Source of the DNA: Flavobacteriales bacterium 33_180_T64 | Lineage (GTDB): Bacteria > Bacteroidota > Bacteroidia > Flavobacteriales > Flavobacteriaceae | DNA: 64,000 bases | Reading direction: 5' to 3' | Assembly (NCBI GenBank): GCA_002162685.1 | Contig: MAAQ01000013.1 | Location: 310,001 to 374,000, forward strand | Shown: positions 1-64,000 of the stretch, piece by piece | Layout: every line of letters begins with the position of its first letter | Position numbering within the stretch: position 1 is the first letter of the stretch | Notes under the pieces: generated by a model | Told to the model about the DNA's origin: nothing | The model's database searches: none | What the model saw: only the letters and a program-made list of their open reading frames with translations | Position numbers and translations under genes: made by a program

Positions 1-56
1 AATGAGAATGGGTTTTTAAATATTATTGGGTAAAAAATTCTAAAGAATATATTCAA

Positions 57-317
57 TTAAGCTTCAAAAGGCTCAATAGAAACAAAAGATTTACCATCTT
101 TTTTCTTTGTGAATTTTACTAAACCATCAACTTTCGCATGTAAAGTATGGTCTTTTCCTCCATACACATTTACACCTGGATGATGTGTATTACCTCTTTG
201 TCTTACGATAATATTTCCAGCTATAGCAGCTTGTCCACCAAAGATCTTAACACCTAAGCGTTTCGATTCTGATTCTCTACCATTTTTAGAACTACCTACT
301 CCTTTTTTATGAGCCAT
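57..317 (-). CDS. rpmA: 50S ribosomal protein L27
   Basis: This is a protein of the large ribosomal subunit, placed near the peptidyl transferase centre in the known family. The 86 residues begin with [20 protein letters not shown], the hallmark L27 start, and length is normal for the family. The protein begins directly at the conserved MAHKKG, so there is no N-terminal extension of the cleaved Firmicutes type. It lies 27 bases downstream of rplU on the same strand, the classic L21-L27 operon, and is probably co-transcribed from the promoter in front of rplU. Confidence 0.98.
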
Positions 318-344
318 TGTCTTAAGATTTTATAGTATTAATAA

Positions 345-857
345 TTAACTTAAAGCAGCAATTAAATCGCCTTTCTTCATAGAAGAAATTCCTTCAATCC
401 CTTTAGCTTTTGCCATCTCTTTTAACTGAGCAACAGTCATTTTGCTTAAGTCTTGTGTTTCCACTTCAACTTTTGCAGCTGGTTTAGCTTCTGCTTTAGG
501 TTCAACTTTTTTAGTTTCCTTTTTTGGGGCTGCTTTTTTAGCTCCCGAAGTCACAATGTTTTCAATCACGATTTCAGTTAAAGATTGTCTGTGTCCATTT
601 TTTACACGGTAACCTTTTCTTCTTTTCTTTTTGAAAACTATCACTTTATCACCTTTAAGGTGCTTTAAGACTTTTGCACTTACTTGTGCTCCGTCTATAG
701 CTGGGGCGCCTAAAGTTATATTGCTACCATCTCCAATTAAAAGAACGTTATCGAAAGAAACTTTCTTACCTTCTTCTGTTGTTAAACGGTTAACAAAAAC
801 TTTTTGGTCTTTTTCAACTTTAAATTGATGCCCTGCTATCTCTACAATTGCGTACAT
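345..857 (-). CDS. rplU: 50S ribosomal protein L21 with C-terminal SAP/Rho-N-like extension
   Basis: Residues 1 to about 103 are a standard L21 (start MYAIVEIAGHQFKVEKDQ; KKKRRKGYRVKNGHRQ near residue 90), which binds 23S rRNA in the large subunit. Most L21 proteins end there at about 103 residues, but this one has 170. The extra part is an Ala/Lys/Pro/Glu-rich linker (about 107-138) followed by a compact 35-residue module with TVAQLKEMAKAKGI and MKKGDLIAAL, which resembles SAP or Rho N-terminal helix-extended-loop-helix domains that bind nucleic acid. First gene of the rplU-rpmA operon. The L21 call is certain; the role of the tail is inferred. Confidence 0.96.
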   Translation of the reverse strand: MYAIVEIAGHQFKVEKDQKVFVNRLTTEEGKKVSFDNVLLIGDGSNITLGAPAIDGAQVSAKVLKHLKGDKVIVFKKKRRKGYRVKNGHRQSLTEIVIENIVTSGAKKAAPKKETKKVEPKAEAKPAAKVEVETQDLSKMTVAQLKEMAKAKGIEGISSMKKGDLIAALS

Positions 858-920
858 AGCGTAACGTTTTTATTAATTATTTTTATTCAAATTAGATACT
901 TTCCCTTCAGAAAGCGGGTG

Positions 921-952
921 CAAATATACATGCTAATTAATTAATCCACAAA
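921..952 (-). promoter_or_regulatory. Promoter of rplU-rpmA (Bacteroidota type)
   Basis: On the minus strand a TTTG (952-949) is followed after 20 bases by TATATTTG (928-921), an exact match to the Bacteroidota primary sigma factor pattern TTTG-N19-21-TAnnTTTG. It leaves a leader of roughly 55-60 bases before the rplU start codon. The leader contains a short CCC/GGG-flanked inverted repeat near 903-917 that might fold, but I cannot assign an autoregulatory element. Confidence 0.7.
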
Positions 953-956
953 CGAT

Positions 957-1412
957 TTATACCTTTTGATGAATATTGTAGCTTTTTTTAAAAAGTTGCA
1001 TAAATGCTAATGATAAAATAATGGTAGAAGATACCCCTTCAATAAAAACAGTGAAAAGCAAAATGTTTGCTCCAACTCCTAAATCGTTAAACCAATCTCT
1101 AAGGATTGTTTCTGTAAATTCAACATCTATATGAAAGATATAAATTGCCATAAACGCTGTAAATACAATAGTAGCAATAAAACCACAAATTAAACCGGTT
1201 TTAATACCATTTATATAGGAGAACTCATTTTTGGAAATACGTTTATAAATCTTGATTGCATAATAAATTCCTATTGACATTACAACTCCATTGAGAAGCC
1301 TCAACCATATTTTTTCATGTAAATCAAATAGCTTTAAAATCAAAAAATACGCAATTAAACTAATTGCAATAAATAGCCCATATTTTAAAGCGACCTTAAA
1401 AGAAATGTTCAT
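957..1412 (-). CDS. DUF4199-type small membrane protein
   Basis: The protein has about 151 residues with four hydrophobic segments and resembles the DUF4199 family of Bacteroidota membrane proteins, whose function is unknown. I start it at MNISFKVALKYG (codon 1412-1410) rather than at an in-frame ATG 60 bases upstream, because the upstream 20 residues are unlike a family N-terminus and the gene then opens with a charged stretch running into the first membrane helix. It is monocistronic, tail-on behind the rplU promoter region and divergent from the M16 operon. The family call rests on overall pattern only. Confidence 0.65.
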   Translation of the reverse strand: MNISFKVALKYGLFIAISLIAYFLILKLFDLHEKIWLRLLNGVVMSIGIYYAIKIYKRISKNEFSYINGIKTGLICGFIATIVFTAFMAIYIFHIDVEFTETILRDWFNDLGVGANILLFTVFIEGVSSTIILSLAFMQLFKKSYNIHQKV

Positions 1413-1526
1413 GATTGCGGTTTTAAAATTTGTGATATTACTAAAGTTCGCAAAAAAAGAGCACTTATTCACTATATTTAAGATATTTTTTTCAATTAAA
1501 ATCTAAAAAAAAGAAATGCTATTCGC

Positions 1527-1534
1527 TATTTTTG
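1527..1534 (+). promoter_or_regulatory. -7 box candidate for the M16 peptidase operon
   Basis: TATTTTTG matches TAnnTTTG and lies about 95 bases before the first M16 gene. No clear TTTG is visible at the -33 distance. The leader that follows holds two copies of AACTCACAAT (1598-1607 and 1620-1629), the second running into the start codon. Confidence 0.4.
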
Positions 1535-1628
1535 TGGAAACTATGTAACATTTTTTAAAAATGAGACACCAATAACGCGTGTTGAAAAATTAAAACAAAC
1601 TCACAATTAAATTTAAAACGAACTCACA

Positions 1629-2963
1629 ATGAAAAAATGCCTATTATTTTTAACTTGTTTGATATTTGTTGGTTTTTATGCCAATGCTCAAAAAGTTGAA
1701 TTTGAAGAATTTGATTTAGATAACGGACTTCACGTTATCCTACACCAAGATAATACTGCTCCTGTAGTAACTGTAGGTGTAATGTATGATGTTGGAGGAA
1801 AAGATTTAGGAGGAAGTCCTGAAGCACCTCGCACAGGTTTTGCTCACTTTTTTGAACACCTCTTATTTGAAGGAACTAAAAATATAGATAGAGGAGAATG
1901 GTTTACAATCGTATCTTCAAATGGAGGAAGTAACAATGCAAATACATCTCTTGATAGAACATATTATTATGAAGTATTTCCTTCTAATAATTTAGAATTA
2001 GGCCTTTGGATGGAATCTGAGCGCATGCTACACCCAGTAATTGATCAAGTAGGTGTTGATACTCAAAATGAAGTTGTAAAAGAAGAAAAACGTTTACGTT
2101 ATGATAATTCTCCATATGGACAGTTTTTATTTGCTGTAAGTGAAAATCTATTTAAAAATCACCCATATAAAAATAAGAATATTGGTGAAATGTCAGATTT
2201 AGATAATTCTACTTTACAAGAATTTAAAGATTATTTTAAGAAATGGTATAGCCCTAACAATGCGGCTTTAGTTGTTGCTGGAGATATTGATGCTGATGAA
2301 GCTAAAAAATTAGTAAGCAAATACTTTAAAGATATTCCTAGAGGTACTAATCCTGTTAGAAGCTTTCCAAAAGAAGAGCCAATAACCAAAACAATTGAAG
2401 CTCAATTCCACGATTCAAATATTCAAATCCCAGCTATCATCACTGCTTATAGAACTCCTGGTTTTAAAGAACGTGATGCTTATGTACTTAGTATGGTTTC
2501 TACATATCTAAGTGATGGTAAAACATCTAAATTATATAAGAAAATTGTAGATGAAAAGAAGATGGCGCTACAGGTTGGTGCTATTAACATAGATCAAATG
2601 GATTATAGTATTTATGCTATTTACGGACTTCCATTAGGTGAGACTTCTTTAGAAGATTTACTCGTTGAAATGGATGAAGAGATTGTGAAAATGCAAAATG
2701 AATTAATTTCAGAAAAAGATTATCAAAAACTTCAGAATAAATTTGAAAACAGATATGTTAATTCAAATTCTAGTATTCAAGGTATCGCTAATTCTTTAGT
2801 AAGAAACTATATGTTATATGACGACATTAATTTAATTAATAATGAAATAGACATCTATAGATCAATTACGAGACAAGAAATTCAAGATGTTGTAAAAAAA
2901 TACTTGAATCCTAATCAACGTGTTGAGTTAGAATATCTACCAAAAGAGAAAAGTGACAACTAA
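1629..2963 (+). CDS. M16 family zinc peptidase, catalytic subunit
   Basis: This is a secreted or periplasmic metallopeptidase of the M16 (pitrilysin/processing-peptidase) family. A signal peptide ends near ANAQ (residue 21). The inverted zinc motif HFFEH lies at residues 73-77, and the third ligand is probably Glu153 in VVKEEKRL, the right spacing for the family. At 444 residues it is one two-domain half-clamshell, so it needs a partner. The next gene, seven bases downstream, encodes an M16 protein without the zinc motif, so the two probably form an active/inactive heterodimer as in M16B pairs. Substrate unknown. Confidence 0.93.
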   Translation: MKKCLLFLTCLIFVGFYANAQKVEFEEFDLDNGLHVILHQDNTAPVVTVGVMYDVGGKDLGGSPEAPRTGFAHFFEHLLFEGTKNIDRGEWFTIVSSNGGSNNANTSLDRTYYYEVFPSNNLELGLWMESERMLHPVIDQVGVDTQNEVVKEEKRLRYDNSPYGQFLFAVSENLFKNHPYKNKNIGEMSDLDNSTLQEFKDYFKKWYSPNNAALVVAGDIDADEAKKLVSKYFKDIPRGTNPVRSFPKEEPITKTIEAQFHDSNIQIPAIITAYRTPGFKERDAYVLSMVSTYLSDGKTSKLYKKIVDEKKMALQVGAINIDQMDYSIYAIYGLPLGETSLEDLLVEMDEEIVKMQNELISEKDYQKLQNKFENRYVNSNSSIQGIANSLVRNYMLYDDINLINNEIDIYRSITRQEIQDVVKKYLNPNQRVELEYLPKEKSDN

Positions 2964-2970
2964 AAAATAA

Positions 2971-5052
2971 ATGAAAATGAAATTAAAAATATCAGTATTT
3001 ATAGTAGCGTTTTTAATATCTGTTGGTGTATTTGCACAAGTTGACAGATCAAAAATGCCCGAACCAGGTCCAGCTCCAAAAACCTCTTTGAAAAAACCTG
3101 ATGAGTTTACATTAAAAAATGGTTTAACCGTTTTAGTCGTTGAGAATCACAAATTACCTCGAGTATCTTACTCTTTAACATTAGATAACAAACCAATGAC
3201 TGTTGGTGAAAAAGCAGGTGTTGAAAGTTTAATTGGTACAATGTTAGGTAATGGTACTACAAACATTTCTAAAGATGAATTTAATGAAGAAGTTGACTTC
3301 TTAGGGGCACGTCTTAATTTTGGATTTAGTGGTGGTTTTGCAAGCTCATTATCTAAATATTCAGATCGCATTTTAGAACTTATGGCTGATGCAGCTATTA
3401 ACCCTTTATTAACTGAAGAAGAATTTGAAAAAGAAAAAGCAAAACTTCTTGATGGTTTAAAAACTCAAGAAAAAAGCGTAGATGCAGTTGCTGGTCGCGT
3501 TGGTTCAGCTTTAGCTTACGGTAAAAATCATCCTTATGGTGAATTTACTACCGAAGAAACTGTAAAAAATGTATCCTTTGGAGATGTGGTTTCTTTTTAT
3601 GAGAAATATTTCAACCCTAATAATGCTTATTTGGTAGTTGTTGGAGATGTGAATTTTAAAACTGTAAAAAAGCAAATCAAAAAGCATTTTGAAGGATGGG
3701 AAAAATCTATTGGAATAGATTACACTGTTCCTGAAGCATCTGCAAATGCACAATACACGCAAATCAATTTTGTAGATATGCCTAATGCTGTGCAATCAAA
3801 TATCTCATTAACAAATAATGTTGATTTAAAAATGAATGATGCAGATTATCACGCTGTATTAATTGCTAATAAAATTTTAGGTGGTGGCTTTAATAGCTAC
3901 TTAAACATGAATCTTCGTGAAGAGCATGGATACACTTATGGCGCACGTTCTAGTATTGGTACAGACGAGTATGCATCCCGCTTCAGAGCAGGTGCTGCTG
4001 TAAGAAATATGGTTACTGATAGTGCTGTTGTAAATACCTTAAAAGAAATCAACCGCATCAAAACAGAGCCTGTAGAGCAAGACATGCTTAAAAATGCAAA
4101 AGCTAAATATCTTGGAGATTTTGTGTTAGCATTAGAAAGCCCTCAAACTATAGCGCGTTATGCTTTAAATATTAAACTTAATGATCTTCCTGAAGATTTT
4201 TACACAACATACATACAAAAAATCAATGCAGTTACTGCAGATGATGTTAACCGTGTAGCAAATAAATATTTCAAAACTCAAAATGCTCGTATTGTTGTTG
4301 TAGGAAAAGGAAGTGACGTATTAGAAAACCTTGAAAAAACAGGGATTCCTATCAAATATTACGATGCTTATGCTAACGAAACTAAAAAACCAGTTTTCTC
4401 TAAAGAGATTCCTTCAGGAATGACTGCTCAAAAAGTCATTGATAATTATATTAATGCTGTTGGAGGGAAAAGTAACTTAGAAAAAGTAAACACGGTTTTA
4501 AATAACGCAGATGTTACAATTCAAGGAGCACCTTACAAGCCAAAAGCTATAATTAAAGCCATGGCTCCAAATAAGATTTCTATGGAAATGGTGATTGAAG
4601 GTATGGGTACTGTTATGAAACAAAAGTTTGATGGTGCTTCTGGATATCAAGAACAACAAGGAATGAAAATTCCAATGACAGATGAACAAATTTCTGACAA
4701 ACAAGCTGAAAAAGGATTGTTCCCAGAAATTCACATGGAATCTTCTACTTTAGGTTTAGAAGCCATTGTACCTATAAACGGTGTTGATGCTTATAAAATA
4801 AAAGTAACAAAAGGAGATGATGTTTCATATAGGTTTTACGCTGTAGATTCGGGACTTTTAATTCGCTCAGAATCGACAACAGAAACACAAGGTCAAAGTT
4901 CTACGACTATAGAGGAAGTTTCTAATTATAAAGAGGTAGATGGTGTTATGATGCCTTTTACACAAAAAATTACTGCAGGACCACAAGTTGTTACATTTAA
5001 TACAACCAGTATTAAATTTAATGAAGGTGTTACTGATGCCGATTTTAATTAA
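2971..5052 (+). CDS. M16 family peptidase-like protein, inactive subunit with extra C-terminal domain
   Basis: The protein has a signal peptide (cut near VFAQ, residue 23) and two M16 domains. At the position of the zinc motif it reads GVESLIGTMLGNG, so the HxxEH residues are missing and it cannot bind zinc. It keeps the substrate-anchoring GYTYGAR element (about residues 320-326) that M16 partner subunits supply. After residue 475 or so come about 215 further residues, beginning MTAQKVIDNYINAVGG, which look like a LolA-type lipoprotein-sorting fold. It is co-transcribed with the catalytic M16 gene. Total length of 693 is longer than usual because of this tail. Confidence 0.9.
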   Translation: MKMKLKISVFIVAFLISVGVFAQVDRSKMPEPGPAPKTSLKKPDEFTLKNGLTVLVVENHKLPRVSYSLTLDNKPMTVGEKAGVESLIGTMLGNGTTNISKDEFNEEVDFLGARLNFGFSGGFASSLSKYSDRILELMADAAINPLLTEEEFEKEKAKLLDGLKTQEKSVDAVAGRVGSALAYGKNHPYGEFTTEETVKNVSFGDVVSFYEKYFNPNNAYLVVVGDVNFKTVKKQIKKHFEGWEKSIGIDYTVPEASANAQYTQINFVDMPNAVQSNISLTNNVDLKMNDADYHAVLIANKILGGGFNSYLNMNLREEHGYTYGARSSIGTDEYASRFRAGAAVRNMVTDSAVVNTLKEINRIKTEPVEQDMLKNAKAKYLGDFVLALESPQTIARYALNIKLNDLPEDFYTTYIQKINAVTADDVNRVANKYFKTQNARIVVVGKGSDVLENLEKTGIPIKYYDAYANETKKPVFSKEIPSGMTAQKVIDNYINAVGGKSNLEKVNTVLNNADVTIQGAPYKPKAIIKAMAPNKISMEMVIEGMGTVMKQKFDGASGYQEQQGMKIPMTDEQISDKQAEKGLFPEIHMESSTLGLEAIVPINGVDAYKIKVTKGDDVSYRFYAVDSGLLIRSESTTETQGQSSTTIEEVSNYKEVDGVMMPFTQKITAGPQVVTFNTTSIKFNEGVTDADFN

Positions 5053-5076
5053 TCTCAGCAAATCATTTAAATTAAG

Positions 5077-5110
5077 AAAACCTGAAGTTGCAATGCTTCA
5101 GGTTTTTTTT
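5077..5110. terminator. Bidirectional terminator between M16 operon and eamA
   Basis: An inverted repeat AAACCTGAAG / CTTCAGGTTT with a seven-base loop is followed by T8 on the plus strand and by a T-rich run on the minus strand. It sits between convergent genes and can serve both. Confidence 0.85.
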
Positions 5111-5987
5111 ATGTGGTTTTCTTATTGGCCAAATATACTCCAAGCAGGATAATTGTACTAGCAATAATTTGCAAGACCCCAAATGTTTCGCCATCCATTA
5201 ATCCCCAAACCAATGCAACAACTGGCATTAAATAGGTTACCGACGACGCAAAAACAGGAGTCGAAATTTGTACCAAAGTATTAAATAAGACCTTAGCAAG
5301 TGCCGTTCCAAAAAGAGATAATATCACCACATACACCATTGACATCTTAAAATCTTTATGTGTATAGGTACTTTCAGAAAAGAAATCTGTAAACAATAAT
5401 ATCACAATAGCTGGAATTATAATCGCAACATAATTTCCTGTAGCAATACTTAAAGGTTTTGTATTTTGAAGGTATTTCTTTATAATATTAACATTTAGCG
5501 CATACATCACAGTCGAAATAATAACAAATCCAGCATATAAGTAATTTTGATTAGGATTTAGATCTGCACCACGTAGAATCAAAATACTCGTTCCTATAAA
5601 ACCAATAATGACACCTAAAAATTGTCGTTTTGTAAACCCAATTTTGAACACAGCAAATCCTAATAAAATAGCATTTAATGGCACTAAAGAATTTAATATA
5701 GAGGTAATTGCACTATCAATTTCGGTTTCTGCAATAGCAAATAAGAACGACGGAATAAAAGACCCTAAAAACCCTGAAATTACAACCCATTTCCATTCGC
5801 TTTTTTTAATAGACTTTAAACTCTTTAAACCTACAGTAAACAAAAACAACCCTGTTATAATTGTACGTAAAGCTCCTAATTGATACGGACTGAGACCTAA
5901 TAATGACTTCTTAATTAAGATGAATGAACTTCCCCAAATAAGCGATAAAATCAATAAATAAAGCCACTTTAAATTTGCATTTCCCAT
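5109..5987 (-). CDS. EamA family (DMT) transporter
   Basis: A 292-residue inner-membrane protein with about ten hydrophobic segments arranged as two EamA repeats, typical of the drug/metabolite transporter superfamily. The N-terminal segment LSLIWGSSFILIKKSL and the AL-R-T pattern of helix 2 are characteristic. Members export amino acids, metabolites or drugs; the substrate cannot be read from sequence. It ends at a terminator shared with the convergent M16 operon and is divergent from the metal-binding lipoprotein gene. Confidence 0.9.
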   Translation of the reverse strand: MGNANLKWLYLLILSLIWGSSFILIKKSLLGLSPYQLGALRTIITGLFLFTVGLKSLKSIKKSEWKWVVISGFLGSFIPSFLFAIAETEIDSAITSILNSLVPLNAILLGFAVFKIGFTKRQFLGVIIGFIGTSILILRGADLNPNQNYLYAGFVIISTVMYALNVNIIKKYLQNTKPLSIATGNYVAIIIPAIVILLFTDFFSESTYTHKDFKMSMVYVVILSLFGTALAKVLFNTLVQISTPVFASSVTYLMPVVALVWGLMDGETFGVLQIIASTIILLGVYLANKKTT

Positions 5988-6048
5988 AAGATCCCTTAAC
6001 TAATTCACAAAATTCGTTAATTTTCATGCAAGAAACATCAATATTTAT

Positions 6049-6056
6049 TAAGTTTG
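6049..6056 (+). promoter_or_regulatory. -7 box candidate for the HMA lipoprotein gene
   Basis: TAAGTTTG matches TAnnTTTG and lies 25 bases before the chosen start codon at 6081. No TTTG is seen at the -33 distance. Confidence 0.4.
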
Positions 6057-6080
6057 TTCAAAACATCATTACATATAACT

Positions 6081-6590
6081 ATGAAGACATTTAAAAACAT
6101 ATTAGCTATTGCATTCATCTCTATTTCAATGGTTGCGTGTAAAAGTGAAACAACTCCAGAAATAAAAACAGTTGAATCAAAAACAGAAATCAATACGAAT
6201 GCTGCAAAAAAATTAGATCCTAATGCTACGTATGCGAAAGCTGAATTTGGTATCGAAGGAATGACTTGCGCTATGGGTTGTGCTAAAACTATTGAAAAGA
6301 AAATTGCGAAAATGGATGGTGTAAAATCTGCTAAAGTAGACTTTGACAAAGAAATTGCAATGGTAGAATATGATAAAGCTATGGTAACTCCTAATTCTCT
6401 TGAAGAAGCGGTTGCAAAAGCAGGAGATACTTATAAAGTAAAAGACATGAAAACTGTAGCGTCTTTTTCTAGTGATAAAAAACATGAATGTAAAGCTGAA
6501 GGAAAAGCATGTTGTGCTAAGAAATCAGCAAAAGAAAAAACAGCTTGCGCTGAAGATTGTAAAAAAGCATGTTGTGCTGATAAAGCATAA
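6081..6590 (+). CDS. Heavy-metal-associated (HMA) domain lipoprotein with Cys-rich tail
   Basis: The chosen start MKTFKNILAIAF gives a clean lipoprotein signal peptide ending in a VAC lipobox; an upstream in-frame start at 6054 would overlap the promoter. The mature protein carries one HMA fold (about residues 50-120) with GMTCAMGC, that is CxxxC instead of the usual CxxC. The tail has repeated cysteine pairs (CCAKK, CCADKA) plus HEC and CAEDC among lysines, suggestive of metal binding. The protein probably binds copper or another soft metal at the cell envelope. Which metal, and whether it is a chaperone or a scavenger, is not known. Confidence 0.85.
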   Translation: MKTFKNILAIAFISISMVACKSETTPEIKTVESKTEINTNAAKKLDPNATYAKAEFGIEGMTCAMGCAKTIEKKIAKMDGVKSAKVDFDKEIAMVEYDKAMVTPNSLEEAVAKAGDTYKVKDMKTVASFSSDKKHECKAEGKACCAKKSAKEKTACAEDCKKACCADKA

Positions 6591-6610
6591 TCAATCTAAA
6601 ACACCTATAA

Positions 6611-6636
6611 AGCCACTCAATTGAGTGGTTTTTTTA
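6611..6636. terminator. Terminator between HMA gene and CYTH gene
   Basis: CCACTCAA / TTGAGTGG forms a perfect inverted repeat followed by T7. It lies between convergent genes. Confidence 0.75.
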
Positions 6637-7104
6637 TACCCAAATTTTAAAAGGAAATTGACTCAATTGTGAATTATAATAGCGATTATCACCAGTTACT
6701 TCTTCACCTAACCACTCAGGTTTTTCAAAAACTTCATCTTCACTATTTAATTCTACCTCAGCAATGATTAAACCTTCATTATCACCGTAAAATTCATCAA
6801 CTTCAAATACATGTTTCCCAACATTAATTTCGAAACGCGTTTTATCAATCACACCATTTTCGCATAATTGTAAAAGCGCTTCAGCATCAGGTTTAGAAAT
6901 CTCTTTTTCCCATTCAAAACGTGATAAACCATCATGAGTTGATTTTCCCTTTACGGTTAAAAACCCCTTTTCACCTTTAAGTCTTACTCTAACCGTTCGC
7001 TCTGGATTGGTATTTAAAAACCCTTGAACAATTCTAGTTTGTATGTGAGATTGGTTTTTAAAATCTTCGGAAAGCACTAAAAATTTACGTTCTATTTCTA
7101 TCAT
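6634..7104 (-). CDS. CYTH domain protein (inorganic triphosphatase-like)
   Basis: CYTH proteins form a triphosphate tunnel fold that hydrolyses tripolyphosphate, thiamine triphosphate or, rarely, makes cAMP. The defining ExExK motif is at residues 3-7 (MIEIERKFLV). Later features fit as well: RVRLKGEKGFLTVKGK with basic residues pointing into the tunnel and IAEVELNSEDE with the metal-binding acidic residues. At 156 residues it is a stand-alone CYTH domain without the CHAD domain. It is divergent from dinB, 32 bases apart, so the two may share control sequences. Confidence 0.9.
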   Translation of the reverse strand: MIEIERKFLVLSEDFKNQSHIQTRIVQGFLNTNPERTVRVRLKGEKGFLTVKGKSTHDGLSRFEWEKEISKPDAEALLQLCENGVIDKTRFEINVGKHVFEVDEFYGDNEGLIIAEVELNSEDEVFEKPEWLGEEVTGDNRYYNSQLSQFPFKIWV

Positions 7105-7136
7105 AAATAACCCTATTTAATGTCTAAATTTACAGT

Positions 7137-8234
7137 ATGCTAAACGATTTACCAATAAGAAAAATTATTCATGTAGATATGGATGCATTTTATGCATCTG
7201 TAGCGCAAATGGATAACCCTGAACTTAAAGGTAAACCTATAGCTGTTGGTGGTGGCGGAACACGTGGAGTCATTAGTGCAGCGAGTTATGAAGCTCGTGA
7301 ATTTGGTGTTAAAAGTGCAATGTCTGGTCGATTAGCGATTAAACTTTGCCCTGAACTTATTTTTGTACGAACCAATTTTGCGCGTTATACTGAAATATCC
7401 AAAAAAGTTAAAAGCATATTTTATGAGTATACAGATCTGGTAGAGCCTTTATCTCTTGACGAAGCCTATTTGGATGTTACTGAGAACAAAAAAGGAAACC
7501 CTAGCGCCTCTTTAATGGCTCAAGAGATTAGAGCACGTATTTTTAATGAAGTGGGCTTAACGGCTTCTGCTGGTATTTCTATTAATAAGTTTATCGCTAA
7601 AGTCGCTAGTGATTACAATAAGCCTAACGGACAAAAAACAGTAAACCCTGAAGAAGTATTACAATTTCTAGAAGATTTAGATATTCGGAAATTTTATGGT
7701 GTTGGTAAAGTTACAGCCGAAAAAATGTACCAAAAGGGCATTTTTACTGGTAAAGATTTAAAAACAAAATCATTAGATTATTTAGGTGATAATTTTGGAA
7801 AGTCCGGACGTTATTATTATTCTATAGTTAGAGGTATTCATACGAGTGAAGTGAAACCAAATCGCATACGAAAATCACTCGCAGCCGAACGTACATTTAG
7901 CGAAAACTTATCTTCGGAAATTTTTATGCTCGAAAAACTAGATCATATTGCTGAAGAAGTTGCTAAACGTCTTAATAAAAATAAAATTGCTGGAAAAACA
8001 GTCACTTTAAAAATAAAATACAGCGATTTCACCTTACAAACCCGAAGTAAAACATTACCGTATTTTGTAAGTGACAAAAGCATTATTCTAGAAACTGCCA
8101 AAGATTTGTTATATCAAGAAAAGCTTAATAATTCGGTACGCTTATTAGGCATTTCTATGTCTAACCTAAACACCGAAACAAAAAAAAAACCAGAACAAAA
8201 AAGTGTGAGTATGCAGCTGCGGTTTGATTTTTAA
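7137..8234 (+). CDS. dinB: DNA polymerase IV (Y-family)
   Basis: Translesion polymerase of the Y family. Catalytic residues are visible in HVDMDAFYASV (Asp14 and Asp16) and SLDEAYLDV (Asp108, Glu109). The thumb and little-finger regions follow (GVGKVTAEKMYQKGI; RTRSKTLPYF-type segment as TRSKTLPYFV). The extreme C-terminus QLRFDF matches a beta-clamp binding peptide, expected for this enzyme. Length 365 is normal. The start codon follows a weak TAAATTTA -7-like box by only a few bases, so the mRNA may be nearly leaderless. No clear LexA site was recognised. Confidence 0.96.
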   Translation: MLNDLPIRKIIHVDMDAFYASVAQMDNPELKGKPIAVGGGGTRGVISAASYEAREFGVKSAMSGRLAIKLCPELIFVRTNFARYTEISKKVKSIFYEYTDLVEPLSLDEAYLDVTENKKGNPSASLMAQEIRARIFNEVGLTASAGISINKFIAKVASDYNKPNGQKTVNPEEVLQFLEDLDIRKFYGVGKVTAEKMYQKGIFTGKDLKTKSLDYLGDNFGKSGRYYYSIVRGIHTSEVKPNRIRKSLAAERTFSENLSSEIFMLEKLDHIAEEVAKRLNKNKIAGKTVTLKIKYSDFTLQTRSKTLPYFVSDKSIILETAKDLLYQEKLNNSVRLLGISMSNLNTETKKKPEQKSVSMQLRFDF

Positions 8235-8280
8235 ACAGGTATTAATACCCAATCAAAAAACCAAGTATTAATACCCGTTT
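8233..8280. repeat. Paired GTATTAATACCC repeats after dinB
   Basis: The dodecamer GTATTAATACCC occurs at 8239-8250 and 8265-8276, the first embedded in the perfect palindrome GGTATTAATACC (8238-8249). AAAC and GTTT flank the pair, so the whole block can also pair as one long imperfect hairpin. It lies between dinB and the next gene. It could be a dinB terminator-like structure or an operator for the downstream gene. Confidence 0.5.
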
Positions 8281-8356
8281 AAAAACACTTCTTGTATATT
8301 CTTGCTATTTTATTTATCCTTGCATCTCAACCAACTAATAATCAACCTTATTTATT

Positions 8357-11137
8357 ATGAAAAAACTTAAGCCTAATAATATCCTTTTAGTTTTATTATT
8401 TATTCTAAGCACAATACAATTAGAAGCTCAAACACAAATTGGTCAAGATATATTAGGCGTTCCTAATCCTAGTGGTCCTAGCACCAATAGTCCTGATAAC
8501 CCTATAGGTGATAATGGTGCTATTAGTATAAGCGCTAATGGCTCGATAATGGCTATAAGTAATGTTAATACAATAATTACTGGCACTAAAAAGGGAAAAG
8601 TGACAGTATACGACTTTAATGGCACTAATTGGGTGCCATTAGGAGGAGATATTCATAGCATACATAGGACTAGTGGTACTTTTGGCGCGGCAGTAAGCCT
8701 AAGTGACAATGGAAAACGATTAGCAGTTAGTGACCCTAGTTATCATTTACCGGGTAAACTTACGGGTCAAGTTCAAGTTTACGAATTACAAGGCAGTGGT
8801 AGTACAGCTAGTTGGACCCCATTAGGCAACAATATTGTAGATCTCGAAATGTTTACAGCAGGGCTCTCTGTAAGTTTAAGTGGTGATGGTAACACACTTG
8901 CTATTAAAATAAGAGATAACTACAGAAAAGAATATGAAGGACTTACGCAAGTTTATAAACTAAATGGAACCACTTGGGAACAAGTAGGCTCGAACATTTT
9001 AGGTAAAAAAATTAAAAAAACATTGTTCATTGTTAGTGTTAACGGCCATACAACTAGCACCGAAGTCAGCCTAAATACCGATGGCACCAAATTAGCTGTA
9101 GGAACACATTTAAATGATGAACCTGGAAAAAAAGAAGCAGGACGTGTTTGTATGTATGAGTTACAAGGAACAGGAACTACAGCAACTTGGAATAAAACCG
9201 GGGAATTTGTTGGAGATAATAAAAAGGATCTTTTTGGAAAATCTGTAAGCCTTAGCGATGATGGAAATACTGTAGTTGTTGGTGCCTATACATATTTAAA
9301 CACGCAACCTGGTTACGTTAAAATTTACAACTATAACGGCTCTACTTGGACACAAAAAGGGACTACTTTAAAAGATCCTAATAACCTTAACGGTTATGGA
9401 TTTGGAAGATCTGTAAGTATTAATGCAAATGGTAACACCCTTGCAATAGGAGCTCGTAAAGCAGACCCCGTAAATGGTACTGTACATATTTATAAATGGG
9501 ATGGTACTGATTGGATTAATTCTAGTTCTAAAATCACCGATAAATCTGCTACTGCGGTAAGTCTTAATAAAGATGGACAAAAGGTAGCAATTGGAATGGC
9601 TGAGTATACTATTCCTGGACCTCCTAAAAAAAGGACAGGCCTTGTACAAGTATATAAAATGGCAACTAACCAAAGCCCTGTGGCATATATTAAAAGTGGC
9701 ATAGTTGCAAATCTAGATGCTTCGGGAAATGTGACTATATCACCAACTAATATGGATAACGGTAGCTCCGATCCAGATGGTGATCCTTTAACACTATCAT
9801 TAAGCCAAACCAATTTTAACTGCTCTAATATTGGAGCTAATCTAGTAACATTGACTATAAGTGATGGTAAAGGAGGAACAGATACAGCAATGGATTTTAT
9901 TCATATAGAAGACCCAATTATAATTAATAATTGTCCTTCAAACATTACTCTAACAGCAGCGCCTGGAGATACTGATATAGTTGCATCATACATAACCCCA
10001 ACCGGAACATCTAACTGCTCAACACTAATCAAAGTTGAACAGATAGCTGGTTTAGCTAGTGGAGATTCGTTTCCTATTGGAGTAACTCCAAATCTTTTTA
10101 AAATAACTGATGACAATGGTAGTGTAGAATTCTGTAGTTTTAACGTGACAGTAAATAGCGCTCCCAATGTTTCTCTTTCTGCAGCAGGTGATTTGATATT
10201 TAATGATACTGCAGGAATTGACAACGATATTACGCTAAGCATAGATAATGCAAATTATCGTCTGAGTAGTAATACCCCAGGGTATCTTACTGCAAATTCT
10301 GGAACGACCCAAGATGGAAATGATGTTTTAATTCCCATTGCTTCTGTTACAGGAAATATCCAAATTAACACAGGTGCAGGAAGTGATAGACTAATTATAA
10401 ATTTTGATGGAGGATTTTATTCCCGTCCAATTACCTATAATGGTGGAAACCCTATAACTTCCCCAGGTGATTCTTTAGAATTTGAGGGGTCTCTAGCAAT
10501 AACGACAATAGCATATACTGCATTAAGTGCTGATTCTGGAACAGTTAGTTTATCGGGACATAGCTTAATTAGCTATACAGGTTTAGAACCTATATTTGAC
10601 TACTTAACTGCAGACCATAGAGTCTTTACCTATAGTGGTAAAAATGAAGGTATTTCATTAAATAAAGGAACTATGCAAGACACCAACATAATAGACTCTA
10701 ATTTTTCAGAATCTGTGGAATTTAAAAACCCGAAAAAATCATTAACTATTGACGCAACAAATGGAACTGGAGTAAACACAATAAACGTGGAAGGTCTTAA
10801 TGATTTTTTCGGTGCTAATCTTAGCATTAAAGGAGGTAATGAAGACACAGTCACATTTACTCAACAACGAATTACTATTGGTTCTGGAAGTCTCTTGATT
10901 ACAGGAGGTCTCGTTTATTTTAATACAAATTTTTTAACAAGTAACGCAGGAATCTTCAAAATAGAAGCAGAACATTTAGTTAAACTAGACGGAAGTATTC
11001 AAACAAGCAATGGCGACATTACTGTTACTGTAAACAACCCAATTAATCTAGGTGATAAAAGTGGAATTTATAGGACTGATGATATAATTATATCAGCAAT
11101 TGGAGATGGGAAGATTTTAATAGGTAAATTAGATTAA
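8357..11137 (+). CDS. Large secreted protein: seven-repeat beta-propeller plus Ig/HYR-like domains
   Basis: A signal peptide (cut near LEAQ, residue 25) precedes seven repeats of the type VSLSxDGNTLAIGA with YxLNGTxW partners (about residues 50-440), consistent with one seven-bladed FG-GAP-like propeller. A cadherin/Ig-like stretch (NQSPVAYIKSG onward) and a HYR-like stretch beginning CPSNITLTAAPGDTD follow. The remaining 300 residues are rich in Asn, Gly, Ser and Thr and look like a repetitive beta-helix adhesin region. No type A or gliding-type T9SS tail is present, unlike other large secreted proteins here, so the gene may be C-terminally truncated. Function unknown; adhesion is a guess. 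Confidence 0.8.
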   Translation: MKKLKPNNILLVLLFILSTIQLEAQTQIGQDILGVPNPSGPSTNSPDNPIGDNGAISISANGSIMAISNVNTIITGTKKGKVTVYDFNGTNWVPLGGDIHSIHRTSGTFGAAVSLSDNGKRLAVSDPSYHLPGKLTGQVQVYELQGSGSTASWTPLGNNIVDLEMFTAGLSVSLSGDGNTLAIKIRDNYRKEYEGLTQVYKLNGTTWEQVGSNILGKKIKKTLFIVSVNGHTTSTEVSLNTDGTKLAVGTHLNDEPGKKEAGRVCMYELQGTGTTATWNKTGEFVGDNKKDLFGKSVSLSDDGNTVVVGAYTYLNTQPGYVKIYNYNGSTWTQKGTTLKDPNNLNGYGFGRSVSINANGNTLAIGARKADPVNGTVHIYKWDGTDWINSSSKITDKSATAVSLNKDGQKVAIGMAEYTIPGPPKKRTGLVQVYKMATNQSPVAYIKSGIVANLDASGNVTISPTNMDNGSSDPDGDPLTLSLSQTNFNCSNIGANLVTLTISDGKGGTDTAMDFIHIEDPIIINNCPSNITLTAAPGDTDIVASYITPTGTSNCSTLIKVEQIAGLASGDSFPIGVTPNLFKITDDNGSVEFCSFNVTVNSAPNVSLSAAGDLIFNDTAGIDNDITLSIDNANYRLSSNTPGYLTANSGTTQDGNDVLIPIASVTGNIQINTGAGSDRLIINFDGGFYSRPITYNGGNPITSPGDSLEFEGSLAITTIAYTALSADSGTVSLSGHSLISYTGLEPIFDYLTADHRVFTYSGKNEGISLNKGTMQDTNIIDSNFSESVEFKNPKKSLTIDATNGTGVNTINVEGLNDFFGANLSIKGGNEDTVTFTQQRITIGSGSLLITGGLVYFNTNFLTSNAGIFKIEAEHLVKLDGSIQTSNGDITVTVNNPINLGDKSGIYRTDDIIISAIGDGKILIGKLD

Positions 11138-11170
11138 TTTAAAAAACACAATACTCTAAAACACATATAA

Positions 11171-11208
11171 ACTTATATCACTTCTTGTTTTTATAAAAAG
11201 TGATAAGT
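11171..11208. terminator. Hairpin after the propeller gene
   Basis: ACTTATATCACTT and AAGTGATAAGT can pair with a small bulge. There is no clean T-run, so this is a weak terminator candidate. Confidence 0.35.
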
Positions 11209-11223
11209 AGTAATTTGGATAAC

Positions 11224-11368
11224 TTACCATGCCTATATTTTGAATAGGCATGGTAATTATCGTGCTTTAAATACACTTTATTAAATGCAATCGCGTTTCG
11301 TTTTAATATGTGATGGTGATTGTAGGACTTGAATCAAGCCTAAATTTTCAACGCTTCTAATGATATTA
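11224..11368 (-). pseudogene. Decayed, internally deleted copy of the pyk 3' region
   Basis: Bases 11294-11368 match pyk bases 11886-11960 at 68 of 75 positions without gaps, and in the pyk frame still read NIIRSVE and SPSHIKTKR. Just before this, 11224-11250 resembles the pyk 3' end (MPIQ-x-x-GMV), and 11285-11297 resembles the pyk segment around 11632-11644. The order is that of pyk with a stretch of more than 200 bases removed. The 5' part also forms a perfect 12-base inverted repeat (11224-11256). It appears to be a remnant of a partial pyk duplication. Confidence 0.7.
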
Positions 11369-11524
11369 AGTATTTTACTATCTAATTTAAACACCGAAAT
11401 CTCTTTAACGAAAACAAGCAAAACCAAACGACATCTGCGTTAGCGATTAAACGGCATGTTTGAGCTCCTCAAAGAGAGCGAGTAGAGAAAGCGCGACCCT
11501 TGTGGTAACGCCAAAATTATAATT

Positions 11525-12952
11525 CTAAATCTCAGTTACTCGCAATGTATTTACCATGCCTTTTTCTTGAATAGGCATTGCCGCTAAGCTAATAAGCATA
11601 TCGCCTTGCTCTAAGTATCCCTTTTCACATGCAATAGCGTTTACATCTTCAATCGTTTCATCTGTACTCACATATTTATCATAGAAAAAAGCTTCAACAC
11701 CCCAAAGTAAACTAAGCTGTGTTAAAATACGTTTATTAGATGTAAATACTAAAATATGAGCTTTTGGTCGCCAAGCCGAAATTTGAAATGCTGTATATCC
11801 ACTATTGGTTAATGTAGAAATCGCTTTAGCACTAATTTCGTTTGCCATATGCGCCGCATGATAACAAATGGACTTCGTAATATAACGTTTCGTTTTAATA
11901 TGTGGTGGTGATTGTGGGACTTTAATCAAGTCTGAGTCTTCAACGCTTCTAATGATATTAGCCATTTGACGAATAACCTGTACAGGATAACTTCCAACAG
12001 AGGTTTCTCCAGATAACATCACAGCATCTGCTCCATCCATAACAGAATTAGCAACATCATTAACCTCAGCACGTGTAGGTGTTAAACTTGTAATCATTGT
12101 TTCCATCATCTGCGTGGCAATAATTACGGGGATTCTAGCGCGTTTGGCACGTAGCACCAATTTCTTTTGAATTAATGGCACTTCTTCTGCAGGAATCTCT
12201 ACACCTAAATCACCACGAGCTACCATAAGTCCGTCACAATAAGCAACAATCTTATCGATATTCTCTACAGCTTCAGGCTTTTCTATTTTTGCTATAATTG
12301 GAATTTTATGATCACTATGCGCATTAATCAATTCTTCAAGTTGCATTAAATCTTCTGCATGACGCACAAATGATAATGCCATCCAATCGACTTTTAAGCT
12401 ACAAGCAAAAATTGCATCTTCAATATCTTTTTCTGTTAAAGCAGGTTGTGAAATATTAGTATTTGGAAGATTAACTCCTTTTTTAGAGCGTAATGGCCCT
12501 CCTTGTATGACACGTGCTTTTACTTCCGATTTTTTATCGGTAGAAACAACTTCAAAAATTAATTTACCATCATCTAAAAGAATACGTTCGCCTTGTTTTG
12601 CATCTTGAGGAAACTTGTCATAGGTCATATAAACACGTTCTTTTGTACCTTCAAAACGCTCTCCTGTAGCAAAAACAATCTCATCACCTTCATTAACAAT
12701 AACTTCACCTTTCATAACACCAACCCTCAATTTTGGACCTTGCAAATCGGCAAGAATAGAGGCATTATAACCAAATTCTTCATTAAGTTCTCTAATCATT
12801 TGCACGCGTTCTTCTACGTCTTTATAGTCGGCATGAGAAAAATTGATTCTAAACACATTGGCGCCTTCTTCTAGCATTCCTTTAAGTACTTCCTTACTAC
12901 TCGTCGCTGGTCCTAATGTGGCTACTATTTTGGTTTTTTTGCTTTGTAACAT
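11525..12952 (-). CDS. pyk: Pyruvate kinase
   Basis: Catalyses phosphoenolpyruvate plus ADP to pyruvate plus ATP, the last step of glycolysis. The sequence has the classic start KTKIVATLGPATSS, the substrate loop ADLQGPKLRVG, the catalytic lysine segment IPIIAKIEKPEAV, the metal-binding MVARGDLGVEIP and the signature TQMMETMI-xx-TPTRAE. The C-terminal domain is complete and ends MVNTLRVTEI. Length 475 is normal. It overlaps the IPExxxVDY gene by one base, so the two are translationally coupled, an order common in flavobacteria. Confidence 0.98.
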   Translation of the reverse strand: MLQSKKTKIVATLGPATSSKEVLKGMLEEGANVFRINFSHADYKDVEERVQMIRELNEEFGYNASILADLQGPKLRVGVMKGEVIVNEGDEIVFATGERFEGTKERVYMTYDKFPQDAKQGERILLDDGKLIFEVVSTDKKSEVKARVIQGGPLRSKKGVNLPNTNISQPALTEKDIEDAIFACSLKVDWMALSFVRHAEDLMQLEELINAHSDHKIPIIAKIEKPEAVENIDKIVAYCDGLMVARGDLGVEIPAEEVPLIQKKLVLRAKRARIPVIIATQMMETMITSLTPTRAEVNDVANSVMDGADAVMLSGETSVGSYPVQVIRQMANIIRSVEDSDLIKVPQSPPHIKTKRYITKSICYHAAHMANEISAKAISTLTNSGYTAFQISAWRPKAHILVFTSNKRILTQLSLLWGVEAFFYDKYVSTDETIEDVNAIACEKGYLEQGDMLISLAAMPIQEKGMVNTLRVTEI

Positions 12953-13434
12953 TAATCAAAAATTAAGTGATCTTTAGATTTTATTTGGTCAACATCTACA
13001 CTGTAAGTCGTAATCACCTGAGGTATAGATTGTATTTTATTTAGAATTATTTTTTCATTAAAAGTTCTTTGTTCATTAGATACTTTAATGAGGTAGTCTA
13101 CTGTTTTTAATTCTGGTAATAGATTAAATGTTCTAGTTATTGTTGATGGGTTTTGAAACAATGATCCAGAACTTTGGAGTGCAGCTTCTTCTTTTTTACA
13201 AATGTTAGAAACGAGATTCCAAACCGTGTCTAATTTTGTGTTTTCCCATTCATAAATAGAAAATGATGCTGCAAAATAATTGTAATCTAAATCTTGTGGT
13301 TTCCTTTCTAAACTAAGGCCTAAACATTTATTTAGAAGATAGGCTAATCTATAATCTTCCAATCTACAATGAATAGCTAGGAGTGAAAAAGAAGCATCAT
13401 AAAAATCGTCAACAAGTAACTTGTGTAATGCCAT
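12952..13434 (-). CDS. IPExxxVDY family protein
   Basis: A conserved flavobacterial protein of unknown function, about 160 residues, named for a C-terminal IPExxxVDY-like motif. Here the region reads SIPQVITTYSVDVDQIKSKD, a variant with Gln for Glu and VDVD for VDY. The neighbourhood (rnc upstream, pyk downstream, one-base overlap with pyk) is the usual one for this family and supports the call. No catalytic motif is seen. A near-palindromic site about 80-105 bases upstream of its start may control this gene and pyk together. Confidence 0.85.
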   Translation of the reverse strand: MALHKLLVDDFYDASFSLLAIHCRLEDYRLAYLLNKCLGLSLERKPQDLDYNYFAASFSIYEWENTKLDTVWNLVSNICKKEEAALQSSGSLFQNPSTITRTFNLLPELKTVDYLIKVSNEQRTFNEKIILNKIQSIPQVITTYSVDVDQIKSKDHLIFD

Positions 13435-13514
13435 AATTAATCGACTACAAGTTGTAAATATACTATATAAAAGCTATAAAATTGTGAAGTTTTGATTAAT
13501 CTTATTTCAAGTAT

Positions 13515-13538
13515 ACTTACGAAAACGTTATCGTTAGT
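13515..13538. promoter_or_regulatory. Operator-like near-palindrome upstream of the pyk operon
   Basis: A 24-base dyad centred on AACGTT (core CGAAAACGTTATCG) pairs at 10 of 12 positions. Its central CG and flanks resemble operators of LacI/GalR-family regulators. It lies 81-104 bases upstream of the IPExxxVDY start; a TATATTTA near-match to the -7 box sits at 13462-13455 on the minus strand. Identity of the regulator is unknown. Confidence 0.45.
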
Positions 13539-13566
13539 AAATTTTAAACTAAAAATAATATCTCGC

Positions 13567-14310
13567 TTAAATTACCTTACTTATCTCTTTCTGAAATGCA
13601 AAAAAAGCACGTTTTGACGCTTTTTCTTCAGCTTTCTTTTTAGAGGTTGCTCTTGCTTTAGCTATTACTTTTTCGTCTATAGATAATTTAACTGAAAAAT
13701 GCTTTAATTCGTCATTACCAGTATCTTCATAAACGTTATAATCAAAAGTCTTTTTCTCTTTTTGGCACCATTCTATCAATAAGCTTTTGTAGCTAATCAC
13801 CTTCCCTTCTAAAGTTTCGATATCTACATGTGGTATAATGACCTGTTTATGAATAAACTTCTCGCAGTCTTTATATCCTTTATCAAGATAAATAGCTCCA
13901 ACTAGAGCTTCAAAAAGATTTCCATGAATATTATTTCCAAAATTAGATTTAGGGATTTTACTTTCTACTAAATCAATAAGGCTGAGTTCTTTTCCAAGTT
14001 CGTTAAGATGTTCTCTACTTACAATTTTAGAGCGCATTTTTGTGAGATAACCTTCGTCTCCACGAGGTACTTCCTCAAACAAGTACGAAGCAATAACAGC
14101 ACCTAGCATAGCATCACCAACAAACTCTAACCTTTCATAGTTAATTGCATTTCCTTCATTGTCCTTGATATTCATTGAACGATGTGTAAATGCTTTTATG
14201 TATAAGCTCTTTTTTTTAACTTTATAACCAAGAATATCGTTGAGTAGTAAAAAAAAATTCCCGTCTTTATTGGTACGGGAATTTTTTAGTATGTTACGAA
14301 TGAAGTTCAT
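13567..14310 (-). CDS. rnc: Ribonuclease III
   Basis: Double-strand-specific endoribonuclease that processes rRNA and other structured RNAs. The catalytic signature appears as ERLEFVGDAMLGAVIASYLF, and the second acidic site as NLFEALVGAIYLDKGY. A C-terminal double-stranded RNA binding domain follows, with KSLLIEWCQKEKK and SKKKAEEKASKRAF. Length 247 is normal. It lies seven bases after fabF, continuing the acpP-fabF-rnc operon that is common across bacteria. Confidence 0.97.
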   Translation of the reverse strand: MNFIRNILKNSRTNKDGNFFLLLNDILGYKVKKKSLYIKAFTHRSMNIKDNEGNAINYERLEFVGDAMLGAVIASYLFEEVPRGDEGYLTKMRSKIVSREHLNELGKELSLIDLVESKIPKSNFGNNIHGNLFEALVGAIYLDKGYKDCEKFIHKQVIIPHVDIETLEGKVISYKSLLIEWCQKEKKTFDYNVYEDTGNDELKHFSVKLSIDEKVIAKARATSKKKAEEKASKRAFFAFQKEISKVI

Positions 14311-14317
14311 TCGGGAT

Positions 14318-15568
14318 TTAATCTAATTTTTTGAATAATACACAAGCGTTGTGACCGCCAAATCCAAACGTATTACTCATTGCGACTTTAATATCTCTTT
14401 TCTGAGCCTTATTGAGCGTTAAATTTAATTCTGGATCTATGTTTTCATCAACCGTTTCGTGGTTTATTGTTGGTGGTACAATACCTTGCTCCATTGCCAT
14501 AATTGACGCTATTGCCTCAATTGCTCCTGCAGCACCCAACAAATGACCTGTCATAGATTTTGTTGAATTAATATTAATGTTTTTAGCATGACTGCCAAAT
14601 ACTTCAGATATAGCTTTTAACTCAGCAACATCTCCTAAAGGTGTTGATGTACCATGTGTATTAATATGATCTACATCTTCTGGATTTAAACCAGCATTTT
14701 CTAAACAATTCTTCATAACTGCTACAACACCTATTCCATCAGGATGTGGTGCTGTCATATGATAAGCATCAGATGATAATCCTCCACCTACAACTTCAGC
14801 ATATATTTTAGCTCCTCTTGCTTTAGCATGTTCATATTCTTCTAAAACAATAGCTCCAGCGCCTTCACCTAATACAAAACCGTCTCGGGTAGCATCAAAT
14901 GGTCTTGAAGCTGATTTTGGGCTATCGTTACGAGTACTCATAGCATGCATAGCGTTGAAACCTCCCATACCTGCAATAGTAACTGCAGCTTCACTTCCTC
15001 CTGTAATTATAACATCACAATGTCCTAAACGTATGTTATTTAGAGCATCAATCATTGAATTGGCAGATGAAGCACAAGCAGAAACAGTAGTATAGTTAGG
15101 GCCCATAAAACCATATTTTATAGATATGTTTCCAGGCGCTATATCAGCAATCATTTTTGGAATAAAGAATGGATTGAACCGAGGTGTACCGTCACCAGCT
15201 GCATAGTTTAACACTTCTTGTTGAAATGTTTCTAGACCTCCAATACCAGCTCCCCAAATTACTCCTACTCTTAATTTGTTTACAGCATCTAAATCAAGTT
15301 TTGAGTCTGCTATTGCTTCATCAGAGGCAACCATTGCATACTGCGAAAACTTGTCCATTCGCTTCGCTAATTTTCTATCAATAAAGTCAGTAACTTCAAA
15401 GTTTTTTATTTCACAAGCGAACTTCGTTTTGAACTTTTCAGCATCAAAATGTGTAACAGGCGCAGCACCACTTTTACCACTTATAAGGGCGTTCCAATAT
15501 TCATCTTTGGTATTTCCTATAGGTGTAAGTGCACCTAAACCGGTAACTACTACTCGCTTTAATTCCAT
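14318..15568 (-). CDS. fabF: Beta-ketoacyl-ACP synthase II
   Basis: Condensing enzyme of fatty acid elongation, using malonyl-ACP. The nucleophile is Cys165 in VSACASSANSMIDAL; the two histidines are in NTHGTSTPLGD and MTGHLLGAAGAIEA. The sequence starts MELKRVVVTGLGALTPIG and ends with the typical FGFGGHNACVLFKK. Length 416 is normal. It follows acpP by 12 bases and precedes rnc, so the whole is one operon, presumably from the acpP promoter. Confidence 0.98.
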   Translation of the reverse strand: MELKRVVVTGLGALTPIGNTKDEYWNALISGKSGAAPVTHFDAEKFKTKFACEIKNFEVTDFIDRKLAKRMDKFSQYAMVASDEAIADSKLDLDAVNKLRVGVIWGAGIGGLETFQQEVLNYAAGDGTPRFNPFFIPKMIADIAPGNISIKYGFMGPNYTTVSACASSANSMIDALNNIRLGHCDVIITGGSEAAVTIAGMGGFNAMHAMSTRNDSPKSASRPFDATRDGFVLGEGAGAIVLEEYEHAKARGAKIYAEVVGGGLSSDAYHMTAPHPDGIGVVAVMKNCLENAGLNPEDVDHINTHGTSTPLGDVAELKAISEVFGSHAKNININSTKSMTGHLLGAAGAIEAIASIMAMEQGIVPPTINHETVDENIDPELNLTLNKAQKRDIKVAMSNTFGFGGHNACVLFKKLD

Positions 15569-15580
15569 AAAATAAAGTTC

Positions 15581-15814
15581 TTATTTTGCTTCTTCTATAT
15601 AAGATACAGCTTGACCAACTGTTGCAATATTTTCAGCTTGATCGTCTGGGATTTGGATATCGAATTCTTTTTCAAACTCCATGATTAGCTCGACAGTGTC
15701 TAATGAATCTGCTCCTAAATCGTTAGTGAAGCTTGCTTCAGTTACAACTTCGTTTTCATCAACTCCTAATTTGTCTACGATAATCGCTTTTACTCTTGAT
15801 GCAATGTCTGACAT
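15581..15814 (-). CDS. acpP: Acyl carrier protein
   Basis: Small acidic carrier of acyl chains in fatty acid synthesis. The phosphopantetheine attachment site is Ser37 in the conserved [15 protein letters not shown]. At 77 residues it is standard. It is the first gene of the acpP-fabF-rnc operon and is divergent from purN. Confidence 0.99.
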
Positions 15815-15845
15815 AATTTTTTAATTTTAAGTTTTAATTAGGTCG

Positions 15846-15853
15846 CAAAAATA
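15846..15853 (-). promoter_or_regulatory. -7 box candidate for acpP-fabF-rnc
   Basis: The minus strand reads TATTTTTG, an exact TAnnTTTG match, 31 bases upstream of the acpP start codon. No clear TTTG at -33 was found. Confidence 0.5.
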
Positions 15854-15927
15854 AAAAAACTTTATCTCAATACACACCTTTACGTTAAAAATGTGTTTGT
15901 AATTTACTAAAATTACTTTGAAGGATT

Positions 15928-15935
15928 TATCTTTG
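15928..15935 (+). promoter_or_regulatory. -7 box candidate for purN
   Basis: TATCTTTG matches TAnnTTTG exactly and lies 60 bases before the purN start codon, in the divergent acpP-purN gap. Confidence 0.45.
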
Positions 15936-15995
15936 ACACTCTAATTGTTAATTATTATTCATTTTTTTGAATAACACTAATCTGTTTGTCTGTAA

Positions 15996-16562
15996 ATGAA
16001 ACGTATTGTAATCTTTGCGTCCGGGAGTGGCACTAATGCTGAAAATTTAATTAAGTTTTTTCACAACAGAGAAAATGCTTCTGTCATTCAAGTATTATCT
16101 AACAATCCTCATGCCAAAGTTTTAGATCGCGCTAAAAAACTTAAAGTTAGCGCATTATCCTTCAACAGAATAGCATTTACACGAACGGATGATGTGCTTA
16201 ATATTCTAAAATCAAGCCATCCAGATTTAATTGTACTCGCTGGTTTTCTCTGGAAATTCCCTGAGAATATCTTAAAAGAATTTCCTAATAAAGTCGTTAA
16301 TATTCATCCTGCCTTACTACCAAAATATGGAGGGAAAGGTATGTATGGGATGCATGTTCACGAAGCAATTGTCGCTAATAAGGAAAGAGAAACAGGTATC
16401 ACTATTCATTATGTAAACGACCAATATGATGAAGGTGCTATCATTTTTCAAGCGAAATGTGTTGTTGATACCATTGATTCTGCTCAAGATGTTGTTAAAA
16501 AAATTCATAAATTAGAAATGGAACACTTTCCGAAAGTAATAGAACAACTTTTAAATGAGTAA
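15996..16562 (+). CDS. purN: Phosphoribosylglycinamide formyltransferase
   Basis: Transfers the formyl group of 10-formyltetrahydrofolate to GAR, the third step of purine synthesis. The start MKRIVIFASGSGTNAENLI is the phosphate-binding loop; NIHPALLPKYGGKGMYG carries the catalytic Asn/His region and YDEGAIIFQ the conserved Asp. Length 188 is normal. It overlaps rnhA by eight bases on the same strand, and another purine gene (purF type) lies 1.7 kb downstream. Confidence 0.97.
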   Translation: MKRIVIFASGSGTNAENLIKFFHNRENASVIQVLSNNPHAKVLDRAKKLKVSALSFNRIAFTRTDDVLNILKSSHPDLIVLAGFLWKFPENILKEFPNKVVNIHPALLPKYGGKGMYGMHVHEAIVANKERETGITIHYVNDQYDEGAIIFQAKCVVDTIDSAQDVVKKIHKLEMEHFPKVIEQLLNE

Positions 16563-17196
16563 GAAAAAAAAGAAATATTACACCGTTTGGAAAGGTCATC
16601 ACACAGGTGTTTTTGAGTCTTGGAACGACTGTAAGTCACAAATTAAAGATTTTCAAGGCGCACAGTATAAATCCTTTGCCACATTTGATGCTGCAAAAAA
16701 AGCCTTAAAAGGAAACTATAAAGATTATATAGGAAAAAACAAAAGATTCACCAGTGAATTAAGTCATGAGCAACTCAAAAAAATTGGACGTCCTAATTAT
16801 GTTTCTATTTCTGTTGATGCAGCATCATCAGGAAATCCAGGGAAAATGGAATATCGTGGTGTAGAGACCAAATCTAAAAAACAGCTTTTTATTCAAGGAC
16901 CTTTTGAAGAGGGCACCAATAATATTGGTGAATTTCTCGCCATTGTTCATGGTCTTGCCTTTTTAAAAAAGAAAAATAGCAACCTTATTATGTATACCGA
17001 CTCTAAAACAGCCATGAGTTGGGTTCGTAAAAAAACTTGCAATACAAAATTAGAACGTAATGCTAAAAACAAAACATTGTTTGAATTGGTAGATCGCGCA
17101 ATCGATTGGCTAAAGAAGAACACCTATACAACAACCATTGTAAAATGGGAAACTAAAGCTTGGGGTGAAATTCCTGCGGATTTTGGAAGAAAATAA
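16555..17196 (+). CDS. rnhA: Ribonuclease H1 with N-terminal viroplasmin domain
   Basis: Degrades the RNA strand of RNA-DNA hybrids. Residues 5-50 form the small hybrid-binding (viroplasmin, RNase HI N-terminal) domain: YYTVWKGHHTGVFESW and GAQYKSFATFDAAKKAL. The catalytic domain shows the acidic residues in SVDAASSGNPG, NNIGEFLAIVHGL, MYTDSKTAMSW and the last Asp in EIPADFG. It overlaps the end of purN by eight bases, so the two are co-transcribed. Confidence 0.95.
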   Translation: MSKKKKKYYTVWKGHHTGVFESWNDCKSQIKDFQGAQYKSFATFDAAKKALKGNYKDYIGKNKRFTSELSHEQLKKIGRPNYVSISVDAASSGNPGKMEYRGVETKSKKQLFIQGPFEEGTNNIGEFLAIVHGLAFLKKKNSNLIMYTDSKTAMSWVRKKTCNTKLERNAKNKTLFELVDRAIDWLKKNTYTTTIVKWETKAWGEIPADFGRK

Positions 17197-17222
17197 ATTC
17201 GCTTTTTAGAGCTTAAAAAATG

Positions 17223-17230
17223 TATATTTG
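17223..17230 (+). promoter_or_regulatory. -7 box candidate for the PfkB kinase gene
   Basis: TATATTTG matches TAnnTTTG exactly and lies 22 bases before the chosen start codon at 17252. Confidence 0.5.
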
Positions 17231-17251
17231 CAGCAAATTTTAAAACGCTTT

Positions 17252-18178
17252 ATGAGCAAATTAGTTATAGTGGGCACAGTGGCCTTTGATGCTATTGAAA
17301 CGCCCTTTGGTAAAACAGACAAAATTCTTGGCGGTGCAGCAACCTTTATTGGCTTAGCAGCTTCTCAATTTGATATAGATTCTACTGCGGTATCCGTTGT
17401 AGGTGGAGATTTTCCTCAAGAATATCTTGATTTATTATCTAACAAGAACATCGATATTGAAGGTATTGAAATCGTGAAAGAAGGTAAAACATTTTTCTGG
17501 AGTGGTAAATACCACAACGATATGAATTCTCGTGATACTTTGGCAACTGAACTTAATGTATTAGCTGATTTTAATCCTGTTGTACCAGAATCATATAAAG
17601 ATGCAGATGTAGTAATGTTGGGGAATTTACATCCAATGGTACAAATGGGTGTTCTAGATCAAATGACTAAAAAACCTAAATTAGTTGTTTTAGACACCAT
17701 GAATTTCTGGATGGATTGTGCTCTTGAAGATTTACATAAAGTTATCAAAAGAATTGATGTTATTACTATTAATGATGAAGAAGCTAGACAATTAACTGGA
17801 GAATATTCTCTTGTCGTTGCCGCTCGTAAGATTCATGAAATGGGACCAAAATATGTAGTGATCAAAAAAGGAGAACATGGTGCATTGTTATTTCATAATG
17901 ATCATATGTTTTATGCACCAGCTTTACCTTTAGAAGAAGTATTTGATCCTACAGGAGCAGGCGACACATTTGCTGGTGGATTTGTAGGTTATCTCGCAAA
18001 AACTAAAGATTATTCTTTTGAGAATATGAAAAATGCAGTTATATATGGTTCAACACTTGCATCGTTTTGCGTAGAGAAATTTGGAACAGAACGCATGCAG
18101 AATTTAACAAAAGACGACATCAAATATCGATTGAAAGAGTTCAAACAACTCACTCAATTTAATATTGAATTATCATAA
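17252..18178 (+). CDS. PfkB family sugar/nucleoside kinase
   Basis: A ribokinase-superfamily kinase of about 308 residues. I start at MSKLVIVGTVAFDAIETPFG; the in-frame extension from 17228 overlaps the promoter box. The N-terminal gly-rich signature is ILGGAATFIGLAAS, and the C-terminal catalytic signature DPTGAGDTFAGGFVGYL includes the catalytic Asp and anion hole. Position between rnhA and a purF-type gene, in a purine neighbourhood, makes a nucleoside or ribose-type substrate plausible, but the substrate cannot be fixed from sequence. A strong terminator follows. Confidence 0.9.
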   Translation: MSKLVIVGTVAFDAIETPFGKTDKILGGAATFIGLAASQFDIDSTAVSVVGGDFPQEYLDLLSNKNIDIEGIEIVKEGKTFFWSGKYHNDMNSRDTLATELNVLADFNPVVPESYKDADVVMLGNLHPMVQMGVLDQMTKKPKLVVLDTMNFWMDCALEDLHKVIKRIDVITINDEEARQLTGEYSLVVAARKIHEMGPKYVVIKKGEHGALLFHNDHMFYAPALPLEEVFDPTGAGDTFAGGFVGYLAKTKDYSFENMKNAVIYGSTLASFCVEKFGTERMQNLTKDDIKYRLKEFKQLTQFNIELS

Positions 18179-18211
18179 AAAAAACGCGCTCAAAATTGAG
18201 CGCGTTTTTTA
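18178..18211 (+). terminator. Terminator after the PfkB kinase gene
   Basis: AACGCGCTCAA / TTGAGCGCGTT hairpin followed by a T-run; separates the purN-rnhA-pfkB group from the purF-type gene. Confidence 0.9.
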
Positions 18212-18250
18212 TTTAATACTAAAAACCACACTCAAAACAACAACACAACA

Positions 18251-20149
18251 ATGAGCGATGCTTTAAAACATGAATGCGGAATAGCACTCATAAGACTTAA
18301 AAAACCATTAGAGTATTATAAAGAGAAATACGGAAGTGCATTTTACGGCGTAAATAAAATGTATCTACTGATGGAAAAACAACACAATCGCGGCCAAGAT
18401 GGAGCCGGTTTTGCAAGCATAAAACTTGACACCAAACCCGGAGAAAGATACATTAGCCGTGTACGGTCAATTGCGCAGCAACCTATTCAGGATATTTTTG
18501 CTCAAATTAACGAACGCATCAATGAAGAACTGACAGAGCATCCAGAATATCAAGACGATGTTGCACTTCAAAAAAAACATATTCCTTATGTTGGCGAATT
18601 ACTATTAGGTCATGTACGCTATGGAACCTTTGGGAAAAATAGTGTTGAGAATGTTCACCCTTTTTTGAGACAAAACAACTGGATGCACAGAAACTTAATT
18701 GTTGCGGGGAACTTTAACATGACTAATGTTAATCAGCTATTTGATGGATTAGTACAACTTGGTCAACATCCAAAAGAAAAGGTAGACACCATAACTATCA
18801 TGGAGAAGATTGGTCATTTTCTAGACGATGCCGTGTCTAAAATATATAAGAACTTAAAAAAAGAAGGTTACAATAAAACAGAATGTTCACCATTAATCGC
18901 TGAACGTCTCAATATTGCCAAAATATTAAAGAAAGCATCAAAAAATTGGGATGGAGGTTATGCCATGGCTGGTTTATTGGGTCATGGAGACTCGTTTGTT
19001 TTAAGAGATCCTTCAGGAATTAGACCTGTATATTATTATCAAGATGATGAAATTGTAGTTGTAGCATCAGAACGACCTGTCATTCAAACCGTTTTTAATG
19101 TAGATTTTGAAGATGTAAAAGAGTTAGATCCAGGTCATGCTATCATTACTAAAAAATCTGGCGAAGTATCTATCAAACAAATTCTTGAGCCTTTAGAGCG
19201 AAAAGCATGTTCTTTTGAACGCATCTATTTTTCCCGAGGAAGTGATGCCGAAATCTACCAAGAACGTAAAAACCTTGGTAAATTATTAATGCCAAAAGTG
19301 TTAGAAGCTATTGATGGTGACACTAAAAACTCAGTATTTTCATATATTCCAAATACTGCAGAAACCTCTTTCTTCGGAATGATCGAAACAGTAGAAGAAC
19401 ATCTTAACGAACAAAAAACAAAAGCCATATTAGATGGCAACGGAAAACTTTCCGCAGAAAAAGTTATCGAAATTCTTTCTGAAAGACCTCGTATTGAAAA
19501 AATTGCTATTAAAGATGTAAAATTAAGAACATTTATTACTGAAGATAGTAGTCGTGATGATCTTGTTGCCCATGTTTACGATGTCACCTACGGCGTGATT
19601 AAACCAAGCGATAATTTAGTTATTATTGACGATAGTATTGTAAGAGGAACGACACTCAAAAAGAGTATCATTAAAATGATGGATCGCTTAAATCCAAAGC
19701 AAATAATTGTGGTATCATCTGCGCCACAAATTCGTTATCCTGATTGTTACGGAATTGATATGGCAAACCTTGAAAGTCTTATTGCCTTTAGAGCTATGTT
19801 AGCATTATTAAAAGAAAACAATAAATATTATCTCGTTGATGATGTATATAAAAAATGTAAAGCACAATTAAAATTAAAAGATGCTAAGGTAAAAAACTTT
19901 GTAAAGGATCTATATAGTGAATTTACTGCAGATCAAATTTCTGATAAGATTGCTGAATTAATCTCTGACGAAACTGTAAAAGCTAAAATTAAAACCATAT
20001 TCCAACCTATTGAAAACCTACACAAAGCTTGTCCTAAAAATTTAGGCGATTGGTATTTTACAGGAAATTATCCTACAGCTGGAGGTAATCGAGTGGTTAA
20101 CAGAGCTTTTGTTAATTTCTATGAAGGAAACAAGGAACGAGCGTATTAG
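18251..20149 (+). CDS. purF: Amidophosphoribosyltransferase, long form
   Basis: Makes 5-phosphoribosylamine from PRPP and glutamine, the first committed purine step. The N-terminal glutamine amidotransferase domain starts MSDALKHECGIALIRL; Cys9 would be the nucleophile after removal of a short propeptide. Further class II signatures are HNRGQDGAG and HVRYGTFG. The phosphoribosyltransferase loop VIIDDSIVRGTT is at about residues 456-467. At 632 residues it is longer than canonical PurF (about 470-500) and belongs to a long Bacteroidota form; a canonical copy may exist elsewhere, so this could be a second paralogue. Confidence 0.9.
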   Translation: MSDALKHECGIALIRLKKPLEYYKEKYGSAFYGVNKMYLLMEKQHNRGQDGAGFASIKLDTKPGERYISRVRSIAQQPIQDIFAQINERINEELTEHPEYQDDVALQKKHIPYVGELLLGHVRYGTFGKNSVENVHPFLRQNNWMHRNLIVAGNFNMTNVNQLFDGLVQLGQHPKEKVDTITIMEKIGHFLDDAVSKIYKNLKKEGYNKTECSPLIAERLNIAKILKKASKNWDGGYAMAGLLGHGDSFVLRDPSGIRPVYYYQDDEIVVVASERPVIQTVFNVDFEDVKELDPGHAIITKKSGEVSIKQILEPLERKACSFERIYFSRGSDAEIYQERKNLGKLLMPKVLEAIDGDTKNSVFSYIPNTAETSFFGMIETVEEHLNEQKTKAILDGNGKLSAEKVIEILSERPRIEKIAIKDVKLRTFITEDSSRDDLVAHVYDVTYGVIKPSDNLVIIDDSIVRGTTLKKSIIKMMDRLNPKQIIVVSSAPQIRYPDCYGIDMANLESLIAFRAMLALLKENNKYYLVDDVYKKCKAQLKLKDAKVKNFVKDLYSEFTADQISDKIAELISDETVKAKIKTIFQPIENLHKACPKNLGDWYFTGNYPTAGGNRVVNRAFVNFYEGNKERAY

Positions 20150-20188
20150 ATAAACTGCTGATTTTTGGCACTTTATCCTAAAAAAAAA

Positions 20189-20223
20189 GCTTTTCGTCTG
20201 ATAAAAATGCTTTTCATCCGATA
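20189..20223. repeat. Direct repeat, 15 bases with a 20-base period
   Basis: GCTTTTCGTCTGATA at 20189-20203 and GCTTTTCATCCGATA at 20209-20223 differ at two positions. The 20-base period puts them on one face of the helix. They end 27 bases before the -7-like box of the first small RNA unit, a position suited to an activator. Confidence 0.5.
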
Positions 20224-20250
20224 TTTAACAAGCCTTACCCAATAAACACA

Positions 20251-20338
20251 TACATTGGTATCACCATAACATAAGTAGGTTAAGTTCATGGTAGATTTGG
20301 GGCAAAAAAAGGTGAACTCTCGTTCACCTTTTTTTATT
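20251..20338 (+). ncRNA. Small-RNA candidate, copy 1, with promoter box and terminator
   Basis: A TACATTGG box (one mismatch to TAnnTTTG) is followed by about 50 bases (20262-20310) that are repeated almost exactly in copy 2, then a GGTGAAC-TCTC-GTTCACC hairpin (20311-20328) and a T9 run. An ATG lies inside (20288), but the possible reading frame differs between copies because of a one-base difference in an A-run, so an RNA rather than a peptide is favoured. A trans-acting RNA is the likeliest reading; comparison with the Rfam Flavo-1 motif would be apt. Confidence 0.6.
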
Positions 20339-20539
20339 ATAATAATTTCAACTTTTTCTACTCCCTAACATCAAAATCTTTATTTTTTCATAAACATCTA
20401 TTAGTCAACTCATTTACATGATTATCTATAATTGAAGTTTATTTTACATTCTGAATCTATTAGAAATACTGATTTTTCCGTTTAAGCCAATTTATTCGTC
20501 GTTGGTCTAAAAAATTAAAATATTAAATAAATCTCCTGT

Positions 20540-20625
20540 TATATTTGTTTCACCATAACATAAGTAGGTTAAGTTTATGGTAGATTTGGGGCAAAAAAGG
20601 TGAACACTTGTTCACCTTTTTTCAT
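20540..20625 (+). ncRNA. Small-RNA candidate, copy 2, with promoter box and terminator
   Basis: An exact TAnnTTTG box (TATATTTG, 20540-20547) precedes the same core as copy 1 (20550-20598), with one substitution and one deletion in an A-run. The terminator GGTGAAC-ACTT-GTTCACC (20599-20616) keeps the stem of copy 1 exactly while all but one loop base differs, followed by T6. Conserved core and stem with a changed loop is what one expects of an RNA gene. Confidence 0.62.
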
Positions 20626-20659
20626 TTTAACTCATTTTTAAAAGACATTATTCCATATA

Positions 20660-20692
20660 AAAAAAGCAAACTCGAATAAGTTTGCTTTTTAT
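20660..20692. terminator. Bidirectional terminator downstream of superoxide dismutase
   Basis: AAAGCAAACT / AGTTTGCTTT hairpin with a six-base loop and T-runs in both directions; it ends the minus-strand superoxide dismutase transcript. Confidence 0.8.
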
Positions 20693-20711
20693 TTATAGTT
20701 AATTGAAGTGC

Positions 20712-21320
20712 TTATTTCGCCTCTTCGTAACGTCTTTCTACTTCATTCCAGTTAATTACTTTAAAGAAAGCATCTATATAGTCTGGTCTTCTATTTTGAT
20801 AGTTTAAGTAATAAGCATGCTCCCAAACATCTAATCCTAAAATTGGTGTTCCTCCACAGGTAACTCCTGGCATTAATGGATTGTCTTGATTTGGTGTAGA
20901 ACACACCTCTACCTTTCCGCCTTTATGAACACATAGCCAAGCCCAACCTGAACCAAATTGAGTTGCTGCCGCCTTACTAAAAGCTTCAATAAATATCTCT
21001 TTAGAACCAAATTGAGCATCGATAGCGTCTTTTAATTCTCCTGAAAGATAACCTCTGTCTTCAGGGTTCATTACTTCCCAAAATAACGAATGATTATAAA
21101 AACCTCCTCCATTATTCCTTACGCCTTTATTATCCATATCAAGAGTATCTAGGATAGCCTCAATAGATTTTCCTTCTAAATCCGTTCCTTCAATTGCTGC
21201 GTTTAGCTTTGATGTATATCCATTATGATGTTTAGAATGGTGTATTTCCATTGTACGAGCATCAATATGTGGTTCTAACGCATCGTATGCGTATTTTAAT
21301 TTAGGTAATTCGAAAGCCAT
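20712..21320 (-). CDS. sodA: Superoxide dismutase, Fe/Mn family
   Basis: Converts superoxide to oxygen and hydrogen peroxide. I start at [20 protein letters not shown]; an in-frame extension of 13 residues from 21359 lies over the promoter box. Metal ligands are the histidine in [12 protein letters not shown], the histidine in NHSLFWEVM, and Asp/His in [27 protein letters not shown] and the TPNQDNPL segment favour manganese or a cambialistic enzyme over strict iron, but sequence alone does not settle it. Length about 202 is normal; no signal peptide, so cytoplasmic. Confidence 0.96.
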
Positions 21321-21356
21321 AATATTGTTAGTTTTATTATTAATATTTAATTCCCT

Positions 21357-21364
21357 CAAATTTA
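21357..21364 (-). promoter_or_regulatory. -7 box candidate for superoxide dismutase
   Basis: The minus strand reads TAAATTTG, an exact TAnnTTTG match 36 bases upstream of the chosen start codon, which also argues against the longer start at 21359. Confidence 0.5.
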
Positions 21365-21433
21365 AGCATAAAACAGCGCAATTAAAAATATTAAATAGCT
21401 ATGAGTTCATAGCTATTTTTTATAATTTTAAGC

Positions 21434-24400
21434 GTGCAAAATCAATCTCCTTTTATAATTTACAACGCTTCTGCAGGAAGCGGGAAAACCTTTACACTAG
21501 TTAAAGATTACCTTAAGATTTTATTCAAATCTCAAAGTCGTTTAGCTTTTAAAAATATTCTTGCGCTCACATTTACCAATAAAGCTGTAAGTGAAATGAA
21601 AGAGCGCATAATTGAAACGCTCAAAGCCTTCTCTGAAGAAACTATTCTAAATTCTTCAAATGATATGTTTAATCTTTTAGTTGAAGAACTTGATATTGAA
21701 CCACAGCAACTTCATAAAATATCAAAATTAATCTTGCAAAGAATTGTACACAATTATGCCGCTTTTGATATTTCTACAATTGATAAATTTAATCATAAAC
21801 TTATTAGAACATTTGCCTATGATTTAAAACTTCCTGTAAATTTCGAAGTCGAATTAGATACAATAACCATACTTGGAAAAGCAGTAGATAAGCTTATTGA
21901 TAAAGCTGGAAGTGATTTGGAGCTAACTAAAGTATTAGTTGATTTTGCTATTGAAAAAACTGATGATAATAAAAGCTGGGATATCTCATATGACTTCAAT
22001 AACATTGCAAAATTACTCGTTAATGAAAACGAAATTCCTTATCTAAATAAGCTTAAAGACAAAACTCTAACTCATTTTAAAGCCCTTAAATCTAAACTGC
22101 AAAAGCAACAAACAGAGGTTGAGCAACAAATTATTCATTTAGCAGAAAGCACCTTAAGTCTTATAAAGACAAATGGCTTAGATTATGAGGATTTTAGTAG
22201 AAAAACATTACCAAATCACTTTAATAAAGCTGCAAATTTAGACTTCAACAGACTCTATGACAATAAACTCCAAGAAAATATAGCAAATTGCAATTCCATT
22301 TATAATAAAACACTAGACCCTAAAAAAGCAGCTACAATTGATAGTTTACTACCTCTAATTAAAACCAATTACTTAACAGTTAAACAATTAGTTTATACGT
22401 CTAAGTTTCTGAAAAATGCTCTAAAAAATATCACACCTTTATCTGTTTTGAGTGCTATTAACAAAACACTTCAAGATATTAAAAATGAGGAAGATTTGTT
22501 ACTGATTTCAGAATTTAATTCTATCATAAACACTGAAATCAAAGCCCAACCTGCTCCTTTTATTTATGAACGTATTGGCGAAAAATTTAAACATTATTTT
22601 ATTGATGAGTTTCAAGACACATCAGTTTTACAATGGGAGAACTTAATTCCGTTAATTGACAATGCTACTTCTGGTCAAAACCTTAAAGGTGAAATAGGTG
22701 GAGCTATGTTAGTTGGTGATGCTAAACAAGCTATTTATAGGTGGAGAGGTGGACGAGCAGAACAATTTATTGATTTATATTCTAAAAAAAAGCAACCACT
22801 AGCTGTCAAACAAGAGGTGAATGATCTGCCAGCAAATTTCAGGAGTCATAAAACCATTGTAGAATTTAATAATGCCTTTTTTAATCATACTTCTAGCTTT
22901 GCCTTTTCAAATCCACAGCATGAATTTATTTACAAAAATGCTAAACAAGATATTATTTTAAAGGAACAAGGTTATATTGAATTATCATTTTTAAACATTG
23001 AAGATGAAGACAAAAACGAATGCCACTGCGAAGCTGTATTAAATGCCATAAAAAAAGCAAAAAGCAATGGTTTTAAAGGAAAAGACATCTGTATTATTGT
23101 TAGAAAAACTAAAGAAGGTATCGCAATCGCTGAATACCTTAGTGATTTAGATATTGACATCATTTCTTCTGAAACCTTACTCCTAAAAAATGCCCCTGAA
23201 GTTCAATTTATAAATCAACTCATTACTTTAAGTTTACAACCCAAAAATGATGAGATCAAAACCCAACTTTTAAGTTTTATTGCTAAAGAGAAATTACACC
23301 TAAGCAACACTCATGAGTTTTTTGATGGTTTGGTGCATTTAAAAACAAAATCTTTTTTTAAAAATTTAAACAGCTATGGTTTTGATTTTGATTTTACGGC
23401 CTTTTTACAACTCCCCATATACGAAGCCGTTGAAAGCATCATAAGAGGATTTCATTTAAACAACATTCCTAATGCTTACATCCAATTCTATTTAGATGAG
23501 ATTTTTGATTATTCTCAAAAATACAACGCAAGTTTTTCTGGGTTTTTAGACTATTGGGAACGTAAAAAAGACAAACTAAGCATTGTTTCTCCCGAGAGCG
23601 AAAATGCTATTCAGATTATGACGATACACAAATCAAAAGGATTAGAATTTCCTATTGTGATTTTTCCTTTCGCTAATCAAGATATTTATTTTGATATCAA
23701 TCCAAAAGTTTGGTTTCCTGTTGACGAAAAACAATTTGAAGGATTTTCAAATTTATACATTAATATAAATAAAGACTTAGAAGCATTTAATCAAAAAGGT
23801 GCAGAGATATATACTGAATACCGTTCACAACTAGAACTTGATAGTCTCAATTTGCTTTATGTTGTTTTAACTAGAGCTATTGAGCAACTCTATATAATTT
23901 CAGAATGTGACTTAGATAAAAAAACACAAGAGGAAAAATTAACGCATTACTCAGGGTTATTTATCAACTATTTAAAGTCAATTGGAAAATGGAATACTAA
24001 TGAAATGGAATACCGTTTTGGTGTGCTTAATAAATTTTCAGAAAACAAAAAAAAATCAAATAAAACGATTAAGCAAACTCAGTTTATTTCAACTAAAAAA
24101 GAAGATCTTAATCTTAATATTATAACGAGTTCAGGTGCCCTTTGGGATACCGCTCAAGAACATGCTATAGAACGTGGTAATTTAGTACACCAAATCATGT
24201 CATTTATTAAAACTAAAAATGATGTTGATTTTTCTTTAAATCACTTTTTAGATTCTGGGATTATAAACGTTCAACAATTTAAAACACTTAAACCAATTAT
24301 AGAGAGCATTATCAATCATAATCAACTAAAATCCTTTTTTAATAGTGATCTCATTATTTACAACGAAAAGGATATAATCTCTAAAAATGGAAAATTATTA

Positions 24401-24589
24401 AGGCCAGATAGAATTGTTATTAATTCTAATAATCAAGCCACAATTATAGACTATAAGACAGGATTAAAAAACTCCAAACACAAAGAACAACTTTACGATT
24501 ATCAATATGTTTTAGAAGAGATGAATTTTGAGGTTATAAAAAAGGTTCTTATTTATATAAATGACGACATTATAATAAAAGAATTTTAA
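21434..24589 (+). CDS. UvrD/Rep-type helicase-nuclease, AddA-like
   Basis: A 1051-residue helicase-nuclease for double-strand break processing. Helicase motifs run in order: Walker A NASAGSGKT (residues 11-19), FIDEFQDTSVLQW (about 389), GDAKQAIYRWRGG (about 428), NFRSHKTIVEF, IMTIHKSKGLEFP (about 727) and LYVVLTRA (about 808). The C-terminal PD-(D/E)XK nuclease shows RPDRIVI, TIIDYKTG (about 1003) and a QLYDYQY tail motif. The start is GTG at 21434. The AddB-like partner lies 2.8 kb downstream on the same strand, with kbl and an OmpA gene between them; kbl follows 24 bases on. Confidence 0.92.
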   Translation: MQNQSPFIIYNASAGSGKTFTLVKDYLKILFKSQSRLAFKNILALTFTNKAVSEMKERIIETLKAFSEETILNSSNDMFNLLVEELDIEPQQLHKISKLILQRIVHNYAAFDISTIDKFNHKLIRTFAYDLKLPVNFEVELDTITILGKAVDKLIDKAGSDLELTKVLVDFAIEKTDDNKSWDISYDFNNIAKLLVNENEIPYLNKLKDKTLTHFKALKSKLQKQQTEVEQQIIHLAESTLSLIKTNGLDYEDFSRKTLPNHFNKAANLDFNRLYDNKLQENIANCNSIYNKTLDPKKAATIDSLLPLIKTNYLTVKQLVYTSKFLKNALKNITPLSVLSAINKTLQDIKNEEDLLLISEFNSIINTEIKAQPAPFIYERIGEKFKHYFIDEFQDTSVLQWENLIPLIDNATSGQNLKGEIGGAMLVGDAKQAIYRWRGGRAEQFIDLYSKKKQPLAVKQEVNDLPANFRSHKTIVEFNNAFFNHTSSFAFSNPQHEFIYKNAKQDIILKEQGYIELSFLNIEDEDKNECHCEAVLNAIKKAKSNGFKGKDICIIVRKTKEGIAIAEYLSDLDIDIISSETLLLKNAPEVQFINQLITLSLQPKNDEIKTQLLSFIAKEKLHLSNTHEFFDGLVHLKTKSFFKNLNSYGFDFDFTAFLQLPIYEAVESIIRGFHLNNIPNAYIQFYLDEIFDYSQKYNASFSGFLDYWERKKDKLSIVSPESENAIQIMTIHKSKGLEFPIVIFPFANQDIYFDINPKVWFPVDEKQFEGFSNLYININKDLEAFNQKGAEIYTEYRSQLELDSLNLLYVVLTRAIEQLYIISECDLDKKTQEEKLTHYSGLFINYLKSIGKWNTNEMEYRFGVLNKFSENKKKSNKTIKQTQFISTKKEDLNLNIITSSGALWDTAQEHAIERGNLVHQIMSFIKTKNDVDFSLNHFLDSGIINVQQFKTLKPIIESIINHNQLKSFFNSDLIIYNEKDIISKNGKLLRPDRIVINSNNQATIIDYKTGLKNSKHKEQLYDYQYVLEEMNFEVIKKVLIYINDDIIIKEF

Positions 24590-24613
24590 ATTTGTAAAAA
24601 CTAAAAACCAACT

Positions 24614-25807
24614 ATGTACGGAAATATACAACAGCACTTACAAAACGAGATAGAATCTATAAAAAACGATGGCTTATTTAAGGAAGAGCGTATTATTACA
24701 TCTCCTCAAGGCGCAGAGATTACGTTAAGTACAGGTCAAACCGTTTTAAATTTTTGTGCTAATAATTATTTAGGCTTATCATCACATCCAGATGTAATCC
24801 AAGCAGCTAAAGATGCAATGGACACGCATGGTTTTGGAATGTCATCTGTACGTTTTATCTGCGGAACACAAGATATTCATAAGGAATTAGAGCAAAAAAT
24901 AGCAGATTTTTACGGAACAGAAGATACTATACTTTATGCTGCAGCATTTGATGCCAATGGTGGTGTTTTTGAGCCTTTGTTGAGTAAAGAAGATGCTATT
25001 ATTTCAGATTCTTTAAATCATGCCTCTATAATTGATGGTGTTCGATTATGTAAAGCGGCTCGCTATCGTTACGCCAACAATAATATGGAAGACTTAGAGC
25101 AACAACTAATTGCAGCTAATGAAAATGGTGCTCGATTTAAGATTATTGTTACAGATGGCGTGTTTTCTATGGATGGTTTAGTCGCTCCATTAGATAAAAT
25201 TTGTGATTTAGCAGACAAGCATGACGCATTAGTTATGATTGATGAATGTCATGCAACAGGTTTTATTGGAAAAACTGGACGCGGAACACTAGAAGAAAAA
25301 GGTGTTTTAGGTCGTATAGATATTATTACTGGAACTCTAGGGAAAGCAATGGGTGGTGCAATGGGTGGTTACACTACAGCAAAAAAAGAAGTTATCGAAA
25401 TTTTACGTCAGCGCTCAAGACCGTATCTATTCTCTAACTCTTTAGCTCCAGCAATTGTAGGCGCATCAATTAAGGTTTTTGATATGCTAGCAAACGACAC
25501 CGCCTTAAGAGATACATTAGAAAGCAACACCGCCTACTTTAAAAAAGGAATGAAAGCTGCTGGATTTGATATCATTGATGGTGACTCGGCCATTGTACCA
25601 GTAATGTTATATGATGCTAAATTAGCGCAAACTATGGCTAAAATGTTATTAGATGAAGATATATATGTAATAGGCTTCTTTTTCCCAGTTGTACCTAGAG
25701 ATAAAGCTAGAATACGCGTGCAACTTTCTGCTGCTCACACAAGAACACATTTAGACAAAGCTATAACGGCATTTATCAAAGTTGGTAAAACACTAGAAAT
25801 TATTTAA
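24614..25807 (+). CDS. kbl: Glycine C-acetyltransferase (2-amino-3-ketobutyrate CoA ligase)
   Basis: PLP enzyme of the alpha-oxoamine synthase family that cleaves 2-amino-3-ketobutyrate with CoA to glycine and acetyl-CoA, in threonine breakdown. The PLP lysine is in [33 protein letters not shown] carries the PLP-binding Asp and His, and [12 protein letters not shown] and [16 protein letters not shown] are typical near the N-terminus. Length 397 matches Kbl. It follows the AddA-like gene closely. A related enzyme (8-amino-7-oxononanoate synthase) is less likely given the KBL-type N-terminus. Confidence 0.95.
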
Positions 25808-25852
25808 ATTACTCTAACTCCCTATTTTTAGTACAAGTAATCAATATTTTTA

Positions 25853-25860
25853 TATATTTG
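25853..25860 (+). promoter_or_regulatory. -7 box candidate for the ompA-like gene
   Basis: TATATTTG matches TAnnTTTG exactly, leaving a leader of about 60 bases before the start codon at 25928. Confidence 0.5.
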
Positions 25861-25927
25861 TCTTTGTTAATAAAATTTAACAACTTACTTTTGCCTTTAA
25901 TTAACACTTAAAATTAAAATTTAGAAT

Positions 25928-27286
25928 ATGAAAAATCTTAGCAGATTATTTTTCGCTATGTTAATCGTATTAAGCTTCAACGCTAATGCGCAAGACGAAA
26001 ACAATCCTTGGAAATTTGAGATCGGCGCAAATGCAGTTGATTTTTATCCAGTTGGAGAAGAAGCTCCTTTAGGTGAATACTTCGACGAATTCTTTAACGC
26101 AACTGACCATTGGAACTTTTTACCTTCTCTATCAAGAGTTTCTGTCTCTAGATACTTAAGTGATGGTTTCACTTTATCAGCTGCAGGTACAATTAACAGA
26201 ATTGATAAAGTTGGTGATTCTTCTGCTGATGAATTATCTTACTACGGCTTAGATGGTACAATTTCTTATAGCTTTGCTGATATAATCAACTCTAAAAAAT
26301 TCGAGCCTTATTTAGGTGCTGGTGGTGGTTACACTTGGATTGACGAAATTGGTGCTGGAACATTAAACGGAACTTTAGGTTTAAACTATTGGTTCTCTGA
26401 AAACATTGGTGTTACTGCTCAAACTTCTTACAAGCATGCTTTTGAAGATTACTTACCTACGCACTGGCAACATTCTTTAGGTTTATCTATCAAATTTGGT
26501 GGAAAAGACACAGATGGTGACGGTATATATGACAAAAATGATGCTTGTCCAGACGTACCTGGATTAGAAGCATTTAATGGTTGTCCAGATTCTGATAACG
26601 ATGGTATCGAAGATTCTAAAGATGATTGTCCTAACGAAGCTGGTTTAGCTGAATTTAACGGTTGTCCAGATTCTGATAGTGATGGTATTGCTGATAAAAA
26701 TGATGACTGTCCTACAGTTGCAGGATTAAAAGCTTTAAATGGTTGCCCAGATGCTGATAGCGATGGTGTTGCTGATAAAGACGATCAATGTCCTAATGAA
26801 AAAGGCCCTTCTGCTAATAAAGGATGTCCTTGGGCAGATACAGATGGTGATAGTATTTTAGATAAAGACGACAAATGTCCTAATGAAGCTGGAACGGTTG
26901 CTAATAATGGTTGTCCAGAAGTTAAGCCAACTGAAACAGTAATGAAAAGTTTAAATGAGTACGCTAGATCTATATTATTTGATTCTGGTAAAGCTTCTTT
27001 TAAATCTGAAACTGACAAGGTATTACAAGCAATGGTAGCAATATTTAAAGAATATCCACAAGCAGATTTCTCTATTGGAGGGCATACTGACAGTGTAGGT
27101 TCTAAATCTACTAACCAAGCATTATCTGAAAGAAGAGCTAACGCAGTAAGAGATTACTTAATCGCTAATGGTATTAATGCAGACAGATTAACTGCTGCTG
27201 GTCATGGTGAAGATTACCCTATCGCTACTAATAAAACTAGAGCTGGTAGAAAAGAAAACAGACGTGTTGAAGTAAAACTTAAATAA
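25928..27286 (+). CDS. OmpA family outer-membrane protein with TSP3 calcium repeats
   Basis: An abundant-type envelope protein. A signal peptide ends at NANAQ (residue 22). Residues about 25-195 look like a small beta-barrel (alternating aromatic strands, ending LSIKFGGKD). Then come about five thrombospondin type 3 repeats of the form DSDxDGIxDxxDxCP (about 198-330), which bind calcium. The C-terminal OmpA peptidoglycan-binding domain has FSIGGHTDSVGSK, NQALSERRANAVRDYL and AGRKENRRVEVKLK. It anchors the outer membrane to the cell wall. It has its own promoter and a strong terminator. Confidence 0.95.
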   Translation: MKNLSRLFFAMLIVLSFNANAQDENNPWKFEIGANAVDFYPVGEEAPLGEYFDEFFNATDHWNFLPSLSRVSVSRYLSDGFTLSAAGTINRIDKVGDSSADELSYYGLDGTISYSFADIINSKKFEPYLGAGGGYTWIDEIGAGTLNGTLGLNYWFSENIGVTAQTSYKHAFEDYLPTHWQHSLGLSIKFGGKDTDGDGIYDKNDACPDVPGLEAFNGCPDSDNDGIEDSKDDCPNEAGLAEFNGCPDSDSDGIADKNDDCPTVAGLKALNGCPDADSDGVADKDDQCPNEKGPSANKGCPWADTDGDSILDKDDKCPNEAGTVANNGCPEVKPTETVMKSLNEYARSILFDSGKASFKSETDKVLQAMVAIFKEYPQADFSIGGHTDSVGSKSTNQALSERRANAVRDYLIANGINADRLTAAGHGEDYPIATNKTRAGRKENRRVEVKLK

Positions 27287-27310
27287 GTTTCACTCACAAA
27301 CATAAATAAG

Positions 27311-27344
27311 TAAAAAAACGCTCCGATATTCGGAGCGTTTTTTA
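27311..27344 (+). terminator. Terminator after the ompA-like gene
   Basis: AACGCTCCGA-TAT-TCGGAGCGTT hairpin followed by T6; 11 bases before the next start codon. Confidence 0.9.
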
Positions 27345-27354
27345 TTTTTATACT

Positions 27355-30108
27355 ATGAGAACATTCATAGACGACGTCATTATAGATTTAATTGAAAAGG
27401 GCCTTGATATTTCTCAATTGACCTTTATCTTACCAAGTAAACGCGCGGGTACATTTCTAAAGCATTCCATCTCCAAACATGTTAATAAAACAATTTTCTC
27501 TCCTGAAATAGCCTCGATTGAAGAATTTATAGAGACCCTTTCAGATTTTCAATATGCCACAAATGCAGAATTACTCTTTGAGTTTTATGATGTCTATCTA
27601 AAACATACACCTAAAGAGCATTTAGAAGCATTTGATAAATTTTCTAAATGGGCTCAAATAATACTACAAGATTTTAATGAAATAGATCGTTATCTTATTC
27701 CTCCAAACCAAGTATTTGACTACTTAAAGGCTATCAAAGAAATTGAACATTGGTCATTAGATGAACAGCCCACAGAGTATATTAAAAACTATTTACAATT
27801 TTGGAATCGCTTAAAGTTTTATTATGCCGAATTTCAAAAGCAATTAAAACAAAAAAAGAAAGGCTATCAAGGATTAGTTTATAGAGAAGCTGTACATAAT
27901 ATAGAACAGTATATTGCTATAAATAATAACAAGACCTATGTTTTTGTTGGATTTAATGCACTCAATAGAGCTGAGGAAATAATCATACAAGAATTATTAC
28001 AACAAGAACTAGCAATTATATATTGGGATATTGATAAGGCCTTTATAAACAATCCTATTCATGACGCTGGATTGTTTGCTAGAGCTCATAAAAAGAATTG
28101 GCCTTACTTCAATAAAAACGAATTTAAATGGATTGGTAATCATTATTCTGAAAAAAAAGACATTCAGGTTATTGGTACACCAAAAAACATTAGTCAAGTA
28201 AAATATATTGGAGAGCTTCTAGAAAAGATATATTCTGAAAAGAAACATCTTCAAAATACAGCCGTTGTATTAGGTGATGAAACCTTGTTATTACCTTTAC
28301 TTAATTCAATACCAAAATCTATTAATGCTATTAATATTACAATGGGTTTGCCATTAAAAGTAATTCCTTTAGCATCGTTATTTGAAGCGGTTTTTAATAT
28401 TCACAAATCTTCTTCTCAAACATTATATTATAAAGATGTAATTAATGTATTATCAAATCGTTTTTTGATTTCGGTATTTGAAAATGAAACAAGTAATAGT
28501 GCCGAAGAGATTATTAACCACATACGGCTTAATAATAAAGTATATTTAACTCTTGATGAGATAAAAGCAGCAACAACACATCATAAAGATATTATAGAAT
28601 TACTCTTTGGTTTTTGGGAAAACAACACCAATAAAGCAATTAATAATTGCTCTAAACTGATCGCGAAGATAAAAGCAAAACTAGATGAAGATAAGTCTAA
28701 TAATTTACTCGCTCTAGAGTATTTATATCGGTTTCATCAAGTCTTTAATACATTAGAAACATTAAACTCATCGTTTTCACATATAAATAATATTAGCACG
28801 CTTTTTAGTTTATATCGTGAACTTTTAAAAAGTGAAACTCTTGATTTTAAAGGTGAGCCGTTACGAGGTTTACAAATCATGGGAATGCTAGAGTCTCGTG
28901 TACTCGATTTTGAAACTGTAATTATTTCTTCTGTTAATGAAGGTGTTTTACCTTCAGGAAAAAGTAATAATTCATTTATTCCATTTGATGTTAAACTAGA
29001 AAATAAGTTACCAACTTATAAAGAAAAAGATGCCGTTTACACATATCACTTTTATCGTTTATTACAACGTTCAAAAATCGCTTATATTCTTTATAACACA
29101 GAACCAGATGTGCTAAATGGCGGAGAAAAAAGTCGATTTATTACACAATTAGAGATTGAGGGCATCCATAACGTTAAACACTATATGGTTTCTGCTCAAG
29201 TTCCGTCAATAGAAAAAAAATTAAAACAAATAAAAAAAACACCTGAGGTTATAAAATCTTTAGACAAGGTCGCTCAAAAAGGGTTCTCCCCTTCTTCTTT
29301 AACTAACTATATGAGGAATCCAATTGATTTTTATTACGAAAAAATATTAGGAATCAAACAATACGAAGACGTAGAAGAAAGTGTTGCTTTTAATACCTTA
29401 GGAACTGTTATTCATAATACTCTTGAAGATTTCTACAAGCCTATAGAAGGACAATTTCTTACTGTAGAACTCATAAAAAAAATGAGATCTAAAATAACCC
29501 AAACTGTATCACATCATTTTAAAATTGAATTTAAAGATGGTGATATGACCAATGGCAAAAACCTTATCATTTTTGAAATTGCTAAACGTTATATTTCTAA
29601 CTTTTTAAAGTTAGAAATTGAAGATCTGAAAAAAAATAATCAAATTCAAATTGTTGCTATTGAAACAAAAAATGATGTCACTATCTATTTAGATAACATA
29701 TCAAAAACAGTAAACCTTACTGGAAAAGTTGATCGCGTAGATAACTATAATGGAACACTTAGAATTATTGATTATAAAACAGGAAGAGTTGAGCCTGGAA
29801 AAGTGCAAATCACTAATTGGGAAGACATTACTACTAATTATGATAAGTATAGCAAGAGTTTTCAAATTCTAATGTATGCATATATGATGCATAAGAATAA
29901 TAAAATTTCATTACCTGTTGAAGCGGGTATTATATCATTTAAGAGCTTAAATTCTGGCTTACTAAAATTCGCAAAAAAACTACCAAACAGCAGAACTAAA
30001 GACTATGCAATTACTCTAGAAACGCTTATCTCGTTTGAAATAGAACTTAAAAAATTAATTAGCGAAATTTATAATCTCGATATAGATTTTATAGAAAAAG
30101 AAGTGTAA
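27355..30108 (+). CDS. PD-(D/E)XK nuclease family protein, AddB-like
   Basis: The presumed partner of the AddA-like helicase in double-strand break repair. The 917 residues show an inactivated helicase-like N-terminal region (LTFILPSKRAGTFLKHSI, no Walker A) and a C-terminal nuclease: PSSLTNYMRNPIDFYYEK, TLGTVIHNTLEDFYKP, GKVDRVDNYNG, LRIIDYKTGRVEP and SFQILMYAYMM. AddB proteins often carry an iron-sulphur cluster held by four cysteines around the nuclease; none are seen at the expected sites (NYMRNP replaces a Cys-containing segment), as in RexB. A hydrolase gene follows after a single base. Confidence 0.88.
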   Translation: MRTFIDDVIIDLIEKGLDISQLTFILPSKRAGTFLKHSISKHVNKTIFSPEIASIEEFIETLSDFQYATNAELLFEFYDVYLKHTPKEHLEAFDKFSKWAQIILQDFNEIDRYLIPPNQVFDYLKAIKEIEHWSLDEQPTEYIKNYLQFWNRLKFYYAEFQKQLKQKKKGYQGLVYREAVHNIEQYIAINNNKTYVFVGFNALNRAEEIIIQELLQQELAIIYWDIDKAFINNPIHDAGLFARAHKKNWPYFNKNEFKWIGNHYSEKKDIQVIGTPKNISQVKYIGELLEKIYSEKKHLQNTAVVLGDETLLLPLLNSIPKSINAINITMGLPLKVIPLASLFEAVFNIHKSSSQTLYYKDVINVLSNRFLISVFENETSNSAEEIINHIRLNNKVYLTLDEIKAATTHHKDIIELLFGFWENNTNKAINNCSKLIAKIKAKLDEDKSNNLLALEYLYRFHQVFNTLETLNSSFSHINNISTLFSLYRELLKSETLDFKGEPLRGLQIMGMLESRVLDFETVIISSVNEGVLPSGKSNNSFIPFDVKLENKLPTYKEKDAVYTYHFYRLLQRSKIAYILYNTEPDVLNGGEKSRFITQLEIEGIHNVKHYMVSAQVPSIEKKLKQIKKTPEVIKSLDKVAQKGFSPSSLTNYMRNPIDFYYEKILGIKQYEDVEESVAFNTLGTVIHNTLEDFYKPIEGQFLTVELIKKMRSKITQTVSHHFKIEFKDGDMTNGKNLIIFEIAKRYISNFLKLEIEDLKKNNQIQIVAIETKNDVTIYLDNISKTVNLTGKVDRVDNYNGTLRIIDYKTGRVEPGKVQITNWEDITTNYDKYSKSFQILMYAYMMHKNNKISLPVEAGIISFKSLNSGLLKFAKKLPNSRTKDYAITLETLISFEIELKKLISEIYNLDIDFIEKEV

Positions 30109-30109
30109 T

Positions 30110-30952
30110 ATGAAATTAAAAAATCAAGTTTTACATAGGACTCATAAAAAACCTATAGTTTGGGATGCTTTTTTTAAAGAAAACTCAAAACCAAAACAAT
30201 TAGTCATATTTTGTCATGGTTATAAAGGATTTAAAGATTGGGGGAGTTGGAATTTAGTAGCCGAGCATTTTAGTAATGAAGACTTATTTTTTGTGAAATT
30301 CAATTTTTCTCATAATGGTGGTACTATTGAGAATCCATTAGATTTTCCAGATTTAGATGCTTTTGCTGAAAATAATTACAGTAAAGAATTAGAGGATTTA
30401 GATAGTATTTTAGATTTCATTCTTTCTGAAAACTTTGAATATGAAAATGAAATTAATAAAACTAATGTAACTCTAATAGGTCATTCAAGAGGTGGTGGAA
30501 TTTGTATCATTAAAACTTCCGAAGATAAGCGCATTACTAAACTTATAACTTGGGCTAGTATTTGTGATTTCGAAAAGCGAACAGCAACTACTGGAGGCTT
30601 AGATAAATGGCGAGAAAATGGTGTTAAATATGTTTTAAACGGAAGAACAAAACAGCAAATGCCTCATAATTTTCAGTTTTATGAGAATTTTATTGAGAAT
30701 AAAGCTCGTTTACATATTGAATCTGCAGTAAAAACCATTATACAGCCTTTCATGATTATTCATGCAAAAGATGATCCTTCGGTTAAATTTGAAGAAGCCG
30801 AAGCATTACATGCTTGGAATACAAAAAACAAACTTGTATCAATAGGGAACTCAAATCATGTGTTTGATGCTAGCCATCCTTGGGGAAACACTAAACTTCC
30901 AAAAGCGCTACAAACAGTAGTAAATAATAGTTTTGATTTTATAAAAAAGTGA
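30110..30952 (+). CDS. Alpha/beta hydrolase
   Basis: A 280-residue cytoplasmic serine hydrolase. The oxyanion region FCHGYKGFKDWGSW comes first, the nucleophile elbow is GHSRGGG, an acid is probably in IIHAKDDPSVKF and the catalytic histidine in SNHVFDASHPWG. The family covers esterases, peptidases and thioesterases, and I cannot name the substrate. It starts one base after the AddB-like stop codon, so it is co-transcribed, but a link in function is not evident. It ends tail to tail with a universal stress protein gene. Confidence 0.88.
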   Translation: MKLKNQVLHRTHKKPIVWDAFFKENSKPKQLVIFCHGYKGFKDWGSWNLVAEHFSNEDLFFVKFNFSHNGGTIENPLDFPDLDAFAENNYSKELEDLDSILDFILSENFEYENEINKTNVTLIGHSRGGGICIIKTSEDKRITKLITWASICDFEKRTATTGGLDKWRENGVKYVLNGRTKQQMPHNFQFYENFIENKARLHIESAVKTIIQPFMIIHAKDDPSVKFEEAEALHAWNTKNKLVSIGNSNHVFDASHPWGNTKLPKALQTVVNNSFDFIKK

Positions 30953-30955
30953 CTT

Positions 30956-31753
30956 TTATTTCAGGCCGCTTAATACTAAAACTGGTAAACTAGAACTATG
31001 AAAATCTTTCTTTAAGATCGTATTGCTTTCCCATAGCTTAACAAAAAATCCACGTTTACGTCTCACAACACATAACAAATCTGGTTTGTTCTCCTTATGA
31101 TGTTCTAGTACACCTTGAAATGTTGTTGGATTTTCAGAGTGTGTTATTTTTGTAATCATTACTGATAAATCTTCATTCACATCAAAATCACCTTCAACAT
31201 GAAAAGGTGTTTTTACCAATAATAAATTAAGAATAGATTTAAATTGATTTTTAATAGTCTTTAAAGGTGCAAGAGCATTATCATTTTTAATTATAGCAGA
31301 TTTTAAAGCCATTAATATATATATGATAGGTCTGTACTTATATCCTTCAGGAACAATTAATGCTGGAATATTAGTTTGCTTAATAATTTTACCTGAAGTC
31401 TTACCTAAATATACTTCATCTTTAATAGAATTTGTTCTTGGCTCTAATAAAATGAGATCAACATCTAATGTCTTACAAGCTAGTTCTAAAGTATCAATAA
31501 GTTTACCCTTAAACGTTTTTACAATTACTTCTACACCTTTAGTGTCTATTTTATTAACGTGGCTTTTTAAAAATGTTACGCTTTCACGTTCTAATATATG
31601 ATCTATTTTAATCATAGTTCCTGCCTTTGTATATACATTGTAGATTTGTACTACATATACTTTAGCGCCAAAAGTTCTTGCGAAATCTACAGCATACTGT
31701 AGGTGGCTTTCTGCATTTTTAGAGGATCCAACTGGAACAAGAATAGACTTCAT
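30956..31753 (-). CDS. Universal stress protein, tandem UspA domains
   Basis: About 265 residues starting MKSILVPVGSSKNAESHLQ, the usual UspA opening; I reject an upstream in-frame start at 31804. The first UspA half ends with a nucleotide-binding-like loop region LGKTSGKIIKQTNIPALIVP, and a more divergent second half follows, ending SSSLPVLVLSGLK. Such tandem proteins are common in Bacteroidota and respond to stress or growth arrest. No specific ligand can be predicted. Divergent from the GNAT gene. Confidence 0.88.
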   Translation of the reverse strand: MKSILVPVGSSKNAESHLQYAVDFARTFGAKVYVVQIYNVYTKAGTMIKIDHILERESVTFLKSHVNKIDTKGVEVIVKTFKGKLIDTLELACKTLDVDLILLEPRTNSIKDEVYLGKTSGKIIKQTNIPALIVPEGYKYRPIIYILMALKSAIIKNDNALAPLKTIKNQFKSILNLLLVKTPFHVEGDFDVNEDLSVMITKITHSENPTTFQGVLEHHKENKPDLLCVVRRKRGFFVKLWESNTILKKDFHSSSLPVLVLSGLK

Positions 31754-31807
31754 AATCAAATATTTAAAAGTAACTTTGTGTAAATATTTGGCAAATATAA
31801 CCATTAA

Positions 31808-32308
31808 ATGATACGTAAAGCAACTCTCAACGACATAGATGCTATTTTAGAAATCACGAATGCATGTGCAACACATATGATTAATCAACACATTTTTCAA
31901 TGGAATCAACACTATCCCAATAGTGCTGCTTTTGAAAAAGACATCAATAGAGGTGAACTTTATGTACTTGAAATTAAAAACAATATAAGCGGTTGTATTG
32001 TTATTTCAACGCTAATGGATAAAGAGTATTACCCCATCAAATGGCTAACTAAAAATGAAAACAACATCTATATTCACCGCTTAGCTATAAATCCTCAATA
32101 CCAAGGCCAAGGTCAAGCGCAATACCTTATGAGTTTTGCTGAGAGTTTTGCTAAAGAAAATGCATATACTTCTGTAAGGTTAGATACTTTCTCTCAAAAC
32201 AAAAGGAATCAAAATTTTTACGACCTTCGTGGTTATCATAAATTGGGTGATATTTATTTTCCAAATCAAAGTAAATTCCCTTTTCATTGTTATGAACTTG
32301 TCTTTTGA
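31808..32308 (+). CDS. GNAT family N-acetyltransferase
   Basis: A 166-residue acetyltransferase. The opening MIRKATLNDIDAILEITN is a typical GNAT start, and the acetyl-CoA site appears as HRLAINPQYQGQGQAQYLMSFAE, with RLDTFSQNKRNQNFYDLRGYHK as the C-terminal strand-helix. Substrate unknown. The TGA stop overlaps the TTG start of the MATE gene, so the pair is translationally coupled. Confidence 0.9.
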   Translation: MIRKATLNDIDAILEITNACATHMINQHIFQWNQHYPNSAAFEKDINRGELYVLEIKNNISGCIVISTLMDKEYYPIKWLTKNENNIYIHRLAINPQYQGQGQAQYLMSFAESFAKENAYTSVRLDTFSQNKRNQNFYDLRGYHKLGDIYFPNQSKFPFHCYELVF

Positions 32309-33639
32309 AAACAGAGATTACACTAAAAAACATTAATAAACTTGCTATTCCTGCATTAATTTCCGGAGTAGCAGAACCTGTTTTATCACTAACAGACACT
32401 GCTATTATTGGTAATGTAGATTATAATGCTGCAGAATCTCTAGCTGCCGTTGGTATTGTAGGCGCATTTATTTCTATGCTTATTTGGGTGTTAGGCCAAA
32501 CCCGAAGCGCTATTTCATCAATTGTATCTCAGCATCTTGGCGCTAATCAATTAGATAAAGTAAAAAACCTACCAGCTCAAGCTATTTTTATTATTACATC
32601 AATAAGCATCTTAATTATTATAGTAACATTGCCTTTTGGGTCTCAAATTTTTAAACTCTATAACGCTTCTGGTCTTATCCTAGATTACAGTATTGAGTAT
32701 TATAATATTCGCGTTTTGGGATTCCCTTTTACATTATTCACTATTGCTATTTTTGGAACATTTAGAGGGTTACAAAACACCTTTTTACCTATGATTATTG
32801 CCATCATTGGTACTGTTGTAAATGTTATTTTAGACGTTGTTTTTGTTTATGGCATCGAAGGCGTAATCAATCCAATGCATATTAAAGGTGCTGCATATGC
32901 AAGTGTGATTGCTCAAATCATAATGGCTTTATTTTCGGCTTACTTCTTACTTAAAAAAACCGATATTTCTTTACGCATCACATTTCCTTTTAATAAAGAA
33001 ATTAAGAATTTCACTTTGATGATTCTTAATCTATTTGTAAGAACATTAGCATTAAACACAACACTCTATTTTGCAACACGATTTGCCACATCTTATGGAA
33101 CCGAATATATCGCAGCTTACACCATAGCTATTAATCTTTGGTTCTTAGGTGCATTTATTATTGATGGTTATGCAAGCGCTGGAAATATTCTATCTGGCAA
33201 ATTATTAGGCGCAAAAGATTATAAAAAACTCGTGAAATTAAGTCGGTTATTAATTAAATGCGGAATTGGAGTTGGTGTCCTTATAACAATTTTAGGATTG
33301 ATTAGTTATAATTTTGTAGGCTCTATATTTACAAAAGATTCATTAGTGCTTAATGAATTCTATAACGTATTTTGGATTGTTTTAATTATGCAGCCTTTTT
33401 GTGCACTCGCTTTTATTTTTGACGGGATGTTTAAAGGCATGGGTAAAATGAAATTTTTAAGAAACCTCTTGCTATTATCTACCGGTTTGGTTTTTATTCC
33501 TGTTTTATTTCTATTAGATAGTTATAACTTAAAACTATACGCTGTTTTTATAGCTTTAACCTTTTGGATTATCGCCAGAGGAGTGCCTCTTATTATAAAA
33601 TTTAGACAACTATTTTTGTCCCTTTCACAAAAGACGTAA
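32305..33639 (+). CDS. MATE family efflux transporter
   Basis: A 444-residue inner-membrane protein with about 12 hydrophobic segments in two MATE halves, which exports drugs or metabolites using a Na+ or H+ gradient. The N-terminal NKLAIPALISGVAEPVLSLTDTA with the helix 1 acidic residue and the VGIVGAFISM segment are characteristic. The start is TTG at 32305, inside the end of the GNAT gene; the first in-frame ATG would delete essential helix 1. Its stop codon lies inside the -7 box of the next transcription unit. Confidence 0.9.
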   Translation: MKTEITLKNINKLAIPALISGVAEPVLSLTDTAIIGNVDYNAAESLAAVGIVGAFISMLIWVLGQTRSAISSIVSQHLGANQLDKVKNLPAQAIFIITSISILIIIVTLPFGSQIFKLYNASGLILDYSIEYYNIRVLGFPFTLFTIAIFGTFRGLQNTFLPMIIAIIGTVVNVILDVVFVYGIEGVINPMHIKGAAYASVIAQIIMALFSAYFLLKKTDISLRITFPFNKEIKNFTLMILNLFVRTLALNTTLYFATRFATSYGTEYIAAYTIAINLWFLGAFIIDGYASAGNILSGKLLGAKDYKKLVKLSRLLIKCGIGVGVLITILGLISYNFVGSIFTKDSLVLNEFYNVFWIVLIMQPFCALAFIFDGMFKGMGKMKFLRNLLLLSTGLVFIPVLFLLDSYNLKLYAVFIALTFWIIARGVPLIIKFRQLFLSLSQKT

Positions 33640-33644
33640 CTTTG
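33615..33644 (+). promoter_or_regulatory. Promoter of the small membrane protein-queD-lpxH operon
   Basis: TTTG (33615-33618), 18 bases, then TAACTTTG (33637-33644), an exact TAnnTTTG. The TAA of the box is the stop codon of the MATE gene. It would leave a leader of about 60 bases. Confidence 0.6.
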
Positions 33645-33712
33645 AGCGCATAATGCACATTCAAAATGGTTTTTCTACATTTTAATGTTTCAAAATAATC
33701 TAAAAAGATACT

Positions 33713-33811
33713 ATGGATATCATGTCATTTATAAGTGGAAACGGTCTATTCCTTATTTTAGGAATCGTATTAGTGATTGTTTATTTCTATAACCGTAACA
33801 AAAAACGATAA
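33713..33811 (+). CDS. 32-residue single-span membrane protein
   Basis: ATG at 33713 opens a 32-codon frame, MDIMSFISGNGLFLILGIVL as its first 20 residues, then VIVYFYNRNKKR. It has one hydrophobic helix (about residues 10-25) and a basic C-terminus, the layout of an inner-membrane small protein with its tail in the cytoplasm. The TAA stop overlaps the ATG of queD by one base (TAATG), which implies coupling, and a good promoter lies upstream. I do not recognise the family. Coding is supported by the overlap and the clean topology, not by homology. Confidence 0.6.
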   Translation: MDIMSFISGNGLFLILGIVLVIVYFYNRNKKR

Positions 33812-34263
33812 TGAGTAATATTCGCATTACAAAACAATTTTCTTTTGAAACCGGCCATGCTTTATACGGTTATGACGGTAAATGCAAAAATGTTCACGGT
33901 CATAGCTATAGATTAGATGTCACTGTTATTGGGCAACCTATCACAGATAATACCAATGTGAAATTTGGGATGGTAATTGATTTTAGTGATCTCAAAAAAA
34001 TTGTTAAGGAAGAAATTGTAGACGTATTTGATCATGCTACCGTTTTTAATAAAAATACGCCTCATGTTGAATTAGCAAAAGAGCTTAAAGACAGGGGTCA
34101 CAACGTTTTACTGGTAGGTTATCAACCGACAAGTGAAATGATGGTGATTGATTTTGCGGAAAAAATAAAACAACGCCTACCTAAAAACATTAAATTATAC
34201 GCTTTAAAACTTCAAGAAACAGCAAGCTCATATGCACAATGGTTTGCTTCTGATAATGACTAA
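33811..34263 (+). CDS. queD: 6-carboxy-5,6,7,8-tetrahydropterin synthase
   Basis: Makes the pterin precursor of queuosine from dihydroneopterin triphosphate. Zinc-binding histidines are in SFETGHALYGY and KNVHGHSYRLDV; the catalytic Cys is just before, in GKCKNVHGH. The YQPTSEMMVIDFAEKI segment with the conserved Glu and LQETASSYAQW at the end are family features. Length 150 is slightly longer than E. coli QueD. It is coupled at both ends: a one-base overlap with the small membrane protein and an eight-base overlap with lpxH. Confidence 0.95.
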   Translation: MSNIRITKQFSFETGHALYGYDGKCKNVHGHSYRLDVTVIGQPITDNTNVKFGMVIDFSDLKKIVKEEIVDVFDHATVFNKNTPHVELAKELKDRGHNVLLVGYQPTSEMMVIDFAEKIKQRLPKNIKLYALKLQETASSYAQWFASDND

Positions 34264-35041
34264 ACCAACTCACATAACAGTTCCAGAAGGGAAGAAAATC
34301 TATTTCTCATCAGACAATCATTTAGGAGCCCCAACCAAAGAAGCATCATTACCTCGTGAAAAAAAGTTTGTAGCTTGGCTAGATGAAGTGAAACAAGATG
34401 CTGCAGCTATTTTCTTGTTAGGAGATTTATTTGATTTCTGGTTTGAATATAAAACCGTTGTTCCAAAAGGGTTCACAAGAACACTTGGAAAACTCGCCGA
34501 AATTAGTGATTCTGGTATTCCAATTTATTTCTTTGTTGGTAATCATGATCTTTGGATGAATGGATATTTTGAAGACGAACTTAACATTTCTGTCTATCAC
34601 CAACCAAAAGAATTTACCTTCAATAATAAAACTTTTTTTATTGCCCATGGTGATGGTTTAGGGCCTTTTGACAAAGGCTACAAGCGTATGAAAAAAGTAT
34701 TCACCAACCCTGTTTTTAAATTCTTATTTAAATGGCTACATCCAGATATTGGAGTAAAAGTTGCTCAATACTTATCTGTAAAAAACAAGTTAATTTCTGG
34801 CGAACATGATGCCACTTATTTAGGAGAAGATAAAGAATGGTTGATCCAATATAGTAAATCAAAATTACAAGAATTTCATCGTGACTATTTTATCTATGGT
34901 CATCGTCATTTACCCATGGAGGTTGACCTTGGTGACAATTCAAAATACGTTAATCTTGGAGATTGGATTACGTATTATACCTATGGTGTTTTTGATGGTG
35001 GGTCTTTTAAGTTAAAATCTTTCGAGATCCATTCTAAGTAA
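34256..35041 (+). CDS. lpxH: UDP-2,3-diacylglucosamine diphosphatase
   Basis: Calcineurin-like phosphoesterase that removes UMP from UDP-diacylglucosamine in lipid A synthesis. The metal motifs are in order: YFSSDNHLGAP, LLGDLFDFWFEY, FVGNHDLW, IAHGDGLGPFDKGYK and YGHRHLPMEV. I choose the start MTKPTHITVPEGKK at 34256 over an in-frame ATG at 34232 because it gives the usual N-terminus with a short overlap with queD. About 261 residues. A peripheral inner-membrane enzyme. Confidence 0.93.
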   Translation: MTKPTHITVPEGKKIYFSSDNHLGAPTKEASLPREKKFVAWLDEVKQDAAAIFLLGDLFDFWFEYKTVVPKGFTRTLGKLAEISDSGIPIYFFVGNHDLWMNGYFEDELNISVYHQPKEFTFNNKTFFIAHGDGLGPFDKGYKRMKKVFTNPVFKFLFKWLHPDIGVKVAQYLSVKNKLISGEHDATYLGEDKEWLIQYSKSKLQEFHRDYFIYGHRHLPMEVDLGDNSKYVNLGDWITYYTYGVFDGGSFKLKSFEIHSK

Positions 35042-35097
35042 AAATTACTTACTTTAAACCTTTTTCTTTTTAATATGTCTTACATAAAACTCTTTTT

Positions 35098-36405
35098 ATG
35101 AAACGTGTCAAGTTATATACCTCAATAGTCTTTATTTCATTATTACTGTCTTGTGAAAATGATGATTCAGGAACAACCCTAACGCCATCACAATCTAAAC
35201 CAAACATTATTTTAATTATTGCTGATGACATGGGTTTAGACGCCTCTCCTGGATATAGTATTGGAAGCATAAAACCCAATATGCCAACATTACAAAACAT
35301 GATGAATTCTGGTCTTCGATTTAATAATTTGTGGTCAAACCCAGTATGTACACCAACCAGAGGAAGTATTCTTACTGGTAAATACGGATTTAGAACAAAT
35401 GTTTTAAAAGCTAATGATGTTTTAGCAACGTCTGAATTATCATTACATCAATACCTAGACAATACTAATTCAGGTTATAACCATGCTGTTATTGGAAAAT
35501 GGCATTTATCTTCAGATGCTAACCATCCAACAACTATGGGTGTTAACTATTATGCTGGGCTTTTAAATGGAGGTGTTCAATCTTATACTAATTGGAATCT
35601 AACCGAAAACGGATTAACCGCTTTATCTACAGAATATACAACTACAAAATTCACCGATTTAGCAATAAATTGGATAGAACAGCAATCTGATCCTTGGTTT
35701 TTATGGCTAGCTTATAATGCGCCACACACGCCTTTTCATTTGCCACCTAACAATCTACACGATCAAGGAAATTTACCAACAGATCAAGCAAGTATAGATG
35801 CCAATCCTTTACCATATTACCTAGCCATGCTTGAAGCTATGGATACAGAAATGGGCCGACTTATTAATTCTATGAGCGAAGCGGAAAGAGATAATACTAT
35901 TTTTATATTTATTGGTGATAATGGTACTCCAAACCAAGTCGTTCAAGACTATGGTAGTTTTCGCGCCAAAGGCAGTGTTTATCAAGGAGGTGTTAATGTG
36001 CCAATGGTTATTTCAGGAAAAAATGTTACACGTATCAATGCCATTGAAAATGCTTTAATTAATACCACCGATTTATTTGCAACCATCTCTGAATTAGCAG
36101 GAAATAGTACTCCTGACATAAATGACAGTAAAAGTTTTAAAAGCCTATTATCCAGTTCTAATACAGAAACTAGAGACTATGTTTATGCCGAAATTGGAAA
36201 TGATGCTGGAGGTTCAAATTATACCATAAGAAACAGTACACATAAGTATATTTACTTCGATGATGGCACTGAAGCTCTATATGATTTAAGTATTAATCCG
36301 TTTGAAAACCCAAACTTATTAAGCCCAATTCAACTCCCTTTGAGTCCTGAAAACAGTTTGATAAAAGATGAATTAACTATGAGGTTAAATGAAATAAGAG
36401 AATAA
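35098..36405 (+). CDS. Sulfatase family lipoprotein
   Basis: An envelope type I sulfatase. The signal peptide ends in a LLLSC lipobox with Cys19 followed by acidic residues (ENDD), like the surface lipoprotein export signals of Bacteroidota. The metal site starts NIILIIADDMGLD; the formylglycine motif CTPTRGSILTG puts the modified residue at Cys84, and GKWHLSS, PHTPFH and FIGDNGT supply further ligands. It presumably cleaves sulfate esters of polysaccharides. No maturase, glycoside hydrolase or SusCD pair is nearby, so it stands alone. It is convergent with an MFS gene. Confidence 0.9.
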   Translation: MKRVKLYTSIVFISLLLSCENDDSGTTLTPSQSKPNIILIIADDMGLDASPGYSIGSIKPNMPTLQNMMNSGLRFNNLWSNPVCTPTRGSILTGKYGFRTNVLKANDVLATSELSLHQYLDNTNSGYNHAVIGKWHLSSDANHPTTMGVNYYAGLLNGGVQSYTNWNLTENGLTALSTEYTTTKFTDLAINWIEQQSDPWFLWLAYNAPHTPFHLPPNNLHDQGNLPTDQASIDANPLPYYLAMLEAMDTEMGRLINSMSEAERDNTIFIFIGDNGTPNQVVQDYGSFRAKGSVYQGGVNVPMVISGKNVTRINAIENALINTTDLFATISELAGNSTPDINDSKSFKSLLSSSNTETRDYVYAEIGNDAGGSNYTIRNSTHKYIYFDDGTEALYDLSINPFENPNLLSPIQLPLSPENSLIKDELTMRLNEIRE

Positions 36406-36406
36406 A

Positions 36407-37690
36407 TTATTCTTTTTCATGTTCCTCTATATCTTTAGTTAAATCTAGTTTTCTAAATGAAGGTGACATAATAGCTGTTGTGAACACAGTAATTAAAGTC
36501 ATTGTGCCTCCAAAAACCACAGCTGTTGCAGTTCCCATTAATTTAGCTGTTAGACCGCTTTCAAATGCTCCAAGCTCATTAGATGACCCAACAAAAATAG
36601 AGTTTACTGAAGAGACGCGCCCTCGCATATGATCTGGCGTTTTAATTTGAAGAATGGTTTGTCGAATTACCATTGACACACCATCAAAGACACCACTAAA
36701 AAATAAAGCCATAACAGATATCCAAAAAATAGAAGATAAGCCAAATGCAAGAATACTTAAACCAAAACAAAAAACAGCTACAAGTAATTTTACTCCAGCC
36801 TTTTTAACAATAGGAATGTAAGCTGTTACCAACATTGTTAAAAATGAGCCTACGTTTGGTGCTGCCACCAAAATACCAAAACCTTCTGGACCAGCATTTA
36901 AAATATCTGTAGCAAAAACTGCAGCTAATGCAATAGCACCTCCAAATAATACAGAAATCATATCTAAAGTCAAAGCACCTAAAATGGCTTTAGTTTTAAA
37001 TACAAAATTCACGCCCTCCTTAAGGCTTTCAAATATTGGTTCGCCAATGTTCGGATTTAAAACGGGCTTCTTTTTAATTTGAAATAACATCAGTAATGAA
37101 AACATTACTAATCCAAAAACAATACAAAGCGACCAATGCACTCCTGTCTGATTATCTTTACCAAGCCAACTAATAGAAAACCCAGCAAAGGCTCCTCCTA
37201 AAACACGAGCCATTTGCCAAGTCGAACTATTCCAAGTGGCTGCATTTGGATAAATCTTCTTTGGCACAATTAACGCCACTAATGAAAATATAGATGGCCC
37301 AAAAAAAGATCGTAAAAGACCTCCAAAAAACACAAGAGCATAAATAGAATACAGTATCTGTTGTGTAGACCATTTTTCAGATATCTCAGGAGAAGTAATC
37401 CAGAATAATCCAAAACTAATTATAGAAAACAAAGCAATACATATTGCAAGTAAATCCCGCTTTTCTTTTTGATCTACAATATGTCCAGCAAAAAGGGCCA
37501 TAACAACAGCAGGAACAAATTCTATTAAACCAATTAAACCAATATATAATGGGTCTTTTGTGAGCGCATAAACTTGCCATTCAATAATTATAAATTGCAT
37601 GGACCATGCAAAAACTAATGCAAAACGGACTAATATAAAAATATTAAACTCTCGGTATCGTAATGCTGCATATGGATCTTTTTTTGACAT
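36407..37690 (-). CDS. MFS transporter
   Basis: A 427-residue inner-membrane protein with about 12 hydrophobic segments. It resembles the EntS-like branch of the major facilitator superfamily (opening YREFNIFILVRFALVFAWSM; DHMRGRVSSVNSIFVGSSNE between helices 10 and 11). Exporter of small molecules; substrate unknown. It starts two bases after the recJ stop codon on the same strand, so recJ and this gene are co-transcribed. Confidence 0.88.
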   Translation of the reverse strand: MSKKDPYAALRYREFNIFILVRFALVFAWSMQFIIIEWQVYALTKDPLYIGLIGLIEFVPAVVMALFAGHIVDQKEKRDLLAICIALFSIISFGLFWITSPEISEKWSTQQILYSIYALVFFGGLLRSFFGPSIFSLVALIVPKKIYPNAATWNSSTWQMARVLGGAFAGFSISWLGKDNQTGVHWSLCIVFGLVMFSLLMLFQIKKKPVLNPNIGEPIFESLKEGVNFVFKTKAILGALTLDMISVLFGGAIALAAVFATDILNAGPEGFGILVAAPNVGSFLTMLVTAYIPIVKKAGVKLLVAVFCFGLSILAFGLSSIFWISVMALFFSGVFDGVSMVIRQTILQIKTPDHMRGRVSSVNSIFVGSSNELGAFESGLTAKLMGTATAVVFGGTMTLITVFTTAIMSPSFRKLDLTKDIEEHEKE

Positions 37691-37692
37691 AT

Positions 37693-39381
37693 CTACCCTT
37701 TAATATCTCGTAATTTTAACTGTAAACTCACACGACCTTGCCAATGATTTTCATCAATAGAATACACGGCATCAAAACGATTTCTATTCTTAATTAAATC
37801 TATTTTATTTCCTAAATTAAACCCTATACTTATTATTCTTTCATTGCCTTGCTCAGCAGTTAACCGTAAATGTTTATCGTCTTCACCAACACATTTCCCA
37901 TAACCTGTATCTCTTAAATTTTCAGTCATAAAAATTGGCGCCATATTTCCTGGTCCAAAAGGCGAAAACTGATGGAGTATTCTATAAAATTTGGGTGTAA
38001 TCTCTCGTAGTTCTATTTGAGCATCTATCTTAATTTCTGGGCTCAATAAATTTCTATCAATTGTGTTTGAAACCTCAGCTTCAAAAGCCTTTTTAAAAGC
38101 CTCATAATTTTCTGGCTTCAGTGTTAATCCGGCAGCATATTTATGTCCACCAAATTGTTCAATATGTTCTTTACAAGCTTCTAATGCATTATACACATCA
38201 AAACCCGAAACCGATCGTGCTGAAGCCGCCAGCTTATCACCACTTTTAGTAAATACCAATGTTGGTCTGTAATAGGTTTCAATTAATCGAGATGCGACAA
38301 TACCAATAACTCCTTTATGCCAAGACGCATCGTAAACAACAGTTGTTAGTCGATCTTCTTCTTTATTTTCCGTAATTTGAATTAAGGCTTCTTGAGTAAT
38401 TTGCTTATCTGTTTCTCGTCTATTGAGATTAAACTCATTGATTTCTGCTGCAAATTCTTTTGCGAGCATTTCATTAGTTTCTGTTAATAAACTCACCGCA
38501 TAATTACCATGTTTCATACGTCCCGCAGCATTAATTCGAGGCGCCACAATAAAAACAACATCTGTAATCGTAAGTACCTTTTTTTCTATTTGATCAATAA
38601 TAGCTTTTATGCCAGGTCTAGGGTTTGTATTAATGACTTGCAATCCAAAATAAGCAAGTGCTCGATTCTCTCCAGTAATAGGGACAATATCCGCACCTAT
38701 CGCAGTAGCTACTAAATCTAAATATTCTCCTAAATCTTCAACCGTTTTATTTTCTTTTGATGCTAATGCTTGAATGAGTTTAAACCCAACGCCACAACCA
38801 CAAAGCTCTTTGTACGGATAGTCACAATCGTCTCGCTTTGGATCTAAGATAGCTACTGCTTTGGGTAATTGACTTCCTGGTCTGTGATGATCACAAATGA
38901 TAAAATCAATGCCTTTTTCCGAAGCATAATCCACTTTATCTATAGCTTTCACACCACAATCTAAAGCTATAATAAGAGAAAAATCATTATCATGTGCAAA
39001 GTCAACCCCTTTATAAGACACACCATATCCTTCATCATAACGATCTGGAATATAAGTGGCTATAGTTTCTGATTTTGTTTTTAAATAGGATGATAATAAT
39101 GCGACTGATGTCGTTCCATCAACATCATAATCACCATAAACCAAAATATTTTCATTACTTACTAAAGCCAATTCGATACGCTCAACTGCCCTATCCATAT
39201 CTTTCATTAGAAATGGATTATGCAAATCATCTAAACTTGGTCTAAAAAAGGTTTTAGCATCATCATAGGTTTCTATACCGCGCTGCACTAATAATGTTGC
39301 AACAGAGTTATCTACCTGAAGTGCTTTTTGTAAATCTTCTACGGTTTTCGAATTTGGTTTTGGTTTGAGCGTCCATCGCAT
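37693..39381 (-). CDS. recJ: Single-stranded-DNA exonuclease RecJ
   Basis: A 5'-3' exonuclease for single-stranded DNA in recombination and repair. DHH-superfamily motifs are visible: VYGDYDVDGTTSVALLSSYL, the DHH motif in ICDHHRPGSQLP, RINAAGRMKHG, and the DHHA1 glycine motif QFGGHKYAAGLTL. The OB domain follows at the C-terminus. Length 562 is standard. The downstream MFS gene is two bases away. Confidence 0.97.
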   Translation of the reverse strand: MRWTLKPKPNSKTVEDLQKALQVDNSVATLLVQRGIETYDDAKTFFRPSLDDLHNPFLMKDMDRAVERIELALVSNENILVYGDYDVDGTTSVALLSSYLKTKSETIATYIPDRYDEGYGVSYKGVDFAHDNDFSLIIALDCGVKAIDKVDYASEKGIDFIICDHHRPGSQLPKAVAILDPKRDDCDYPYKELCGCGVGFKLIQALASKENKTVEDLGEYLDLVATAIGADIVPITGENRALAYFGLQVINTNPRPGIKAIIDQIEKKVLTITDVVFIVAPRINAAGRMKHGNYAVSLLTETNEMLAKEFAAEINEFNLNRRETDKQITQEALIQITENKEEDRLTTVVYDASWHKGVIGIVASRLIETYYRPTLVFTKSGDKLAASARSVSGFDVYNALEACKEHIEQFGGHKYAAGLTLKPENYEAFKKAFEAEVSNTIDRNLLSPEIKIDAQIELREITPKFYRILHQFSPFGPGNMAPIFMTENLRDTGYGKCVGEDDKHLRLTAEQGNERIISIGFNLGNKIDLIKNRNRFDAVYSIDENHWQGRVSLQLKLRDIKG

Positions 39382-39403
39382 ATACTAATATAGAAAATTT
39401 TCG

Positions 39404-39826
39404 CTAAATATTATGATAATGAATTGATGTTTTTACTTCGGAAAACTTCCTAAACATTTCCATTACGCCACAGTATTTTTCTATAGAAAGATCTACCGCT
39501 TTGTTAATTTTACCTTCATCTAGGTTTTCACCATACAAATGATATTCGACAGAAACCGTATGATAATATTTTGGATGTTCATCGGTTAACTCTCCGTAAG
39601 TATCTATTCTAAAATCTGAAAAAGAAACTTTCATTTTTTTTAAAATAGACACGACATCTAATCCTGAGCAACCAGCAAGCGAAGACAGCATCATCGCTTT
39701 AGGTGACAATCCTGAATTATGACCACCATGCTCAGGAGAAGTATCCATCAAGACAAGCTTTCCATTAGGATTATCTGATTCAAACTGTAAGTTTCCTTTC
39801 CAATGTGTGACTACTTTATGAGACAT
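39404..39826 (-). CDS. OsmC family protein
   Basis: OsmC/Ohr proteins are cytoplasmic thiol peroxidases. The peroxidatic cysteine is in SLAGCSGLDVVSILKK and the second cysteine in IEKYCGVMEMF, with VSVEYHLYGENLDEG between. At 140 residues it is the OsmC type in general; whether the substrate is an organic hydroperoxide cannot be decided. It lies 22 bases upstream of recJ on the same strand and is divergent from an AhpD-like gene, another thiol-based antioxidant family. Confidence 0.9.
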   Translation of the reverse strand: MSHKVVTHWKGNLQFESDNPNGKLVLMDTSPEHGGHNSGLSPKAMMLSSLAGCSGLDVVSILKKMKVSFSDFRIDTYGELTDEHPKYYHTVSVEYHLYGENLDEGKINKAVDLSIEKYCGVMEMFRKFSEVKTSIHYHNI

Positions 39827-39881
39827 AATTAAAGATTTTTTCGTTAATTGCTAACTCAAAAATACTACTAAAACACAACAT

Positions 39882-40484
39882 ATGGCATTAGTTACACCAT
39901 TATCTGCGGAACATGATCCGGAAACAAAACAACTCGCTGAATTTTTTAATGAAACCTTAGGGTTTTGTCCAAATTCGGTACTAACAATGCAACGTCGCCC
40001 TGCCATTTCAAAGGCATTTATAAATTTAAATAAAGCGGTTATGGCTAACGAAGGCCGTGTTACCTCTGCATTAAAACGTATGATTGCATGGGTAAGCAGT
40101 AACTCTACAGGTTGCCGATATTGTCAAGCACATGCTATTCGTGCTGCAGAACGCTATGGCGCAGAACAAGAACAACTAGATAATATTTGGGAATACAGAA
40201 CACATGCTGCATTTTCTGATGCAGAACGTGCTGCTCTAGATTTTAGTTTAGCTGCGTCTCAAGTACCAAATGGTGTAAATGCTGATATTAAAAAACGATT
40301 ATATGACCATTGGAATGAAGGTGAAATTGTAGAGATGTTAGGCGTAATTTCATTATTTGGATATCTTAACCGTTGGAATGATTCTATGGGAACCTCAATA
40401 GAAGATGGCGCTGTAGAAAGTGGCAACCAATATTTAGGGAAACATGGTTTTGAAGTTGGGAAACATGATGGGTCGCAATATTAA
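39882..40484 (+). CDS. Carboxymuconolactone decarboxylase/AhpD-like protein
   Basis: A 200-residue all-helical protein of the CMD/AhpD superfamily. The redox motif is in STGCRYCQAHAIRAAERYG, a CxxC followed by His as in AhpD alkylhydroperoxidases. EGEIVEMLGVISLFGYLNRWND is the conserved C-terminal helix. Probably a peroxidase or disulphide reductase. Divergent from the OsmC gene, which is also thiol-based, so a shared oxidative stress role is plausible. Confidence 0.88.
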   Translation: MALVTPLSAEHDPETKQLAEFFNETLGFCPNSVLTMQRRPAISKAFINLNKAVMANEGRVTSALKRMIAWVSSNSTGCRYCQAHAIRAAERYGAEQEQLDNIWEYRTHAAFSDAERAALDFSLAASQVPNGVNADIKKRLYDHWNEGEIVEMLGVISLFGYLNRWNDSMGTSIEDGAVESGNQYLGKHGFEVGKHDGSQY

Positions 40485-40517
40485 ATTTTTAAATCATCTA
40501 TAGTTATATTATATTTT

Positions 40518-40546
40518 AACCTCTTCAAAAATGGAGAGGTTTTTTA
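40518..40546. terminator. Terminator between AhpD-like and UDG genes
   Basis: AACCTCT / AGAGGTT hairpin with a ten-base loop, followed by T6, between convergent genes. Confidence 0.75.
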
Positions 40547-41113
40547 TAAAATAGTATTCACTTTCTTTTGAAGCTGTGTAACAACGGTCTCTTCAAACCA
40601 AGGGTTTTTAGTTAACCAGAATCGATTTCTAGGACTCGGGTGTGGTAATGGGAAATACTTAGGAAGGTAGTCTTTAAAGTTAGCAACAGTTTCGGTTAAC
40701 GTTCTTTTAGCCAACTCTTTTAAATAATATTTTTGCGCATACATTCCAATTAAAATCACCAATTCCACATTATTCATATAATCAAATAATGGTTCATGCC
40801 ATTGTGGTGCACATTCTGGTCTTGGTGGCAAATCGCCACTTTTCCCTCTTCCAGGATAACAAAACCCCATTGGGATAATAGCAAACTTAGTTTCATTATA
40901 AAAATCTTCATCAGAAACATTTAACCATTTACGCAATTGTCTCCCACTAGCATCATCCCAAGGAATTCCAGATGCATGCACCTTAGATCCAGGCGCTTGA
41001 CCTATAATTACAATTTTAGAATCGGAATGCCCAGTTGCTATTGGTCGTGGACCAAGTGGTAGATACTGTTCACAGATTCTGCATTGTCTGATATCTTGAA
41101 GTAGATCTTGCAT
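40544..41113 (-). CDS. Uracil-DNA glycosylase family protein with Fe-S cysteine pattern
   Basis: A 189-residue member of the UDG superfamily, which removes uracil from DNA. Active-site motif I is VIIGQAPGSKVHASGIPWDD and the late motif is PLPHPSPRNRFW. Four cysteines, 11, 14, 85 and 101, give C-x2-C-x70-C-x15-C, matching the 4Fe-4S ligand pattern of family 4/5 enzymes. Motif I ends in SK rather than the usual GE, so specificity may differ from classic family 4. It is followed by the convergent terminator. Confidence 0.85.
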   Translation of the reverse strand: MQDLLQDIRQCRICEQYLPLGPRPIATGHSDSKIVIIGQAPGSKVHASGIPWDDASGRQLRKWLNVSDEDFYNETKFAIIPMGFCYPGRGKSGDLPPRPECAPQWHEPLFDYMNNVELVILIGMYAQKYYLKELAKRTLTETVANFKDYLPKYFPLPHPSPRNRFWLTKNPWFEETVVTQLQKKVNTIL

Positions 41114-41183
41114 TACTAATACATTAAACTTTTGTTTTTATTAAACTGAAAATAAATTCAGAATGATAATTATGAATCAAGGC

Positions 41184-41855
41184 CTATTTTTTCCCTCCAA
41201 CAACGATAACAATTTCTCCTTTAGGTGGTTTATTGACATAATGTTCAAGAACTTCTTTTGCTGTTCCTCTTATCGTTTCTTCGTAAAGCTTTGTTAATTC
41301 TCTTGAAACTGAAACTGGTCTTTGGTCTCCAAAATACTCACAAAAACTGGTTAATGTTTTTATAAGTTTGTGTGGGCTTTCATAAAAAATGATGGTTCGC
41401 GTTTCTTCGGCAAGTAAAAGTAATCGTGTTTGACGTCCTTTTTTAACAGGAAGAAAACCTTCAAAAACAAACTTGTCATTAGGTAAACCCGAATTGACTA
41501 ATGCAGGAACAAAAGCAGTAGCTCCTGGCAAACAATCAACCTCTATCTTATGCTCTACACAAGCTCTCGTTAACAAAAAACCAGGATCAGAAATTGCAGG
41601 TGTTCCTGCATCACTAATAAGCGCAATTGATAATCCGTTTTTTAGTTTCTGTACTAAATTATCTACCATTCGATGTTCATTATGCATATGATGACTCTGC
41701 ATTTGCGTGCCAATTTCAAAATGCTTGAGCAGTTTTCCAGAAGTTCTCGTATCTTCAGCTAAGATTAAATCAACGTCTTTTAATACCTCAACAGCTCTAA
41801 AAGTCATATCTTTCAAATTTCCAATAGGTGTAGGTACAATATATAGTTTACTCAT
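41184..41855 (-). CDS. rsmI: 16S rRNA (cytidine(1402)-2'-O)-methyltransferase
   Basis: Methylates the 2'-OH of C1402 in 16S rRNA using SAM. It is a tetrapyrrole-methylase-fold protein: MSKLYIVPTPIGNLKDMTFR at the start, ILAEDTRTSGKLLKHF, ISDAGTPAISDPGFLLTR and LPGATAFVPALVNSGL are all family signatures. At 223 residues it lacks the extra C-terminal region of E. coli RsmI, as is usual in Bacteroidota. Monocistronic, divergent from the DUF11 gene. Confidence 0.97.
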   Translation of the reverse strand: MSKLYIVPTPIGNLKDMTFRAVEVLKDVDLILAEDTRTSGKLLKHFEIGTQMQSHHMHNEHRMVDNLVQKLKNGLSIALISDAGTPAISDPGFLLTRACVEHKIEVDCLPGATAFVPALVNSGLPNDKFVFEGFLPVKKGRQTRLLLLAEETRTIIFYESPHKLIKTLTSFCEYFGDQRPVSVSRELTKLYEETIRGTAKEVLEHYVNKPPKGEIVIVVGGKK

Positions 41856-41942
41856 TTGTAAGGGATTTCATTTCAAATTTACAATGTTTTCAAGTATATT
41901 GACGCAACCTTTAGTGATATTTAGCATCTTTCTAAAAACCAT

Positions 41943-44900
41943 ATGTTTATGACTGGAAAAATTTTCCGCTTAATTTTTTTCATTTTAATCAGCACTCACT
42001 TATATAGCCAAACTACAGACTTATCAATTGTCGCACAAGCTCAAAACACAGTTGGAACAGATGTTTCTCAGGTAGAAATTTTTCAAGATTTTCAATATAT
42101 AGTTACTATTATTAATTCTGGAAACGCTGTTGCTAATGCAACGTTTGTTATCACAATGGATAGTGATTTGCAAAACCTTGACCTAAATAATATTACATCT
42201 CAAAATAATACAGGAGGTGCGTCAAATGCTTCTGGTTTAATATTAAATGGTAGTGTTCTAACAGGTACAATTGATAATCTGCCTACAGATTCTAGTGTAG
42301 AAATAAAAATTGAAATCACAGCACCTTCTATGGTTGGAGGTATTGCTATTAACGCTATAGTTTCTCCGCCTGATGGCACTTTAGACTCTAATGAATCTAA
42401 TAATCAATCGTTAATATCAATTGACGTTATAGATGTAGAAATCGATTTCACAGTAACCTATTCTCAAATTTCACCAGCTGAAGACACTCCTATTCCTGCT
42501 TGGAATAGTCTTGTAACCTATCGTTTTACAATTACAAATAATAGCGCTATAGATTTCCCGCTTCAAAGTTTTTTAGGAGAGGTAACTTTGCTCTCCGATT
42601 TAAACTATGGTAGACCAAATGTACAACTTGAATCTATACAATGTGTTGGTACAACAGGAGGAACAGAATGTCCTGACATTTCTAATGTTCCAGTAGGTTC
42701 AATGTTTTTAGTAAGTGGAGCGTCTGAAATATTTTCTTTTAACTCACCTCATGTATATACAGCTGGTGGCTCAGCTACTTATGAGATTGCATATAGATAT
42801 TTAGATCCCTCTTGTGCTTCTGAAATTCAACCAATTGAAGTTTATAGCGTTATAAAAATAACATTAGACCATGCTAATGAATCATCTAACGTTTCAAATA
42901 GTATTACAACAGATTTATTAGAATCTGAATTATGTCAAATAACGGATATCTGTATTGATACAATACAAACCGATCCTGACCCTACAACACTAGTCAATTG
43001 GAACCAAGAGGTTACATTTGAAACTACGGTTTGTAATAATGGACCACTAGACGCAAACATTGCGTTCTTTCTTCAAAATTTATCTCCAACTATAGATTGG
43101 AATATTATTTCAGTAACCTGCATAGGGACTACAGGAGACATTACTTGTAATGATATTAATTTCAATATCGAAAACATTTATTGGGTTACGAATCCATTTA
43201 TTATGCCTGTAGGCGCAACTATTACAGTTGTTACAGTTGTAGAATTCCTTGAACCCGAATGTTCCTTAAATTCTAATAATAACCAAGCTCACATAAGAAG
43301 TAGTACTAATGTTTTAGAACCAAATATTTTTGATTCTATTGTAGAGAATAGTGCCCAGAGTGATTATGTCATTCTTCCACCAACCGATGAATGCCCAAAT
43401 AGTGACATAAGCATAACAAAAACTCAAATTAACCCTGAATTACCAATTGGAGGAACAGCTAATAATCCTGCACAAGCTGGAAATGTAACTTATGAGATTA
43501 CTGCTTCAAATCTTAGTAATGAAGATGCTATTATTCAACTTATAGATTTTACAAATCATTCAGGAGCTACAGGTTATACTGGAACCCTTATTTCTGTAGA
43601 ATGTGTCTCAACTACAGGAAATGCAGAATGTTTTACAATCATAAATCAAAATATAGGTATTCCTCTTGACGGTATTCCTCAAGCTGGAAATCTTGATGTT
43701 TTTTGGGAAATTACAGTAGATGACAACTGGAGTTTACCCGCAAACAGTTCGGTTACTTTCCAAGCTACAGTGTTATGGGAAACAGAGTGTTCTATCGACC
43801 CAATACCTGTTAATAATTATGTAGAAATAGAACATGCTAATGGTGCTATAGATAATGACACAACAAATAACGAAGCTCAAGTGACGACTTATTTTGCGCC
43901 TTGTGTAGACTTAGTTGTTCAAACATTCCCAGAGTTCACTCAAGTCAATGTCAATCAAAATTTTGATTGGATTATAGATATTACTAATAGTGAAACCAGC
44001 TCTAATGCTATAAATATTGCTTTTGAAGATACCGTAAACGATGTGTTTACAATTACAGGAACGCCAACCTGTGTTGTTACTAACGGAAATGCAACCTGCA
44101 TTACAAATCTAGCAATCAACACCAATATTGTCACAGGATTAATTAGTAATATGGATGCAGGATCTACAATAAGAATTAGAATTCCTGTTACTGCTCCAAA
44201 CTTTGGTGGTGCTTATAATAACATCGCAGTTGCCACGCCAAATGAAACTGATCAATTTGAGGTTTCACCAGAAACAAATACTTCAATAAGCAATGTTCAA
44301 ATTGTAGCCCCAGTTCTTGATAAGAGTTATGACCCAGAAACTATAACTATAGGAGAACAGAGTACACTAACATTTACCATTACAAATTTACCTTCAAACC
44401 CGTCACAAAGTAACATTTCATTTACCGATGTTTTTCCTTCTGAAGTTACACTTATCTCAGCTCCAAATTGGGTAACAAACAATGGGTGTACTGCAACTTT
44501 TGTTGGGAATACTGGTGATAATTTTGTAGGTGTAACAGACTTAATTTTCCCTGAAGGTGTAGCCTTTTGCTCTTTTAGTGTTGTCGTAACATCTAATATT
44601 CCTGGAATATACCTTAATGACACCACTAATTTTGAATCCCAAAATAATATTGACACATCACAGGCTAATGCTACGCTTACAGTTTTAGATGACACCTCAA
44701 ATGTAGATATCGAAATATTAAAAGATGTTTCTCCTCAAGAAGCATCCATTGGAGATCAAGTTACATTTGTAATTACTGCAACTAATTTAGGAGCATCTGA
44801 AGGGACTGAAATTGAAATCCTTGATGTATTTCCAGACGGAATGATCTTTGTATCTGCATCCGTTTCCGAAGGGACGCTTAACCCGTCTACACTTATCTGG

Positions 44901-45344
44901 TCTATTGATACGCTTGCCAGTAACCAATCTGAAACATTAACTATTATTGCTCAAATAACATCAAGTTCAAACCTATTAAACATCGCTTTGCTTAATAGTT
45001 TAGAACAACCAGACAGAGATGAGACTAATAATAGAGATGAAGCCGAAGTTGTGGTTGGGTTCTGCTTATATATTCCTCAAGGTTTATCACCAAATCAAGA
45101 CGGTTTAAATGATGTGTTTTCAATTGAATGTATTGAAGAATATCCCGATAACCTTATCAAAATTTATAACCGCCTTGGTGTACAAATCTATGAGAGTCGA
45201 GGCTATAGAAATGATTGGGATGGCAGACCAAATATGGGGTTTCCAACGACATCAGGACTGCTTCCTGTTGGCACATATTTCTACATTCTAGATTTAAATA
45301 CTGGAGAAAAACCTATTTTGGGTTGGGTTTATCTTAATTATTAG
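41943..45344 (+). CDS. DUF11 repeat protein with gliding-type T9SS C-terminal domain
   Basis: A 1133-residue secreted protein. The signal peptide ends near LYSQ (residue 23). Most of the body is a series of DUF11-like Ig-fold repeats (motifs such as VTYEITASNLSN and TFVITATNLGASEG), many with paired cysteines. The last 90 residues, from about 1040 (YIPQGLSPNQDGLNDVFSIE; IKIYNRLGVQIYES; GLLPVGTYFYILDL), are the gliding motility-associated (type B) T9SS sorting domain. It is exported by T9SS and probably retained at the surface. Its last 11 bases overlap the convergent DoxX gene. Confidence 0.92.
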   Translation: MFMTGKIFRLIFFILISTHLYSQTTDLSIVAQAQNTVGTDVSQVEIFQDFQYIVTIINSGNAVANATFVITMDSDLQNLDLNNITSQNNTGGASNASGLILNGSVLTGTIDNLPTDSSVEIKIEITAPSMVGGIAINAIVSPPDGTLDSNESNNQSLISIDVIDVEIDFTVTYSQISPAEDTPIPAWNSLVTYRFTITNNSAIDFPLQSFLGEVTLLSDLNYGRPNVQLESIQCVGTTGGTECPDISNVPVGSMFLVSGASEIFSFNSPHVYTAGGSATYEIAYRYLDPSCASEIQPIEVYSVIKITLDHANESSNVSNSITTDLLESELCQITDICIDTIQTDPDPTTLVNWNQEVTFETTVCNNGPLDANIAFFLQNLSPTIDWNIISVTCIGTTGDITCNDINFNIENIYWVTNPFIMPVGATITVVTVVEFLEPECSLNSNNNQAHIRSSTNVLEPNIFDSIVENSAQSDYVILPPTDECPNSDISITKTQINPELPIGGTANNPAQAGNVTYEITASNLSNEDAIIQLIDFTNHSGATGYTGTLISVECVSTTGNAECFTIINQNIGIPLDGIPQAGNLDVFWEITVDDNWSLPANSSVTFQATVLWETECSIDPIPVNNYVEIEHANGAIDNDTTNNEAQVTTYFAPCVDLVVQTFPEFTQVNVNQNFDWIIDITNSETSSNAINIAFEDTVNDVFTITGTPTCVVTNGNATCITNLAINTNIVTGLISNMDAGSTIRIRIPVTAPNFGGAYNNIAVATPNETDQFEVSPETNTSISNVQIVAPVLDKSYDPETITIGEQSTLTFTITNLPSNPSQSNISFTDVFPSEVTLISAPNWVTNNGCTATFVGNTGDNFVGVTDLIFPEGVAFCSFSVVVTSNIPGIYLNDTTNFESQNNIDTSQANATLTVLDDTSNVDIEILKDVSPQEASIGDQVTFVITATNLGASEGTEIEILDVFPDGMIFVSASVSEGTLNPSTLIWSIDTLASNQSETLTIIAQITSSSNLLNIALLNSLEQPDRDETNNRDEAEVVVGFCLYIPQGLSPNQDGLNDVFSIECIEEYPDNLIKIYNRLGVQIYESRGYRNDWDGRPNMGFPTTSGLLPVGTYFYILDLNTGEKPILGWVYLNY

Positions 45345-45693
45345 ATCGTACTTGTTTTCCTAGAAAGTAAGAAATAAATAATACCAGAATTCCAGCTACA
45401 GATAATCCTAAATCATGATTTGCTTCTTGATGAGCAGCAGTTGCTAAAACCAAATCAAAGAAAAAACCAGCATAAGCCCATTCGGTTAGCCAATTACTTT
45501 TTCGCCACAATACCATAACAACACCTAACACTTTTAATATTGCTAATGGTATAACAATATAAACAGGGTAATTAAAAAACTCGAAAAAACCTTTAATCAT
45601 TTCGGTTTTAAAAAAATACATCTGTGCAGAATACAGAAATATTAAGGATAAAAGAATTGTAGAAATCCAGTAAGTTATTTTAGCCCATTTCAT
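45334..45693 (-). CDS. DoxX-like family membrane protein
   Basis: A 119-residue protein with four hydrophobic segments, resembling the DoxX-like family (start MKWAKITYWISTILLSLIF; KVLGVVMVLWRKSNWLTEWAYAG). Function in flavobacteria is unknown. It ends inside the last codons of the convergent DUF11 gene and starts 20 bases downstream of a conserved hypothetical gene on the same strand. Confidence 0.85.
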   Translation of the reverse strand: MKWAKITYWISTILLSLIFLYSAQMYFFKTEMIKGFFEFFNYPVYIVIPLAILKVLGVVMVLWRKSNWLTEWAYAGFFFDLVLATAAHQEANHDLGLSVAGILVLFISYFLGKQVRSNN

Positions 45694-45713
45694 TAAAGAG
45701 TTGTCGAAAAAAA

Positions 45714-46454
45714 TTAATTAAACTTACGCTCTACGATATTTAAAAAGCGTTCTTCAAATTCTTCTTTCCCTTCCCAATTATTGTATTCTGACTTTACAAT
45801 ATCATTTATAAGATGTGATGCTTCCTTAAAAGAGCTTATTGTTTTTAATTGAGACAATACGCGTTCATAATCTTCAACTTCGCCATTAAACAAATGTTTA
45901 ATGAAAGCTAACTTATCGTTAAGTCCAATATTAAACTCATCATTTTTGAGTTTATCATTTAATGACTTCCTTAGGTTCTCATTAGCTTTTGCGTCTTCAA
46001 CAGGTTCAAAAACAGGTATCTCTTCAAAACCAGCAGTAATATCTTCCAAATGAGTCTCATGAATTTGTTGTTGAGTAGCAGCTGTTTCAAACATTTCATC
46101 AACTTGTTGACCTTCTTGTGGCATTTGAGCAACCATATCTTTAATTTTCTCCATTACGGGTTCATAGAGATCATCTTCTTCTGCTTCATCAAGATTTACG
46201 TATATTTTATCTTCAATTTCAATATTGTCACTCACTTTATTATTAAAAGCTGTATCTAACATCTCAAAAAAAGAAGAATCACTTCCAATTGTTGGTAAAT
46301 CGCCTTCAAAATTCTCATTTGCAAATTTCAAAACACTTAATTTCTCATACAACGCACCAGCTTCTGCATGCAATTTCACTACATCTTCTTTGCCTTTAAG
46401 TTTTAAAACTCTATGAGCAATGCTTATTAAATCCGCCTCAAGTTTCTTCTTCAT
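45714..46454 (-). CDS. Conserved flavobacterial hypothetical, acidic central region
   Basis: A 246-residue soluble protein with no motif I can name. Residues 1-50 form a helical region (MKKKLEADLISIAHRVLKLK), about 60-165 is strongly acidic and poor in hydrophobic residues (NLDEAEEDDLYEPVMEKI), and the last 80 residues are helical again (NIGLNDKLAFIKHLFNGEVE; FEERFLNIVERKFN). No signal peptide or membrane segment. It lies between DoxX and the divergent tdk-alr operon, a position I associate with flavobacteria. Confidence 0.75.
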   Translation of the reverse strand: MKKKLEADLISIAHRVLKLKGKEDVVKLHAEAGALYEKLSVLKFANENFEGDLPTIGSDSSFFEMLDTAFNNKVSDNIEIEDKIYVNLDEAEEDDLYEPVMEKIKDMVAQMPQEGQQVDEMFETAATQQQIHETHLEDITAGFEEIPVFEPVEDAKANENLRKSLNDKLKNDEFNIGLNDKLAFIKHLFNGEVEDYERVLSQLKTISSFKEASHLINDIVKSEYNNWEGKEEFEERFLNIVERKFN

Positions 46455-46557
46455 AACTTTTATTTTTTATTACCAGATAGGTTTTTGATTTTTAATAAAT
46501 TTACGTCACCTTTATACAAAACGAACTACAAGTTAGTTTTAGTGTTAAAATTACAAA

Positions 46558-47211
46558 ATGTTTCTCGAAAATACAGTAAATCATAAAGAACAATTTGGAT
46601 GGATTGAAGTCATTTGTGGCTCAATGTTTTCTGGTAAAACCGAAGAATTAATTCGCCGGCTTAAACGTGCAAAATTTGCAAGACAAAAAGTTGAAATTTT
46701 CAAACCCGCAGTAGATATTCGCTATGATGATGAGATGGTGGTCTCTCATGATTCTAATGAAATACGTTCTACTCCTGTTCCTGCGGCTGCCAATATTCCT
46801 ATTTTAGCAGATGGATGCGATGTCGTTGGTATTGATGAAGCACAATTTTTTGACGATGAGATTATACGTGTTTGTAATGATCTTGCTAATAAAGGTATTC
46901 GCGTTATTGTTGCTGGATTAGATATGGATTTTAAAGGAAACCCCTTTGGGCCAATGCCAAGCTTAATGGCAACAGCAGAATATGTTACTAAAGTCCATGC
47001 TATTTGCACTAGAACTGGAAATTTAGCACAATACAGTTATCGTAAAGCCGCTAGTGATGCTCTTGTATTATTAGGTGAAGTTGATGAATACGAACCATTA
47101 AGTCGAGCTGCTTATTACAAATCTATGTTACGAGATAAAGTAAGACAAATGAAAGTCAACGATGCCGAAGATATTTCTAATAAAGACAGTAAATCAAATG
47201 CCCAAAGCTAA
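46558..47211 (+). CDS. tdk: Thymidine kinase (type II)
   Basis: Salvage kinase making dTMP from thymidine. The P-loop is [20 protein letters not shown] (Gly21, Lys27, Thr28), with [12 protein letters not shown] as the Walker B/catalytic Glu segment and [19 protein letters not shown] following. The lasso domain normally holds a zinc with four cysteines; here only [13 protein letters not shown] remains, so zinc is probably not bound. The 217 residues include a polar tail. The alr start codon lies inside its 3' end, giving a 14-base overlap. Confidence 0.96.
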
Positions 47212-48307
47212 AGAAACTGTTTTAGAGATAGACCTAAAAGCACTCAAACACAATTTCGAGTATATTAAGTCAAAACTTAAAAACAACACAAAAATACTGG
47301 CAGTTGTTAAAGCATTTGCATATGGAACTGATGCTAATCTTATTGCAGATTATCTTCAAAAATTAGATGTTGATTATTTTGCAGTAGCCTATGTAAATGA
47401 AGGTGTTGCTTTACGTGATGCCGGAATTACAACACCTATTTTAGTGTTGCACCCTCAAACAGTAAATTTTAAAACCTTAATCGAACGTTGTCTAGAACCA
47501 AATTTATATAGTGTAAAAAAACTAGAAGCCTTTATTGCAATAGCGTCTAAAGAAAATCAAGTAAATTACCCTGTTCATATTAAATTTAATACAGGATTAA
47601 ATAGATTAGGGTTTTTGGAAAACGATGTAGATTATATTATTACCCAATTAAAAGAAACATCCTCTATTAAGGTGAAATCTCTTTTTTCACATTTGGCAGC
47701 AAGTGAAGATATAAAAGAAAAAGAATTTACTATAAATCAAATTAAAACGTTTAAAACTATTTCTGATAATTTCTCAAATGCTATTGGTTACCAGCCAATA
47801 CGTCATTTAACTAACACCTCTGGAATTATCAATTACCCTGAAGCTCATCTTGATATGGTGAGAACCGGAATTGGCCTGTATGGCTTCGGAAATTCCGAAG
47901 AGGAAAATAAAAAACTAAAACCTATTGCAACACTTAAATCTGTGATTTCTCAAATTCATAAGCTTAAAAAAGGAGAAACGGTTGGTTACAATAGATCATA
48001 CAAAAGTGAAGGCTTTGAAAAAACAGCAACTATACCAATTGGTCATGCTGATGGTATTGGAAGACACTATGGAAATCAAAAAGGGTTTGTAACTATTAAC
48101 GGTAAGCGTGCTCTTATTGTTGGTAATGTTTGCATGGATATGATTATGGTTGACATTTCTGATATTGACTGCCATGAAGGAGATGAAGTTATTATTTTTG
48201 GAGATACTCCAAACGCATCGCAGTTTGCTAACTCAGCCAAAACCATTTCTTACGAAATTATTGCAGCAATTTCACAACGTGTAAGACGCTGTTTTACAAA
48301 TGGCTAA
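47198..48307 (+). CDS. alr: Alanine racemase
   Basis: PLP enzyme that makes D-alanine for peptidoglycan. The PLP lysine is in [16 protein letters not shown], with Phe where many enzymes have Asp or Asn; the catalytic tyrosine is in [16 protein letters not shown], and [12 protein letters not shown] and [16 protein letters not shown] are further signatures. I start at [19 protein letters not shown] (47198) rather than 47162; about 369 residues. It overlaps tdk by 14 bases, which implies co-transcription. Confidence 0.96.
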
Positions 48308-48390
48308 CAACCTGCGCTTTGGGTTATCGCATTTTTAACTAACTTAGTATTATACTAACATATTAACTAACTAATAAAACATTTAAAATT

Positions 48391-48795
48391 ATGTTAAAAG
48401 AATTTAAGAATTTTATCATGACAGGTAACGTGATTGATTTCGCTGTTGCAGTAATTATGGCTGGTGCTCTAGGTGCCGTTATTAATGGTTTTGTATCAAA
48501 CATTGCCATGCCGTTTATTGGGTATTTTGCAGGTGGAATGAATTTTGAAGACCTACATTATGCTATGGACGGAAAAGAGTATGCTTCACTTGCAGCTGCA
48601 AAAGAAGCAGGCGCAGCAGTAATTGCTTACGGGTCTTGGATTAATACAATTATCAATTTACTTATCGTAGGTTTAGTAATGTTTTTAATTGTAAAATCAT
48701 ATAATAAAACTAAAGCTCCAGTAGAAAAGCCAGCTCCAGCAGGACCATCTGAAATTGATTTATTAACAGAAATCAGAGATGCTTTAAAAAAATAG
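48391..48795 (+). CDS. mscL: Large-conductance mechanosensitive channel
   Basis: A homopentameric inner-membrane channel that opens under osmotic downshock. The start MLKEFKNFIMTGNVIDFAVA and AVIMAGALGAVINGFVSNIA form the amphipathic helix and TM1; a short periplasmic loop (residues 50-80) and TM2 (INLLIVGLVMFLIVKSYNK) follow, and the C-terminal helix is SEIDLLTEIRDALKK. Length 134 is normal. It stands alone, ended by a terminator. Confidence 0.97.
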   Translation: MLKEFKNFIMTGNVIDFAVAVIMAGALGAVINGFVSNIAMPFIGYFAGGMNFEDLHYAMDGKEYASLAAAKEAGAAVIAYGSWINTIINLLIVGLVMFLIVKSYNKTKAPVEKPAPAGPSEIDLLTEIRDALKK

Positions 48796-48830
48796 AACGT
48801 TAAATACCGCTACATTATATATTTAATTTT

Positions 48831-48860
48831 AACCGCTTCTATCATGAGGCGGTTTTTTTA
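48831..48860 (+). terminator. Terminator after mscL
   Basis: AACCGCTTC / GAGGCGGTT hairpin (one G-U pair) followed by T7. Confidence 0.8.
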
Positions 48861-48923
48861 TATCTCTTTTTAACAAAAAAATGGTATCATGAAGCCTCTT
48901 TAATCTAATAAAAACTATAATTT

Positions 48924-48931
48924 TACATTTG
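48924..48931 (+). promoter_or_regulatory. -7 box candidate for asd
   Basis: TACATTTG matches TAnnTTTG exactly, 14 bases before the asd start codon, so the leader would be very short. Confidence 0.5.
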
Positions 48932-48945
48932 AAAATCATTATAAA

Positions 48946-49935
48946 ATGAAAGTAGCTATTGTTGGTGCCACCGGTCTTGTTGGTGAAGTTATGCTTAGAG
49001 TTCTTGACGAACGTAATTTTCCTGTTTCTGAATTAATTCCTGTTGCTTCTGAACGCTCTATTGGTAAACTCATTACCTTTAAAGAAAACGAGTATAAAGT
49101 TGTAAGTCTTCAAGCTGCTATTGATATGAAACCAAACATTGCTTTGTTTTCTGCAGGCGGAAGTACATCTTTAGAATGGGCTCCAAAATTTGCTAAAGCA
49201 GGTATTACCGTAATTGATAATTCTTCTGCTTGGAGAATGGACCAATCAAAACAATTAATTGTTCCAGAAATTAATGCAAATATATTAACCGCAAGAGATA
49301 AAATTATTGCTAACCCAAACTGTTCAACTATTCAAATGGTTATGGCATTAGCCCCTCTTCATAGAAGATATAAAATTAAACGTATTGTTGTTTCAACATA
49401 TCAATCAATTTCTGGAACTGGAGTAAAAGCTGTAAAGCAATTAGAAAATGAGCTTGCTGGTATTAAAGGAGAAATGGCTTACCCTTATCCTATTCACCAA
49501 AATGCAATTCCGCATTGCGATGTTTTTGAAGAAAATGGATACACGAAAGAAGAAATGAAATTAGTACGAGAAACACAAAAAATATTAGACGATCGTACAA
49601 TTGCTGTAACCGCAACAGCTGTAAGGATTCCAACAGCAGGAGGTCACAGTGAAGCTGTAAATGTTGAATTTGAAAGTGATTTTGATTTAAATGAAGTGAG
49701 ACATTTATTAAATGAATCTTCAGGCATTACAGTACAAGACAATATAGACGTTAATACTTACCCAATGCCAATTTATGCTAATGGTAAAGATGATGTTTTT
49801 GTTGGAAGAATTCGTCGTGATGGGTCTCAACCTAATTCTTTAAATTTATGGATTGTAAGCGATAACCTTAGAAAAGGTGCTGCAACAAATACAATTCAAA
49901 TTGCAGAATATTTACTTACAAATAATTTATTATAG
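48946..49935 (+). CDS. asd: Aspartate-semialdehyde dehydrogenase
   Basis: Reduces aspartyl phosphate to the semialdehyde on the way to lysine, threonine, methionine and diaminopimelate. The NADP-binding opening is MKVAIVGATGLVGEVMLRVL; the catalytic cysteine is in IIANPNCSTIQMVMALAPLH, and the general base is the histidine in TAGGHSEAVNVEFE. Length 329 is normal. Monocistronic. Confidence 0.97.
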   Translation: MKVAIVGATGLVGEVMLRVLDERNFPVSELIPVASERSIGKLITFKENEYKVVSLQAAIDMKPNIALFSAGGSTSLEWAPKFAKAGITVIDNSSAWRMDQSKQLIVPEINANILTARDKIIANPNCSTIQMVMALAPLHRRYKIKRIVVSTYQSISGTGVKAVKQLENELAGIKGEMAYPYPIHQNAIPHCDVFEENGYTKEEMKLVRETQKILDDRTIAVTATAVRIPTAGGHSEAVNVEFESDFDLNEVRHLLNESSGITVQDNIDVNTYPMPIYANGKDDVFVGRIRRDGSQPNSLNLWIVSDNLRKGAATNTIQIAEYLLTNNLL

Positions 49936-50129
49936 TTTTTAAGGTAGGGTTTTAGTACTTAAAGTTGTTCTAATAAAAACAAGCCTTACAAGCTCAAACG
50001 TACTGTTAACTATTTAAAGATTTTTGGCGTATCTTGGCTCTTGTTGTCTGATAAAAAGTGTATTATAACTAATTAATAGTAGAGATTAATTGGTTTGTAA
50101 TTATATTTACTATCCAAATTTTGCTGTAA

Positions 50130-51494
50130 ATGTTAAAAAATTACCTAAAATTACTTAGCATATTTGTCTTGACACTGCATTCATGTAGTGATGACGATAA
50201 TTATGTTGCTGTTACTATTACGGCAAATGATGATACTATAACAGTGTCTCAAAATAACTCTGTCATAATAGACGTATTATTAAATGACACAAATATTCCT
50301 AACAGTGGAACTCTATCTGCTAACAATCCTCAAAACGGAACGACACAAATTATAGATTCTAACTCAACGCCAAACAATCCGTTTGACGACAAAATATATT
50401 ACACACCTAATCCTGATTTTGTTGGCACAGATGCATTTCAATATACAATTTGTAATGCAAGTAATAATTGCTCAACTGCAACAGTAATAGTAACTGTTAT
50501 TTCTGGTGTATCTCCAGTAATTTTTAATCTAGATGAAATTCCATATGCAACACTTTCTGAATATAATTTCTTTGAAGGTGTCATGAAAGACTTAAACCCT
50601 GTTTTTGGGGTATTACCTTATGATCTAAATTCACCTTTATTTAGTGACTACGCTCATAAAAAACGATTTATTTGGATGCCAGATGGAACAAAAGCTAATT
50701 ACAATAGTGATTTCACTCCTTTAGATTTTCCACTTGGCGCAGTACTTATAAAGAATTTTTATTATGATAATGTTCAACCAAGTAATACGACTAGAATTAT
50801 CGAAACTCGATTAATGTACATGACAGCAGATGGTTGGGATTTTGCAAAATATGTTTGGAATGACGAACAAACTGAAGCCACTTTTTCAAACGATGGAAGT
50901 TTTACGGATGTTGAATGGATAGAAAATGGAGTAACTAACAATGTAACGTATAGAATTCCTTCTAGAAATGAATGTTTTACATGTCATAACAAATTTGGCA
51001 CACCTATCCCAATTGGACCAAAACCACAAAACTTAAATAGAGATTTAGATTATACAAACGAGACTATTAATCAATTACAAAAGTGGATTAATGTTGGCTA
51101 CTTAGAAAACAATCTTCCAAACGCTATAGTATCTACTGTAAAATGGGATGATGAATCGCTAGATTTAAACTTAAGAGTACGTTCGTATTTAGACATCAAT
51201 TGTGCCCATTGTCATTCAGAAGAAAGCTATTGCGAATATCGACCAATGCGTTTCGGCTTTAACGAAAATGATGATGACACAAATAAAGGTGTTTGCGTAC
51301 CACCTGACACTCAGATTTCTGGAACAACTTATATTGTTACTCCAGGTAATATAGATGCTTCTGTGCTTCGATTTAGAGTAAATTCTATTGAAGAGCAAAA
51401 CAGAATGCCAATTATTGGTAGAACACTAAAACATGAAGAAGGTGTTAGACTAATCGAAGAATGGATTAATTCTCTTAATGGAGAATGTGAATAA
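50130..51494 (+). CDS. Diheme c-type cytochrome lipoprotein (SO2930-like) with Ig-like domain
   Basis: The lipoprotein signal peptide ends LTLHSC, and the mature start CSDDDN carries the acidic run of Bacteroidota surface lipoproteins. An Ig-like/cadherin-type domain (about residues 30-130; NDDTITVSQNNSVIIDVLLN) precedes a SO2930-type domain (PYDLNSPLFSDYAHKKRF onward). Two heme c attachment motifs are visible, CFTCH and CAHCH, and a conserved Met in NRMPIIGR may be an axial ligand. It probably moves electrons or oxidises a substrate in the outer envelope. The next gene starts 15 bases on. Confidence 0.87.
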   Translation: MLKNYLKLLSIFVLTLHSCSDDDNYVAVTITANDDTITVSQNNSVIIDVLLNDTNIPNSGTLSANNPQNGTTQIIDSNSTPNNPFDDKIYYTPNPDFVGTDAFQYTICNASNNCSTATVIVTVISGVSPVIFNLDEIPYATLSEYNFFEGVMKDLNPVFGVLPYDLNSPLFSDYAHKKRFIWMPDGTKANYNSDFTPLDFPLGAVLIKNFYYDNVQPSNTTRIIETRLMYMTADGWDFAKYVWNDEQTEATFSNDGSFTDVEWIENGVTNNVTYRIPSRNECFTCHNKFGTPIPIGPKPQNLNRDLDYTNETINQLQKWINVGYLENNLPNAIVSTVKWDDESLDLNLRVRSYLDINCAHCHSEESYCEYRPMRFGFNENDDDTNKGVCVPPDTQISGTTYIVTPGNIDASVLRFRVNSIEEQNRMPIIGRTLKHEEGVRLIEEWINSLNGECE

Positions 51495-51509
51495 ATTAAA
51501 CAACACATT

Positions 51510-53516
51510 ATGAAATCAAAATTACTTTTACTTACAATTTTATCACTAGCATTTTGCACTCAAACTTTTGGGCAGCCAGCTAATGATGATGTTAGTGGGG
51601 CAACTCCAATTACACCTTCACCAGAAGGAACAGGATGCTCTACTGCAACTTTCTACTTGCCATTTTCAACAGATGGAACAACAGATAGTGGTGTGCAAGG
51701 AGGCTGTAGATTATCTGGTTTAGATCAGTTTTTTACATGGACCGCAACCACTAATGGTTTATTTTTCTCTTCTGACAGTCCTGGAAACCCTGGAATTGTC
51801 GTTTGGGATTCTACAGGAACAACAGAAATTGCATGTGCTGATACTTTTGAAACAATAAGCCTTAACGGATGGACTATTGGAGACGATCTTGTACTTCAAA
51901 TCTATGATTTTCAAGGAACTGCGCTTTCAGATGTTGCATTCTGCTTAGAAGCTATAAACTTTGTTGCTCCTCCACCATTGCCAGTAACATTTACATCTCA
52001 ATCATCAGGTTCATCTGGTAGTTACAGAATTGCTGTTGTTGATATGAATGGTGATTTCCTTGATGATATGGTTTCTATTTCACAAACGAATGTAAATATT
52101 AGAGAACAAACTGCAGGAGGAGGCTTCACTACAAAAGACATTACAACTCCTAGTGCCGATTTCCTTCCTTCATGGAGTTTAGCGGCAGCTGACTATGACA
52201 GAAACGGTTATACTGATTTATTATATGGAGCAGGAAGTGGTGTTACTTTCATGAGAGCAAATAGTACAGGAACAGGTTTTACTGAAGTTTCTGGTCCGCA
52301 AGATGTGTTTTCTCAACGTTCAAATTTTATTGACATCAATAATGATGGTAATCTTGATGCTTTTGTTTGTCATGATGTTGCACCTAATGTTTATTACATA
52401 AATGATGGTAGTGGTAACTTAACTTTTAACCAAGGAGGTTTAGGAGATTATTCTTCAGGAGGAAACTATGGCTCAATTTGGATTGATTATGATAATGACA
52501 GAGATTTAGATATGTTTATTGCAAAATGTGGTGGTGAAACAGCACGAAGAACAAATCAAATGCACACTAATGATGGTAACGGAAATTACACCGAAAATGC
52601 TGCAGCTCTTGGTTTAGCAGACCCTATGCAAACATGGTCTTCGGCTTGGGGTGATTTTGATGGTGATGGTGATATGGATGTTTTTATTGGTGCAAGTTCA
52701 GGCCCACATAAACTTATGAGAAACGATAATGGTACATTTAGTGATATTACAGCTGGATCTGGAATAAGCGTTTTAACAAGTAACTCTACAGAAACCGTAA
52801 CTTTTGATTTTGATAATGATGGGAACTTAGACTTAGTATCTGGAGGCAACATTTTATTCGGAAAAGGAGATATGACATTTGATGTTTATACATCAGTCTT
52901 TCCTGGCTCAGGAGCCTATGGTGATTTAAATGATGATGGGTATATTGATGCTTTTAATTCTGGAAGTTTATTTATTAATAATGCTGAAAGTAATAATAAC
53001 TGGATAAAAATTAATACTATCGGTACAGCAAGTAATATTAATGGCATTGGAGCTCGTGTTGAAGTACATACTAACGCGGGTATAAAAATTAGAGATGTAA
53101 AAAGTGGTGATGGCTTTAGATACATGAATTCTTTAAATACTCATATAGGGATTGGTTCAGAAACAACTATTAATAGTATTGTAATATATTGGCCATCTGG
53201 TATTATTGATACCATTTCTAATCCTTCAATAAACAATTCTTTACAAGTTATAGAAGGGGATACCTTAAGTTTAGAAAATTCATTAACCAATGAGTTAATA
53301 ATCTATCCTAACCCTGTTAAAAACCTATTAAATATTAGTTCTTTAGAATTAAATGATTCGTCAATTTATACTGTTTTTGATATCACTGGTAAGCGCGTTT
53401 TAAATTCAAAACTCCAATCATCAACAATTGATGTTTCAAATCTAGCTCCTGGGAATTATATTTTAAGAATTGTTTCAGGGCCTTCTATAAAAAGTCAAAA
53501 ATTTATCAAATATTAA
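51510..53516 (+). CDS. FG-GAP/VCBS and ASPIC-UnbV repeat protein, T9SS type A cargo
   Basis: A 668-residue secreted protein. After a signal peptide (cut near FGQ, residue 22) comes a jelly-roll-like N-terminal domain (about 25-150), then seven calcium-loop repeats of the DxDxDGxxD kind (DMNGDFLDDM, DINNDGNLDAF, DFDGDGDMDVF and so on, about 165-480), an ASPIC/UnbV domain (GIGARVEVHTNAG; VIYWPSG) and a type A T9SS tail (IIYPNPVKNLLNI to SQKFIKY). Exported and probably cell-surface bound or released. The start is 15 bases after the cytochrome stop codon. Paralogue of the next gene. Confidence 0.9.
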   Translation: MKSKLLLLTILSLAFCTQTFGQPANDDVSGATPITPSPEGTGCSTATFYLPFSTDGTTDSGVQGGCRLSGLDQFFTWTATTNGLFFSSDSPGNPGIVVWDSTGTTEIACADTFETISLNGWTIGDDLVLQIYDFQGTALSDVAFCLEAINFVAPPPLPVTFTSQSSGSSGSYRIAVVDMNGDFLDDMVSISQTNVNIREQTAGGGFTTKDITTPSADFLPSWSLAAADYDRNGYTDLLYGAGSGVTFMRANSTGTGFTEVSGPQDVFSQRSNFIDINNDGNLDAFVCHDVAPNVYYINDGSGNLTFNQGGLGDYSSGGNYGSIWIDYDNDRDLDMFIAKCGGETARRTNQMHTNDGNGNYTENAAALGLADPMQTWSSAWGDFDGDGDMDVFIGASSGPHKLMRNDNGTFSDITAGSGISVLTSNSTETVTFDFDNDGNLDLVSGGNILFGKGDMTFDVYTSVFPGSGAYGDLNDDGYIDAFNSGSLFINNAESNNNWIKINTIGTASNINGIGARVEVHTNAGIKIRDVKSGDGFRYMNSLNTHIGIGSETTINSIVIYWPSGIIDTISNPSINNSLQVIEGDTLSLENSLTNELIIYPNPVKNLLNISSLELNDSSIYTVFDITGKRVLNSKLQSSTIDVSNLAPGNYILRIVSGPSIKSQKFIKY

Positions 53517-53519
53517 ATA

Positions 53520-53557
53520 AAAAGGCCTCTAAATTAATAATCTAGAGGCTTTTTTAT
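53520..53557 (+). terminator. Terminator after the first FG-GAP gene
   Basis: An imperfect hairpin pairs AAGGCCTCTA (53522-53531) with TAGAGGCTTTT, one base bulged, followed by T6. Confidence 0.75.
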
Positions 53558-53595
53558 TACTTTTATGAACTTTCTTAATTAATACAACGTAACCT

Positions 53596-56019
53596 ATGAA
53601 AAAAATTACTCTAGCACTTTTTCTTTTAAGTGCATTTTTTACTTTTTCACAAACCTTAAATCAACCTGCTAACTGGCCAAATGCTAACTGGTCACTAACA
53701 GGTACTTATTTAACCGATTCTAATGTCTTAGAAGCAAATCCTCTGGTAGATGATCGTTTCGCCTATGATGATGATGATGCTCAAAATGGACATCAAGATA
53801 ATATTGCAGCAGAATCTCCTGTTATAGATTTAACAGCAGCCTCTAATGCTAATGAAAACTGGATTAACGTTGGGTCTAGTTATGTCTTTCGCGATATTGG
53901 AGAAATATTAATTTTACAATATTGGGATGATGACGCTAGTGCATGGACAGATTGGGGAAATGAGCTAAGTGGAACAACATCATCATTAAATGATAATTTT
54001 TGTACTGGAACTTACAGTTCATATAACTCTGACCCATTAGATATTTCTTCCTTTACCACTAACCAACTAAGTAACTTTAGATATAGAGTTTCTTATGATG
54101 ACATGAACGCAGGCGGTTTCTGGGGATGGGGATTCTGTTTTCAATCTCCAACAATAAGCTCACAAACAGCTCCTGCTTGTCCTAATGTATCTAACCTTTC
54201 GGTTTCTAATGTTACGACAAGTTCAGCAAATATTTTTTGGCAAGCTGGTAGCAGTGAATCTAGTTGGGAATTTGTATTACAAAACTCTGGTTCTGGAGTA
54301 CCTACAGGCTCTGGAACAGCAACATCAACTAACAATCCACACGCTTTATCAAGTTTGAATTCAGGAACATCTTATGAAATATATGTTAGAGGTTTTTGTG
54401 GTGGATCAGACTATAGTAATTGGGTCGGACCACTTGCTTTCACAACATTATCTCCTGCTCGTGTTAATTTTATAACACAATCAATGCCTTTAAGTGGCTA
54501 TGACTTAACAGTTGTAGATATGAATGGTGATCATTTAGATGATATTGTGTCTGTATCTAGTACTAATGTAAATATTCATTACCAACTTGCAGGCGGAGGT
54601 TTTAATGAAATAAATGCACCAACTCCTAATGCTGATTTTTTACCTACTTGGAGTATGGCTGCAGCTGATTTTGATGGAAATGGTTATACCGATTTACTTT
54701 ATGGTAATGGTTCTGGTGTAACATTTATGAAAGCAAACAGTACAGGAACTGCATTTACTGAGATTTCAGGTTCTGAGTATGTGTTCTCACAACGTTCAAA
54801 TTTTGCCGACATCAACAACGATGGTCATTTAGATGCTTTTGTTTGCCATGATGTGGCTCCAAACGTATATTATATTAATGATGGATCAGGAAACTTAACA
54901 TTTTATCAGTCTAATGTAACTGCTGGCGCTCCTGTTAATTTAGGGGACTATTCATCAGGTGGTAACTACGGATCAATTTGGATAGACTACGATAATGATA
55001 GAGATTTAGATATGTTCATTGCTAAATGTGGTGGTGAAACCGATAGAAGAAGAAATAACATGCTAACAAACAATGGTGATGGCACGTATTCTGAAAATGC
55101 TTCTGTTTTAGGTTTAGATGACCCTATGCAAACATGGTCTTCTTCTTGGGGAGATTATGATAATGATGGCGATATGGACCTTTTTGTTGGCGCAAGCTCT
55201 GGAACTCATAAATTAATGAGGAATGATGGTAGTGGTGTCTTTACTGATGTAACCACAGGAGCAAACATTGGCTCTGCTCCTAATGGTCATGAAAATGTAA
55301 GTCATGATTTTGATAATGATGGGTTTTTAGATATTGCTTGTAATGGTACAATCATGTACGGTAAAGGTGATATGACTTTTGAAGATTTAGATTCTTCTCA
55401 AATAAATTATAAAAATGGATCGTTTGGAGATTTAAATAATGATGGGTTTATAGATACTTATTATAATGGTCTAATTTATATGAATGCGACAACTCCAAAC
55501 AATTGGATTAAAATCAATACTGTAGGTGTTGTAAGTAATATAGATGGTATTGGAGCAAGAGTAGAGCTTTACACAGATGCTGGTGTACAAGTTAGAGACG
55601 TAAGAAGTGGCGAAGGTTTTGAATACATGAGTACAATTAATTCTCACTTCGGAATTGGTTCTCAGACAACAATTAATAGCATTGTTATTTATTGGCCTTC
55701 TGGTGTTATAGATACTATAAATAATCCAACTATAAATACTCCTCTTGAGGTTGTAGAAGGAGCAACTTTGAGCTTAGAAAATTCTTTTGTGAATGACTTA
55801 GTTATCTATCCTAACCCTACAAAAGATGTTTTAAAAATCTCTAGTAATGATAATTTACAAGGAGCTGTTTATACTATTTTCGACATCACTGGTAAACGTG
55901 TTTTAAATTCAAAATTAAATCAAAATACTATTGACGTAACTGCTCTCGAAACAGGAAATTATATCCTAAGAATTGTTTCTGGAAATACTATAAAAAGTCA
56001 AAAATTTATTAAGCAATAA
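53596..56019 (+). CDS. FG-GAP/VCBS, fibronectin III and ASPIC-UnbV protein, T9SS type A cargo
   Basis: An 807-residue paralogue of the preceding gene. A signal peptide (cut near TFSQ, residue 19) is followed by a different N-terminal domain (about 20-195), a fibronectin type III domain (ACPNVSNLSVSNVTTSSANI to IYVRGFCGG, about 196-285), the same seven DxDxDG repeats (about 300-620; DINNDGHLDAF, DYDNDRDLDMF), an ASPIC/UnbV domain (GIGARVELYTDAG) and a type A sorting tail (VIYPNPTKDVLKI to SQKFIKQ). Repeats and tail are nearly identical to the neighbour, while the N-terminal parts differ. Function unknown; surface binding is likely. Confidence 0.9.
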   Translation: MKKITLALFLLSAFFTFSQTLNQPANWPNANWSLTGTYLTDSNVLEANPLVDDRFAYDDDDAQNGHQDNIAAESPVIDLTAASNANENWINVGSSYVFRDIGEILILQYWDDDASAWTDWGNELSGTTSSLNDNFCTGTYSSYNSDPLDISSFTTNQLSNFRYRVSYDDMNAGGFWGWGFCFQSPTISSQTAPACPNVSNLSVSNVTTSSANIFWQAGSSESSWEFVLQNSGSGVPTGSGTATSTNNPHALSSLNSGTSYEIYVRGFCGGSDYSNWVGPLAFTTLSPARVNFITQSMPLSGYDLTVVDMNGDHLDDIVSVSSTNVNIHYQLAGGGFNEINAPTPNADFLPTWSMAAADFDGNGYTDLLYGNGSGVTFMKANSTGTAFTEISGSEYVFSQRSNFADINNDGHLDAFVCHDVAPNVYYINDGSGNLTFYQSNVTAGAPVNLGDYSSGGNYGSIWIDYDNDRDLDMFIAKCGGETDRRRNNMLTNNGDGTYSENASVLGLDDPMQTWSSSWGDYDNDGDMDLFVGASSGTHKLMRNDGSGVFTDVTTGANIGSAPNGHENVSHDFDNDGFLDIACNGTIMYGKGDMTFEDLDSSQINYKNGSFGDLNNDGFIDTYYNGLIYMNATTPNNWIKINTVGVVSNIDGIGARVELYTDAGVQVRDVRSGEGFEYMSTINSHFGIGSQTTINSIVIYWPSGVIDTINNPTINTPLEVVEGATLSLENSFVNDLVIYPNPTKDVLKISSNDNLQGAVYTIFDITGKRVLNSKLNQNTIDVTALETGNYILRIVSGNTIKSQKFIKQ

Positions 56020-56039
56020 CAGTCTTAATAAGATATTAA

Positions 56040-56074
56040 AAAAGCCTTTACATTTATGTGTAGAGGCTTTTTTG
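56040..56074 (+). terminator. Terminator after the second FG-GAP gene
   Basis: AAGCCTTTACA / TGTGTAGAGGCTT hairpin with slight mismatch, followed by T6. Confidence 0.7.
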
Positions 56075-56076
56075 TT

Positions 56077-56084
56077 TACTTTTG
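56077..56084 (+). promoter_or_regulatory. -7 box candidate for the prolyl oligopeptidase gene
   Basis: TACTTTTG matches TAnnTTTG exactly, 28 bases before the start codon. Confidence 0.45.
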
Positions 56085-56112
56085 AAATACAACTAATAAA
56101 CACACTTGCTTC

Positions 56113-58281
56113 ATGAAAAAAATTTCATTATTACTAATCGTTATAATTGCATTTGTTGCCTGTAAAGAAGAAGTTAAAGAACAAAAAAAAGAAATTGTGG
56201 TTGACTATCCTGAATCAAAAAAAGTAGATACTGTAACTAATTACTTTGGCACCAATATTAAAGATCCTTACCGTTGGCTAGAAGATGATAGAAATGAAGA
56301 AACAGAATCTTGGGTGAAATCTCAAAACAAAGCAACTTATGGATATTTAGATAACATTCCATATCGTGAAGAATTAAAAGAACGTTTATCTAAGTTATGG
56401 AATTACGAAAAAGTAGGAGCGCCTTTTAAAGAAGGTGATTACACGTATTTTTATAAAAACGATGGATTACAAAACCAATACGTTATTTATCGTTACAAAA
56501 CAGGTGAAGACCCAAGTGCAGCATCTGTATTTTTAGATCCAAATACTTTTAAAGAAGATGGTACTATCTCACTTGGTGGTACAAGTTTTTCTAAAAATGG
56601 GAAAATCTTAGCATATTCTATTTCGGAAGGAGGCAGTGACTGGAGAAAAATTTTGGTCATGAATACCGAAACAAAAGAAATCGTTGAAGACACATTAATA
56701 GACATTAAATTTAGTAGCATGTCTTGGTACAAAAACGAAGGGTTTTACTATTCTAGTTATGACAAACCAAAAGGGAGTGAACTGTCTGCTAAAACAGATC
56801 AACATAAGGTCTATTACCATAAATTAGGTACGTTTCAAAAAAACGACCAATTAATTTTTGGTGGTACCGCTTCAGAAAAACATAGATATATATATGCAAA
56901 TGTTACAGAAGATAATAACTACTTATTAATATCGGCAAGTGTATCAACTTCAGGGAACAAATTATTTATAAAAGACTTAACAAAAACCAACAGTCCATTA
57001 GTAACTATTTTAAACCACACAAATAGCGACACTTATCTTATTGAAAACAAAGGAAGCAAATTGTTTTTAGTAACAAATCTTAATGCACCAAACAAGAAAA
57101 TCGTTACTGTTAATGCTTCTAACCCAACTCCCGATAAATGGATTGATGTTATTCCAGAAACCGAACATGTCCTTTCTCCAGGAACTGCTGGAGGTAATTT
57201 TTTTGCTGAATATATGGTCGATGCTATTTCAAAAGTAAAGCAATATGATTACAATGGTAAACTTATTAGAGATATAGAATTACCTGGTATTGGAAGTGTT
57301 GGAGGCATTGGTGCTAAAAAAGAGGACACAGAATTTTATTATTCATTTACGAATTATATTACTCCTGGAAGTATCTATAAATTCAACATTAAAGACGGTA
57401 CTTCTGAGTTATTTCGAAAACCAGATATCGATTTCAACCCTGAAGATTATGAAAGCAAACAAGTCTTTTATACGTCAAAAGACGGAACAAAAGTTCCTAT
57501 GATTATAACACATAAAAAAGGATTAAAGCTGAATGGTAAAAACCCAACAATTCTTTATGGGTATGGTGGTTTCAATATCAGTCTCACACCATCTTTTAGT
57601 ATTACAAATGCCGTTTGGATGGAACAAGGAGGAATTTATGCAGTTCCTAATCTTCGTGGTGGTGGAGAATATGGTAAAGCCTGGCACGATGCTGGAACGC
57701 AACTAAAAAAACAAAACGTATTTGACGATTTTATCGCTGCTGCCGAGTATCTCATCGAAAACAAATTTACCTCTAGTGATTATTTAGCAATAAGAGGAGG
57801 ATCTAATGGCGGTTTATTAGTTGGCGCAACAATGACACAGCGCCCAGATTTAATGAAAGTTGCACTGCCCGCAGTAGGTGTTTTAGATATGTTACGCTAC
57901 CATACGTTCACAGCTGGAGCTGGTTGGGCTTATGACTACGGAACATCAGAAGATAGTAAAGAAATGTTTGACTACCTAAAAGGCTACTCACCTGTACACA
58001 ATGTAAAAGAAGGAGTGCAATATCCGGCAACTTTAGTAACTACTGGAGATCATGATGATAGAGTTGTACCTGCGCATAGTTTTAAATTTGCTGCAGCTTT
58101 ACAAGACAAACAAACAGGTAGTAATCCAACACTCATTCGTATTGAAACAGATGCTGGGCATGGTGCAGGAACACCTGTAAGTAAAACTATTGAGCAATAT
58201 GCAGATATATTCGGGTTTACATTATATAACATGGGATTTGATGTGTTACCAAGTAAAACTAAAGAGAAAATAAAAGGGTAA
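56113..58281 (+). CDS. Prolyl oligopeptidase family lipoprotein (S9A)
   Basis: A serine peptidase that cuts after proline in short peptides. The signal peptide ends AFVAC (Cys17), followed by KEEVKEQ, an acidic/lysine start like surface lipoprotein signals. Residues about 30-420 form the beta-propeller gate ([18 protein letters not shown] near its start), and the C-terminal catalytic domain has the nucleophile in [12 protein letters not shown], Asp in [12 protein letters not shown] and His in [10 protein letters not shown]. Length 722 is normal. Own promoter and terminator. Confidence 0.95.
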
Positions 58282-58295
58282 TTTTTCCTAATTGA

Positions 58296-58330
58296 ATAAA
58301 AAGTCGCTCAAAATAGAGCGACTTTTTTTA
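58296..58330 (+). terminator. Terminator after the prolyl oligopeptidase gene
   Basis: AAAGTCGCTC-AAAATA-GAGCGACTTT hairpin followed by a T-run. Confidence 0.85.
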
Positions 58331-58333
58331 TAG

Positions 58334-58341
58334 TATTTTTG
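58334..58341 (+). promoter_or_regulatory. -7 box candidate for the ABC ATPase gene
   Basis: TATTTTTG matches TAnnTTTG exactly and ends seven bases before the ATG, so transcription would start at or next to the start codon: a leaderless mRNA candidate. Confidence 0.45.
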
Positions 58342-58348
58342 CAACATC

Positions 58349-59260
58349 ATGCTAAATGTAAAAAATCTTACCTTTTCGTATAATAAAACACCCGTTTTAA
58401 AAGATATCTCTTTTGAAATTAATCCTGGAGAAAACTTTGCTGTTATCGGTGAAAGCGGTTCTGGAAAAAGCACACTTTTAAAAGCTTTATACGGTGAATT
58501 TGATTTGAGTTTTGGAGAGGTTTTTTGGAAAGAAACCGAAATATTTGGGCCAAAACATAATCTTGTTATAGGTTACGATTTTATGAAATACGTTGCTCAA
58601 GAATTTGATTTAATGCCATTTATTTCAGTAGAAGAAAATATAGGAAAATTTCTCTCTAATTTCTTTCCTGAGGAAAAACTAAAACGCACCGCAGAATTAC
58701 TAGAGGTTGTTGAGCTTACTACTTTTGCAAAAACAAAAGTAAAATCCCTTTCTGGCGGACAGAAACAACGCGTAGCTCTTGCTAGAGCACTAGCCAAACA
58801 ACCAGAAATAATTTTACTAGATGAGCCTTTTAGTCATATTGATAATTTTAAAAAACAATCGCTTCGTCGACGTGTTTTTAACTACTTAAAAGAAAAAAAT
58901 ATTACTTGTGTGGTAGCGACACATGATAAAGATGATGTACTCGGTTTTGCAGATCAAATGATTGTCTTGCACAACAATAAAATACAAGCAAACGCGAAAC
59001 CTGAGCAGTTATACTATAACCCAAAAACACCTTTAGTAGCCTCTTTTTTTGGTGAATTTAATATCATAAACAAAGGCATATTTTATGCGCATCAATTGAA
59101 AATAGTTGAAAAATCAAATCTAAAGGCCACTGTAATCCGAAGCTATTTTAAAGGTAATTATTATTTAATTGAAGCGGTTTTAAATAATCAAAATGTCTTT
59201 TTTGAAAACGAAACGAAACTAGAAAACAATCAAAAGGTATTTCTTCAGAAACACTTATAA
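58349..59260 (+). CDS. ABC transporter ATP-binding protein
   Basis: A 303-residue ATPase subunit. Walker A is GESGSGKSTLL (about residues 34-44), the Q-loop AQEFDLMPF, the signature VKSLSGGQKQRVALARALA, Walker B ILLDEPFSHID and the switch histidine in VVATHDKDD. After residue 225 there is a short C-terminal domain unlike a full TOBE repeat. It resembles ATPases of importers for polyamines, sugars or anions, but no permease or binding protein is next to it, so its partner must be elsewhere. Confidence 0.9.
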   Translation: MLNVKNLTFSYNKTPVLKDISFEINPGENFAVIGESGSGKSTLLKALYGEFDLSFGEVFWKETEIFGPKHNLVIGYDFMKYVAQEFDLMPFISVEENIGKFLSNFFPEEKLKRTAELLEVVELTTFAKTKVKSLSGGQKQRVALARALAKQPEIILLDEPFSHIDNFKKQSLRRRVFNYLKEKNITCVVATHDKDDVLGFADQMIVLHNNKIQANAKPEQLYYNPKTPLVASFFGEFNIINKGIFYAHQLKIVEKSNLKATVIRSYFKGNYYLIEAVLNNQNVFFENETKLENNQKVFLQKHL

Positions 59261-59472
59261 ATTTTCTAATCAAAAACTTCCTTTTTAATAAAATAGGAGT
59301 CATTCACTACTGGATAAAACTACTATTTTATTGCTTTTTGATATACTATAAACTTACGGGTTTTCAAAATTTCGAGGTTAAATTAAAAAAAAGAACTACA
59401 AAATTTTGATTTTTAAAAAAAATATAATACTTCGTATTATGGGAGCTGATTTTCTAGGAAAAGAAAAATAAA

Positions 59473-59505
59473 TTTGGAAAATTCAAAAAATAATCTAAAT
59501 ATTTG
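59473..59505 (+). promoter_or_regulatory. Promoter candidate for the leader of the rtcB module
   Basis: TTTG (59473-59476), 21 bases, then AATATTTG (59498-59505), one mismatch from TAnnTTTG. It precedes the 24-codon ORF by 46 bases. Confidence 0.5.
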
Positions 59506-59551
59506 CAACACATTTCAATCAGAATAGAAGTTGAATTAACAATTAGAAACT

Positions 59552-59626
59552 ATGAGTTTATTTATAACATATCAAAACAATCCAAAAGGAATTATGCCTT
59601 TTGTGATGCTTCGTGATTATCGTTAG
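59552..59626 (+). CDS. Possible 24-residue leader peptide
   Basis: ATG at 59552 to TAG at 59624-59626 encodes 24 residues starting MSLFITYQNNPKG and ending VMLRDYR. It lies between a promoter candidate and a terminator-like hairpin that starts 25 bases after its stop, the layout of a leader peptide with an attenuator. There is no run of one amino acid that would name a signal. It could equally be chance or the remnant of a longer gene. Confidence 0.35.
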   Translation: MSLFITYQNNPKGIMPFVMLRDYR

Positions 59627-59651
59627 ATAAACTTTTCAAAATTATAAATGA

Positions 59652-59689
59652 AAAATCCGAAGCTAGTAAAACACTGTTTCGGATTTTTT
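59652..59689 (+). terminator. Terminator or attenuator upstream of the rtcB module
   Basis: AAAATCCGAA / TTCGGATTTT hairpin with a 16-base loop followed by T-rich sequence. It stands 220 bases before rtcB, so either it ends a short RNA or it attenuates the operon. Confidence 0.65.
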
Positions 59690-59908
59690 GTTTTCAGTCA
59701 TTAGCAAGCCTGCTAAGCCATTATCCAAAACAGTAATAATACAATCAGAATGCTATTTTGAATCCAATCAACGTGTTTCAAAATACATTTCAAAAACAAT
59801 TTAAAAATGACTAAAAATATAGCATTTAATCAACGATTTCAATAATTGGGAGTAATTACTGGAATCATTTAAATAACAAAATTTAAATTTTAATGAAACC
59901 AGAATATC

Positions 59909-60990
59909 ATGGGAAAGAAATTAAGCGGAAAAGACTTAATCAAGTTAGGTTTTCCGAAAAACAATAGCATCAATGTGACATTGGGTCAGATTAATCGTTA
60001 TCAGAAACGCGTAAAAAAAGAAAAAATATTAACAGAAGCAAAAAAAGTATTATTACATCCAGAACAGTATAAAGGTGATGGTGTTTGGGGCAAAATAGCC
60101 GAAAGTTTATTAGATCCTGTTATCGTAAAAAAACAAGTATTAAAAACCAATCGTGTTCCATTTCAAATTTATGGGGAAAATGAAATTGAAGATCAAGCCA
60201 AGTATCAGTTATACGACGCTTTAAAATTACCAATTTCTGTGGCAGGAGCTTTAATGCCAGATGCGCATGTAGGTTATGGCCTACCAATTGGAGGTGTCTT
60301 AGCAACAAAAAATACGGTTATTCCTTATGGAGTAGGTGTTGATATTGGCTGTAGAATGTGTTTAAGTATTTATCCAGTAAAAGCCTCTTATTTAAAAGGG
60401 AAAAAGCATCAATTGGAGACTATTTTGTTGGAACACACCAAATTTGGAATGTATGAAACACATAAAATAAAACATGATCACCCGGTTTTTGAGCGAGAGG
60501 AATTTAAAACTATTCCACTTGTAAAACGCTTAAAAGATAAAGCTTATAAACAATTGGGGTCCTCGGGAGGTGGTAATCATTTTGTAGAATTTGGGATCGT
60601 AAATATTCTAGACGCTAACAATGAATGGAATTTACCAATTGGAGAATATTTGGGCGTTTTATCTCATAGTGGTTCACGCGGATTGGGTGCTAACATAGCA
60701 AAACATTATACGTATTTGGCAACAAAACAATGTCCGTTACCAAAACAGGTAGTTTACAATCGGCATCTCATGGCGCTGGACGATTATTATCTAGACGACA
60801 ATGTAAAACCACATTAACGCAAAGTGCTGTAAAAAAAGAATTACAAAAACACGATGTTTCTTTAATAGGAGGAGGAATTGATGAAGCGCCAATGGCTTAT
60901 AAAAACATTAATAATGTCATGAAAAACCAATTAGAATTGGTAGAGGTTGTTGGGAAATTTACTCCTAAAGTTGTAAGAATGAACAGGTGA
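59909..60990 (+). pseudogene. rtcB: RNA ligase RtcB, broken by internal deletion and frameshift
   Basis: RtcB joins RNA 2',3'-cyclic phosphate or 3'-phosphate ends to 5'-OH ends using GTP and manganese. Frame one (59909-60817) carries residues up to about 278 with the metal motifs GVDIGCRMC, SSGGGNHFVEFG and LSHSGSRGLG. Frame two (from about 60742) resumes with SLQSASHGAGR, which holds the guanylylated histidine, and ends KFTPKVVRMNR. Between LPK and TGSLQSASHGAGR about 100 residues of the usual family, including the HRKGAT segment with a metal histidine, are missing and the frame changes. The product cannot be active if the sequence is correct. NTase gene follows 26 bases on. Confidence 0.85.
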
Positions 60991-61016
60991 GAAATTCACT
61001 AAAAAAAAATAAAATT

Positions 61017-61571
61017 ATGGGAACAAATCATAACATAAAAAGATACGGAGAGCAATGGCCTAGCTATAGAATAAATCAAGGCTTGGATATTTTAAAGCAA
61101 TTAAAAGCATGGATTATTGTTTCTGGAGGTTGGGCATGGCACTTCATGTCGCCAGAAGATCATACGGAGTACAAACATGCACACGATCATAAAGACATCG
61201 ACATTTTTGTGCATCCAAAAAATGTTTCAAAAGTGATGGTGATACTAGAAAAAGAAGAGTTTAAAAAAGTATGGACAAAATATGATCATCTACCAAGTAA
61301 TGAGAATTTTAGACGTTATGAAAAAATAGATTGGTTAGAAACAGGAAAACAGATAAGAGTAACTATAGATTTTTTTGAGTCTAAAACAGTTGACACAATA
61401 ACAGTAAATAACTGGACATTAGTAGAACCTAAAACGCTATTAAGTTATTACTCTAACATTCATTCTAGCGATAAATGTTGGGCTGTTAAAGCAGCGCTAC
61501 TATTAATAGAAAAAGGCGAAAGTCCTATTGGTAGTCTATTGTTATCTAAAAATCCTTTGGAAAAAACGTAA
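61017..61571 (+). CDS. Predicted nucleotidyltransferase in the rtcB-prfH module
   Basis: 184 residues from ATG at 61017; a GTG at 60987 overlapping the rtcB stop is an alternative. The nucleotidyltransferase fold signature is clear: VSGGWAWHF (Gly37-Gly38), HKDIDIF (Asp60, Asp62) and a third acidic residue in RVTIDFF (Asp118). The GGW...DID arrangement resembles the lincosamide/aminoglycoside nucleotidyltransferases (LnuA, ANT(2'')). Its place between an RNA ligase and a rescue release factor suggests an RNA or small-molecule target linked to ribosome damage. No known component of RtcB-PrfH systems, as far as I am aware. Confidence 0.75.
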   Translation: MGTNHNIKRYGEQWPSYRINQGLDILKQLKAWIIVSGGWAWHFMSPEDHTEYKHAHDHKDIDIFVHPKNVSKVMVILEKEEFKKVWTKYDHLPSNENFRRYEKIDWLETGKQIRVTIDFFESKTVDTITVNNWTLVEPKTLLSYYSNIHSSDKCWAVKAALLLIEKGESPIGSLLLSKNPLEKT

Positions 61572-61596
61572 AATAATTGAGAGTGTTCCTCTTTTT

Positions 61597-61645
61597 AAAA
61601 CGGATGGTATCGCTCTTTGGTAATTCTTAGAGCATCCGTTTTATT
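61597..61645 (+). terminator. Intercistronic hairpin before prfH
   Basis: AAAACGGATG (61597-61606) pairs with CATCCGTTTT (61633-61642), with an inner CTCT/AGAG pairing; only a short TTTTATT follows. In the middle of the module it may partly terminate or protect the mRNA. Confidence 0.5.
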
Positions 61646-61677
61646 ATGAACAAACACTTTTAATAAAAAAATAAAAA

Positions 61678-62373
61678 ATGGAAATAAAAACAATACAAAT
61701 AACCTCTGGCCGTGGGCCGGCAGAATGCTGTTGGGTTGTAGCTCAAGTTTTAAAAAAGTTTTTAGTAGCAACAAAAAATAGCGCTTTAGATTATAAAATA
61801 TTACAAAGAGAGAAAGGAATTGAAAACATGACATTACAATCGGTTACAATTCAGTTAAAAGGAAAACATCTTGATATATTTTTAAATCAATGGCTAGGAA
61901 CGATACAATGGATAGGTATATCTGTTTTTAGACCTCAACACAAACGTAAAAATTGGTTTATCGGTTTATATGAAATAGAACAGAAACAACAGTTTCAAAT
62001 TAATGAAAAAGATATTACATATCAAGCCACGCGAAGTTCTGGTCCAGGAGGACAACATGTTAATAAAGTAAGTTCAGCTATTAGAGCTATTCACCAACCA
62101 AGTAATGTACAAGTATTGGTTATGGATAGTCGCTCACAACATCAAAATAAAAAAATAGCAAAAATACGCTTACAAGAAAAAGTGAGCCAATTACAATTAA
62201 ATGCATTGCAATCGAGTATAAAAAACCAATGGGAAAATCATTTAAAATTAGAACGTGGTAATCCCATACAAATTTTTAAAGGCTCAGATTTCAAAACAAA
62301 TACTATTGTAAAAACATATAAAAAACAACGTAACGTATTAAAAAACGATTTGAGAGATCAATTAAAAAAGTGA
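61678..62373 (+). CDS. prfH: Peptide chain release factor H
   Basis: PrfH is a short release factor homologue without the codon-recognition domain that frees peptides from damaged ribosomes. The catalytic loop is SSGPGGQHVNKVSSAIRA (Gly124-Gly125-Gln126). Then comes the typical release factor stretch VMDSRSQHQNKKIAKIRLQ, and the basic C-terminal tail YKKQRNVLKND. At 231 residues it fits PrfH and not RF1/RF2 (about 360). Pairing with rtcB is the known genomic context. The TPR gene follows after 24 bases. Confidence 0.93.
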   Translation: MEIKTIQITSGRGPAECCWVVAQVLKKFLVATKNSALDYKILQREKGIENMTLQSVTIQLKGKHLDIFLNQWLGTIQWIGISVFRPQHKRKNWFIGLYEIEQKQQFQINEKDITYQATRSSGPGGQHVNKVSSAIRAIHQPSNVQVLVMDSRSQHQNKKIAKIRLQEKVSQLQLNALQSSIKNQWENHLKLERGNPIQIFKGSDFKTNTIVKTYKKQRNVLKNDLRDQLKK

Positions 62374-62397
62374 TTTTTCAAACATAAAGGAATAAAA

Positions 62398-62940
62398 ATG
62401 GAAACAAACTTAATAAACAATTATGTTCTTAAAGCTATAGATGCTTACCCGTATGAGTTAGAAGAAGCTGTAGAAAATTTAAACTATGCTTTATCCTACG
62501 AATCAAACAACGCATACGCCTTATACTTAATGGGACAAATACATGCCGAGCAGTTAGGAGATTTTGAACAAGCCAAAGTTTATTATTCAGAAGCGTTAGC
62601 TAATAAAATGGATTTTCTAAAAGTATACTCAAAATATATACAAGTACTATTATGGAACGACGATTTTGAAGAGGCTCAAAAACTCATCAATTTCGCATTA
62701 ACCGTAAAAGGAATATGTAAAGGTAGTATTTGGGAAAGACAAGGACAGCTTTTTGAAATGAAACAAGAGTATAAAACAGCAATTAAAGCTTTTAAAACAG
62801 CAAAAAAAAATGGTTTTAATGATTGGTTCATAAGTCATATTAGTTCTGAAATTAATAGGGTTAAAAACAAGATAAAACCTAAGAAGAAAAAAACTTCAAA
62901 ATCTAAAAAAGGGAAGCCTAAAAAAACTAAAAAAAACTAA
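62398..62940 (+). CDS. TPR protein with lysine-rich tail, last gene of the rtcB-prfH module
   Basis: 180 residues with about three tetratricopeptide repeats (LEEAVENLNYALSYESNNA; FEQAKVYYSEALANK; EYKTAIKAFKTAKKNGF) and a final 35 residues made mainly of lysine, serine and threonine. The tail could bind RNA or the ribosome. It starts 24 bases after prfH and ends at a terminator, so it belongs to the same transcript. The role is unknown; a scaffold for the repair proteins is an inference. Confidence 0.8.
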   Translation: METNLINNYVLKAIDAYPYELEEAVENLNYALSYESNNAYALYLMGQIHAEQLGDFEQAKVYYSEALANKMDFLKVYSKYIQVLLWNDDFEEAQKLINFALTVKGICKGSIWERQGQLFEMKQEYKTAIKAFKTAKKNGFNDWFISHISSEINRVKNKIKPKKKKTSKSKKGKPKKTKKN

Positions 62941-62972
62941 AGTAGATCAACATTGATTGGTCTACTTTTTTG
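62941..62972 (+). terminator. Terminator of the rtcB-prfH module
   Basis: AGTAGATCAA / TTGGTCTACT hairpin (one G-U pair) immediately after the TPR stop codon, followed by T6. Confidence 0.85.
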
Positions 62973-63013
62973 TTTCAACCCAAAACATTAATTTCATCAT
63001 TAGGAAAAATCAA

Positions 63014-63721
63014 ATGCCCAACCAAAGAAACAGAGGAAAAAACAGTAATGACGATAGTCTTTTTGGCTCAAAAAATAATCGCCAAAAGTTTAAAGACGCT
63101 ATTGTTGACATGCGGTATTTACTAACTAGAGGCTATGCCGAAAAATCATCGTTGCAACTCGTTGGAAATAAATACCGCTTAAACGTTAGACAACAACAAG
63201 CAATTCAAGGTATGAGTGCATCTCAACAACAAATTGAAAGACGTACTGCTCATGTTGTTTTGTTTGAAAACATACACTCTAAAATCATTAGTATTGACGG
63301 ATTCAATCTTCTTATCATATTAGAAAGCACATTGTCTGGAGCCTTTATTTTTAAAGGTTTAGATAATGCATATCGCGATTTATCTAGTGTTCATGGTAGC
63401 TATAAACGTGTACAACAAACTGAAACAGCGTTGCTTTTGGTTGGTAATCTTCTCAGAAAAAATAAAGTGATTTGGGTGTTTGATAAACCTGTTTCCAATA
63501 GTGGACGGCTTAAAACCTTACTTCGAGAAACGGCAGAACAACATGGTTTTGACTGGGAGATTATTCTTGAGAATAATCCTGACAAAATCTTAGCAGAAAG
63601 TAACCATATTGTAGTAAGCTCTGATGCTTGGGTTTTAGATCGTGCTGAGAATTGGCTAAATCTTAGTGCCTTTTGTATTGAAAATCATATTCCAAATTCA
63701 AATATCATCCAATCTCAGTAA
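63014..63721 (+). CDS. DUF434 domain-containing protein
   Basis: About 235 residues. I start at MPNQRNRGKNSNDDS; the in-frame extension from 62957 would begin inside the terminator. The body resembles the DUF434 family, described in bacteria and archaea, with FKDAIVDMRYLLTRGYAEKS near the start, then a metal-dependent-looking central region (IDGFNLLIILESTLSG; GSYKRVQQTETALLLVG; WVFDKPVSNSGRLK). It is of the kind found in RNA- or nucleotide-processing contexts, but function is not established. Its 3' end overlaps the convergent GreA/GreB-like gene by 17 bases. Confidence 0.85.
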   Translation: MPNQRNRGKNSNDDSLFGSKNNRQKFKDAIVDMRYLLTRGYAEKSSLQLVGNKYRLNVRQQQAIQGMSASQQQIERRTAHVVLFENIHSKIISIDGFNLLIILESTLSGAFIFKGLDNAYRDLSSVHGSYKRVQQTETALLLVGNLLRKNKVIWVFDKPVSNSGRLKTLLRETAEQHGFDWEIILENNPDKILAESNHIVVSSDAWVLDRAENWLNLSAFCIENHIPNSNIIQSQ

Positions 63722-64000
63722 TTGTAAATTTCTGGTCTCTAAAACGAACTTCATCGCCTACTTGTTTTCCTAGTAATAATTTCGCTATTGGTGTCTGGGC
63801 TGAAATTGCATAAAATGATTGGTTTTCTTCTTTTAATTCTCCAGCACTAATCGTAATAAAATAATTTATATTAGATGTAAAAACTAAACTTCCTAGGCTG
63901 ATAATTTCTGTGGTTTTCGAAATATCTATTTTAGACAATAACTGATTAATTTTCTGGATTTCTGCTAATTGCTGGCCTGCTTTTTCGCGTTCCAATTGTA
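63705..64000 (-). CDS. GreA/GreB family elongation factor-like protein, partial
   Basis: The end of a gene whose start lies beyond the window; the frame stays open to the last base. The visible part starts within the coiled coil (LEREKAGQQLAEIQK) and continues into the C-terminal FKBP-like domain (YAISAQTPIAKLLLGKQVGD; RFRDQKFTITEIG). In flavobacteria these short homologues are often misnamed 3-oxoacyl-ACP synthase. A TTG at 63995 could be read as a start but is not credible because the coiled coil is cut. It overlaps the DUF434 gene by 17 bases, tail to tail. Confidence 0.82.
   Translation of the reverse strand, partial: QLEREKAGQQLAEIQKINQLLSKIDISKTTEIISLGSLVFTSNINYFITISAGELKEENQSFYAISAQTPIAKLLLGKQVGDEVRFRDQKFTITEIG

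What the first reader, a model, noticed from the sequence alone, without database searches (positions are those of the whole stretch)
59909..60990. rtcB is broken by an internal deletion that also shifts the frame
The first frame runs through the family motifs GVDIGC, GGGNHFVEFG and HSGSRGLG to LPK near 60745, then loses all similarity. The other frame resumes at SLQSASHGAGR, which holds the GMP-carrying histidine. The join skips about 100 residues that RtcB proteins keep, including the HRKGAT segment with a manganese-binding histidine. The adjoining NTase, prfH and TPR genes are intact. If real, the ligase half of the ribosome repair pair is lost while the rescue factor stays.
Basis: partly seen in the sequence, partly recalled or inferred. 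Interest (0 to 1): 0.8.

Follow-up and report, generated by a model that had tools for sequence, protein, structure and literature searches.

The report
Broken RNA ligase gene, intact switch
In this flavobacterium-like genome the gene for an enzyme thought to reseal cut ribosomal RNA has lost a 310-letter piece and can no longer work, while its partner genes stay open; the region in front of it looks like a conserved RNA switch that may turn such repair genes on when translation fails.

Summary
Confirmed: rtcB (59909-60990) is 310 bp shorter than each of 14 intact relatives (all 1392 nt). The break lies at 60744-60751 and shifts the frame. About 103 residues are lost, including a metal-ligand histidine and HRKGAT; the GMP histidine survives only out of frame. 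The genome has no other RtcB. NTase, prfH and TPR are open. In the family sample prfH passes its cut-off in 32 of 397 genomes; of the 31 others, 29 keep an intact linked rtcB2 and 2 a distant RtcB nearby. Mis-assembly is not excluded without reads. Broken rtcB-prfH operons are known (PMC1586002), so the break itself is modestly interesting.

Beyond the finding: upstream (59552-59690) lies a conserved attenuator: short leader ORF, hairpin, antiterminator, terminator. Model hits stand before 45 of 45 loci L063-L107 and 29 of 31 family prfH loci, some weak. The leader hairpin covaries strongly; the antiterminator core hardly varies. Nothing passes Rfam's thresholds. Pseudomonas PA5471.1-armZ-prfH is an analogue. 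Likely role, inferred: failing ribosomes leave the leader untranslated, the antiterminator forms, and repair genes switch on.

The parts
58349..59260 (+). ABC transporter ATPase; left flank of the RNA-repair hotspot shared with relatives
   Evidence: PF00005; same neighbour in L186, L187, L191, L193, L167 and L228; in L189 other genes lie between
59464..59509 (+). short conserved stretch upstream of the leader, promoter-like (not tested)
   Evidence: part of the 59410-59744 block, 72-84% identical in six congeners; this piece alone also hits L146, L171, L107 and L109
59552..59626 (+). leader ORF, 24 codons plus stop
   Evidence: tblastn with the peptide: 11 distinct loci including the window at E below 1e-3, weaker ones further off; ORF at a fixed distance from the terminator in 76 of 80 chosen loci, shuffles mean 2.3, max 8
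59580..59607 (+). hairpin A inside the leader ORF
   Evidence: MFE folds; all 6 pairs have two-sided changes in a 38-sequence alignment
59608..59663 (+). antiterminator: leader codons (59608-59618) pair with the 5' arm of the terminator (59654-59663)
59652..59690 (+). intrinsic terminator hairpin with U-run
   Evidence: fold -15.1 kcal/mol, z -5.67; 11 of 11 pairs kept in 14 sequences, 2 with two-sided changes
59894..59908 (+). scar of a deleted upstream gene (called UP here): its start codon and first codons run straight into the sequence before rtcB; about 659 bp missing relative to L063
   Evidence: blastn and printed sequences
59909..60817 (+). rtcB frame A, 302 aa, ending in an out-of-frame tail and stop
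60744..60751 (+). deletion join; 310 bp missing relative to each of 14 intact relatives
60752..60990 (+). rtcB C-terminal remnant in the other frame, with SASHGAGR (GMP histidine)
61017..61571 (+).
   Evidence: 82-83% identical to the copies in L063-L067; no Pfam or NCBIfam hit at E 0.001
61678..62373 (+). prfH, peptide release factor H, open, with GGQ
   Evidence: TIGR03072 222.5 bits; PDB 9mor_A 262.8 bits
62398..62940 (+). TPR protein, open
63014..63721 (+). DUF434-DUF5616 protein; in congeners it sits at or near canonical RtcB
   Evidence: PF18481, PF04256

Best explanation
This is a recently inactivated rtcB2 in an RNA-repair operon (leader attenuator - rtcB2 - NTase - prfH - TPR - DUF434/5616) at a chromosomal hotspot where relatives carry various RtcB cassettes. 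A 310-bp deletion, perhaps helped by a few bases of flanking repeat, removed about 103 residues including a metal-ligand histidine and shifted the frame, so no ligase can be made (read from sequence). The gene upstream is deleted relative to Bizionia, and no other RtcB is found in the genome (shown). PrfH, NTase and TPR remain open and could still release nascent chains from damaged or stalled ribosomes, but 16S rRNA could not be resealed by RtcB (inferred). The operon's switch looks intact: normally a translating ribosome would melt hairpin A and cover the leader codons that pair with the terminator arm, the terminator forms and the operon is off; when ribosomes fail early, the antiterminator forms and the repair genes are read (inferred from anatomy and covariation).
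For: 310-bp difference and frame shift against 14 of 14 references. Lost and kept residues mapped on 1UC2. No other RtcB in G000. Of 31 other prfH genomes in the family sample, 29 keep a linked intact rtcB2 and 2 an intact distant RtcB nearby. Little decay: 1 private change at 163 conserved columns; 42 intact relatives 0-9, median 1. UP gene scar. Attenuator: leader-arm duplex stronger than 95% of shuffles in 70 of 79 loci, 0 of 5000 permutations as good; ORF and duplex together in 67 of 80 leaders against 1 of 150 control terminators; RNAalifold finds hairpin A and the antiterminator unprompted on 38 of 62 leaders, 30 cells with two-sided changes against 6.8 in shuffles; antiterminator in the MFE of 62 of 62 truncated leaders, shuffled control mean 29.9, max 35.
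Against: No reads: a mis-assembly or a mixed population is not excluded. Genes kept open are not thereby shown to be used. The leader peptide shows no significant amino-acid-level selection (codon-position differences 161/170/184, p 0.46; synonymous fraction 0.20 against 0.16, p 0.08), so translation of the leader rests on ORF placement. At equilibrium the full leader folds as the terminator; the switch would need co-transcriptional kinetics, which was not tested. In the antiterminator only 1 of 5 pairs has two-sided changes (2 cells), and on a tree of 69 loci only 3 branches carry a two-sided change at that pair. The 80 leaders were picked by hand from model hits, and 24 of 62, the more divergent, were left out by hand. 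The controls treat related loci as separate. In window rtcB, 18 residues differ uniquely in W against 4 in L065, which might mean longer relaxation than one search suggests.
Confidence: 0.77

Rival explanations
1. The deletion is an assembly or sequencing artefact, or a minority allele, and the living strain has an intact rtcB2.
For: No reads were available; the two halves show almost no decay (1 of 163 conserved columns), as an artefact would also give; 29 of 31 other family prfH genomes keep an intact linked copy.
Against: The join is a clean 310-bp deletion with only a few bases of flanking similarity, too short to collapse a typical assembly graph (general knowledge); the contig is 526,760 bp long and the genome 99.64% complete in 23 contigs; a second, separate deletion hits the adjoining UP gene.
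Confidence: 0.15
2. On the cause (compatible with the best explanation): this lineage no longer meets the relevant ribotoxins; the operon is decaying from its 5' end and prfH, NTase and TPR are next.
For: UP gene deleted, rtcB2 broken, no match to the congeners' WYL regulator (an empty answer) and no other RtcB; operon decay is known elsewhere (PMC1586002). Broken rtcB2 with open prfH also occurs in 4 of 54 prfH loci (L084, L107, L114, L126).
Against: Leader, NTase, prfH and TPR show no disruption; pairwise prfH dN/dS against five relatives is 0.085-0.158, much as between the relatives.
Confidence: 0.45
3. On the cause (compatible with the best explanation): PrfH has been kept for a ligase-independent job, releasing peptides from antibiotic-stalled or damaged ribosomes, so losing the ligase is selectively neutral or even favoured.
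For: P. aeruginosa PA5470 (prfH) was reported to relieve azithromycin-stalled ribosomes (Shi 2018, seen only as a reference title and one sentence in PMC12057347); ligase broken with prfH open and no other RtcB found also in L084 (a metagenome bin of unknown completeness) and Apibacter muscae L107.
Against: In E. coli ATCC25922 deletion of rtcB2 sensitises cells to colicin E3, and the plasmids reported to restore resistance carry rtcB2 alone or with prfH (PMC9223846 abstract, passages and Discussion); rtcB is about twice as long as prfH, so more breaks in it are expected.
Confidence: 0.3
4. The two halves are both made and act together or by frameshifting as a working or regulatory RtcB.
For: The second frame has a start codon at 60730; catalysis-independent RtcAB binding to RtcR is reported (PMC9650030, start of abstract in a search listing only).
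Against: About 103 residues with a metal ligand are absent altogether; no frameshift could restore them.
Confidence: 0.03

Closest known systems
E. coli RtcB2-PrfH module (ATCC25922; truncated in K-12/BW25113)
   Same: rtcB2 close to prfH in one run of genes; window PrfH matches TIGR03072 and solved PrfH structures; truncated operons are known in K-12
   Different: Here only the ligase is broken and prfH is open; there are an NTase, a TPR gene and a leader attenuator; K-12 lost parts of both genes (PMC1586002, PMC9223846 passages)
RFH-RtcB neighbourhoods with TPR, Pol-beta NTase and RFR genes (Burroughs and Aravind 2019, PMC6514570 passages)
   Same: Same kinds of gene (TPR, NTase) around RFH-RtcB; the deleted UP gene may be one of their unknown RFR proteins (not tested)
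   Different: A leader attenuator was not mentioned in the passages read; the ligase is broken here
P. aeruginosa PA5471.1 leader - armZ (RtcB-like) - PA5470 (prfH)
   Same: Leader peptide in front of an RtcB-like and a prfH gene, with proposed transcription attenuation under impaired or stalled ribosomes (PMC12057347 passages)
   Different: Distant phylum; ArmZ is an anti-repressor of MexZ; leader sequences were not compared; the flavobacterial element also precedes TPR and canonical RtcB operons
PDB 9mor/9mq4 and 7sa4 peptide chain release factor H
   Same: Window PrfH matches 9mor_A over 226 residues (262.8 bits) and 7sa4 chain 8 (147.7 bits)
   Different: Structures of the rescue factor only; the papers were not read

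Membership tests
RtcB RNA ligase (PF01139) | one continuous reading frame over the whole profile | tested here: not met
   profile 1-222 in one frame, 343-423 in another; 310 bp missing
RtcB RNA ligase (PF01139) | all metal-ligand residues and the GMP histidine in one protein | tested here: not met
   positions aligned to chain 95, 98, 203 and 234 in frame A, 329 lost, 404 out of frame (roles recalled)
RtcB2-PrfH module | rtcB and prfH in one operon-like run | tested here: met
   order rtcB-NTase-prfH, as in L063-L067
RtcB2-PrfH module | both genes intact | tested here: not met
   rtcB broken, prfH open
PrfH (TIGR03072) | score above the curated cut-off; GGQ motif | tested here: met
   222.5 bits against 166.65; GGQ read in the translation
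ribosome-mediated transcription attenuator | short leader ORF ahead of an intrinsic terminator | tested here: met
   76 of 80 chosen loci; shuffles mean 2.3, max 8
ribosome-mediated transcription attenuator | mutually exclusive antiterminator and terminator | tested here: met
   both use the CGAAG arm; (by prediction and comparison, not by experiment)
ribosome-mediated transcription attenuator | leader is a translated peptide under coding selection | tested here: inconclusive
   codon-position p 0.46; synonymous test p 0.08
ribosome-mediated transcription attenuator | read-through rises when translation is impaired | not testable with these tools
   needs reporter or Term-seq data
PA5471.1 attenuator (Pseudomonas) | homologous leader | not tested
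   analogy from PMC12057347 passages only
known Rfam family | match over the gathering score | tested here: not met
   4 matches up to E 1 in 59300-60000 (best E 0.002, minus strand), all below gathering scores

The most novel reading that the evidence does not exclude
A structured leader-ORF attenuator (hairpin A, antiterminator and terminator around a 22-28-codon ORF) is a widespread ribosome-failure sensor in Flavobacteriaceae and neighbouring groups such as Empedobacter, Myroides and Fluviicola. It drives a modular RNA-repair regulon (rtcB2-prfH, canonical RtcB, the TPR protein, and operons with Band-7 or PcfJ-like genes), answering how these repair systems know that ribosomes are damaged. 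In this genome the sensor survives although the ligase it serves is gone.
Probability: 0.6. Interest if true: 0.75.

Novelty: new variant of a known kind. Interest (0 to 1): 0.52.

Why it matters
The broken gene gives a natural case of PrfH in a genome where no RtcB is found, useful to ask whether peptide release without resealing is of any benefit. The attenuator matters more: it offers a concrete, testable answer to how RtcB-PrfH repair operons sense ribosome damage in a group where the paper searches made here showed no such report, and a sequence tag (leader plus covarying hairpin) with which to find new members of a ribosome-damage regulon. If the Pseudomonas PA5471.1 leader proves unrelated, two lineages would have arrived separately at leader-controlled RtcB/PrfH genes.

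Tried and rejected
Considered and rejected: a programmed frameshift (about 103 residues are simply absent); a lineage-specific short RtcB (0 of 42 loci tried; 0 of 31 other family prfH genomes); replacement by a second RtcB (none in the genome); long-standing decay (although one search shows 18 against 4 unique residues); peptide-level conservation of the leader (not significant); Rfam matches (all below gathering). R1 scores alone are not specific below about 45 bits (reverse-strand matches reach 40 bits and 47 bits in L157), so the 95 of 249 genomes must not be read as 95 leaders. A bias of broken ligase over broken prfH (4 of 54 loci plus the window, against none noticed with broken prfH, which was not searched for systematically) is not significant given the gene lengths. 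No prfH remnant was found in the 7 rtcB loci without prfH that were checked. No tool gave reads, other strains of the species, or a name for the window genome.

Full report
Observation. Frame A of rtcB (59909-60817, 302 aa) covers RtcB profile positions 1-222 and a second frame (60730-60990) covers 343-423. Against 14 intact relatives (L004-L006, L063-L069, L071, L072, L089, L091), all 1392 nt, the window gene is 1082 nt, so exactly 310 bp are missing and the frame shifts. The join is best placed at 60744-60751; the exact base is ambiguous because the two flanks share a few bases. Among the closest intact copies are L063 and L064 (Bizionia, 90% and 87% over the matched part of frame A) and L065 (Lacinutrix, 89%). 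The alignment to P. horikoshii RtcB (1UC2), counted by position, puts the residues aligned to D95, C98, H203 and H234 in frame A, H329 (HHNFA) in the lost stretch together with HRKGAT, and H404 (SHGAGR) in the other frame. Ligand roles are recalled.

Own genome. The window lies in a 526,760-bp contig of a 3.75-Mb, 23-contig genome, 99.64% complete. The RtcB family finds only the two fragments at E 0.001. NTase, prfH and TPR are open; PrfH passes its curated cut-off and matches solved PrfH structures.

How unusual. TIGR03072 passes its cut-off in 32 of 397 family genomes including this one. For the other 31, regions were fetched: 29 have an intact linked rtcB2 and 2 (G058, G273) lack it but hold an open distant RtcB within about 3 kb. 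Another RtcB was found in the genomes of L114 and L126 but not of L084 and L107 (completeness not given there). The two samples overlap in part. Broken rtcB-prfH operons were described in 2006 (PMC1586002, passages), and the K-12/BW25113 operon is truncated (PMC9223846: abstract, passages, Discussion). So the break is a further case of a known kind of loss.

Age. In window rtcB, 1 of 163 columns at least 97% conserved among 42 intact relatives has a private change; the relatives themselves show 0-9, median 1. This argues for a recent deletion, or for an artefact. A relative-rate count points the other way in part: 18 residues unique to the window against 4 unique to L065 in rtcB, with 6 against 5 for prfH, 6 against 5 for TPR and 14 against 5 for NTase.

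Locus history. In congeners the same site, next to the same ABC gene, can hold a WYL regulator, the TPR gene, a phosphoesterase, a Band-7 gene, canonical RtcB and DUF434-DUF5616 (L187). G425 (L167) has ABC - WYL - leader - UP - rtcB2 - NTase - prfH - TPR - Band-7 - canonical RtcB. The window keeps ABC, leader, NTase, prfH, TPR and DUF434-DUF5616. Its UP gene is gone, with a scar just before rtcB (about 659 bp missing relative to L063); the WYL protein finds no match in the genome (an empty answer, weak on its own). Of the 23 genomes of the genus sample only the window's own has this prfH at E 1e-40, so the cassette is patchy.

Attenuator. The stretch 59410-59744 upstream of rtcB is 72-84% identical in six congeners, where it precedes the TPR gene of an RtcB operon, and a longer stretch is about 75% identical in Bizionia. 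It holds a 24-codon ORF (59552-59626) and a terminator. A model built from 14 sequences hits on the right strand within 1.8 kb upstream of rtcB2 in 45 of 45 loci L063-L107 (E up to 0.03, four above 0.01; L067 partial at a contig end) and in 1 (L126) of the 11 further loci given, and upstream of rtcB2 or prfH in 29 of 31 other family prfH loci (weakest E 0.1; none credible in L170, L171). Of 12 further RtcB loci (L007-L018) 7 have a well-placed hit of 31-44 bits, untested further, and L012 and L015-L018 do not; 6 distant loci (L109, L110, L112, L115-L117) have none credible. Scores below about 45 bits are not specific by themselves, so I tested the anatomy on 80 hits chosen by hand (copies of the same genome that I recognised, and L067, left out).

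Tests of the attenuator. A leader ORF of 22-28 codons starting and stopping at fixed distances from the terminator is present in 76 of 80; shuffles give 2.3 on average, 8 at most. Pairing between the end of the leader and the terminator 5' arm beats 95% of dinucleotide shuffles in 70 of 79 distinct loci, and none of 5000 permutations of partners is as good. ORF and pairing hold together in 67 of 80 leaders (ORF 76, pairing 71) and in 1 of 150 control terminators sampled from 157 in the same loci (ORF 20, pairing 29). RNA ending at that arm shows the antiterminator and a hairpin just upstream in 62 of 62 non-redundant leaders; with the upstream part shuffled, the antiterminator appears in 29.9 on average, 35 at most (the hairpin has no such control). 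RNAalifold on 38 of the 62 finds both helices by itself; the 24 left out by hand were the more divergent ones. The pair count gives 30 cells with two-sided changes against 6.8 in shuffles and at most 13 with slid partners; hairpin A carries 28 of the 30 (6 of 6 pairs), the antiterminator 2 (1 of 5 pairs, the core nearly invariant). On an rtcB2 tree of 69 loci the pair next to CUUCG:CGAAG shows three two-sided changes; 55 of 69 leaves are paired there, and some mismatches come from my pattern choosing the wrong CTTC in leaders with GCTTCAGG. The terminator has two pairs with two-sided changes. Against: the peptide itself shows no significant coding constraint, which fits RNA-level constraint but leaves translation unproven, and the full leader favours the terminator at equilibrium.

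Regulon. Of the 30 loci returned for the best hits, 23 including the window's own precede the TPR gene, prfH, UP or rtcB2 on the right strand; 3 precede a 436-472-aa gene (only the L217 copy was scanned, a PcfJ match; kinship of the three not tested; in L228 the gene is followed by rtcB2 and TPR); 1 (L212) precedes a Band-7 gene; 3 have no such gene. Three of the four TPR loci read at longer range also have a Band-7 gene downstream (L226, L230, L232 but not L231).

Mechanism. Shown: gene order, deletion, loss of residues; leader anatomy and covariation by prediction and comparison. Inferred: a ribosome that translates the leader melts hairpin A and covers the CUUCG codons, so the terminator forms and the operon is off; if ribosomes are cut, blocked or few, the leader is untranslated, hairpin A and the antiterminator form, and the repair genes are transcribed. 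P. aeruginosa offers a parallel with PA5471.1, armZ and prfH (PMC12057347, passages). In this genome the same signal would still raise NTase, PrfH and TPR, with no ligase to finish the repair.

Literature. PMC library searches for PrfH with RtcB2, RtcB with prfH and related terms, RtcB with leader peptide and attenuation, flavobacteria with leader peptide and related terms, PrfH with F. johnsoniae, PrfH alone, RtcB with antiterminat and Bacteroidetes with leader peptide listed no paper whose title or shown abstract start reports this leader; most listed papers were not opened. A flavobacterial transcriptome paper mentions leader-peptide attenuation upstream of amino-acid biosynthesis operons in the passages seen (PMC9723704). 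Most subscription papers are not in that library. TPR and NTase partners of RFH-RtcB are described in PMC6514570 (passages).

Noticed in passing
window 59552-59690: Conserved leader-ORF attenuator with hairpin A, antiterminator and terminator upstream of RNA-repair operons; no Rfam match above threshold.
   Followed up: yes
window 59894-59908: Scar of a deleted upstream gene (UP) whose start codons run straight into the rtcB start; an intact copy is in L063 (to 6013).
   Followed up: partly
window 63014-63721 and L186, L187, L188, L189: DUF434-DUF5616 gene lies at or near canonical RtcB in congeners (5 of 22 have a match, one a fragment, all 5 among the 12 with canonical RtcB; about 6 kb apart in L188); here it stands without any RtcB.
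   Followed up: partly
L107 6727-6729 (Apibacter muscae), L114 6394-6396, L084 6880-6882: In-frame stop codons in otherwise well-kept rtcB2 genes beside an open prfH.
   Followed up: partly
L226, L230, L231, L232: Leader-like element before a solitary TPR gene, with a Band-7 gene downstream in three of the four; suggests a wider ribosome-stress regulon.
   Followed up: partly
L228 (G148): Same hotspot beside the ABC gene, with leader - 453-aa gene - rtcB2 - TPR and no prfH.
   Followed up: no
L155 3819-3958 and 8391-8527: Two leader-attenuators in one locus (G215), one of them before a PcfJ-like gene.
   Followed up: no
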